From an uncultured bacterium (GTDB taxonomy: Bacteria; Edwardsbacteria; AC1; EtOH8), in contig CALMGM010000014.1 of assembly GCA_937863685.1 (NCBI GenBank), positions 1 through 32,012 on the forward strand: a stretch of 32,012 nucleotides of DNA, given 5' to 3'. Positions 1 to 32,012 of the stretch are shown here, piece by piece. Each line of letters starts with the position of its first letter. Within the stretch, counting starts at the first letter, position 1. The notes below the pieces were generated by a model that saw only the letters and a list, made by a program, of their open reading frames with translations, had not been told where the DNA came from and ran no database searches. The position numbers and the translations under genes were made by a program.

Positions 1-53
1 GCGAGGGCGGCCGAACCGTGGGCGCCGGCACCGTCACCGAGATAGTGGAATAA
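1..53 (+). CDS. tuf: Elongation factor Tu, 3' end only
   Basis: Only the last 16 codons and the TAA stop at 51-53 are in the window. In frame 3 they read EGGRTVGAGTVTEIVE, the near-invariant C-terminus of bacterial EF-Tu (GRTVGAGVVTEI in most species). EF-Tu delivers aminoacyl-tRNA to the ribosome as a GTP complex. Its place 33 nt before rpsJ is the usual str-to-S10 order. The 5' part of the gene lies outside the window, so nothing can be said about copy number. Confidence 0.93.
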   Translation, partial: EGGRTVGAGTVTEIVE

Positions 54-86
54 ATCAAACTTATATATAATATAAGGAAATAAAAG

Positions 87-401
87 GTGTCAGTTCAAAG
101 CATTAGAATAAAACTCAAGGCCTATGACCACGCGGTGCTGGACCAGTCGGTGGCCGAGATCGTCAACACCGCCAAGCGGACCGGGGCCAGGATCTCGGGC
201 CCCATTCCCCTGCCGACCAAGAAGACGATCTATACCGTCAACCGTTCCACCCACGTCGACAAGAAATCCCGGGAGCAGTTCGAACGGAGGATCCACAAAC
301 GGCTGATCGATATCCTCAATTCCACCCCCCAGACCATCAACGCCCTTACCAAACTGGAGCTTCCGGCCGGGGTGGATATCGAGATCAAGAGCGGCCTGTA
401 G
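87..401 (+). CDS. rpsJ: 30S ribosomal protein S10
   Basis: S10 is a 30S head protein and, as NusE, a partner of NusB in transcription antitermination. The 104-residue length is normal. The signature stretch [11 protein letters not shown] followed by RIHKRLIDI, near residues 56-76, is the conserved S10 loop and following strand. The start is GTG at 87, with AAGGAA at 75-80 as ribosome site; no better in-frame start lies upstream. It is the first gene of the S10 operon and follows tuf closely. The gap to rplC is 57 nt. Confidence 0.97.
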
Positions 402-458
402 GTTTTAGCGGTCCTTACTAAAGAATAAGAATTCAGAATCCATAATAAGGCTATATTC

Positions 459-1079
459 ATGAACGCAATGATCGGCAGAAAGATCGGGATGACCCAGGTG
501 TTTGGCGAAGGCAACGTCATGGTTCCGGTGACGGTGCTGGAGGTCGGGCCCTGCGTGGTCACCCAGATCAAGACCAAAGATAAGGACGGTTACTGCGCCG
601 TCCAACTGGGCTTCGGTAGCAAGAAACCCGGCAAGATCAACAAAGCCGCCGCCGGGCACCTGGCAAAATCAAAGGCCCAGCCGGTCCAGGTGATGCAGGA
701 GTTCAGGACCGACGATTCGTCCGCCTACCAGCTGGGGCAGGTATTGAACGCGGATGTCTTTGTCGCCGGAGACAAGATCAAGATCACCGGCACCACCAAG
801 GGCAAAGGGACCGCCGGGGTGATGAAGCGCCACAAATTCCACGGCGGGCCGGCCAGCCACGGGCAGACCGACCGCAACCGGCATTCCGGGGCCGTCGGCT
901 CGGGGTCGACACCGGGCCGGGTGTATCCCGGAACCAAGATGGCCGGGCATATGGGGGATGTTAAATTCTCGGTCAGAAACCTGAAAGTGGTCAAGGTGGA
1001 TCAGTCCAAGAACATCATTCTGGTCAGGGGAGCGGTGCCCGGTGCCCCGGACGGAATCGTGTCAATCCATAAGATATAA
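459..1079 (+). CDS. rplC: 50S ribosomal protein L3
   Basis: L3 is an early-assembling 23S rRNA binding protein near the peptidyl transferase centre. The 206-residue product begins MNAMIGRKIGMTQVF, the typical L3 N-terminus. It carries the long central loop with KGKGTAGVMKRHKF, GGPASHGQ and GSTPGRVYPGTKMAGHMG (residues about 110-170), which reaches into the ribosome core. ATG 459 has an AAGG ribosome site about 8 nt upstream, so it is preferred to the internal ATG at 468. The next gene, rplD, starts 17 nt after the stop. Confidence 0.97.
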   Translation: MNAMIGRKIGMTQVFGEGNVMVPVTVLEVGPCVVTQIKTKDKDGYCAVQLGFGSKKPGKINKAAAGHLAKSKAQPVQVMQEFRTDDSSAYQLGQVLNADVFVAGDKIKITGTTKGKGTAGVMKRHKFHGGPASHGQTDRNRHSGAVGSGSTPGRVYPGTKMAGHMGDVKFSVRNLKVVKVDQSKNIILVRGAVPGAPDGIVSIHKI

Positions 1080-1096
1080 GGAAAGCTGGAAACAAG

Positions 1097-1723
1097 ATGT
1101 TGTCTGTAAATTTATTCGATGATAAGGGGAAGAAATCCGGCAGCCTGGAAGTTCCGGAGGATATCTTCGGCGCCAGACCAAACCAGCACCTGCTGTATCT
1201 GGCGGTCCGGGAATACCTGGACAACCAGCGGCAGGGCAATGCCGCCACCCAGAATGCGGCCGATGTCAGGGGCGGCGGAAAGAAGCCGTTCAAGCAGAAA
1301 GGGACCGGCCGGGCCCGCCAAGGCAGTACCAGGTCCTCCATCATGGTGGGCGGTTATGTGGCCCACGGGCCGGAGCCCCGGGACCATTCCTGGGAACTTC
1401 CCAAAAAATCCCGCAAGGCAGCCCTTAAGTCGGCCTGGGCCGACAGCTTCAAGTCCGGCAAGCTGGGGGTCATAGAATCGCTTAAGGCCACCGGCAAGAC
1501 CAAGGAGATGGCCGATCTGTTCAAGACGATGGAACTGAGCGGCCAGAAGGTTCTGCTGCTGGACCAGGCCCATTCTCTGGAGGTCCGCAAGTCCGGGCGC
1601 AACATTCCGGGGTTGGTGCTGAAGCCGGTCAGGGAGGTCAATCCCTATGACATCATCAAGGCCGACAAGGTCATCCTTACCAGGAAGGGGCTGGAAGCAG
1701 TAAAGGAGGCATTCGCCAAATGA
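1097..1723 (+). CDS. rplD: 50S ribosomal protein L4
   Basis: L4 binds 23S rRNA and lines the exit tunnel; in E. coli it also represses its own operon. The 208-residue protein shows the extended tunnel loop at residues about 60-105, with [19 protein letters not shown] and [12 protein letters not shown]. This is the most conserved part of bacterial L4. Its last four bases (ATGA, 1720-1723) overlap the rplW start, indicating translational coupling. No E. coli-type S10 leader can be recognised between tuf and rpsJ, so regulation by L4 is not supported here. Confidence 0.97.
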
Positions 1724-2004
1724 ACTACAGCATAATCAAGAGACCGCTGATCACCGAGAAGATCACCAACCTCCGCGAAAGCTACAACCGTTACGGTTTC
1801 GAGGTGGCCCGGGATGCCAACAAGCACCAGATCAAGGAGGCGGTGGAGACCATTTTCAAGGTCAAGGTCAAGGAAGTGACCACCATGAACGTGATGGGCA
1901 AGACCAAGCGTCTGGGACGCAACCAGGGGAAGCGGCCGGACTGGAAGAAGGCCATCGTCACCCTGGCCAAGGACCAGAAGATAGAAATGATCGAAGGCAT
2001 ATAA
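1720..2004 (+). CDS. rplW: 50S ribosomal protein L23
   Basis: L23 sits at the tunnel exit, where trigger factor and SRP dock. The 94-residue length and the N-terminal [12 protein letters not shown] signature, followed by [19 protein letters not shown], are classic for L23. The C-terminal half has the basic loop [23 protein letters not shown] that binds 23S rRNA. Its ATG overlaps the rplD stop by four bases, so it is probably translated by reinitiation. rplB follows after 38 nt with its own AGGAG site at about 2027. Confidence 0.97.
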
Positions 2005-2042
2005 AATCATTCGGGATATAAATTTTAGGAGAACTCCGTTAG

Positions 2043-2867
2043 ATGGCTATCAAATCATATAAACCGACCACCCCAGGGATGCGGCACCGCACCGGGTACA
2101 GCTTTGATGAGATCACATCCTCAAAGCCCAAGAAGTCCCTGCTGTCCTCCCTGAACAAATCGGGCGGGCGCAACAACCACGGGCGGGTGACAGCCGATCA
2201 CAAGGGAGGCGGCCACAAAAGAAATTACCGGATAATCGACTTCAAACGGGATAAATTCAGCATCCCGGCCACTGTGGCCTCGATAGAATACGATCCCAAC
2301 CGGTCCTGCCGCATCGCCCTCCTGAAGTACGCCGATGGCGAATGGCGCTACATCATCGCCCCCCTGGGACTGACGGTGGGCGACAAGATCCTGTCCGGCT
2401 CCGGGATCGACATCAAAGTGGGCAATTCGATGCCCTTGGCCGAGATCCCCCTGGGCAGCGCCATCCACAATATAGAACTGAAAAAGGGCAAGGGCGGTCA
2501 GATGGTCCGGACCGCCGGCGGGTCGGCCCAGCTGATGGCCAAAGAAGGTGAATACGCCCATCTCCGGCTGCCGTCAGGCGAGGTGCGCCTGGTCCGGATG
2601 GAGTGCATGGCCACCCTGGGACAGGTGGGCAACCTGGAGAACGAGAATATATCCATCGGAAAGGCCGGACGTAACCGCTGGCTGGGTGTCAAACCCCACA
2701 GCCGGGGCGTGGCCAAGAATCCCCACGACCATCCGATGGGCGGCGGCGAGGGCAAATCATCCGGTGGCAGGCATCCCTGCAGCCCCAAAGGATTGCTGGC
2801 CAAGGGCAAGAAGACCAGAAAGAAGAAGAATACAACCAGTAAATTCATCCTTAAGAGGAGAAAATAA
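2043..2867 (+). CDS. rplB: 50S ribosomal protein L2
   Basis: L2 is one of the most conserved large-subunit proteins, needed for subunit association and peptidyl transferase assembly. The 274-residue product has the N-terminal OB-like domain ([21 protein letters not shown] near residues 50-70) and the SH3-like C-terminal domain. The C-terminal part has the invariant [29 protein letters not shown]-type loop at about residues 222-250. The usual N-terminal [17 protein letters not shown] is intact. The TAA stop shares one base with the rpsS ATG (TAATG, 2865-2869). Confidence 0.98.
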
Positions 2868-3220
2868 TGTCTCGCTCCCTTAAAAAAGGACCTTATATCG
2901 ATCCCAAACTGTTGGCCAAGATCGAGGCCATGGCGGCTTCCGGGGAAAAGAGGGTCATCAAGACCTGGGCCCGGCGTTCCATAGTGCCTCCGGAATTCGT
3001 CAGCTTCACCATCGCGGTCCACAACGGAAACAAGTTCATCCCGGTATATATCACCGAAAACATGGTGGGGCACAAGTTGGGCGAGTTTGCGCCCACCCGG
3101 ACATTCCGCAAGCACGGGGCGGTAGGCAAAGAAGAGGACAAGAAGAAGAGGACCGAAACCACCACCGCGGCTGCCATCCCGGCCGCCGCAGCGGCAGCCC
3201 CGGCGGCCGCCAAGGCATAA
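2867..3220 (+). CDS. rpsS: 30S ribosomal protein S19 with Ala-rich tail
   Basis: S19 binds 16S rRNA in the 30S head together with S13. The core (residues 1-90) is standard: [15 protein letters not shown], then [30 protein letters not shown]. Usual bacterial S19 is about 90 residues, but this one is 117. The extra part is a low-complexity tail of Lys/Glu followed by runs of Ala and Pro ending AAAKA. The tail is in frame and followed by a normal 17-nt gap to rplV, so it is probably real. Similar tails occur on S5 and L17 in this operon. Confidence 0.95.
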
Positions 3221-3237
3221 GGAGCGACAGATAGAAG

Positions 3238-3585
3238 ATGGAAGCATTATCCAGAAAAAGGCATATCCGGGTCACCCCCCGGAAAATGAGGGCCGTGGCC
3301 GATCTGATCAGGGGCAAGAAATGCAACGACGCCCTGTCGATACTCAAATTCGTGCCCAAGGCTGGCAGCCCCCACCTGGCCAAAGCCATCAAATCGGCGG
3401 TGGCCTCGGCGGTGGAGATCGCCGGCAACGCCAAGGCCGATCCCGATACCTTGAGGATATCGGAGATCCGGGTGGACGAGGGCATCATCATGAAACGGTT
3501 CCGTCCCCGGGCCAGAGGCCGGGCCGACCGCCGGCTGAAACGCACCAGTAATCTCTTGGTTCGGGTTTCCGACCAGGCTAAATAA
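3238..3585 (+). CDS. rplV: 50S ribosomal protein L22
   Basis: L22 lines the exit tunnel with L4 and contacts all domains of 23S rRNA. The 115-residue product has the N-terminal RVTPRKMRAVADLIRGK motif. It then shows the diagnostic C-terminal beta-hairpin region DEGIIMKRFRPRARGRADRRLKRTS at about residues 82-106, whose tip normally reaches the tunnel wall. No insertions are seen in the hairpin. It lies in the usual rpsS-rplV-rpsC order with 17- and 18-nt gaps, and the ATG at 3238 fits the typical L22 N-terminus. Confidence 0.97.
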   Translation: MEALSRKRHIRVTPRKMRAVADLIRGKKCNDALSILKFVPKAGSPHLAKAIKSAVASAVEIAGNAKADPDTLRISEIRVDEGIIMKRFRPRARGRADRRLKRTSNLLVRVSDQAK

Positions 3586-3603
3586 ATTAACGGAGGTAAA
3601 GGT

Positions 3604-4251
3604 TTGGGTCAGAAGACACACCCCATAGGCTTAAGGCTGGGGATCATCAAGACCTGGGACTCCAGGTGGTTCGCCAAGAATGATTTTGCCAGCCTGCTGG
3701 AGGAGGACGAAAGGATCCGTCGCTATCTGCGGCAGAAGCTGATGAATGCCAGCGTTTCCAAGATAGAAATTGAAAGGACGTCCAAACGGGTGACGGTGAC
3801 CATCCACACCTCAAGGCCGGGCATAGTCATCGGCCGCAAGGGCGGCGAGATAGAGAAGCTGAAGGCCGAGATCCAGCACCTGACCGCTCAGAAGGAGGTT
3901 CACCTGAACATCGCCGAGGTCAAGACCCCCGAGCTGGATGCCAGGCTGGTGGCCGATAACATCGCCCGCCAGCTGGAGCAGCGGATCTCCTTCCGCCGGG
4001 CCATGAAGAAGGCCGTTCAGGGCACCCTGCGGATGGGGGCCTACGGGATCAAGATCTCCTGCGGCGGGCGCCTGGGCGGGGCCGAGATCGCCCGGACCGA
4101 AAGTTACCGCGAGGGCCGGGTTCCCATGCACACCCTAAGGGCCGACATCGATTACGCCACCTCCACCTCCCACACCACCTTCGGCTGCATCGGAATCAAG
4201 GTTTGGATATTCAAGGGCGAGGTGCTGGGCAAACAGGCAGTGGCCAAATAG
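3604..4251 (+). CDS. rpsC: 30S ribosomal protein S3
   Basis: S3 is a head protein at the mRNA entry site. The 215-residue product begins (TTG start) [22 protein letters not shown], the invariant S3 N-terminus. The KH domain with [10 protein letters not shown] lies at about residues 77-86, and the C-terminal S3 domain has [12 protein letters not shown] and [15 protein letters not shown]. The TTG at 3604 is supported by a strong GGAGG at 3592-3596, seven bases upstream. Slightly short compared with E. coli S3 (233), it lacks a long C-terminal tail. Confidence 0.97.
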
Positions 4252-4287
4252 GAATAATTAACCGACTTTCTGGAGTTGTAGAATAAT

Positions 4288-4716
4288 ATGTTGATGCCAA
4301 AGCGGGTAAAACACCGCAAACAAAGAAGGGGGCGCCGGTGCGGACTGGCCACCAGGGGCCATTACGTGGCCTTCGGCGAGTTCGGGCTGCAGTCGCTGGA
4401 CGCCGCTTGGATCACCGACCGGCAGATCGAAGCGGCCCGGGTGGCCATGACCAGGTTCATCAAACGGGGCGGCCGGGTCTGGATCAGGATCTTTCCCGAC
4501 AAACCGGTGACCGCCAAACCGGCCGAGACCAGGATGGGCAAGGGCAAAGGGGCCCCCGACCACTGGGTGGCCGTGGTCAAGCCGGGCCGGGTGATGTTCG
4601 AGATCGGGGGCATTCCCGAAGCCACCGCCAAGAAGGCCATGCTGCTGGCCTCGCATAAACTGCCGATAAAAACCAGGATGGTCCAACGCCATCGTCACAT
4701 CGAGGTGAGCCAATGA
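4288..4716 (+). CDS. rplP: 50S ribosomal protein L16
   Basis: L16 organises the A-site tRNA region of the large subunit. The 142-residue protein starts [19 protein letters not shown], the normal L16 beginning. It contains [59 protein letters not shown], cited here only to locate the core at about residues 46-107; the RMGKGKG loop is the family hallmark. A second in-frame ATG at 4294 is possible but less typical. The TGA stop overlaps the rpmC ATG (4713-4716). Confidence 0.97.
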
Positions 4717-4943
4717 AGAAGACCAAAGATCTCCGGGAGATGACCCGGGCCGAACTGGAGCACAAGCTTAAGGAGGAGACCGAAGCCAACTTCAACCTGA
4801 AGCTGCGGCGCAATACCCAGCAGATCCCCAACCCCCTCCAACTGAGGCACACCCGCCGTTCGGTGGCCCGGATGAAGACGGTGCTCAACGAGGACCGCAA
4901 GGGCACCCGCAAACTGGCCGCCGGCACCGGCCCGAAGGAGTAG
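4713..4943 (+). CDS. rpmC: 50S ribosomal protein L29
   Basis: L29 is a small helical-hairpin protein near the tunnel exit, next to L23. The 76-residue product has the expected [32 protein letters not shown] core in pieces: a first helix at about residues 10-28, the LRRNTQQ turn, and a second helix with [16 protein letters not shown]. It is about ten residues longer than E. coli L29, through a short basic and Gly-rich C-terminus. The start overlaps the rplP stop by four bases, and rpsQ follows five bases after its stop. Confidence 0.95.
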
Positions 4944-4948
4944 AACAG

Positions 4949-5206
4949 ATGGCAGAGAGAAATTTGAGAAAGACCAGGATCGGCAAGGTGGTGGGCGACA
5001 AGATGGACAAGACCATCATCGTGGCCGTGGAACGTAGGGTCAAGCATCCCCTGTACAACCGGGTGGTGAAAAGGACCACCAAATATTACACCCATTCCCA
5101 GGACCAGGCCGCCAAGGTGGGCGACACCGTCAGGATCATCGAGACCAAGCCCATCTCCAAGACCAAGCGCTGGCGCCTGGTGGAGATCATGGAGAAGGCC
5201 AAGTAG
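4949..5206 (+). CDS. rpsQ: 30S ribosomal protein S17
   Basis: S17 is a primary 16S rRNA binding protein of the 30S body with an OB fold. The 85-residue sequence carries [19 protein letters not shown] at residues 7-25, then [21 protein letters not shown] and the late loop [23 protein letters not shown]. All are standard S17 elements. GAAGGAG (4935-4941) gives a good ribosome site ahead of ATG 4949. A 75-nt gap, the largest in this part of the operon so far, separates it from rplN; no terminator hairpin is evident there. Confidence 0.97.
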
Positions 5207-5281
5207 TCTCCGGCCGTTTCACCAAAACCCAGCATCAGATAAACCAACCCTGAAAAAGCGGGGCAACGAGGCAGGTAAAAA

Positions 5282-5650
5282 ATGATTCAGCAGTACACCA
5301 AGTTAAATATCGCCGACAACTCCGGGGCCAAGAAGGCCATGTGCATCCAGGTGATGGGCGGCCATTTCCGCCGCTACGGATCGGTGGGCGACATCATCAA
5401 GATCGCCGTCAAGGACGTGCTTCCCGGCGGGGCCATCAAGAAGGGCGAGGTGGCCCGGGCCGTGATCGTCCGGACCCGGAAGGAGATCCGCCGCAAGGAC
5501 GGCTCCTACATCCGGTTCGACGACAATGCCGCGGTGATAATAGACGACAAGAACGAGCCCAAGGGCACCCGCATCTTCGGCCCGGTGGGCCGGGAGCTGA
5601 GGGACCGGCAGTTCATGAAGATCATCTCTTTGGCCCCGGAAGTGATATAG
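5282..5650 (+). CDS. rplN: 50S ribosomal protein L14
   Basis: L14 lies at the intersubunit face and binds the silencing factor RsfS. The 122-residue length is exactly typical. The start [27 protein letters not shown] is diagnostic, as are [25 protein letters not shown] and the C-terminal [26 protein letters not shown] region. There is no insertion or truncation. It begins the spc operon in E. coli, but here it simply follows rpsQ after 75 nt without a recognisable promoter. rplX starts 13 nt after its stop. Confidence 0.98.
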
Positions 5651-5663
5651 GAGCGGATGTAAA

Positions 5664-5981
5664 ATGAAGATCAAAAAGAACGACAGCGTCATCGTAATCG
5701 CCGGCAACGACAAGGGCAAGAGGGGAAAGGTTTTAAAGACCATGCCCGACAAGGGCCGGGCCATCGTGGAGGGGGTCAATTTCATCAAGCGCCACACCAA
5801 GCCCCGCAAGCAGGGCGAGAAGAGCGGGATCCTGGAGAAGGAGGCTCCCATCAATGTCACCAATCTGATGGTGATCTGCGCCAAATGCGACAAGGGGGTC
5901 AGGGTGGGCGTCAGAAGCCTGGCCGACGGCAAGCGGGCCAGGATATGCAAAGCCTGCGGCGAGATGCTGGATAAGGAATAG
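5664..5981 (+). CDS. rplX: 50S ribosomal protein L24 with C-terminal zinc-ribbon cysteines
   Basis: L24 is an assembly initiator on the 5' domain of 23S rRNA. The 105-residue product has the KOW motif at residues 4-32 ([23 protein letters not shown]) and the conserved [13 protein letters not shown] segment. The C-terminus has two Cys pairs, C72-x2-C75 and C95-x2-C98, arranged as a zinc ribbon. Many bacterial L24 proteins carry this and E. coli L24 lacks it. The ATG at 5664 is preceded by GGAG at about 5650. Zinc binding is inferred from the ligand spacing. Confidence 0.97.
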
Positions 5982-6105
5982 ATCTCCGGGCTTTCCCGAA
6001 TAAAACGTTAAAAGGCTGAAGATCACAACGTGATATATCGGGTCTTAAATGCAGGGGGTGGCCAACCATCATCGAATTAAGTTCATTCTAAAAATTAGGA
6101 ATAAC

Positions 6106-6648
6106 ATGGCACGATTAAGAGAGAAATACACCAAGGAGGCCAAGCCGGCCCTGGTCAAGAAATTCGGCTACAGGAGCGTGATGCAAGCCCCCCGCCTGGA
6201 GAAGGTGGTGGTCAACATGGGGCTGGGCGAGGGCACCCAGGATCCCAAGCTGGTGGAGGCCGCCGCCAAGGACCTGGGCACCATCACCGGCCAGAAGCCG
6301 TCCATCCGCAAGGCCAAGAAATCCATCGCCACCTTCAAGCTGCGGGCCGGAGTGCCCATCGGCGCCATGGTGACCCTGCGGGGCAACACCATGTATGAAT
6401 TTTTTGACCGGCTGGTAAACGTGGCCATCCCCCGCATCCGGGATTTCCGGGGTGTGCCCACCAGGTCGTTCGACGGCCGGGGTAACTACACCCTGGGGGT
6501 CAAGGAGCAGATCATCTTTCCCGAGATCAACTACGACAAGATAGTCAAGGTTTTCGGCATGGACATCACCATCGTCACCACCGCCAAGACCGACGAAGAG
6601 GCCAAGGAGCTGTTGAGCCTGATGGGCATGCCTTTCCAGCAGAAGTAG
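6106..6648 (+). CDS. rplE: 50S ribosomal protein L5
   Basis: L5 binds 5S rRNA and contacts the P-site tRNA. The chosen ATG at 6106 gives 180 residues starting [22 protein letters not shown], the standard L5 N-terminus. It is preceded by TAGGAA about 6 nt upstream. The frame stays open to an ATG at 6049, but the 19 extra residues have no L5 character. Conserved parts include [16 protein letters not shown] (residues 29-44), [19 protein letters not shown] and [18 protein letters not shown]. Confidence 0.97.
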
Positions 6649-6710
6649 TTCCGGGATCCCCGGCAGTTTTCAATATAACCGAACATATAACCAGGAAGGA
6701 ATAACAACCT

Positions 6711-6893
6711 ATGGCCAGAAAGGCTATGATCGAAAAGGCTGCCAGGCCAAAGTACCAGGTGAGACAGCATAACCGCTGCAACCGCTGCGGCCGCTCCCGG
6801 GGATATTACCGGGATTTCGGCCTGTGCCGGATCTGTCTGAGGGAGCTGACCCTGCGGGGCGAGATCCCCGGCATGACCAAGGCCAGCTGGTAA
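6711..6893 (+). CDS. rpsN: 30S ribosomal protein S14, zinc-binding type Z
   Basis: S14 is a late-assembling 30S head protein. At 60 residues this is the short, zinc-containing form. C23-x2-C26 and C39-x2-C42 flank the [20 protein letters not shown] core, giving a four-Cys zinc site. The long, zinc-free form of about 100 residues (as in E. coli) lacks these. The C-terminal [11 protein letters not shown] is the normal type Z ending. AGGAAGGA ahead of the ATG at 6711 provides the ribosome site. It sits between rplE and rpsH as expected. Confidence 0.97.
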
Positions 6894-6926
6894 TCCGATA
6901 CCAAAGAACTTTAGGAGAATAACGAT

Positions 6927-7325
6927 ATGTCAATGACCGATCCCATTGCCGATATGCTGACCAGGATCCGGAACGCCGGCAAAGCCAAATTGAAGAAGGT
7001 GGACATTCCGTCGTCCAAGATGAAACTGGGGATCACCAAGATCCTGATGAAGGAGCATATGATCTCCAATTTCAAATATATCACCGACAACCGACAGAAT
7101 ATCATCCGGGTCTACCTGCGGTATGATGACAAGGGCAGCCATTTCATCAAGGGAATCAAAAGGATCAGCACTCCCGGCCTGAGGGTCTACGCTCCCCGGG
7201 ACAAGGTGCCCAAGGTCAAGAGCGGGACCGGCCTGGCCATCATCTCCACCTCCCAGGGCCTGATGAAGGACCGGGATGCCCGCAAGGGCGGTGTGGGCGG
7301 CGAAGTAGTCTGTTACATCTGGTAA
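6927..7325 (+). CDS. rpsH: 30S ribosomal protein S8
   Basis: S8 is a central-domain 16S rRNA binding protein and, in E. coli, the translational repressor of the spc operon. The 132-residue product starts MSMTDPIADMLTRIRNAGKAK, the invariant S8 opening. It ends with the signature GLMKDRDARKGGVGGEVVCYIW, where the family pattern is (S/T)xxGxM(S/T)xxxAxxxxxGGexlcxVW. The core loop PGLRVYAPRDKVPKVKSGTGLAIISTSQG is present. AGGAGA stands about 10 nt before the ATG. rplF begins 27 nt after its stop. Confidence 0.98.
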   Translation: MSMTDPIADMLTRIRNAGKAKLKKVDIPSSKMKLGITKILMKEHMISNFKYITDNRQNIIRVYLRYDDKGSHFIKGIKRISTPGLRVYAPRDKVPKVKSGTGLAIISTSQGLMKDRDARKGGVGGEVVCYIW

Positions 7326-7352
7326 TTGATAGATTTTTTAAGGAGAAAAGAA

Positions 7353-7934
7353 GTGTCTCGGGTTGGAAAAAAACCAATAAGCATGCCCCAGGGGGTCAAG
7401 GCCGAAATTAAGAACGGTTCGGTAAAAGTCACCGGCCCCAAGGGGACCATAGAGCAGCCCTTTCACCCCAACATCAAGGTGGCGCTGGAGGGGGACAAGA
7501 TGACGGTGACCAGGAACAGCGACGAAAAATTCGACCGGGCCCTGCACGGACTGACCCGGGCCCTGCTGGCCAACGCGGTCACCGGGGTGAGCCAGGGGTT
7601 TCAGCGAGTACTGCAGGTGTACGGCATCGGCTACAAGGCGGTTATTGACCCCAAAGGTCTGACCCTGTCGCTGGGATACTCCCATACCATCTTTTTGCCC
7701 AAGCCGGCCGGCATAGATTTTGAGATCCAGGACGAGCCGCAGCTGAAGGTCAAGGACAAAACCTACCAGACCAGCATCGTGGTCAAGGGCATCAACCGCC
7801 AGACAGTGGGAGAGGTGGCCGCCACCATCAGACAGTTCCGTAAGCCGGAGCCCTACCAGGGCAAGGGGATCCGCTATCAGAACGAGATCATCCGCCGCAA
7901 GGCCGGCAAGGCCGCAGCAGGGGCCGGCGGGTAA
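7353..7934 (+). CDS. rplF: 50S ribosomal protein L6
   Basis: L6 supports the GTPase-associated region near the sarcin-ricin loop. I place the start at GTG 7353, giving 193 residues beginning MSRVGKKPISMPQGVKAEI, the family N-terminus. AAGGAGA at 7340-7346 sits seven bases before it. The frame extends back to a TTG at 7326, but those nine residues are not L6-like and would bury the ribosome site. Two homologous domains are seen. The second has the C-terminal signature PYQGKGIRYQNEIIRRKAGK, followed by a short Ala/Gly tail. Confidence 0.96.
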   Translation: MSRVGKKPISMPQGVKAEIKNGSVKVTGPKGTIEQPFHPNIKVALEGDKMTVTRNSDEKFDRALHGLTRALLANAVTGVSQGFQRVLQVYGIGYKAVIDPKGLTLSLGYSHTIFLPKPAGIDFEIQDEPQLKVKDKTYQTSIVVKGINRQTVGEVAATIRQFRKPEPYQGKGIRYQNEIIRRKAGKAAAGAGG

Positions 7935-8035
7935 CCGGCAATTTCGCCGCAAATAAATTCACCGGGCTTTGGCAGTAGCAAGCCATACGGAACCAGCCTT
8001 AAAACCGAAAATTCCTATTAACCGGATATACGAAG

Positions 8036-8389
8036 ATGTCAGATAAAGCAAAACAGACCCGAGATGCCAGGATCAGGCGTCACATCAGAATTCGCCGCAA
8101 AGTGAGGGGTACCGGGGAGCGTCCCCGGCTGTGCGTGTTCCGCAGTTCCAAGCACATCTACGCCCAGATCATCGACGATTTCAACCACAAGACCCTGGCC
8201 TCCACCGGCCGGCTGGAGCATACCGACAGCGGCAAGATAGCCGAGAGCAAGCTGGTGGGCCAGCGGATCGCCAAACTGGCCCTGGACAAGGGGATCACCC
8301 AGGTGATCTTCGACCGCGGGGGATACATCTACCACGGCCGGGTCAAGGCTTTGGCCGAAGCCGCCAGAGAAGCAGGTTTAAAATTCTAA
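8036..8389 (+). CDS. rplR: 50S ribosomal protein L18
   Basis: L18 joins L5 in carrying 5S rRNA to the large subunit. The 117-residue product has the basic N-terminus [40 protein letters not shown], given here only to mark residues 10-49. It ends with the diagnostic [28 protein letters not shown] at residues 90-117. All secondary-structure blocks of the family are present. The 101-nt gap from rplF contains no obvious terminator or promoter. rpsE starts 22 nt downstream. Confidence 0.97.
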
Positions 8390-8411
8390 AGATATTTTAG
8401 GAGATAAGATT

Positions 8412-8972
8412 TTGGCAAAGGTTAATTTAAATTCGCTGGGCGAGCTTAAAGAGCAGGTGGTGCACATCAACCGGGTGGCCAAGGTGGTCAAAGGCGGCAA
8501 GCGTTTCGGCTTCACCGCCCTGGTCACGGTGGGCGACGGAAACGGCCACGTGGGCATCGGCAAGGGCAAGGCTCGTGAGGTATCGGAGGCCATCCGCAAG
8601 GCCACCGAGGATGCCAAGAAGAGCATCTCCCGCTATTCCATCGCCGAAGGCAAGATACCCTACCAGGTCATTGGGAAGTTCGGCGCCAGCCAGGTGATCC
8701 TGCGCCCGGCCGGCCCCGGCACCGGGGTGATCGCCGGCAACGTGGTCCGCTCGGTCCTGGAGGCCTGCGGGGTAACCGACATCCTGACCAAGAGCCTGGG
8801 CTCCAACAACCCCCACAACCTGGTGAAGGCCACCCTGAACGGGCTGAAGCAGCTGAGGCTGCCCCAGGACATTTTGGCCGAGCGGCACAAGGACAAGGAG
8901 GCCAAGGCGGCCCCGGCCAAACCGGCCGAAGCCGCACCACCCGAGGTCCAGCCCGAAACACCGGCCCAGTAG
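8412..8972 (+). CDS. rpsE: 30S ribosomal protein S5 with Ala/Pro-rich tail
   Basis: S5 helps maintain decoding accuracy and unwinds mRNA at the entry with S3 and S4. The TTG start at 8412 is backed by AGGAGA at 8399-8404. The S5 double-stranded RNA binding domain has [33 protein letters not shown] at residues about 22-54, and the second domain contains [13 protein letters not shown] and [18 protein letters not shown]. The core ends near residue 160. The remaining residues are a low-complexity tail rich in Ala, Pro and Glu, longer than in most S5 proteins. Confidence 0.97.
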
Positions 8973-9039
8973 ACCGCCAACGATCCATCCGCAGGGCAGA
9001 CCTGCAAGGTCATAAATGATTTGTCAGTGAGGAATTTTC

Positions 9040-9243
9040 GTGCCAAAAACAAAGAGATTAAGAATAACCCAGGTGCACTCCACCATCGACCGCACCGAAA
9101 AACAGAAGAAGATCGTCCGGTCGCTGGGCATCAGGAAACTCTACCATACGGTGGAGAAGAACGATACCCCCCAGATCAGGGGGATGGTCAAGAAGATCGA
9201 ACACCTGCTCAAAGTGGAAGAGATCACCGAAGGAGCCAAGTAA
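9040..9243 (+). CDS. rpmD: 50S ribosomal protein L30
   Basis: L30 is a small non-essential large-subunit protein. The GTG at 9040 gives 67 residues: MPKTKRLRITQVHSTIDRTEKQKKIVRSLGIRKL is located at residues 1-34, followed by the TVEKNDTPQIRGMVKKIEHLLKVEEI part that ends the fold. GTGAGGA at 9027-9033 is the ribosome site. E. coli L30 has 59 residues, so this one is a little longer at the C-terminus. Only one base separates its stop from the rplO ATG. Another frame is open here but gives no recognisable protein. Confidence 0.94.
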   Translation: MPKTKRLRITQVHSTIDRTEKQKKIVRSLGIRKLYHTVEKNDTPQIRGMVKKIEHLLKVEEITEGAK

Positions 9244-9244
9244 A

Positions 9245-9694
9245 ATGAAGCTTAACGATATCAGACCGGCCAAGGGCTCGGTCAAAAATGCCAAGCGTCG
9301 GGGCTGCGGGACCGGCTCCGGACACGGGGGTACCTCCACCCGCGGGCACAAGGGGCAGAAATCCCGGGCCGGCTCCGGCGCCAAGGTCCCGGCCTGGTTC
9401 GAAGGCGGCCAGATGCCGCTGCAGCGCAGGCTTCCCAAGAGGGGATTTACTCCCCTGAATAAGGTCATCTACCAAGTGGTGGACGTGACTTCGTTGGCCA
9501 AGATCACCGGGGCCAAGGAAATTGATCCGGCCTATCTGGTCAAAAAGGGACTGATAAAGAGCATCAACAAGCCGGTCAAGATCTTGGGGAAAACCGAACT
9601 GAAGAACGCCCTGACGGTCAAAGCCAGCGCTTTTTCCGAGGGCGCCCGGAAATCGATAGAATCAGCCGGGGGCAAGGCCGAGGTAACCGCCTAG
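9245..9694 (+). CDS. rplO: 50S ribosomal protein L15
   Basis: L15 bridges several 23S rRNA domains late in assembly. The 149-residue product has the long Gly/Arg-rich N-terminal arm with GCGTGSGHGGTSTRGHKGQKSR (residues about 20-41) and FEGGQMPLQRRLPKRGF at about 52-68. The globular C-terminal domain carries the motif KILGKTELKNALTVKASAFSEGARKSIESAGG. Its ribosome site (GAAGGAG, 9229-9235) lies inside rpmD, so the two genes are probably coupled. secY follows after about 60 nt. Confidence 0.97.
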   Translation: MKLNDIRPAKGSVKNAKRRGCGTGSGHGGTSTRGHKGQKSRAGSGAKVPAWFEGGQMPLQRRLPKRGFTPLNKVIYQVVDVTSLAKITGAKEIDPAYLVKKGLIKSINKPVKILGKTELKNALTVKASAFSEGARKSIESAGGKAEVTA

Positions 9695-9757
9695 CTCCAC
9701 CGGTCGGCACTTGCCCATAAGAATATAATCGCTAATTTACAGTAATGGATTTGGGTG

Positions 9758-11071
9758 ATGTTTGAAAAGATAAAAAATATATTCAATATCCCGGAGCTCA
9801 GGAGGAGGATCCTTTTCACCATGGCCCTGCTGGTGGTGTACCGGATCGGCGGGCATCTGCCCACCGCCGGCATCGACACCCAGGTCCTAGCCGAGTTCTT
9901 CCGGGCTCAGCGGGGCACCCTGTTCGGGATGTACGACCTGTTCGTGGGCGGAAACCTGAGCCGGGCCACCATCTTCGCCCTGGGGATCATGCCCTACATC
10001 ACCTCCTCCATCATCATGCAGCTGATGGGCGCGGTGATCCCCTTCCTGGAGAAACTGCAGAGGGAGGGCGAGCAGGGGCGCAAGAAGATCAACCAGTACA
10101 CCCGCTATGCCACGGTGGGTCTGGCCCTGGTCCAGTCCTACGGCATCTCGCTGTTCCTGGAGAGCCTGGCTCCCAACGGGGTCCCGGTGGTCCCCAACCC
10201 CGGCTTCGGCTTCAAGCTGATCACCGCCATCACCATGACCGCCGGCACCATCTTCGTGATGTGGCTGGGCGAGCAGATCACCGAACGGGGCATCGGCAAC
10301 GGGATCTCCATGATAATATTCATAGGCTGCCTGGATGCCATCCCCAGCGACCTACTGAACACCTATACCTCATTGAAGGGCGGGGCCATCGGCATCATCC
10401 CCCTGACCCTGATCGGCATCCTGATGATATTGGTCACCGCCTCGGTGGTGCTGATGACCCAGGGGGCCCGGAAGATCCCGGTGCAGTATGCCAAGCGGGT
10501 GGTGGGTCGGAAGGTCTACGGCGGACAGAGCACCTATATTCCGCTGGGCTTCAACACCGCCGGCGTCATCCCCATCATCTTCGCCCAGAGCGTGCTGTCA
10601 TTTCCCATGACCCTGGGGACCTTCATCAAGGGAGAGTGGGCCCAGAACCTGACCGCCATGTTCTCGCCGGGGGCCTTTCTGTACAACCTGATCTACGGGC
10701 TGATGATCATATTCTTCGCCTATTTCTACACCGCCATCGTCATCAACCCGGGCGACATGGCCGACAACATGAAAAAGTACGGCGGGTTCATTCCCGGCAT
10801 CAGGCCGGGCTCCAAGACCGCCGAATATATCGAGCGGATCCTTACCCGGATCACCCTGCCGGGGGCAGTTTTCTACGCCCTGATAGCGGTGCTGCCCACC
10901 ATCCTGATGAGATCGGCCCACATTCCGTTCTACTTCGGCGGCACCACGCTGCTGATCATCGTGGGGGTGGCCCTGGACACCCTTCAGCAGATAGAATCCC
11001 ACCTGCTGATGAGACATTACGAGGGCTTCATAAAGAAGGGCAAGATCTCCGGCCGGTCCGGAAGGATGTAA
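9758..11071 (+). CDS. secY: Protein translocase subunit SecY
   Basis: SecY forms the protein-conducting channel of the inner membrane with SecE and SecG. The product has 437 residues from ATG 9758; a GTG at 9755 would add one. Ten membrane spans are evident. Typical motifs include RIGGHLPTAGID near residue 28, LGIMPYITSSIIMQL (TM2 region), GIGNGISMIIFIG, and GGQSTYIPLGFNTAGVIPIIFAQS in the C-terminal half. The usual basic cytosolic loop with RHYEGFIKKG closes the protein. It stands between rplO and adk as in most bacteria. Confidence 0.97.
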   Translation: MFEKIKNIFNIPELRRRILFTMALLVVYRIGGHLPTAGIDTQVLAEFFRAQRGTLFGMYDLFVGGNLSRATIFALGIMPYITSSIIMQLMGAVIPFLEKLQREGEQGRKKINQYTRYATVGLALVQSYGISLFLESLAPNGVPVVPNPGFGFKLITAITMTAGTIFVMWLGEQITERGIGNGISMIIFIGCLDAIPSDLLNTYTSLKGGAIGIIPLTLIGILMILVTASVVLMTQGARKIPVQYAKRVVGRKVYGGQSTYIPLGFNTAGVIPIIFAQSVLSFPMTLGTFIKGEWAQNLTAMFSPGAFLYNLIYGLMIIFFAYFYTAIVINPGDMADNMKKYGGFIPGIRPGSKTAEYIERILTRITLPGAVFYALIAVLPTILMRSAHIPFYFGGTTLLIIVGVALDTLQQIESHLLMRHYEGFIKKGKISGRSGRM

Positions 11072-11075
11072 TCCC

Positions 11076-11729
11076 ATGAGGATCGTCCTGTTCGGGGCCC
11101 CGGGCTCTGGCAAGGGCACCCAGGCGGAGTTCATCAGCCGGGATCAGGGGATTCCCCATATCTCCACCGGCGACATGCTCCGGGAGGCAGCCAGGAACGG
11201 GACGGAGGTGGGGTTAAAAGCCAGATCGTTCATGGACCGCGGGGCTTTGGTGCCGGACCAGGTGATGATCGAAGTGGTGGCCCAGCGGCTGGAAAAGGAC
11301 GATGCAAATAAAGGATTTTTGCTGGACGGTTTCCCCCGGACGGTGGAACAGGCCGAAAAACTTGACGATATCCTGAAGCTCCGGGGAACCGGAATCGACG
11401 CCGTTCTCTGGCTGGAGGTGGACGACCGGGAACTGGTGAAAAGACTGACCTCCCGAAGGATATGTTCCGGATGCGGAGCCATTTATAATCTTCTGTTCCA
11501 GGCTCCCATAACGCCGGGCCGGTGCGATAAATGCGGATCTTCGCTGGACCAGCGGGTGGACGATCAGCAGGCCACCGCACAAAAAAGACTGGAGGTTTAC
11601 CAGCAGCAGACATCCCCGCTGAAGGATTACTACCTCTCGCGCGGCATTCTCAAAAAGATAGACGGGGCTAAATCGCCCGATGAAGTATACAGCTCTTTAA
11701 AAGAAACCCTGCGATCCGGGCGGAAATGA
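11076..11729 (+). CDS. adk: Adenylate kinase, zinc-LID type
   Basis: Adenylate kinase interconverts ATP plus AMP and two ADP in the cytosol. The 217-residue long form has the P-loop GAPGSGKGT at residues 8-16, the AMP-site ISTGDMLREA at 29-38 and DGFPRT at 84-89. The LID domain (about 126-163) holds C130-x2-C133 and C150-x2-C153, a structural zinc site seen in many Gram-positive and deep-branching bacteria but replaced in E. coli. The ATG lies four bases after the secY stop. The TGA stop overlaps the map ATG (11726-11729). Confidence 0.97.
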   Translation: MRIVLFGAPGSGKGTQAEFISRDQGIPHISTGDMLREAARNGTEVGLKARSFMDRGALVPDQVMIEVVAQRLEKDDANKGFLLDGFPRTVEQAEKLDDILKLRGTGIDAVLWLEVDDRELVKRLTSRRICSGCGAIYNLLFQAPITPGRCDKCGSSLDQRVDDQQATAQKRLEVYQQQTSPLKDYYLSRGILKKIDGAKSPDEVYSSLKETLRSGRK

Positions 11730-12475
11730 TAATCATCAACAGCAGCTCCGATATCGCCAGGATCAGGGAGTCCGGCAGGATAATAGCCGGGCTGTGGGAT
11801 GTGCTGAAACGGGCGGTGGTCCCGGGGGTATCCACCCTGGAGCTGGACAGCGTGGCCTGCGACCACATCCGGCAGCAGGGCGGAGAGTGCGCCTTCAGGG
11901 GCTACCGGGGCTACCCGGCCAATCTGTGCATCTCCATCAACCATGAGGTGGTTCACGGCATACCCCGGGAGGACCGGAGGCTGAAGTCGGGCGACCTGGT
12001 GGGGATAGACGTGGGGGTCCGAAAAGCAGGTTTCATTGCCGACGCCGCCCGCAGCTACCTGGTGGGCGAGAACCCCTCGCCGGAGGCGCTGAAACTGATG
12101 GCGGTCACCAGGCAGTCCCTGGAGCTGGGAATGGCCCAGGCCCGGGCCGGCCACAAGGTCACCGACATCTCCAAGGCCATCCAGCGGACGGCCGAGAATG
12201 CCGGTTTCTCGGTGGTGCGGGAGCTGTGCGGCCACGGGGTGGGGGCCAGCCTCCACCAGGAACCGGAGATCCCCAATTACTTCCGGCCCGGCCACAGCCC
12301 GGTGCTCAAGGCCGGGATGTCCCTGGCCATCGAACCGATGATCAACGCCGGGGGGGGCGAGGTCAAATTCCTGTCCGACGGCTGGACGGTGGTCACCAAA
12401 GACGGCAGCCTGTCGGCCCATTTCGAGGACACCCTGATAGTCACCGACGGCGAACCGGAGATAGTCACCAGATAA
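11726..12475 (+). CDS. map: Type I methionine aminopeptidase
   Basis: MetAP removes the initiator Met from new proteins. The 249-residue enzyme has all five metal ligands expected for the family: D95 (GIDVG), D106 (ADAAR), H170 (GHGVG), E203 (AIEPM) and E234 (HFEDT). The substrate-binding His is H77 in VVHGIP. No N-terminal zinc-finger extension is present, so it is the plain type Ia form. ATG 11726 overlaps the adk stop by four bases, which argues for coupling with adk and secY. infA follows 48 nt later. Confidence 0.97.
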   Translation: MIIINSSSDIARIRESGRIIAGLWDVLKRAVVPGVSTLELDSVACDHIRQQGGECAFRGYRGYPANLCISINHEVVHGIPREDRRLKSGDLVGIDVGVRKAGFIADAARSYLVGENPSPEALKLMAVTRQSLELGMAQARAGHKVTDISKAIQRTAENAGFSVVRELCGHGVGASLHQEPEIPNYFRPGHSPVLKAGMSLAIEPMINAGGGEVKFLSDGWTVVTKDGSLSAHFEDTLIVTDGEPEIVTR

Positions 12476-12523
12476 AGGTCCGGCTCATACAACCAACCAA
12501 AATCAACCAGAACCAAGGAGTGC

Positions 12524-12742
12524 ATGGCCAAACAGGAAGGGATACAGGTAGAAGGAACGGTGGTGGAGAATCTCCCCAACGCCACCTTCAGAGTGGAACT
12601 GCCCAATGGTCATAAGATACTGGCCCACATCTCCGGGAAGATGAGGATGCATTTCATCAAGATCCTCCCCGGGGACAAGGTGACGGTGGAGCTGTCGCCC
12701 TACGACCTGAGCCGGGGCCGGATAGTGTACCGATTCAAGTAG
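12524..12742 (+). CDS. infA: Translation initiation factor IF-1
   Basis: IF-1 occupies the ribosomal A site during initiation. The 72-residue protein is a single S1-like OB fold: [21 protein letters not shown] at residues 11-31, [37 protein letters not shown] thereafter. The sequence fits the family end to end. The second codon is Ala and the start is ATG 12524, preceded by AAGGAG. The rpmJ ATG lies 36 nt after its TAG stop. The infA-rpmJ-rpsM-rpsK order is the usual start of the alpha operon. Confidence 0.97.
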
Positions 12743-12778
12743 AAACAGTCCGTAAAGAATAAACAGGGATGGGGTAAA

Positions 12779-12892
12779 ATGAAAGTAAGGGCATCGATAA
12801 AAAAGATCTGCGAACACTGCAAAATGATCCGCCGCAAGGGGGTCCTGAGGATCATCTGCAAGAACCCGCGCCATAAGCAGCGCCAGGGCTAG
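12779..12892 (+). CDS. rpmJ: 50S ribosomal protein L36
   Basis: L36 is the smallest ribosomal protein and is easily missed. ATG 12779 opens 37 codons reading [20 protein letters not shown] and then [17 protein letters not shown], with a TAG stop at 12890-12892. The zinc ligands C11, C14, C27 and H32 are all present, so this is the zinc-binding (C+) form. A purine-rich GGGATGGGG stretch just upstream can serve as ribosome site. It fills the gap between infA and rpsM, exactly where the gene is expected. Confidence 0.97.
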
Positions 12893-12931
12893 TAATTTTC
12901 AAAAGCTTATATAATTTAAGGAGGCAATAAG

Positions 12932-13315
12932 GTGGCCAGAATTGCTGGTGTCGATCTTCCCCGCGAGAAGCGGATAGAGGTAGGGTTAACCTATATTTTC
13001 GGTATCGGCCCGACTTCCGCCAAGAAGATACTTTCGGCGGGCAAGGTCGATCCCAATAAAAGGGTCAAGGATCTCACCGAGGACGAGGTGGGCCGGCTGC
13101 GGTCCATCATCGAGGCCGAGCACAAGGTGGAGGGCACCAAGCGGACCGAGGTGGCCCTGTCGGTCAAGCGGCTGATGGAGATCGGCTGTTACCGGGGATT
13201 AAGACACCGCCGGGGACTGCCGGTAAGGGGTCAGCGCACCAAGACCAACGCCCGGACCAGAAAAGGTCCCAAGAAGGCCGGGGTGGTCAAGAAGAAGGCC
13301 CCGCCCAAGAAGTAA
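12932..13315 (+). CDS. rpsM: 30S ribosomal protein S13
   Basis: S13 lies in the 30S head, bridges to the large subunit and touches the P-site tRNA. The GTG start at 12932, with AAGGAGG just upstream (12918-12924), gives 127 residues. Family marks are [25 protein letters not shown] at the start, the helix-two-turn-helix region, and [27 protein letters not shown] at about residues 88-114. The extreme C-terminus is a short Lys-rich tail ending APPKK. rpsK follows after 44 nt. Confidence 0.97.
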
Positions 13316-13359
13316 GATAAACCTTTCAGCGGTTAACATTTTCGATATAAAGGGGAAAA

Positions 13360-13749
13360 ATGGCTGAGGATAAAAAAAGCCAAAAGAAAAAGGAAAAGAA
13401 GATAGAATCGGCCGGGATAGCCCATATCCAGTCGACCTTCAATAATACCATCGTCACCATCACCGACAAGAACGGCAACGTGATCGCCTGGGCCTCGGCC
13501 GGCAAGGCCGGGTTCAAGGGATCCCGCAAATCCACCCCCTTTGCCGCCCAGGTGGCGGCCGAGAGCTGCGCCAAGATAGCCCTGGGGCTGGGCATGCAGC
13601 GGGTGGAGGCCTGGGTCAAGGGCCCCGGGGGAGGAAGAGAATCGGCCATCCGCTCCCTGCAGGCTGCCGGGCTCAATATCAGCGTGATCCGCGACGTCAC
13701 CCCGGTGCCGCACAACGGTTGCCGGGCACCCAAGAGGAGAAGGGTCTAG
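13360..13749 (+). CDS. rpsK: 30S ribosomal protein S11
   Basis: S11 forms the platform of the 30S subunit near the Shine-Dalgarno helix. The 129-residue product has a Lys-rich N-terminus followed by the core [22 protein letters not shown] (residues about 19-40). It ends with the signature [25 protein letters not shown] at residues 105-129, which is diagnostic for S11. The ATG is at 13360 after a GGGG-rich stretch. It is flanked by rpsM and rpsD as usual; a 65-nt gap precedes rpsD. Confidence 0.98.
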
Positions 13750-13814
13750 CCTTTCAGGTCCGTGGCCGGACCGGGAAAATTTCAAGGAAATAATTAAGGA
13801 GGTTTTTTACATAG

Positions 13815-14444
13815 ATGGCCAGATACACGGACGCCAGATGCAAGCAGTGCCGCCGCGAGGGCACCAAGCTGTTCCTCAAGGGCGAGCGTTGCAACACCGC
13901 CAAATGCGCCTTTGAGAAAAGGAGCTATCCTCCCGGCGAACACGGCAAGGAGATCAACCGCAAGCCTTCGGGCTACGCCATCCATCTCAGGGAAAAACAG
14001 AAGGTGCGCCGCATCTACGGCATCCTGGAACGCCAGTTCCGGGGATACTTCGACAAGGCCTCCCGCATGAAGGGGGTCACCGGCGAGAATCTGCTGTCGC
14101 TGCTGGAGCGCCGTTTGGACAATGTGGTCTTCCGGCTGGGAATGGCTCCCTCCCGCTCGGCCGCCCGCCAGCTGGTGGGTCACAAGCATTTCCTGGTCAA
14201 CGACCGGGTGGTGAACATCCCCTCCTACCTGATAAAGCCCGGGGACGTCATCAAGGTCAAGGACAAGAGCAAGGAAAACATCATCATCAAGGAATCTCTG
14301 GATAAGATCAAAGGCCGAACCCTGGTCTCCTGGCTGAAGTACGAGCCGGCCACCATGAGCGGCAGCCTGCTGAACGTGCCGACCCGGGATACCATAGGAT
14401 TGCCGATTAACGAGCAGTTGATCATTGAGCTTTATTCCAAGTAG
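13815..14444 (+). CDS. rpsD: 30S ribosomal protein S4, zinc-binding form
   Basis: S4 nucleates assembly of the 30S body and in E. coli represses the alpha operon. The 209-residue product has the N-terminal S4 domain followed by the S4-type RNA-binding domain with [30 protein letters not shown] at about residues 97-126. Residues C9, C12, C26 and C31 give the zinc-binding pattern (C-x2-C...C-x4-C), absent in E. coli S4. AAGGAGG at about 13796-13802 precedes ATG 13815. An 80-nt spacer follows before rpoA. Confidence 0.97.
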
Positions 14445-14524
14445 GCCTTAACTGCCTGGCTGGCCGCCGGCATGGAAACGGCCGGCTCAACCTTTAACCG
14501 TCAAGCAAGGGGGCAGACTTAATC

Positions 14525-15514
14525 ATGAGATGGAAAAGTTTACAGATGCCGAAAGGCATTATCATAGATGAAGCCAACAATAACGACATTTTCGGCCGGT
14601 TCACCGCCGAACCGCTGGAGCGCGGCTACGGCCTGACCCTGGGCAACGCCCTGCGCCGGGTGCTGCTGTCATCCATCCCCGGAGCGGCGGTGGTGGCGGT
14701 CAAGATCGAGGGCGTGCTCCACGAGTTCTCCACCATCCCCGGGATCATGGAGGATGTCACCGAGATAGTGCTCAACCTGAAACAGCTGCGGATCCGCCTG
14801 CATTCCGAGCATCCCAAGACCGTCTACCTGAAGGCCCAGACCAAGGGCAAGGTCACCGCCGCCCAGATCGAGGGCGATCCCGATGTGGAGATCCTGAACC
14901 CCGAACTGCATCTGGCCACCCTGTCCGAGGACGGCAATCTGCGGATGGAGCTGACGGTGGATCACGGCCGGGGATACGTGCCGGCCGAGGTGTTCCGCAA
15001 ATCCTACAACACCATCGGGCTGATCCCGCTGGATGCGGCCTTCTCCCCGGTGACCAAGGTCAACTTCCACGTGGAGAACTGCCGGGTGGGCGAGCGCACC
15101 GACTACGACCGCCTGATCCTGGAGATCCACACCGACGGCTCCATCAAGCCGGACCTGGCGGTGTCCTACGCCGCCAAGCTGCTGCAGGACCACATCGGAC
15201 TGTTCCAGTCCTTCGGCGACAAGTCCGACGAGCTGCGGGAGGATGCGGTGGACAACGACCTGCTGAAGATGCGGGACATGCTCAACAAGCCGGTGGAGGA
15301 GCTGGAACTGTCGGTCCGCTCGGCCAACTGCCTGAGGGCTAACAATATCAATACTTTGGGCGACCTGGTGCAGAAGACCGAGAGCGAGATGCTCAAGTAC
15401 CGCAATTTCGGCCGCAAGTCCCTGGCCGAGCTTTCGGTGATCCTCAAGACCATGAGCCTGAGCTTCGGGATGAAGGTGGACCAGTACCTGGAGACCAAGA
15501 AGAAATCCAAGTAA
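14525..15514 (+). CDS. rpoA: RNA polymerase alpha subunit
   Basis: Alpha dimerises to start RNA polymerase assembly and contacts UP elements and activators. The 329-residue protein has the alpha N-terminal domain (residues about 10-235) with PLERGYGLTLGNALRRVLLSSIPG at about 30-53. The C-terminal domain has the paired helix-hairpin-helix regions RSANCLRANNINTLGDLVQKTESEMLKYRNFGRKSLAEL at about residues 266-304. ATG 14525 gives MRWKSLQMPKG; an internal ATG at 14546 is possible but would remove conserved residues. An AAGGGGG stretch lies upstream. Confidence 0.97.
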   Translation: MRWKSLQMPKGIIIDEANNNDIFGRFTAEPLERGYGLTLGNALRRVLLSSIPGAAVVAVKIEGVLHEFSTIPGIMEDVTEIVLNLKQLRIRLHSEHPKTVYLKAQTKGKVTAAQIEGDPDVEILNPELHLATLSEDGNLRMELTVDHGRGYVPAEVFRKSYNTIGLIPLDAAFSPVTKVNFHVENCRVGERTDYDRLILEIHTDGSIKPDLAVSYAAKLLQDHIGLFQSFGDKSDELREDAVDNDLLKMRDMLNKPVEELELSVRSANCLRANNINTLGDLVQKTESEMLKYRNFGRKSLAELSVILKTMSLSFGMKVDQYLETKKKSK

Positions 15515-15556
15515 ACAAAATTTTTCGACTACTTTTCTTAAGTAGAATGGAGATCA

Positions 15557-16129
15557 ATGAGACACCGTAAAGATACCGTCAAATTAAGCCGCACCCGCTC
15601 CCACCGGGCCGCCCTGGTCAGCAACATGGTGACTTCCCTGTTCAAGTACGAGCGGATAAAGACCACCATCACCAAGGCCATGGTGATCCGGCGCGATGCC
15701 GAGCACATGATCAGCCTGGCCCAGAAGGGCACCCTGGCCGCCCGGCGCCAGGTGGCCACCGTGGTCAAGGACCAGGCGGTGCTTAAGAAACTGTTCGACG
15801 TGATCGTCCCCCGGATGAAGGACAAGAGATCCGGCTTTATGACCATCGTCAAGCTGTGGCCCCGCCACGGCGACGCCGCCCTGCTGGCCCAGATGGAGCT
15901 GTTCGGCGCCCCGGACAAGGTGAAGTCCGAGGAGGCCGAGAAGAAGGCCAAGGCCGCCCCCAAGAAGAAGCCCGCCTCCGCCAAGGCTTCCACCTCCGCT
16001 AAAGCTGCGGCGGACAAGACTGCGAACAAGGCCGATAAGAAGGAAGAGAGTGAGAAGAAGGCCCCCAAGGCCAAGAAGGAAAAGCCGGAGAAGAAGGCTG
16101 AGAAAAAGGAAGTCAAGAAGGCGGAGTAA
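15557..16129 (+). CDS. rplQ: 50S ribosomal protein L17 with long Lys/Ala tail
   Basis: L17 sits near the tunnel exit. The first roughly 120 residues are standard: MRHRKDTVKLSRTRSHRAALVSNM, then ITKAMVIRRDAEHMISLAQKG and the late RSGFMTIVKLWPRHGDAALLAQMELFGAP. Usual bacterial L17 is about 115-130 residues, but this one has 190. The additional C-terminal segment (about 125-190) is a low-complexity run of Lys, Ala and Glu of histone-tail character. It is the last gene of the superoperon, and a strong hairpin terminator follows 18 nt after the stop. Confidence 0.96.
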   Translation: MRHRKDTVKLSRTRSHRAALVSNMVTSLFKYERIKTTITKAMVIRRDAEHMISLAQKGTLAARRQVATVVKDQAVLKKLFDVIVPRMKDKRSGFMTIVKLWPRHGDAALLAQMELFGAPDKVKSEEAEKKAKAAPKKKPASAKASTSAKAAADKTANKADKKEESEKKAPKAKKEKPEKKAEKKEVKKAE

Positions 16130-16147
16130 TATCCTTTGAATAATGCG

Positions 16148-16196
16148 GGCGCAAGGTGATTTTCACCTTGCGCCTTTTGATTTTTTGCAGTAGAAT
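16148..16196 (+). terminator. rplQ terminator, hairpin copy 1, with promoter-like tail
   Basis: A perfect 12-bp stem, GGCGCAAGGTGA (16148-16159) and TCACCTTGCGCC (16163-16174), with a TTT loop, is followed by TTTTGATTTTTT. This is a textbook intrinsic terminator for the r-protein superoperon. The same 27-nt hairpin recurs at 16821 and 23643. In all three copies TTGCGC in the right arm is followed, exactly 17 nt later, by a -10-like hexamer (here TAGAAT, 16191-16196). The termination role is well supported and the promoter role is speculative. Confidence 0.9.
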
Positions 16197-16206
16197 CGCT
16201 TTTTAG

Positions 16207-16819
16207 GACTCATCCCCCTTGCCCCCTTCTCTTTTCCGAATAGAAGGGGGAATAGGGCAAGAACAATCAAAAAAAGATATATGACCAATAGAGTATTTGC
16301 CTTAAAAGTACGGGAAAAATGCCGGGAGCTCAGAAAAAGACAAACCAAGGCGGAATCGCTTCTTTGGCAGGAATTGAGAAGCCGTAAACTTGGGGGCCTA
16401 AAGTTTACCAGGCAGCATCCGCTGTTCGTATCTGATGGCCGTGGGTTGCGCTATTACATAGCCGATCTTTACTGTTATGAGAAAAGGCTGGTTGTGGAAT
16501 TGGACGGGGCGATCCATGAACGCACGCGCGAAAGAGACCGGGATAGGGACGAACTTATTTGCCAGCTTAATTTGCGCGTCATGCGGATAAATAATGTCGA
16601 AATAGAGAATGATATCAAGAAAGTTCTGGAACGGCTGCAGGATGCATAATGACTCACCCCTAAATCCCCTCTCTCTATCAGAAAGAGGGGACTTTTATTA
16701 CCCCCCTCTCTTGAGCAAAGAGAGGGGGGCCTGTCCGCTCGTGCCAAAGGCAGACCCGCCTATATGAACTTACCTGCGGTGGCGGGCTATATGGGCTATC
16801 TGCTAATGGGGGGTGAGTC
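16207..16819. mobile_element. DUF559-bearing unit bounded by 12-nt inverted repeats
   Basis: The ends are GACTCATCCCCC (16207-16218) and GGGGGGTGAGTC (16808-16819), inverted repeats matching at 11 of 12 positions. Inside are the DUF559 gene and palindromes: a 9-bp stem at 16222-16250, CCCCTC/GAGGGG at 16666-16690, and a 12-bp perfect stem at 16701-16729. The right end lies one base from the second copy of the rplQ-type hairpin. No transposase of a known family is present, and no target-site duplication is obvious. I infer a non-canonical mobile unit; a decayed mosaic of repeats is the alternative. Confidence 0.5.
16281..16649 (+). CDS. DUF559 family (PD-(D/E)XK-like) nuclease
   Basis: The 122-residue protein matches the DUF559 pattern related to very-short-patch-repair-type nucleases. 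QTKAESLLWQELRSRKLGGLKFTRQHPL (residues 21-47) is the helical start. D62 in YYIADLYC, E73 and D75 in VVELDGAIH, and H79 form the expected catalytic and metal-site set. The C-terminal VMRINNVEIENDIKKVLERL is also typical. No clear ribosome site precedes ATG 16281. The gene is enclosed by inverted repeats and palindromes, and its base composition is lower in GC than the r-protein genes. Nuclease activity is inferred; the true role of DUF559 is not established. Confidence 0.85.
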   Translation: MTNRVFALKVREKCRELRKRQTKAESLLWQELRSRKLGGLKFTRQHPLFVSDGRGLRYYIADLYCYEKRLVVELDGAIHERTRERDRDRDELICQLNLRVMRINNVEIENDIKKVLERLQDA

Positions 16820-16820
16820 A

Positions 16821-16869
16821 GGCGCAAGGTGATTTTCACCTTGCGCCTTTTTTGTTTTTGGTGTAGTAT
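16821..16869 (+). terminator. Hairpin copy 2 with promoter-like tail
   Basis: The same stem as at 16148 (16821-16832 with 16836-16847) is followed by TTTTTTGTTTTT. It starts one base after the right end of the DUF559 unit. TTGCGC at 16841-16846 lies 17 nt before TAGTAT (16864-16869). It could terminate transcripts from the DUF559 unit and/or start transcription toward the membrane protein gene at 17008. The sequence of the tail differs from copy 1 although the spacing is kept. Confidence 0.75.
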
Positions 16870-17007
16870 TACCTCTATCGTCGGGTTAGCTTGCGGTAAG
16901 AGTTATATCGAATATATTACTTAGCAGTCGTATATAGGGGGCTGAAAGTTTTAACAGAGCTGTATGTGGCAATGGTTACTATTAAGTAATGAGGAAAGGA
17001 GAATGTG

Positions 17008-17472
17008 ATGAAGAAACTTGCATTTATACTAGCCGTCTATGGTTTTATACAACCAATTATTTTAAACGGGTTTGGCATTCTGCAACGCCTAAAAAATCCA
17101 ATTGATTTACAAATCGCGAAGAATGAACCATTCACTTTCGTTCACAGAAGTTTATTGTTTAGCGTTTTAACAACTATACCATATGTAATTATTTTATTTA
17201 TTGTTTACTTCAATGTTAGAGAAGGGGAAAAGGGTAACATTGGTTATCCTCATAAATTTGCCACAATTTTAACAATGGTCGCAATACTATGTTACACGTC
17301 TATTCTTAGTTTCATGGATTATTTTCGTCAGTTCCATGGTTTTTCTAGTTTCCATTTCCCAATATTATTTGGAGTAATACCGATATCCTCAATAGGGCTA
17401 GTATTCATGATCTATTTTATTGGCATAGCTATCGAAAGGTTGCAGAAACGCCGTGTCGGTGAAGTAAAGTAG
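17008..17472 (+). CDS. Four-span membrane protein, probable orphan immunity protein
   Basis: The 154-residue product has four hydrophobic spans and short polar loops. ATG 17008 is preferred over GTG 17005 because GGAAAGGAG (16992-17000) is correctly spaced. The third loop has SFMDYFRQFHG; the membrane protein at 21701, which follows a phospholipase A2 tip, has FYFDYWRQIYM at the matching place, and the span layout is similar. I therefore suggest it is the immunity protein of a lost RHS tip. The stop at 17470-17472 is followed within a few bases by an RHS core fragment. The gene is AT-rich compared with the r-protein genes. Confidence 0.55.
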   Translation: MKKLAFILAVYGFIQPIILNGFGILQRLKNPIDLQIAKNEPFTFVHRSLLFSVLTTIPYVIILFIVYFNVREGEKGNIGYPHKFATILTMVAILCYTSILSFMDYFRQFHGFSSFHFPILFGVIPISSIGLVFMIYFIGIAIERLQKRRVGEVK

Positions 17473-17563
17473 CGGGCAGGGTTCTGACAGCACGGTCTTT
17501 TATTACAACGGTGACGGCGTACGTCTGGCCAAAAGCACCAATGCCGATGTTGAGAAGCGTTAC

Positions 17564-18379
17564 GTGGTTGACGGCATGAATACGGTGGTGGAGCAGGATG
17601 CCGGCGGGTATTTTAGGTATAAATATGTTTACGCCAATGGAATGTTGCTTTCGCGTATTGACAACAGCAGCACAAAGGCGTATTATCACCGTGACGGCCT
17701 GGGAACGATAATAGGTACCAGTAACAGCACTCCGGCTGTAGCCTCGGCCCAGTTGTTTGACGAGTTCGGCAACTGGTTATACTGGGACAGCAATTGGGAT
17801 TATTACACCTACACCGGGCAGGAATATGACTGGCCGCTGACCGATGCCTACAACCTGCGGGCACGTGAATATTACCCCGAATACGGTCGGTTCATGCAGG
17901 AGGATCCGATAGGCAATAGTGGCGGGAGTTTGAATTGGTATATGTATACCCGTGATAATCCGATAAATTTTATTGATCCATTAGGTTTGAATCAGTGTAC
18001 ACCCGAGGAAATGCAGATAGAATCGGGCATGATAAAAAATATAACAAATGCTTTCTATTGGTCTAGATCTAATAACTCATCTGCATGTGCTACAACAACT
18101 GCGAACTTGGAGAATTATCTTGATGCGAGGTTGCCTCACGTTTCACCAGGTAACCCCAAGAAGTGTTGCACCATGACAGACGTCGGGATATGGTATAGCA
18201 GGAGCCATATGGCTGGACAGCATAATTGGATTAAAGTAGAATGCAGTAGCAAGTGCGGTGATAAAGAGATATATCATCTTGACCCGTGGTTGGCCGCTAT
18301 AGTGCTGACGAACAATTCGATTTTTGGTGATGACCTTTATCATAGTCGCGGCCAGCCCACCGGTTGGTGGTCTTGGTAG
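17564..18379 (+). CDS. RHS core fragment with papain-like C-terminal tip (cassette 1)
   Basis: RHS core sequence is in frame from about 17468 (QGSDSTVFYYNGDGVRLA), but the first plausible start is GTG 17564, so the 5' end of the gene is missing. The 271-residue product has the RHS-associated core with YTGQEYD, YNLRAREYYPEYGRFMQEDPIG and NPINFIDPLGL (residues about 84-142). The tip (143-271) switches to AT-rich, Cys-rich sequence. Residues C175 (SACATTTANL), H220 (QHNWIKVEC) and D240 (YHLDPW) are in the order and spacing of a papain-like catalytic triad. A peptidase or deamidase-like toxin is inferred, not proven. A membrane protein gene follows 12 nt downstream. Confidence 0.7.
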   Translation: MVDGMNTVVEQDAGGYFRYKYVYANGMLLSRIDNSSTKAYYHRDGLGTIIGTSNSTPAVASAQLFDEFGNWLYWDSNWDYYTYTGQEYDWPLTDAYNLRAREYYPEYGRFMQEDPIGNSGGSLNWYMYTRDNPINFIDPLGLNQCTPEEMQIESGMIKNITNAFYWSRSNNSSACATTTANLENYLDARLPHVSPGNPKKCCTMTDVGIWYSRSHMAGQHNWIKVECSSKCGDKEIYHLDPWLAAIVLTNNSIFGDDLYHSRGQPTGWWSW

Positions 18380-18391
18380 GGGGGCAGCGTT

Positions 18392-18850
18392 ATGATTATC
18401 AGAAGTAAAATATTTTATGTACTGGTGCTATTTGCGGTAGCATCGCACGAGTTATTTTGGCATTTGTTGCTTTTCCGTTATGTTGACGTTGATAAGATCA
18501 GTGTTGCTATAACGATAGTGCAGTTTGTATTTACAGCCGCATTCATTTATTTGTATTATCTATTTGAGAATCATCATCGCAACAATGTCGCCAATAAAGC
18601 AGTGGCAAGAGCCTTCACGGTGCTTTTGCTGTTGTATTTAATAGGTGCCGCTATCCCTTTTATTGTAAATGTAATAATGTTATTAAATTTTAAAGTGCCT
18701 GATTATGTTATAGCGGTTATTCAAATACCGTTCCTGGTTCGTATAGTTCCGTATTTGAACCCAGGTTTGTATTTGATTATCCTGACGATCATATTGTTAT
18801 TTATCTCAGATAGAATAAAGGTGACCAGCAAACCTAAATCTTGGGATTGA
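18392..18850 (+). CDS. Multi-span membrane protein, candidate immunity to cassette 1
   Basis: The 152-residue AT-rich product has about four hydrophobic spans (near residues 7-25, 40-58, 72-97 and 106-138), with a short charged C-terminus ending KPKSWD. I do not recognise the family. ATG 18392 follows a GGGGGG-containing stretch that can act as ribosome site, 12 nt after the cassette 1 tip gene. A hairpin terminator comes right after it. This tip-then-small-gene-then-terminator layout is typical of RHS toxin/immunity pairs, so an immunity role is inferred from context only. Confidence 0.55.
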   Translation: MIIRSKIFYVLVLFAVASHELFWHLLLFRYVDVDKISVAITIVQFVFTAAFIYLYYLFENHHRNNVANKAVARAFTVLLLLYLIGAAIPFIVNVIMLLNFKVPDYVIAVIQIPFLVRIVPYLNPGLYLIILTIILLFISDRIKVTSKPKSWD

Positions 18851-18878
18851 CTCGCATCGTAGGTTTTCCAAAACAAAG

Positions 18879-18905
18879 AAGCCCGCCAAACGGCGGGGCT
18901 TTTAC
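18879..18905 (+). terminator. Terminator closing cassette 1
   Basis: AAGCCCGCC-AAAC-GGCGGGGCTT forms a GC-rich hairpin with one bulge, followed by TTTT. RHS core coding sequence of cassette 2 (FYNGLGDRLTNYV frame) starts within the T-tract at about 18900. The cassette joint therefore falls exactly on the terminator. Confidence 0.7.
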
Positions 18906-18941
18906 AACGGCCTAGGGGACCGTCTCACCAATTACGTTTAC

Positions 18942-20096
18942 ATGACCAGACCCGGAACGACCACGCTCACCGGCACGATAAATTACACATACGACGGTCT
19001 TAGAAGGTTGAAAATGGTGAAGAACCCCACCGGGTTTAACAACGGCGATACCCTTACCTATACGTATGATGCCGCCGGCAACCGGACCTTTCGGGACAGC
19101 CGGAAATCCAGCGATATATATTATTATTACAATAATAGCAATAATCAAATGACCAGCGGCGTTTCGGCGGATTATCTCTACGATGATAACGGCAATATGA
19201 CCGGCAAGGAGCAGGGCGAAACGTTTTGGAGTTATTCTTACGACTACGAGAACCGGCTGGCCAAGGTAAAGCAGGGTTCTGACAGCACGGTCTTTTATTA
19301 CAACGGCGACGGGCAAAGGTTAAAGAAGGTTTGCACCGGAGATACCAATACCCAGTATATTCCTGACGGGATGTACTCTGCGGTTGAGCGCACCAATGGC
19401 GGCCGTTTGAGATACAAATACGTTTATGCCAACGGAATGCTTTTAGCCAGGTTAGACAGCCTCGGTAGGAAGTATTACTACCACCACGATGCCCTGGGAA
19501 GTACCGTTGGTATAAGCGATAGCAATTACGCTGTTTACAAGAGTTACCTATATGACGAGTTTGGGGATAGCTTGGGAACATGGGGTTCTACACCTTATAA
19601 TACATACAGGTACACCGGGCAGGAGTATGATGGAAAGCCTGCGTATGCTTACAATCTAAGAGCAAGGGAGTATTACCCCAAGCTCGGAAGATTTATGCAG
19701 AATGACCCGATAGGGGATAAGGGCGGGAGCTTGAACTGGTACTTGTATGTGAAGAATAATCCGGTGAATAGAATTGACCCAACGGGGAAAAAAGTAACAT
19801 ATTGTTTTTCTGGAATTCACGGATATTTGCGTGTAGATGGTTATGCATGGGGTTTTTGGCCGAAACAAGGTTACGAACTTATGGCTGCATCACATCCTGA
19901 TCAATTTGTACCTGGTGAATTTCGAAACGATATAGGTCAATTGTGTTGGCCTAGTTATTCTACAAAAGATGATTGTGCTGATAAATGCGTAAAACAAATT
20001 ACAGAAGCGTTAAAATCTACTCCACCCGATTATAGCACTGTTTATTTTAATTGCCATACGCTTGCGTTACTTATATGGCATGTATGTGTGAAGTAA
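18942..20096 (+). CDS. RHS core fragment with permuted papain-like tip (cassette 2)
   Basis: RHS frame is open from about 18900 (YNGLGDRL, a typical YD-repeat piece); ATG 18942 is the first ATG and lies inside the repeat region, so the gene lacks its true N-terminus. The 384 residues include YD repeats (YTYDAAGNR, YDDNGNMTG, YDYENRLAKV) and the RHS core YTGQEYDGKPAYAYNLRAREYYPKLGRFMQNDPIG near 224-258. The tip from about 284 holds H293 (HGYLRVDG), the DDCADKCV block at 343-350 and N370-C371 (NCHTLA). The cassette 4 tip shares these. The His-before-Cys order recalls permuted NlpC/P60 and LRAT-like enzymes; this is my inference. A beta-propeller gene follows after 22 nt. Confidence 0.7.
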   Translation: MTRPGTTTLTGTINYTYDGLRRLKMVKNPTGFNNGDTLTYTYDAAGNRTFRDSRKSSDIYYYYNNSNNQMTSGVSADYLYDDNGNMTGKEQGETFWSYSYDYENRLAKVKQGSDSTVFYYNGDGQRLKKVCTGDTNTQYIPDGMYSAVERTNGGRLRYKYVYANGMLLARLDSLGRKYYYHHDALGSTVGISDSNYAVYKSYLYDEFGDSLGTWGSTPYNTYRYTGQEYDGKPAYAYNLRAREYYPKLGRFMQNDPIGDKGGSLNWYLYVKNNPVNRIDPTGKKVTYCFSGIHGYLRVDGYAWGFWPKQGYELMAASHPDQFVPGEFRNDIGQLCWPSYSTKDDCADKCVKQITEALKSTPPDYSTVYFNCHTLALLIWHVCVK

Positions 20097-20118
20097 ATAA
20101 TTATTTAGGAGAAAGAAG

Positions 20119-21087
20119 ATGAAAACTAATATTAAAAAGACACTAATCACTTTGATATTTATGATATTAGCGTTATCTTTTTTAAGATATTTATTATTAT
20201 TTCTTGTTTCCTTAAATATAAGTAACACAATAGTAGTTAATGACCAAAATCAATTACTATCATATAATTGTAATAATAAGACAACTAAAGTTATATATAA
20301 GCTTTCTGGTTATGGAACTCAATCTATCTATGGGCAGGATATTTCTAACAAGAGTCTCTATATATCTTATGGAGAGTTAACGGACGATTTTAATTCAGTT
20401 TATTCTTTACTAAAAATAAACATGAATACCCAAATAATAGATACACTTATTAAACAATCCAGATATAACATTAATGAAATAGCAGTATCACCGGATAGCC
20501 AAAATATAGCTTTATTGTTACTTGGTTTGGAGCGGCCTATGAAAAAAAGAATATTGTTTTGGGATATTGAAGGGTATGATTATCCATATATAAAATGTGC
20601 TATATATAATTTAAGAGAGCATAGCTTCCGGATATTGCCTGATTCATGTTTTTCTTGGTCAAAACCTAGTTGGGCAAAAGATGGTAATTCATTATGGTTG
20701 TCAACATTTGATGGTAATATAATTAATATCGATCTGAACGGTAATATTATCAATCAATCGTTTAAAGGATATTCGCCTGCATTATCAAACAATGGTAAAT
20801 ATTTAGCATACATAAAGGGAAGGACGATTTATATATATAACTTAAAGAAAAAAAATACTAAAACAGTCGCATCATATTATTCATTTTTTATACCACATCG
20901 CTATCCTCTTGTATACATTACTTGGTCGCCAAACGATGAATATATTCTTTATCAGGGGCAACATATTTTATCTTATATTACTGGATGGTCCTCATATTAT
21001 GTCGCAACAAAAGCTAATGGCTTAAGTTTGCCACAAATAATCCAAGGTGTAACATCAGAAGGTTTTGGTGCAGTATGGGTACCGTAA
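20119..21087 (+). CDS. Membrane-anchored beta-propeller-like protein
   Basis: The 322-residue product has one N-terminal membrane span (about residues 8-36), followed by an outside domain with repeats like those of TolB/WD40 propellers. VSPDSQNIALLLLG, SWSKPSWAKDGNSLWLSTFDGNI, YSPALSNNGKYLAYIKGRTIYIYNL and WSPNDEYILYQGQ are successive blade-like units. AGGAGA sits properly before ATG 20119, and the gene follows the cassette 2 tip after 22 nt. It is strongly AT-rich. It may be the cognate immunity or binding partner of that tip, on the outer face of the membrane. It could also be an unrelated passenger. Confidence 0.5.
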   Translation: MKTNIKKTLITLIFMILALSFLRYLLLFLVSLNISNTIVVNDQNQLLSYNCNNKTTKVIYKLSGYGTQSIYGQDISNKSLYISYGELTDDFNSVYSLLKINMNTQIIDTLIKQSRYNINEIAVSPDSQNIALLLLGLERPMKKRILFWDIEGYDYPYIKCAIYNLREHSFRILPDSCFSWSKPSWAKDGNSLWLSTFDGNIINIDLNGNIINQSFKGYSPALSNNGKYLAYIKGRTIYIYNLKKKNTKTVASYYSFFIPHRYPLVYITWSPNDEYILYQGQHILSYITGWSSYYVATKANGLSLPQIIQGVTSEGFGAVWVP

Positions 21088-21174
21088 TCGTTAAAAAGCA
21101 ACACAACCCCGGAAGTTACCACCGCCATGTTATTCGACGAATTTGGGAATTGGCTTTACTGGGTATATCTTTAA
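21088..21174 (+). pseudogene. RHS core remnant, left half of cassette 3
   Basis: Right after the propeller gene stop, frame 1 reads SNTTPEVTTAMLFDEFGNWLYW, matching cassette 1 (SNSTPAVASAQLFDEFGNWLYW). It then runs into VYL and a TAA stop at 21172-21174 brought in by the palindromic element. It has no own start and cannot be expressed as such. The RHS right half downstream is in the same frame. Confidence 0.75.
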
Positions 21175-21215
21175 AGGGCCTCTCTCCCATTGGGGGAGAG
21201 GCGGGAGAGGGGTCG
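21112..21215. repeat. 104-bp direct repeat containing a palindrome, copy 1
   Basis: This stretch is nearly identical to 22131-22234. It consists of the RHS piece EVTTAMLFDEFGNWLYW plus a palindromic element whose hairpin is CCTCTC-TCCC-ATT-GGGG-GAGAGG (21179-21201), followed by CGGGAGAGGGGTCG. Left of it the RHS sequence matches the cassette 1 lineage, and right of it the cassette 2 lineage. The element introduces a stop codon in the RHS frame. Confidence 0.85.
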
Positions 21216-21684
21216 GTACACCGGGCAAGAATACGACGGCAAACCGGCGTATGCTTACAACCTAAGGGCGCGCCAGTATTACCCTAAGCTGGGCCGGTTT
21301 GGACAGAATGACCCGATAGGGGACAATGGCGGGAGCTTGAACTGGTACTTGTATGTGAGGAATAATCCAGTGAACTGGACGGATATAACCGGTTTGGCTT
21401 GTGGCTCCTTTTGGAATGACCCTATAATACCTGATGATTTTATATGGGGTTACTCTTTCAGATCTGCTTGTGAATTACATGATAAGTGTTATGGCACTTG
21501 TAAAAGGTCAAAAGATAAATGTGATGCCGAATTTTTATTGGATCTACTTTGGGCGTGTAAAAAGTTTGATTTTTCAAATCCAATAAGATACGATTGCATT
21601 CATACTGCATTTTTATATTATAATGCTGTAGTAATATTTGGTGAAGATGCTTATAAAAAAGCACAATGTAATTGCCACAAGTAA
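21190..21684 (+). CDS. RHS core end with phospholipase A2 tip (cassette 3)
   Basis: The reading frame opens at a TTG inside the palindrome, so the start is doubtful. The RHS core (YTGQEYDGKPAYAYNLRARQYYPKLGRF) covers residues 10-37, and the core ends near 70. The tip has C94-E-L-H97-D98-K-C100-Y101, then C104, and C111-D112-AEF with C123. That is the Cys-rich phospholipase A2 active-site helix with the catalytic His-Asp dyad, closest in look to group XII-like PLA2 (HDxCYxTC...CDxEF). It would cut phospholipid acyl chains. A membrane protein gene follows at 21701. As it stands the cassette lacks the upstream RHS shell and is probably silent. Confidence 0.8.
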   Translation: MGERRERGRYTGQEYDGKPAYAYNLRARQYYPKLGRFGQNDPIGDNGGSLNWYLYVRNNPVNWTDITGLACGSFWNDPIIPDDFIWGYSFRSACELHDKCYGTCKRSKDKCDAEFLLDLLWACKKFDFSNPIRYDCIHTAFLYYNAVVIFGEDAYKKAQCNCHK

Positions 21685-21700
21685 AGAAAGGATTACTAAT

Positions 21701-22129
21701 ATGTTAAAAAAAATATTATTAGTTATATTTTTGGGTATAGGATTTTTTATGCATAATTTAATGAGGATTTGTGTAGGCTTATTGTATAAATCGGATTTAA
21801 TAAACTATTATAAACCAAGCAAATCGTTTTTTTATACAATGGGTTTTACAAATATTATACCTTTCTTGATTGTTGTATGTATAGTGATGATTAAAAATAA
21901 GGAATTAAGCGAACAATCGATGAAAAAACGCAATTTTATTTTTTATAGTATGGGTCTTGGACTTATTACATTAAATACTTTATTTTATTTTGATTATTGG
22001 CGGCAAATTTATATGAATACTGCCACTTCAACAATTTCCTTATCCATACCGATAATTATGATTCTTTCAATAGTAGCCTTGCCATTATTTTATCAAATAG
22101 GCAAAATAATATATACATTAAATAAATAA
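21701..22129 (+). CDS. Four-span membrane protein, candidate immunity to the PLA2 tip
   Basis: The 142-residue, very AT-rich product begins MLKKILLVIFLGIGFF and has about four membrane spans. The frame opens further upstream inside the tip gene, but ATG 21701 has AGAAAGGA at correct distance and gives a normal hydrophobic N-terminus. FYFDYWRQIYM in the third span/loop matches SFMDYFRQFHG of the protein at 17008. It follows the phospholipase A2 tip gene by 16 nt, and cassette 4 begins directly after its stop. Protection of the membrane against the neighbour lipase is inferred. Confidence 0.55.
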   Translation: MLKKILLVIFLGIGFFMHNLMRICVGLLYKSDLINYYKPSKSFFYTMGFTNIIPFLIVVCIVMIKNKELSEQSMKKRNFIFYSMGLGLITLNTLFYFDYWRQIYMNTATSTISLSIPIIMILSIVALPLFYQIGKIIYTLNK

Positions 22130-22130
22130 A

Positions 22131-22193
22131 GAAGTTACCACCGCCATGCTATTTGATGAGTTTGGGAATTGGCTGTACTGGGTATATCTTTAA
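22131..22193 (+). pseudogene. RHS core remnant, left half of cassette 4
   Basis: Starting two bases after the stop of the previous gene, the frame reads EVTTAMLFDEFGNWLYWVYL and stops at TAA 22191-22193. It is the same remnant as in cassette 3, but with the first few codons missing. It has no start codon. The RHS right half continues in the same frame beyond the palindrome. Confidence 0.75.
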
Positions 22194-22234
22194 AGAGCCT
22201 CTCTCCCATTGGGGGAGAGGTGGGAGAGGGGTCG
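22131..22234. repeat. 104-bp direct repeat containing a palindrome, copy 2
   Basis: Partner of 21112-21215, with only a few differences (for example TATTC/ATTTG and GGGCC/GAGCC). The hairpin is at 22198-22220, followed by TGGGAGAGGGGTCG. The downstream 104 bp (22236-22339) are identical by eye to cassette 2 at 19611-19714, which shows recent recombination or duplication. Confidence 0.85.
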
Positions 22235-22724
22235 CTACACCGGGCAGGAGTATGATGGAAAGCCTGCGTATGCTTACAATCTAAGAGCAAGGGAGTATTA
22301 CCCCAAGCTCGGAAGATTTATGCAGAATGACCCGATAGGTGATAATGGCGGTTCCCTTAATTGGTACTTGTATGTGGCAAATAATCCGGTGAACTTTGTT
22401 GATCCGTCGGGGAAGAAAATACAAGAATGTTACGCTTGGCGTGGTGGTGCATTTCATACATATTTAGAGGTAAATGGTGTGGGTTGGGGATTTTATGCAG
22501 TAAGCAGTGCTTCAAGATGGCAAATACTGCAAGGGCATGATGTGCCGGGTGTTGTAATGTATGATGCGAGCCCTTTGTATTGTGTGCCATTAACTGATGA
22601 TGACTGCAAAGATAAATGTGTAAACTCAGCAATATTGCAATCAATGAGGGCACCAGGCGAATACAATTTGTATAAACGGAATTGTTACCACTGGATTGGT
22701 GAAATATTAAGCAAATGTAAATAA
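22209..22724 (+). CDS. RHS core end with permuted papain-like tip (cassette 4)
   Basis: The frame opens inside the palindrome, so the start is uncertain. Residues 10-68 are RHS core (YTGQEYDGKPAYAYNLRAREYYPKLGRFMQNDPIG and NPVNFVDPSG). The tip has H83 (HTYLEVNG), VGWGFY, DDCKDKCV at 131-138 and N158-C159 (NCYHWI). These line up with the cassette 2 tip in order and spacing although most other residues differ, which marks a shared enzyme-like family. His first and Cys in an NC motif late is the arrangement of permuted papain folds (LRAT, NlpC/P60-like). The substrate cannot be told. A small pilin-like gene follows 19 nt later. Confidence 0.7.
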   Translation: MGERWERGRYTGQEYDGKPAYAYNLRAREYYPKLGRFMQNDPIGDNGGSLNWYLYVANNPVNFVDPSGKKIQECYAWRGGAFHTYLEVNGVGWGFYAVSSASRWQILQGHDVPGVVMYDASPLYCVPLTDDDCKDKCVNSAILQSMRAPGEYNLYKRNCYHWIGEILSKCK

Positions 22725-22743
22725 TTAAAAAGTGTGGTAGAAT

Positions 22744-23241
22744 ATGAAGAAAATATTAATAATTGGCATCATACTAATTAGTATCATCATCGCTGTCGTT
22801 CTCGTAGTATATTGGGGTATACGAGCAGAGGGTGATTATGTTCGCCTTGGTCTGCTTCGAGAAAATGTCGCACGTGTAATAGATGCCCTTGCGCTATGGG
22901 CTGGTGACAACGATGGTATGTACCCAGTCAACCCTAATGTTCAAAGCATGAAAGGTGGTAAGCCATTTACCGCCTACTTCGAAAAGCCAATAGTACAACC
23001 ATATACGGAGGGCTATACGAAGCTTGATTCCATGATCACCTTCGTGGGCAGCGAGGTCCCGGCCAAGCTTGAGTACGGTCAGCACAAACCGGGGTCTATT
23101 GAAGTCTACGTGTTTGGCGATGGTAAGGGGTGCGTTGTTGTGGGATACGGGTATAAAAAACAACCTATCATCCGGACAGATAGCGATGAGTTTAAAAAGT
23201 TTTACGATGCTTACCTGAAGATGATAAAACCAAACAGGTAA
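22744..23241 (+). CDS. Secreted or membrane-anchored pseudopilin-like protein
   Basis: The 165-residue product has an N-terminal hydrophobic stretch (about residues 3-25), then ENVARVIDALALWAGDNDGMYP. This resembles the segment of type II secretion pseudopilins where the helix ends and the DNxGxYP motif follows. The rest is a small soluble domain with VEVYVFGDGKGCVVVGYGYK-like strands. The classic prepilin peptidase site (G before F-T-L-x-E) is not seen, so it may only look like a pilin. It directly follows the cassette 4 tip and is closed by a perfect hairpin. It is a candidate immunity partner by position. Confidence 0.45.
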   Translation: MKKILIIGIILISIIIAVVLVVYWGIRAEGDYVRLGLLRENVARVIDALALWAGDNDGMYPVNPNVQSMKGGKPFTAYFEKPIVQPYTEGYTKLDSMITFVGSEVPAKLEYGQHKPGSIEVYVFGDGKGCVVVGYGYKKQPIIRTDSDEFKKFYDAYLKMIKPNR

Positions 23242-23244
23242 AAC

Positions 23245-23272
23245 AGAAGCCCCGCCGAAAGGCGGGGCTTCT
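23245..23272 (+). terminator. Perfect 12-bp hairpin closing cassette 4
   Basis: AGAAGCCCCGCC-GAAA-GGCGGGGCTTCT has a 12-bp perfect stem with a GAAA tetraloop. The following T-run is weak (TTCTGCATTT). It resembles the cassette 1 terminator at 18879. Being symmetrical, it may also stop minus-strand transcription from the HTH gene. Confidence 0.75.
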
Positions 23273-23310
23273 GCATTTAGGTGGCCGGGGTTATGCCCTG
23301 GCTTTTTCTT

Positions 23311-23691
23311 TTAAGTGCTGGTAGCCTTTAAACGCTGGGGTGGCCTACGGAGCTTTTCCCGTTCGAGATAGGTATCCAACAACTGTACTATCTGCTTGCG
23401 CTCCTTGGCAGGCAGCTTCTCCAACTGGCTTAAACGGCGGTAAAGCCTGTTGTCTTTGGTCTTGGGCGCCGCTTTCAATTTATCCAGGCCCATCAATTGG
23501 TCTACGGTCACGTCCAGGGCTTTAGAAATCTTGGGCAGCAGGTGGGCCGGTATATGCTTGGTCTGCTTCTCGTAGTAGGCGATCACCCGCTGGGGTATGC
23601 CGGTCTCGGCCTGTAGGTCCCGCTGGGAATACCCTGCTTCCCGGCGCAAGGTGATTTTCACCTTGCGCCTTTTTTGTTTTTCGGGTATCAT
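23311..23691 (-). CDS. XRE-type helix-turn-helix regulator, 5' end replaced
   Basis: On the minus strand the protein has REAGYSQRDLQAETGIPQRVIAYYEKQTKHIPAHLLPKISKALDVTVDQLMGLDK, split here as an HTH core. It is an XRE/Cro domain with a following helical tail (LYRRLSQLEKLPAKERKQIVQLLDTYL). Normal relatives start with a helix like FGxRLKxLR just before EAGYSQ. Here that helix is replaced by IPEKQKRRKVKITLR, which is the reverse reading of the hairpin at 23643-23669. The nearest ATG is at 23691 and a GTG lies within the hairpin. The gene therefore looks truncated at the island edge; it may be inactive or restarted. Confidence 0.65.
   Translation of the reverse strand: MIPEKQKRRKVKITLRREAGYSQRDLQAETGIPQRVIAYYEKQTKHIPAHLLPKISKALDVTVDQLMGLDKLKAAPKTKDNRLYRRLSQLEKLPAKERKQIVQLLDTYLEREKLRRPPQRLKATST
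23643..23691 (+). promoter_or_regulatory. Hairpin copy 3 with promoter-like tail
   Basis: The same 27-nt hairpin as at 16148 and 16821 (arms 23643-23654 and 23658-23669) is followed by TTTTTTGTTTTT. TTGCGC at 23663-23668 lies 17 nt from TATCAT (23686-23691), and the ATG of the GHL10 gene starts 10 nt after that. No ribosome site is visible between them, so a leaderless or nearly leaderless transcript is possible. The other option is that the true promoter lies upstream and this is only a terminator. Confidence 0.5.
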
Positions 23692-23701
23692 TAACCACAA
23701 T

Positions 23702-24820
23702 ATGATGAAAACCAGCCTCCATAGATCGCTGATATCCGGCCTTTTCCTGCTGCTGCTGGCGGCCCCGGCTCTGGCCCAGGTCAAGGGGATGTGGGTGGTG
23801 CGCTATTCCTTGACCTCGCCGAAAAATGTCAAGAAGATCGTGGCCCAGGCCCACCAGGCCGGGGTCAACAACCTGTTCGTGCAGTTCTACGCCCGGGGCG
23901 AGGCCTATTACGATTCCAAGCTGGCGCCCACCGCCGACTGCGTGACCAAAAATTTCGATCCGCTGGCCCTGATGGTCAAGGAATGCAAGGCCAAGGGAAT
24001 AAAGATCCACGCCTGGATCAACGTCTATTTCGTCTGGTCCTCGGACCGCAGGCCCCGGGACGGGCGCCACGCCTATTACAAGGGCGATGGCTGGTTCGCC
24101 GCCGACCCCCAGGGCCGGAGTTTAAAGGATTATTCACAAAAGGAACTGGGTCAGAGAAATCTCGAAGGCGTCTACCTTTCGCCCTCCAGCCCGGAGGTGA
24201 AGACCTATCTGCGGGAGCTGGTGAGGGAGATCCTTTTCAAATACGACGTGGACGGGATCCATCTGGATTACGTCCGGTATGGCAGCATCAACTATTCCTA
24301 CGACGTCTCCAGCCGCACCAGCTTCTACAACCAGTACAAGGTGGATCCTTTCGCCCTGCTGGACGGGAACCGGGCCCTGGAGCCGTATTGGGCGACCTGG
24401 CAGCAGTGGCGAATGTACCAGATAACCGACCTGGTAGCCCAGCTGAAGTTCGACATCGTCAAGTTCAACCCCTGGGTGCAGCTGTCGGCCGCGGTCAAGC
24501 CCGACCCGGACGAGGCCAGGCTGTCGTTCGGACAGGACTGGCCGGCCTGGCTGGAGAACCGCTGGGCCGATTTCGTGGTGCTGATGGATTATTCGGCCAA
24601 CACCGGCACCGTGGTGCGGCTGGCCCAAAAGGCCGTGGCTTACAAGGGCCAGGGACAGGTCTACGTGGGGCTGGGCGCCTGGCGGGACAGCATGGACGGG
24701 CTGATGGAGAAGATTCGGGCCCTGCGCCAGGCCGGGATCAACGATATCGTGCTGTTCTCCTACGACGGGCTGGCCCAGCGCAAGATCAGCTTCGAGACGC
24801 TGAAGCACCGGGGGTTCTGA
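23702..24820 (+). CDS. Secreted GHL10-type glycosyl hydrolase-like protein
   Basis: The 372-residue protein starts with a signal peptide (residues 1-25, LLLLAAPALA). The mature part is a (beta/alpha)8 barrel of the GHL10/DUF187 kind: GMWVVRYSLTSPKNVKKIV, then NLFVQFYARGEAYYDS, IKIHAWINVYFVW and DGIHLDYVRY (about residue 185). VVLMDYS and DIVLFSYDGL come late in the barrel. Members act, or are predicted to act, on cell-surface or exported polysaccharides; no substrate can be inferred here. ATG 23702 (or 23705) is favoured because the upstream frame passes through the hairpin and encodes no signal peptide. A terminator follows. Confidence 0.85.
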   Translation: MMKTSLHRSLISGLFLLLLAAPALAQVKGMWVVRYSLTSPKNVKKIVAQAHQAGVNNLFVQFYARGEAYYDSKLAPTADCVTKNFDPLALMVKECKAKGIKIHAWINVYFVWSSDRRPRDGRHAYYKGDGWFAADPQGRSLKDYSQKELGQRNLEGVYLSPSSPEVKTYLRELVREILFKYDVDGIHLDYVRYGSINYSYDVSSRTSFYNQYKVDPFALLDGNRALEPYWATWQQWRMYQITDLVAQLKFDIVKFNPWVQLSAAVKPDPDEARLSFGQDWPAWLENRWADFVVLMDYSANTGTVVRLAQKAVAYKGQGQVYVGLGAWRDSMDGLMEKIRALRQAGINDIVLFSYDGLAQRKISFETLKHRGF

Positions 24821-24837
24821 TTGTTTTGATGAAATTA

Positions 24838-24871
24838 CCGCCTGCCGTCACAAATGGCAGGCTTTTTATTT
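24838..24871 (+). terminator. Terminator after the GHL10 gene
   Basis: GCCTGCC-GTCACAAAT-GGCAGGC forms a 7-bp stem with loop, followed by TTTTTATTTAT. It lies 20 nt after the stop of the GHL10-type gene and just before the promoter of the next one. Confidence 0.8.
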
Positions 24872-24876
24872 ATATC

Positions 24877-24905
24877 TTGCATTTATTCAACCCTAAGAGT
24901 AAAAT
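24877..24905 (+). promoter_or_regulatory. Promoter of the DUF4159 gene, probably leaderless
   Basis: TTGCAT (24877-24882) and TAAAAT (24900-24905) are separated by 17 nt. The ATG lies at 24912, only six bases after the -10 box. A normal initiation point, about 7 nt after the -10 hexamer, would coincide with the start codon. No Shine-Dalgarno sequence is seen. The short distance between the GHL10 terminator and this gene supports an independent promoter here. Confidence 0.6.
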
Positions 24906-24911
24906 TACATT

Positions 24912-25568
24912 ATGAAAAGAATCTTTGCCCTCATAGCTCTGATTGCTCTCTTTGCCGGCATTAACGCCTGTCTGGCCGGGGGGATAGACATTGCCCGGCT
25001 TAAATACGGCGGGGGCGGGGATTGGTACAACGATCCCGACGAGGAGACCAATCTGCTGAAGGAATATTCCACCCGCACCGGGCAGGAGGTGGATCCCGAA
25101 AAATACAATATTTCGGCCAACGACGACCAGCTTTTCTCCCACCCCTTTCTGTTCATCACCGGGCACGGCGAAATAAAATTCACCGAACGGGAGGTCAAAC
25201 GACTCCGGCGATACATCGAGACAGGCGGCTTCATCTATGCCGATGATGATTTCGGCATGGATACCACCTTCCGCCGGGAGATGAAAAGGATCCTGCCGGA
25301 ATGTTCTTTGCAGGAACTGCCCTTCACCCATCCCATCTACCACTGCTATTACGACTTCAGCGGCGGGCTGCCCAAGATCCACGAGCACGAGAAGGGCCGC
25401 CCGGTGGGCTACGGCATATATTTTCAGGAGCGGCTGGTGCTGTTCTACAGCTTTAACACCAATATCTCGGACGGCTGGACCAACGCCCATAACGACCCGC
25501 CGGAGGTGCGGGAACAGGCCATCAGGATGGGGATAAACATCCTGTGGTATGCAGTTACCAATCCGTAG
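24912..25568 (+). CDS. Secreted DUF4159 family protein
   Basis: The 218-residue product has a signal peptide (MKRIFALIALIALFAGINACLA, residues 1-22 region) and then IDIARLKYGGGGDWYNDPDEETNLLKEY, the characteristic DUF4159 start. Further family motifs are HPFLFITGHGEIKFTEREVKRLRRYIETGGFIYADDDFG (about residues 76-116) and the late YSFNTNISDGWTNAH. The mature protein would act in the periplasm or outside. DUF4159 genes are often near DUF4175, MoxR-type and VWA genes in Gram-negative bacteria. Its biochemical role is unknown. DUF4175 follows after a 237-nt repeat-bearing spacer. Confidence 0.85.
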   Translation: MKRIFALIALIALFAGINACLAGGIDIARLKYGGGGDWYNDPDEETNLLKEYSTRTGQEVDPEKYNISANDDQLFSHPFLFITGHGEIKFTEREVKRLRRYIETGGFIYADDDFGMDTTFRREMKRILPECSLQELPFTHPIYHCYYDFSGGLPKIHEHEKGRPVGYGIYFQERLVLFYSFNTNISDGWTNAHNDPPEVREQAIRMGINILWYAVTNP

Positions 25569-25592
25569 AAATTAAACCGAACCAATCCTTAA

Positions 25593-25675
25593 ACCATCCC
25601 CTCCTTGATCAAGGAGGGGATGCCCTGAGCCGTACAGGCTATTGTTTGCTAGCGAAGTGGGATAAAGGGGTGGTC
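25593..25675. repeat. Palindromic repeat element
   Basis: Positions 25595-25622 are a perfect 28-nt palindrome with 14-base arms of CATCCCCTCCTTGA. Its outer part, ACCATCCCCT at 25593-25602, is mirrored by AGGGGTGGT at 25667-25675, so the whole looks like an inverted-repeat-bounded unit of about 80 bp. It is of the same CCCCTC/GAGGGG style as the palindromes at 16666, 21179, 22198 and 31946. Confidence 0.7.
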
Positions 25676-25757
25676 AAACGGGCATATGAATTCATGAATA
25701 AAAGATCATTATTTTAAAATATTTATGCACAAATGCCTTGCACAAAGGAAGAGGTCT

Positions 25758-25791
25758 AAAAGCCTGGATTCCTTCCTTCGAAGGAATGACA
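25758..25791. repeat. Second short palindrome upstream of DUF4175
   Basis: ATTCCTTCCTTCGAAGGAAT is part of a self-complementary stretch just before the DUF4175 start. The same kind of motif (GGATTCC...GGAATGACA) is a common dispersed repeat in many genomes. I see no promoter that I can trust between it and the gene. Confidence 0.5.
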
Positions 25792-25805
25792 CGCAAGTCT
25801 ATTAA

Positions 25806-28800
25806 TTGACGCAGTATAAAATGGATCAAAGAGATCACATAGGTTTAAAAACAGTCCTTCAGGGTTTTCACCGGAGGCAGCGGTTTGTACGCACGATAAA
25901 TATATTGATAGCTTCATTATATATCGGCTTAGGTTGGCTATTGCTGCTGCACCTGGCCGATTGGATATTCATACTGCCCTCAACGGTCAGGCTCATCTTA
26001 TCGTATACGACTTTGATCGCCTTGCCGGTTCTGGCGATATATCTTCTGTTCTTATGGCTGCGTCAGGCGGATCACCTAAAGATATCCTTAGATATCGAAA
26101 AAGCCCTGCCGGAACTGAGACAGGAGATATCCACCGCGGTACAGTTCGCTTTGGAAAAAGAGAACCGGGAAAATTATTCCCGGCAGTTGATAGCCGATCT
26201 CACCCAGAGGGCGGAGGAGAAGCTGAAAGGGCTTCAGGGCTGGAAAATATTTCCGGTAAGGGCATTGCCTTTCGGCAAGACGGCTGTCTATCTTTTATTA
26301 TCGCTGACATTCATCAGCATGATCAGACCGAACGAGATAGAGATAAGCCTGGTGCGCTATATATCGCCCGATGGGGTCATTGGTAATTGGGAGGGGATCA
26401 AAATAAACCCCGGAGATGTCCGGGTGGCCAGGGGAAACGAAATAATAGTTGATATCGCCAATCCGGGCCTTACAACGGGCAGGATAGAGTGGCGGGGAGC
26501 AATAAGGGGGTCGGCTTCCATGACCATCAGCGATGGAAAGCTGGCGGCCAAGATCAATGATATCCAAACCCCGCTTGATTACCGCATATTGCTGGGGCGC
26601 CGGCAGAGCCGTTTTTATAGAATAGATTGCTACACTCCGCTGCTGCTGTCGGATATCAGGATCAAGATAACATCACCCCGATACACCGGCTTTCAGGTCC
26701 GACAGATGGAGAACCAGGGGGATGTCACCGCCATCAGGGGGTCACGGGTTGATATAACGGCGGCCTCCAGCCTGCCATTGGAGGAGGCCGGGCTGACCTT
26801 TGACCGGAGCGGACAGAAGAATGTGGCGATAACCGAAGGCCGGCAGTTATCGGGAAGCTTTCATATCGGCCAAAGCCAAAAGTACCGCCTGTGGGGCCGC
26901 ACCGCCCAGGGCGATACCTTCGTCAACCCGGCGGTTTACGGCATAACCTGCCTGGAGGACGAGCCGCCGGTGATCGAGATCACCTCCCCGGAGGGAGAGG
27001 TAATGCTGGGCGAGGACATGAATATTCTCTTGAGAGGCCTGGCTGGCGACGATCTCGGACTTTCTTCCGTCAGATTGGGACACATCAGCGATGGACAACA
27101 AAGCTATCAGGAGATCAACCGCTGGCAGAAATGTCCCGAGGATGCCGCGGTGGAATATGTTTGGGACGCCGGCCGCCTGGACGTCCTGCCGGGCGATTCG
27201 GTGGTCTACTGGCTGGAGGCCCTGGACAACGATGCGGTGTCCGGACCCAAGGCCGGGCGCAGCCGGGTCCAGGTGCTCCGGGTGCCGACCATAGAGGATA
27301 TCTACCGTTCGATGGCTCAAGCTGATTCTGTTGTGATGGAAGAGATCGGACAGACCGAGGAACCCCGCAATCAGTTGAAGGAGGAGATAGATAAACTGTC
27401 CCAGAGCCTGAAGGAGGCCAGGAAGATAGACTGGCAGCAGCAGGCGGCGGCCGAGCAGGTGCTGAAAAAACAGCAGGAACTGGCGGATCGGCTGGAGAAG
27501 GCCATGGAACAGGCGGCCGAGGATCTGGCCCAGCGGGAGAACAAATGGAGCTTCGACCAGGAGACCATGGAGAAGCTGGCCCAGCTGCGGGAGCTGTTCG
27601 ACCAGGTGGCCACCGACCAGATGCGGCAGGACATGGAACGGCTGAGGCAGGCCCTGGATAAACTGGACAAGCAGGAGGTCAGCCGGGCCCTGGACAACCT
27701 GAAACTTTCCCAGGAGGATTTCAAGCGGCAGCTGGATCAGACCCTGGAGCTCATGAAGGAACTGCGGCAGGAACAGCAGATGGAGAAGCTGGACCGCCAG
27801 CTGCAGGAGATGGCCCGGCAGCAGAAGGATCTGAAGGAGAGGACCGAGAACCGTTCGAATAATGATCAAAACCAAAGACTGTCGGTCGAACAGAGACAAC
27901 TGGCGGAGGATCTGCAGAAGATCTCGGGGGAGATGCAGGATCTGGCCAGGGAGCTCAAAGAGTCCAACCGGGAGGCTTCGCAGAAATTGGGCGAAAATAC
28001 CGACCGGCTGCAGCAGAAGCAGACCGGACGAAAGATGGAAAATGCCTCGCAGTCCCTGTCCCGAAATGAAAATTCCCAGGCGGCCGACCTGCAGAAACAG
28101 GTATTGTCTGAGCTCTCCGTGATCTCCTCGGGGATGCAAAGCGCCCGCAGCAGCATGAGGCAGGCCAAAAATAAGGCGGCGGCCAAGGCTATCCAGCAAA
28201 GGGCCCGGGACCTGCTGGATCTTTCCCGCCAGCAGGAAAGCTTAAACCAGGCGGCGGACGATGCGGCGGCCGACCGGAACGACCTGGCAAACCAGCAGCA
28301 GATAATCCGGCGGCAGGCCGAACGCATAGGACAGGAGCTGGACAACATGGCCCGGAACAACATGCTGCTGTCACCTCGCTCCCAGCAGATGATGCAGGAG
28401 GCGGCCAGGCAGATGGACCAGGCGGCCCAGGCCCATTCGGAGGGCCGCGGCGACCAGGCCCTAAAAGGCGGCCAGAGAGCCCTGGCTTCGCTCAACGGCG
28501 CCGCCATCAGCCTGATGGAATCATCCGGCGGCCAGGGCGGCGGCTCCGGCGATATGATGCAGGACCTTTCCGGACTGTCAGGACAACAACGGGAGGTCAA
28601 CGACGGCACCAGTTCCCTGCTGCCGATACCTCAGGAGGGCGGCGGGCAGATGTCGCCGCAGGCCCGCAGCCAGATGTCCCGGCTGGCCGCCCGGCAGGAG
28701 GCGGTCCGGCAGGGCATGGAGGAATTTAATCAAAAATACGGCGGCCGCAGGGACAAAACCGGGCGGATGGACGATTTGGTGGAAGAGATGAAGCAGGTGA

Positions 28801-29087
28801 TAGGGGACCTCAAGAAACAACAGGTCAGCCGCCAGACCATCGAGAGGCAGGAGAGGATACTGACCCGGATGCTGGATGCCCAGCAGTCCCTTAAGGAGAG
28901 GGATTTCTCCAAGCAGCGCCGGTCGGAAAGCGGCCGCCTGCCGGACAACGGCTATCGCCCGCCCCAGGCGGATAAAGGACGATGGACCCCGCAGGGCCTG
29001 CCGGCCTGGAAGAACTGGCGGCAGGAATATTATCCGCTGGAATATAAAGAGATATTGGAGGAGTACTTCAGATCGCTGGGACAATGA
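25806..29087 (+). CDS. DUF4175 family membrane protein with long coiled coil
   Basis: The 1093-residue protein (TTG start at 25806; ATG 25821 would give 1088) has membrane spans at about residues 31-50, 62-85 and 158-173. A beta-rich extracytoplasmic region follows, with segments such as LLLSDIRIKITSPRYTGF and EPPVIEITSPEGEVMLGEDM. From about 495 to 1030 it is a Gln/Glu/Arg-rich coiled coil, and it ends with REYYPLEYKEILEEYFRSLGQ. This fits DUF4175, whose function is unknown and may be in envelope organisation or linked to MoxR/VWA clusters. It overlaps the TPR gene by four bases (ATGA at 29084-29087), so the two are coupled. Confidence 0.8.
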   Translation: MTQYKMDQRDHIGLKTVLQGFHRRQRFVRTINILIASLYIGLGWLLLLHLADWIFILPSTVRLILSYTTLIALPVLAIYLLFLWLRQADHLKISLDIEKALPELRQEISTAVQFALEKENRENYSRQLIADLTQRAEEKLKGLQGWKIFPVRALPFGKTAVYLLLSLTFISMIRPNEIEISLVRYISPDGVIGNWEGIKINPGDVRVARGNEIIVDIANPGLTTGRIEWRGAIRGSASMTISDGKLAAKINDIQTPLDYRILLGRRQSRFYRIDCYTPLLLSDIRIKITSPRYTGFQVRQMENQGDVTAIRGSRVDITAASSLPLEEAGLTFDRSGQKNVAITEGRQLSGSFHIGQSQKYRLWGRTAQGDTFVNPAVYGITCLEDEPPVIEITSPEGEVMLGEDMNILLRGLAGDDLGLSSVRLGHISDGQQSYQEINRWQKCPEDAAVEYVWDAGRLDVLPGDSVVYWLEALDNDAVSGPKAGRSRVQVLRVPTIEDIYRSMAQADSVVMEEIGQTEEPRNQLKEEIDKLSQSLKEARKIDWQQQAAAEQVLKKQQELADRLEKAMEQAAEDLAQRENKWSFDQETMEKLAQLRELFDQVATDQMRQDMERLRQALDKLDKQEVSRALDNLKLSQEDFKRQLDQTLELMKELRQEQQMEKLDRQLQEMARQQKDLKERTENRSNNDQNQRLSVEQRQLAEDLQKISGEMQDLARELKESNREASQKLGENTDRLQQKQTGRKMENASQSLSRNENSQAADLQKQVLSELSVISSGMQSARSSMRQAKNKAAAKAIQQRARDLLDLSRQQESLNQAADDAAADRNDLANQQQIIRRQAERIGQELDNMARNNMLLSPRSQQMMQEAARQMDQAAQAHSEGRGDQALKGGQRALASLNGAAISLMESSGGQGGGSGDMMQDLSGLSGQQREVNDGTSSLLPIPQEGGGQMSPQARSQMSRLAARQEAVRQGMEEFNQKYGGRRDKTGRMDDLVEEMKQVIGDLKKQQVSRQTIERQERILTRMLDAQQSLKERDFSKQRRSESGRLPDNGYRPPQADKGRWTPQGLPAWKNWRQEYYPLEYKEILEEYFRSLGQ

Positions 29088-30619
29088 AAATAAAATTCAA
29101 CCTGCTGATAGTGCCGGCGCTATGCCTGGCCCTTTTTACGGCCCAGGGACAGAAGCCCCAACGCTTCGATTATTCAATTTGGCAGAAGGCGGTGGCCTCC
29201 TTAAGGGAGGGCCACCGTGAGACGGCTTTGGAACAATTCAAGCTGTCGCTGGGCGACAAGCCCGACCAGGAAATGGTCCGCCAGGCCGGTCGAATATTGC
29301 AGCAGGCGGAGGCTACCAGCCAGGCCCAGGCCCTCTATCTTTGGTGCCGGAAGGCTCTCAAAGAAAACGAGGTCTTTGCCTATGAGTTGGGCGAGATCTA
29401 TCAGCAGCAGTTGAAATACCTGGAGGCAGTGCGGGAGTTTGCCCGGGCCCTGAAACAGCAGCCGGGGAAGACCATCGGAAAATTCGAGGAGCTTTCCCTG
29501 CAGGCGGGATATAACGCCATCGCCGTCCTGGCTGAAAACGAAGTGGACCCCGAAACTGATGACGGAAGATGGCTGCTGGGAGAGCTTTTCCGCAAGTCCG
29601 GGGATACCCAAAGGGCCTGGCATTATCAAAAGAAAATAAAGGACCCGAAGCGCCTGCGAATGGCGGTCAGCCAGCTGACGGCCCGGCCCGGCCCGGGCAT
29701 TGCCACAGCCATAGGGGTCGTCTCAGAATATCTGGAGCAAGAGCGGCCCGACGATGTTTTCTGGAAGACCCGGCTTTCCGAACTATACCTTCAGCAGGGC
29801 GATCATCAAAGGGCCGAGAAGATTTTATCCTTGCTTTCGGACAAAAAGATCCCCGGGGCCCAGCTGGAACTGGCCGGCCTGTGGCTGAGATACAATAATG
29901 ATCCCCGCCGGGCCAGGGCCCTGATAGAAGGGCAGAAAAAATACTGGCCGGATTCATTGAAGACTGAGGGGGATTTTACCGTCTGCTTGTGCCTGATGGC
30001 CATGAACAATTGGGAGCAAGCCATGGATAAATGCACCGGGCTGGCTGAGGGCAAATATCCCCAAGGCATAAAACAGCGGGCCTATTATCTTTTGGGAGAG
30101 ATAAAATTGGCCAGGGATCAGTCGGAGGAGGCCCTGAAATATTACGGACAGGCGGCCCGGGCAGAAGAGGAGGGCGCCTATGCCAATGATGCACTGGCCA
30201 GGATCCTATTGATTTCCCAGTCCAAAACTGATAAAATCTCTGCAGTTAAGTTGCTGGGCAGGGCGATGAACCTCAAATACCAAGGAGACCTTGACCGGGC
30301 TGGAAAAGCTTTTGCCCAACTGGCCGATTCGGCCTCGGGCACCATGGCCGGAGACCTGGCGCTGTCCGAGCTGGCAGAATTGGATATCGCCCAGGAGCGC
30401 TTCAAACAAGCGATCGACAAGATGAAGCGGCTGGCTGAAAGCTCTTCCGATACCATGACAGCGGCCAACGCCTATTACCGGATGGGCCGGATATACTACC
30501 ACCAGCTCAAACAAAAAAAAGCGGCCCTGGAGTGCTGGCGGGCCGGTATCATAAAATATCCCAACACCTCGTGGGCCGAGATGATGCGTCAGGAGATGGA
30601 ATCCGGACAGGGCCAATAG
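29084..30619 (+). CDS. Secreted TPR-repeat protein
   Basis: The 511-residue product has a signal peptide (MKIKFNLLIVPALCLALFTAQG) and is otherwise helical, with many TPR-like 34-residue units. Examples are EVFAYELGEIYQQQLKYLEAVREFARAL, WKTRLSELYLQQGDHQRAEKIL and RAYYLLGEIKLARDQSEEALKYYGQAA, with further ones toward the C-terminus. It should act as a periplasmic or outer-membrane scaffold. Its coupling with the DUF4175 gene suggests a joint complex. No enzyme motif is seen. Its stop is followed after about 40 nt by clpP, which has its own AGGAGG site. Confidence 0.8.
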   Translation: MKIKFNLLIVPALCLALFTAQGQKPQRFDYSIWQKAVASLREGHRETALEQFKLSLGDKPDQEMVRQAGRILQQAEATSQAQALYLWCRKALKENEVFAYELGEIYQQQLKYLEAVREFARALKQQPGKTIGKFEELSLQAGYNAIAVLAENEVDPETDDGRWLLGELFRKSGDTQRAWHYQKKIKDPKRLRMAVSQLTARPGPGIATAIGVVSEYLEQERPDDVFWKTRLSELYLQQGDHQRAEKILSLLSDKKIPGAQLELAGLWLRYNNDPRRARALIEGQKKYWPDSLKTEGDFTVCLCLMAMNNWEQAMDKCTGLAEGKYPQGIKQRAYYLLGEIKLARDQSEEALKYYGQAARAEEEGAYANDALARILLISQSKTDKISAVKLLGRAMNLKYQGDLDRAGKAFAQLADSASGTMAGDLALSELAELDIAQERFKQAIDKMKRLAESSSDTMTAANAYYRMGRIYYHQLKQKKAALECWRAGIIKYPNTSWAEMMRQEMESGQGQ

Positions 30620-30661
30620 CAAACGAAAAAGATCAATCAAAATATATTTCAGGAGGCAACC

Positions 30662-31261
30662 ATGAGTCTAGTACCGATAGTGATCGAGCAGAGCGGCAGG
30701 GGTGAACGGGCCTACGACATATATTCCCGGCTGTTGAAGGAGCGGATAATCTTCATCGGGACCCCGCTGGACGACGTCGTTTCCAACCTGATCATCGCCC
30801 AGCTGCTGTTCCTGGAGGCCGACGACCCCGAAAAGGATATCTTTCTCTACATCAACTCTCCGGGCGGAGGGGTGTCCTCGGGGCTGGCCATCTATGACAC
30901 CATCCAGTACATCAAACCGGACGTGGTGACCATCTGCATGGGCATGGCCGCCTCCATGGGGGCTCTGCTGCTGTCCAGCGGCGCCAAGGGAAAACGCTTC
31001 GCCCTTCCCAACGCCAGGGTGATGATCCACCAGCCGCTGGGCGGGGTATCGGGCCAGGCGGCCGACATCGAGATCCACGCCAAGGAGATCCTCTTGATCC
31101 GGGAGCAGCTGAACAGGATACTGGCCGATCATACCGGCCAGCCGGTGGACAAGATAGCCAAGGACACCGACCGGAACTTTTGGATGTCCTCCGACGAGGC
31201 CCGGGAATACGGGATAATAGACGATATCATGAAGACCAGGAACCAACTGCCCAAAAAGTAA
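30662..31261 (+). CDS. clpP: ATP-dependent Clp protease proteolytic subunit
   Basis: ClpP is a serine protease that forms a 14-mer degradation chamber with ClpX or ClpA. The 199-residue protein has S98 in [10 protein letters not shown] and H123 in MIHQP as catalytic residues. The N-terminal [25 protein letters not shown] and the oxyanion loop [10 protein letters not shown] are normal. The third triad position differs: family members read DTDRDxF, here it is DTDRNFWMS, so the catalytic Asp appears as N172. AGGAGG stands 6-10 nt before ATG 30662. clpX and tig are not next to it; a tRNA gene follows. Confidence 0.95.
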
Positions 31262-31267
31262 AATTAT

Positions 31268-31297
31268 TTGACTTTTCAATTATATATCTGATATAAT
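31268..31297 (+). promoter_or_regulatory. Sigma70-like promoter of tRNA-Phe
   Basis: TTGACT (31268-31273) and TATAAT (31292-31297) are separated by 18 nt, nearly consensus. The transcript would start around 31304 and run through hairpin-rich leader sequence to the tRNA at 31395. Confidence 0.75.
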
Positions 31298-31318
31298 CAA
31301 CATCTTTGGAGAAGTATT

Positions 31319-31381
31319 GGCTCCGATAGCTTCATGGCTATGTGGAGCACCCCGATGAGATCGGGGGTGGCGGCAGTTCAA
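31319..31381. repeat. Two-hairpin element ending in a tRNA T-arm fragment
   Basis: GCTCC (31320-31324) pairs with GGAGC (31344-31348), and ATAGC (31326-31330) with GCTAT (31337-31341); next comes CCCCGA-TGAGA-TCGGGG. Right after these hairpins stands GTGGCGGCAGTTCAA, and CGGCAGTTCAA (31371-31381) equals a part of the tRNA-Phe T-arm. This suggests a third partial copy of the tRNA 3' region upstream of the true gene. Confidence 0.5.
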
Positions 31382-31394
31382 AAATAATAATTAA

Positions 31395-31470
31395 GCCACG
31401 GTAGCTCAGGTGGTAGAGCAGGGGACTGAAAATCCCCGTGTCGGCAGTTCAACTCTGTCCCGTGGCACCA
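31395..31470 (+). tRNA. tRNA-Phe (GAA)
   Basis: The 76-nt cloverleaf has acceptor arms GCCACGG (31395-31401) and CCGTGGC (31460-31466), discriminator A and encoded CCA (31468-31470). The D-arm is AGCTCAGGTGGTAGAGCA. The anticodon stem GGGGA...TCCCC encloses CTGAAAA, giving anticodon GAA for Phe. The T-arm is GGCAG-TTCAACT-CTGTC. All base pairs of the arms are formed by eye. A terminator follows directly. Confidence 0.95.
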
Positions 31471-31475
31471 TGATA

Positions 31476-31507
31476 AAGCCGGGAGTAACATCCCGGCTTC
31501 TTTTTTT
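31476..31507 (+). terminator. tRNA-Phe terminator
   Basis: AAGCCGGGA-GTAACA-TCCCGGCTT is a strong stem followed by CTTTTTTT. A degenerated second copy (AGCCGGGAGTAATATCCCAGCT) lies at about 31694-31719. Confidence 0.9.
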
Positions 31508-31539
31508 GGGGCGCAGATAAACCCAGATCATTATAAAAA

Positions 31540-31719
31540 GTGTCGGCAGTTCTCAGCCGGCAGAAATGATAGTCATCAAAGCGACGGCTGATCCGCCGCC
31601 GTATGACAGGATAATAATGCTGCTGGCGGGAACTCTGTCCCGTGCCTGTCCGCCGCACCCCGCTAGTGGCGGGGGCAGGAGGAGCACCATGATAAAGCCG
31701 GGAGTAATATCCCAGCTTT
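31540..31719. repeat. Broken duplicate of the tRNA-Phe 3' half and terminator
   Basis: Three blocks repeat the tRNA sequence in order: GTGTCGGCAGTTC (31540-31552, as 31438-31450), AACTCTGTCCCGTG (31631-31644, as 31451-31464) and GCACCATGATAAAGCCGGGA onward (31684-31719, as 31465-31499). Between them lie a 78-bp insert (31553-31630, with TCAGCCG/CGGCTGA and CCGCC/GGCGG stems) and a 39-bp insert (31645-31683, CCCCGC/GCGGGG stem). The duplicate cannot give a functional tRNA. Confidence 0.85.
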
Positions 31720-31741
31720 ATTTATTTTACATAAAATATCC

Positions 31742-31771
31742 TTGACAAAAATGTACCTTTTAGTCTATAGT
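31742..31771 (+). promoter_or_regulatory. Sigma70-like promoter of the last gene
   Basis: TTGACA (31742-31747) and TATAGT (31766-31771) are 18 nt apart. The secreted protein gene starts at 31802, giving a leader of about 25 nt with a weak GAGAG ribosome site. Confidence 0.7.
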
Positions 31772-31801
31772 AAACATAATAAAATAGTGAGAGAATTGAC
31801 C

Positions 31802-32012
31802 ATGAAAAAACATATATTATGTTTAATATTGCTGTCACTGTTTTGGTCGGGAACCTACGCCCAGCCAGCACTTCACTTGTTCGAATTTGAACAGCGAGAA
31901 GGTGATGGCCGGCCCAAGCCGGAGATGACCCCGACCTCTCCCTACCCCTCCCCTCGAGGGGAGGGAAAAAGGGTGGGGTCCAAAGCACCGGGCCTGTCCG
32001 CCGCAGCTAAGG
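31802..32012 (+). CDS. Secreted protein, 5' part only
   Basis: ATG 31802 opens a frame that stays open to the end of the window (70 codons). It begins MKKHILCLILLSLFWSGTYAQ, a clear signal peptide. After QPALHLFEFEQREGDGRPKPEM the frame enters a palindromic repeat read as TPTSPYPSPRGEGKRVGSK, and then another repeat piece (GLSAAAK). The repeat-derived residues are probably not part of the original protein, so the gene may be altered or short. A good promoter precedes it. The product family cannot be named from this part. Confidence 0.55.
   Translation, partial: MKKHILCLILLSLFWSGTYAQPALHLFEFEQREGDGRPKPEMTPTSPYPSPRGEGKRVGSKAPGLSAAAK
31927..31980. repeat. Palindromic repeat inside the last reading frame
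   Basis: A perfect 20-nt palindrome CCCTCCCCTC/GAGGGGAGGG lies at 31946-31965, with outer inverted ends GACCCC (31927-31932) and GGGGTC (31975-31980). It is of the same style as the elements at 21179, 22198 and 25595. It is followed by CCTGTCCGCCGCA (31993-32005), which also occurs at 31645-31657. Confidence 0.7.

Follow-up and report, generated by a model that had tools for sequence, protein, structure and literature searches.

We propose that the four displaced Rhs toxin tips that lie in a row 3′ of rplQ, each followed by a small immunity-type gene, are probably what is left of a polymorphic-toxin locus of the rhs type in the interval between rplQ and the GHL10 glycosyl hydrolase-like gene, from which the main gene has been lost. 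Displaced Rhs tips are already a known kind of element. Under this scenario, tip displacement would have come first and produced the string of former tips with their immunity genes, and the full-length rhs would have been lost at a later stage. The small genes may have been retained because, even as orphans, they would protect against relatives in which these tips persist; the tips themselves would presumably stay silent until recombination joined them to an rhs gene.

Organization of the array

In the window (the whole 32,012-nt stretch of DNA analysed), the interval 3′ of rplQ holds four 3′ fragments of RHS core, f1 to f4, each continuing into a tip and a small gene, with one further small gene, imm0, ahead of f1 (Table 1). 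An earlier reading made from the sequence alone (the sequence-only reading) had described such a row of fragments without any full-length rhs gene in the window, and both points are borne out: the Rhs_assc_core profile TIGR03696 matched all four fragments in a profile search (E 7e-17 to 1e-20), no full-length rhs is present, and the four core-start motifs that it had picked out lie at the fragment borders. It had, however, begun the RHS array at 17008, which is the start of imm0; RHS sequence sets in with f1, about 4 nt past the imm0 stop codon. The cassette unit consists of an RHS core end, a tip and an immunity-type gene that ends where the next core fragment starts, so that imm1 to imm4, whose immunity role is putative, lie directly 3′ of one tip each. 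Core types are mixed within the array, f1 being nearer to the core of a relative (G006), f2 of another type, and f3 and f4 chimeric. An Rfam search of the whole window returned tRNA only.

Table 1. Features of the rplQ-GHL10 interval, in order of position
Feature	Position	Strand	Description	Evidence
rplQ	15557..16129	+	left edge of hotspot	orthologs in all 9 other family members
hairpin copy 1	16147..16175	+	rplQ terminator hairpin (GGCGCAAGGTGATTTTCACCTTGCGCC)	terminator scan
DUF559 gene	16281..16649	+	endonuclease-like; own hairpin-bracketed module	PF04480 E 1.4e-27
hairpin copy 2	16820..16871	+	promoter-like 3′ part (TTGCGC-17-TAGTAT), ahead of imm0	terminator scan
imm0	17008..17472	+	orphan immunity-type gene, 154 aa, 4 predicted TM segments	G001 ortholog 88% identical
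f1	17476..17983	+	RHS core fragment	nearest to G006-type core; first residues QGSDSTVF
tip1	17984..18379	+	tip	conserved Cys/His positions in alignment
imm1	18392..18850	+	candidate immunity gene, 152 aa, about 5 TM segments	TM prediction
hairpin	18879..18902	+	with T-tract (GCCCGCCAAACGGCGGGGCTTT), directly against f2 core	
f2	18903..19784	+	RHS core fragment, longest of four	YNGLGDRL; begins at recurrent TACAACGG breakpoint
tip2	19785..20096	+	H...NC cysteine-enzyme-like toxin domain, tip4's family	alignment
imm2	20119..21087	+	322 aa, N-terminal TM anchor and PD40 propeller	PF07676 E 8e-7
f3	21093..21390 (start about 21093)	+	chimeric RHS core fragment	SNTTPEV; palindromic insert about 21163-21215
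tip3	21391..21684	+	phospholipase A2-like domain (HDKCYGTC)	PF09056, PDB 1faz
imm3	21701..22129	+	candidate immunity gene, 142 aa, about 3 TM segments	TM prediction
f4	22131..22409	+	chimeric RHS core fragment	EVTTAM; insert same as in f3
tip4	22410..22724	+	H...NC cysteine-enzyme-like toxin domain (permuted papain/NlpC-like)	Pfam, model
imm4	22744..23241	+	165 aa, N-terminal TM anchor	homologue in G004
hairpin	23249..23270	+	3′ of imm4 (GCCCCGCCGAAAGGCGGGGCTTCTG)	terminator scan
Xre/Cro-type HTH gene	23311..23784	-	convergent with array	PF01381 E 4e-10
GHL10 gene	23597..24820	+	glycosyl hydrolase-like; right edge of hotspot	PF02638 E 2e-27
hairpin copy 3	23643..23693	+	5′ of GHL10 gene	terminator scan

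In-frame stops or missing starts had been claimed for most of the fragments. The stops are confined to f3 (TAA, 21172-21174) and f4 (TAA, 22191-22193), both inside a palindromic insert of ~54 nt that sits at an identical position in the two cores, where it replaces 24 core nucleotides, whereas f1 and f2 are open and have no start codon at the RHS border. The reading frame is unbroken in each of the four tips, and all five small genes are intact too, most of them preceded by Shine-Dalgarno-like sequences. An internal ATG in f2 (18942) would suit the view that the orphans are intracellular toxin-antitoxin-like modules expressed from internal starts, a mode of action reported for a Salmonella orphan Rhs and its immunity protein (PMC7043789). 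Nevertheless, we regard this view as very unlikely, given that the f2 start has no Shine-Dalgarno sequence, that the f3 and f4 cores are interrupted, and that Cys-rich, phospholipase- or papain-like tips and membrane-type immunity proteins point to the envelope.

Tips and candidate immunity proteins

The tip sequences part company past the core border, although the notion of a different tip on every fragment needs amending, since tip2 and tip4 are members of one family (34% identity), in whose alignment H16 and N91-C92 are invariant in six members. With respect to its fold, tip4 matches PF05903 (PPPDE) at E 4e-4, under the curated cut-off, its structure model has a pLDDT of 87, and the best Foldseek result for a PPPDE-type, H-NC permuted papain-like fold of tip2 and tip4 reached TM 0.57 at E 0.05; a PDB sequence search with the tip2/tip4 profile gave no match. 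A phospholipase A2-like domain is suggested for tip3 by an HDxCYG-type motif and by similarity to PF09056 (E 4e-6; 27.7 bits, under the cut-off of 29.4) and to PDB 1faz (E 0.0012). The tip1 model is weak, its pLDDT of 56 being too low for the fold to be read. Because the tips are Cys-rich, one of them is phospholipase-like, and all five small proteins are predicted to be membrane or membrane-anchored, we infer that the tips act at the envelope and that the small proteins confer immunity to them there.

Homologues of the tips occur in relatives both as attached tips and in cassettes. In a sister species (G002), the full-length rhs at the same locus ends in a tip homologous to tip1 (37% identity, E 3e-20), and a 1475-aa rhs in G004 ends in one homologous to tip4 (75%), with a protein 75% identical to imm4 coming after it on contig C64. 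Against G004, dN/dS is 0.19 for imm4 and 0.13 for tip4, the latter a rough value owing to the high dS (1.17). In the same genome, a tip2 homologue on contig C38 has a propeller immunity gene 3′ of it that is homologous to imm2 (E 8e-43), and a tip3 homologue belongs to a cassette on the G004 contig C5.

The imm0 gene stands apart. Its ortholog in another sister species (G001) lies alone at the same locus, and the dN/dS of 0.33 between the two (bootstrap 0.17-0.68) indicates that it is retained there under purifying selection. A search of 386 genomes for a toxin partner of imm0 found only this ortholog, a distant homologue (30%) in G007 that likewise stands alone, and one match within a long membrane protein, which we judged spurious. 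The solitary survival of imm0 in G001, together with the integrity of the five small genes and their Shine-Dalgarno-like sequences, is what one would expect if selection acted on the immunity genes alone, the tips and cores being passengers in an acquired defence against the Rhs toxins of relatives that is not used as a store. Orphan immunity has been reported as protective in other systems (PMC10539506, PMC10470768). However, four intact tip frames are unexpected for long-standing passengers, and imm0 provides the only ortholog pair for the selection test. We consider this account a serious contender that falls somewhat short of even probability; it overlaps with loss of the main gene, a reading in which the weight of the tips is left open.

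The same interval in related genomes

The rplQ-GHL10 interval is, by comparison of gene content across genomes, an rhs hotspot in this family. The GHL10 gene is also the neighbour in G001, G002, G003, G005, G006 and G008. Between the two edges, G002 carries a full-length rhs of 1503 aa with the same core type as the array plus two displaced tips, G006 a full-length rhs with a different core, G001 the imm0 ortholog alone, and G003 only the DUF559 module, which occupies this site by itself there, and the interval is without rhs in G005 and G008. A single chromosomal site offers a natural series, from no rhs through an immunity gene alone and an orphan array to a full rhs with displaced tips, that bears on the gain and decay of polymorphic toxin loci, in this case in a candidate phylum. 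The presence of a main gene at the same locus in G002 means that simple loss of that gene explains the orphan state.

Against this explanation, no direct ancestor of the array with the main gene attached is known, and imm0 is without a known toxin partner. Moreover, the G002 tips differ from those of the array and imm0 is absent there, so that in this lineage the array may have been assembled at a site that had no main gene belonging to it. The relatives also bear on whether repetitive rhs pieces were simply mis-joined in the contig, as might happen in a 32-kb MAG contig with repeated core sequence; yet six relatives have the flanks in the same conserved order, the match to G001 runs across the left junction through imm0 and the region upstream of it (96% identity from hairpin copy 2 to imm0), and cores and tips are distinct between the fragments, all of which makes an artefact highly improbable.

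With respect to the flanks, the GGCGCAAGGTGATTTTCACCTTGCGCC hairpin was considered as a dispersed repeat and rejected as such, with only three copies genome-wide, all at this locus. A literature search on DUF559-linked palindromes found no paper on the subject among the matches listed. Of six homologues of the convergent Xre/Cro-type gene in the family, the present one counted, five are placed at the 3′ end of an rhs array and run antisense to it.

Search for the main gene

The sequence-only reading had suggested that the array, standing alone beside rplQ, might be a store for recombination with an rhs gene elsewhere, to be sought in the same genome by its core. The displaced cassettes and their isolation beside rplQ are supported; the partner gene did not appear. 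Queries with the 172-aa core and with the 1503-aa rhs of G002 detected no full-length rhs of this core type in the genome's own assembly (97.9% complete, 14 contigs, with gaps), and nothing matched the G002 protein upstream of residue 1078, that is, no N-terminal remnant. Absence of an rhs gene with this core is what the sequence-only reading had itself named, for a complete genome, as refuting it. Given the assembly gaps, such a gene could still lie on an unassembled contig. Two long rhs genes are present on the genome's own contig C5, with cores that match the array core at only 36-37% identity, so far apart that homologous recombination would be inefficient under the rule given in PMC2935791. 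Hence a live reservoir of tips, exchanged by recombination with a full-length rhs elsewhere in the genome, seems to us quite unlikely, even though tip reloading has been demonstrated in Salmonella (PMC3967940). What survives of the store idea is that homologues of tip1 and tip4 are attached tips in relatives, and that silent cassettes appear to recombine with one another and with a smaller second fragment site in the same genome (contig C12, 96.2-97.2 kb).

Evidence for recombination between silent cassettes

The evidence for this exchange lies in the cores. The chimeric core with its in-frame TAA is common to f3, f4 and the C12 fragment, which have different tip ends and occupy two chromosomal loci, and identical core tracts extend over 104 nt between f2 and f4, 86 nt between C12 and f2, and 83 nt between C12 and f4, compared with only 20 nt between f3 and f4. 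The sharing of this interrupted core, and of the identical tracts, by copies at two loci points to recombination between silent cassettes, that on C12 included. Mutual recombination of silent toxin cassettes is allowed by the displacement model and hard to see beside a main gene.

Furthermore, four displaced fragments in three genera, with unrelated upstream sequences, all set in at one particular nucleotide of the core (TACAACGG, near codon 1080), and several cassette junctions abut immunity-gene hairpins. One could envisage that Rhs tip cassettes in this phylum are mobile as units with preferred breakpoints, perhaps through a dedicated recombination mechanism, and that silent cassettes swap cores without an active rhs, an idea that we put forward as unlikely. 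The WOR-3/Stahlbacteria loci contain displaced tips, none of them at the TACAACGG breakpoint; similar junctions at two of these loci (L101 and L103) were rejected as independent events, since their shared upstream sequence indicates one event.

Comparison with known systems

Several parallels are offered by known systems. As in T6SS orphan immunity arrays, such as those of Vibrio cholerae (PMC5361080), immunity genes would be retained after effector displacement, but here the toxin ends are intact as well. The Salmonella LT2 rhs-main/rhs-orphan pair (PMC3967940) resembles the array in having an orphan tip, ~500 bp of shared core and an own immunity gene, and differs in possessing a main gene for reloading, whereas none of this core type is present here. 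The orphan cdiA-CT/cdiI and rhs modules (Poole et al., 2011; PMC3150448) likewise combine a toxin fragment devoid of its own delivery part with an immunity gene and have a similar PxxxxDPxGL-like core/tip border, but lie downstream of a main gene, which is missing from the array. The array also shares its layout with the displaced rhs C-terminal tips, or 'dissociated tips' (Jackson et al., 2009; PMC2935791), in which a string of core fragments of variable length likewise carries different, A+T-rich tips and downstream genes. In contrast to those strings, which are headed by a full-length rhs and belong to one clade per locus, the present array stands headless, combines two core types and contains a stop-bearing chimeric core common to its silent cassettes.

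Organization of the array and the missing main gene

The sequence-only reading had described four RHS 3′ fragments beside rplQ, each with a tip and a small downstream gene, and this description is borne out, with all four core ends (f1–f4) matching TIGR03696. Downstream of rplQ, the immunity-type gene imm0 is followed by four units of core end, toxin tip and small gene (f1-tip1-imm1, f2-tip2-imm2, f3-tip3-imm3 and f4-tip4-imm4), a convergent HTH gene and the GHL10 gene. About 4 nt separate the imm0 stop from the start of f1, the starts of f3 and f4 lie within a few nucleotides of the stops of imm2 and imm3, respectively, and that of f2 abuts the T-tract of a hairpin located after imm1. The G+C content is 48–52% in the RHS cores, 33–45% in the tips and 24–45% in the small genes, against 58% in the r-protein stretch. 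In five of its six family occurrences, the Xre-type HTH gene is found in antisense orientation at the 3′ end of an rhs array; these arrays differ in locus and core type, and the gene may be a regulator of them.

With respect to a main gene, that is, a full-length rhs whose core end would carry a tip, it had been suggested that the array might be a store for recombination with an rhs gene elsewhere in the genome; no full-length rhs with this core is present in the 14-contig assembly (2.72 Mb, 97.9% complete). The core query matched the four window fragments and one fragment on contig C12; contig C5 gave two long rhs genes, with core identity of only 36–37%. When the 1503-aa rhs of the relative G002 was used as query, the genome yielded no match before residue 1078 except a 32% match to C5. 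If a main gene had fallen into an assembly gap, the 3.2 kb unique to its 5′ part should have remained on some contig, yet no such sequence was found; the case for its absence is strong but not final. The array is best read as of the displaced-tip kind, with the main gene lost. Long rhs genes with a related core (46–49% identity) occur in WOR-3, Stahlbacteria and TA06 genomes (L100–L104), several of them accompanied by displaced tips.

The rplQ-GHL10 interval in relatives

In G008 and G005, rplQ is followed by GHL10. The interval contains a DUF559 module in G003 and a lone imm0 ortholog with a short repeat element in G001. In G002 it comprises the HTH gene, a full-length rhs and the small gene belonging to it, and two displaced tips accompanied by small genes; in G006, from another genus, it holds one small gene and a full-length rhs with a different core. 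Within the genus of the window (four species), copies of the rplQ terminator hairpin bracket each inserted module at this locus (window; L084, L085, L086): DUF559, imm0, the rhs array, and a repeat element of ~340–530 bp. The copies number 3, 3, 3 and 2 in these genomes, with none elsewhere, and downstream of the hairpin is a promoter-like sequence pattern, TTGCGC-17-TAtnAT.

Between the window and G001, imm0 shows dN 0.066 and dS 0.198 (ratio 0.33, bootstrap 0.17–0.68), compared to dN/dS of 0.20 for rplQ and 0.04 for GHL10, and the hairpin-to-imm0 stretch is 96% identical; imm0 therefore looks maintained in G001 without a toxin partner.

Probable exchange between silent cassettes

The fragments f3, f4 and that on C12 share a chimeric core, with a G006-like 5′ part, an f2-like 3′ part and, at the joint, a palindromic insert with a TAA; beyond this core their ends differ, the C12 tip being truncated. 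Given that a stop-bearing core is unusable for an active rhs, the chimeric core must have spread among silent copies, via duplication or recombination. Moreover, identical core tracts of 104 nt (f2/f4), 83 nt (C12/f4) and 86 nt (C12/f2), with at most 20 nt for f3/f4, point to recent exchange, including between two loci.

The C12 site is a second orphan site, with one membrane-protein gene, adjoining an ABC-transporter ATPase gene; the syntenic site on C2 of G002 likewise has a fragment only. Some nine further sites in the genome match the palindromic part of the f3/f4 insert. The DUF559 gene lies between C-rich palindromes broadly of this type, and a connection between DUF559 and such repeats is only a guess.

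Among the 15 junctions that could be placed, four displaced fragments from three genera start at the same core base, TACAACGG, with unrelated sequence upstream. Under a uniform simulation, the probability that four of 15 junctions fall within 3 nt is 0.0003, but this test is post hoc and positions are not uniform a priori; as, furthermore, two of the four fragments come from one genome, a preferred breakpoint at TACAACGG is a lead and no more.

Coordinates of features of the array and related loci
Feature	Location	Coordinates	Strand
rplQ terminator hairpin copies	window	16147-16175, 16820-16848, 23643-23669	
DUF559 gene with flanking C-rich palindromes	window	16194-16820	
imm0	window	17008-17472	
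Palindromic inserts (f3, f4)	window	21163-21215, 22182-22235	
Xre-type HTH gene	window	23311-23784	-
Xre-type HTH gene	L137	10096-10590	
Xre-type HTH gene	L138	about 6441-6596	
Xre-type HTH gene	L090	10814-11101	
Xre-type HTH gene	L084	about 9825-10169	
Fragment start at TACAACGG	window	18903	
Fragment start at TACAACGG	L090	7651	
Fragment start at TACAACGG	L092	1642	reverse
Fragment start at TACAACGG	L093	8715	
C12 orphan site	C12 (L008)	96.2-97.2 kb (8233-9192)	

Possible activities of tips and small genes

A homologue of tip1 (37% identity) is the attached tip of the rhs that G002 carries at the same locus. The tip4 domain and imm4 have counterparts (75% identity each) in the tip attached to a 1475-aa rhs and the gene after it in G004, a relative in the same family (dN/dS 0.13 and 0.19, respectively). 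Cassettes of G004 also hold homologues of tip2 with its propeller gene and of tip3. A profile search of 386 genomes with tip2 and tip4 found matches in three members of the family of the window only. In tip3, an HDxCYG motif is present and the matches to phospholipase A2 lie near threshold. Tips 2 and 4 retain a His and an Asn-Cys pair, and the predicted tip4 structure (pLDDT 87) most closely, if weakly, resembles H-box/NC proteins (TM 0.57, E 0.05). All tips contain 6–9 cysteines, all small proteins have at least one predicted TM segment, and a signal-like segment stands at the start of the G002 rhs. We infer that these are putative envelope-acting toxins paired with membrane immunity proteins.

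Comparison with known systems

We found no report on rhs loci of this phylum among the open-licence papers searched. Displaced tips, circular intermediates and cassette exchange have been proposed for rhs (PMC2935791), orphan rhs and cdi modules have been described (PMC3150448), as has reloading from an orphan (PMC3967940). The window array is of the same kind as these systems but differs from them in that the main gene is missing.
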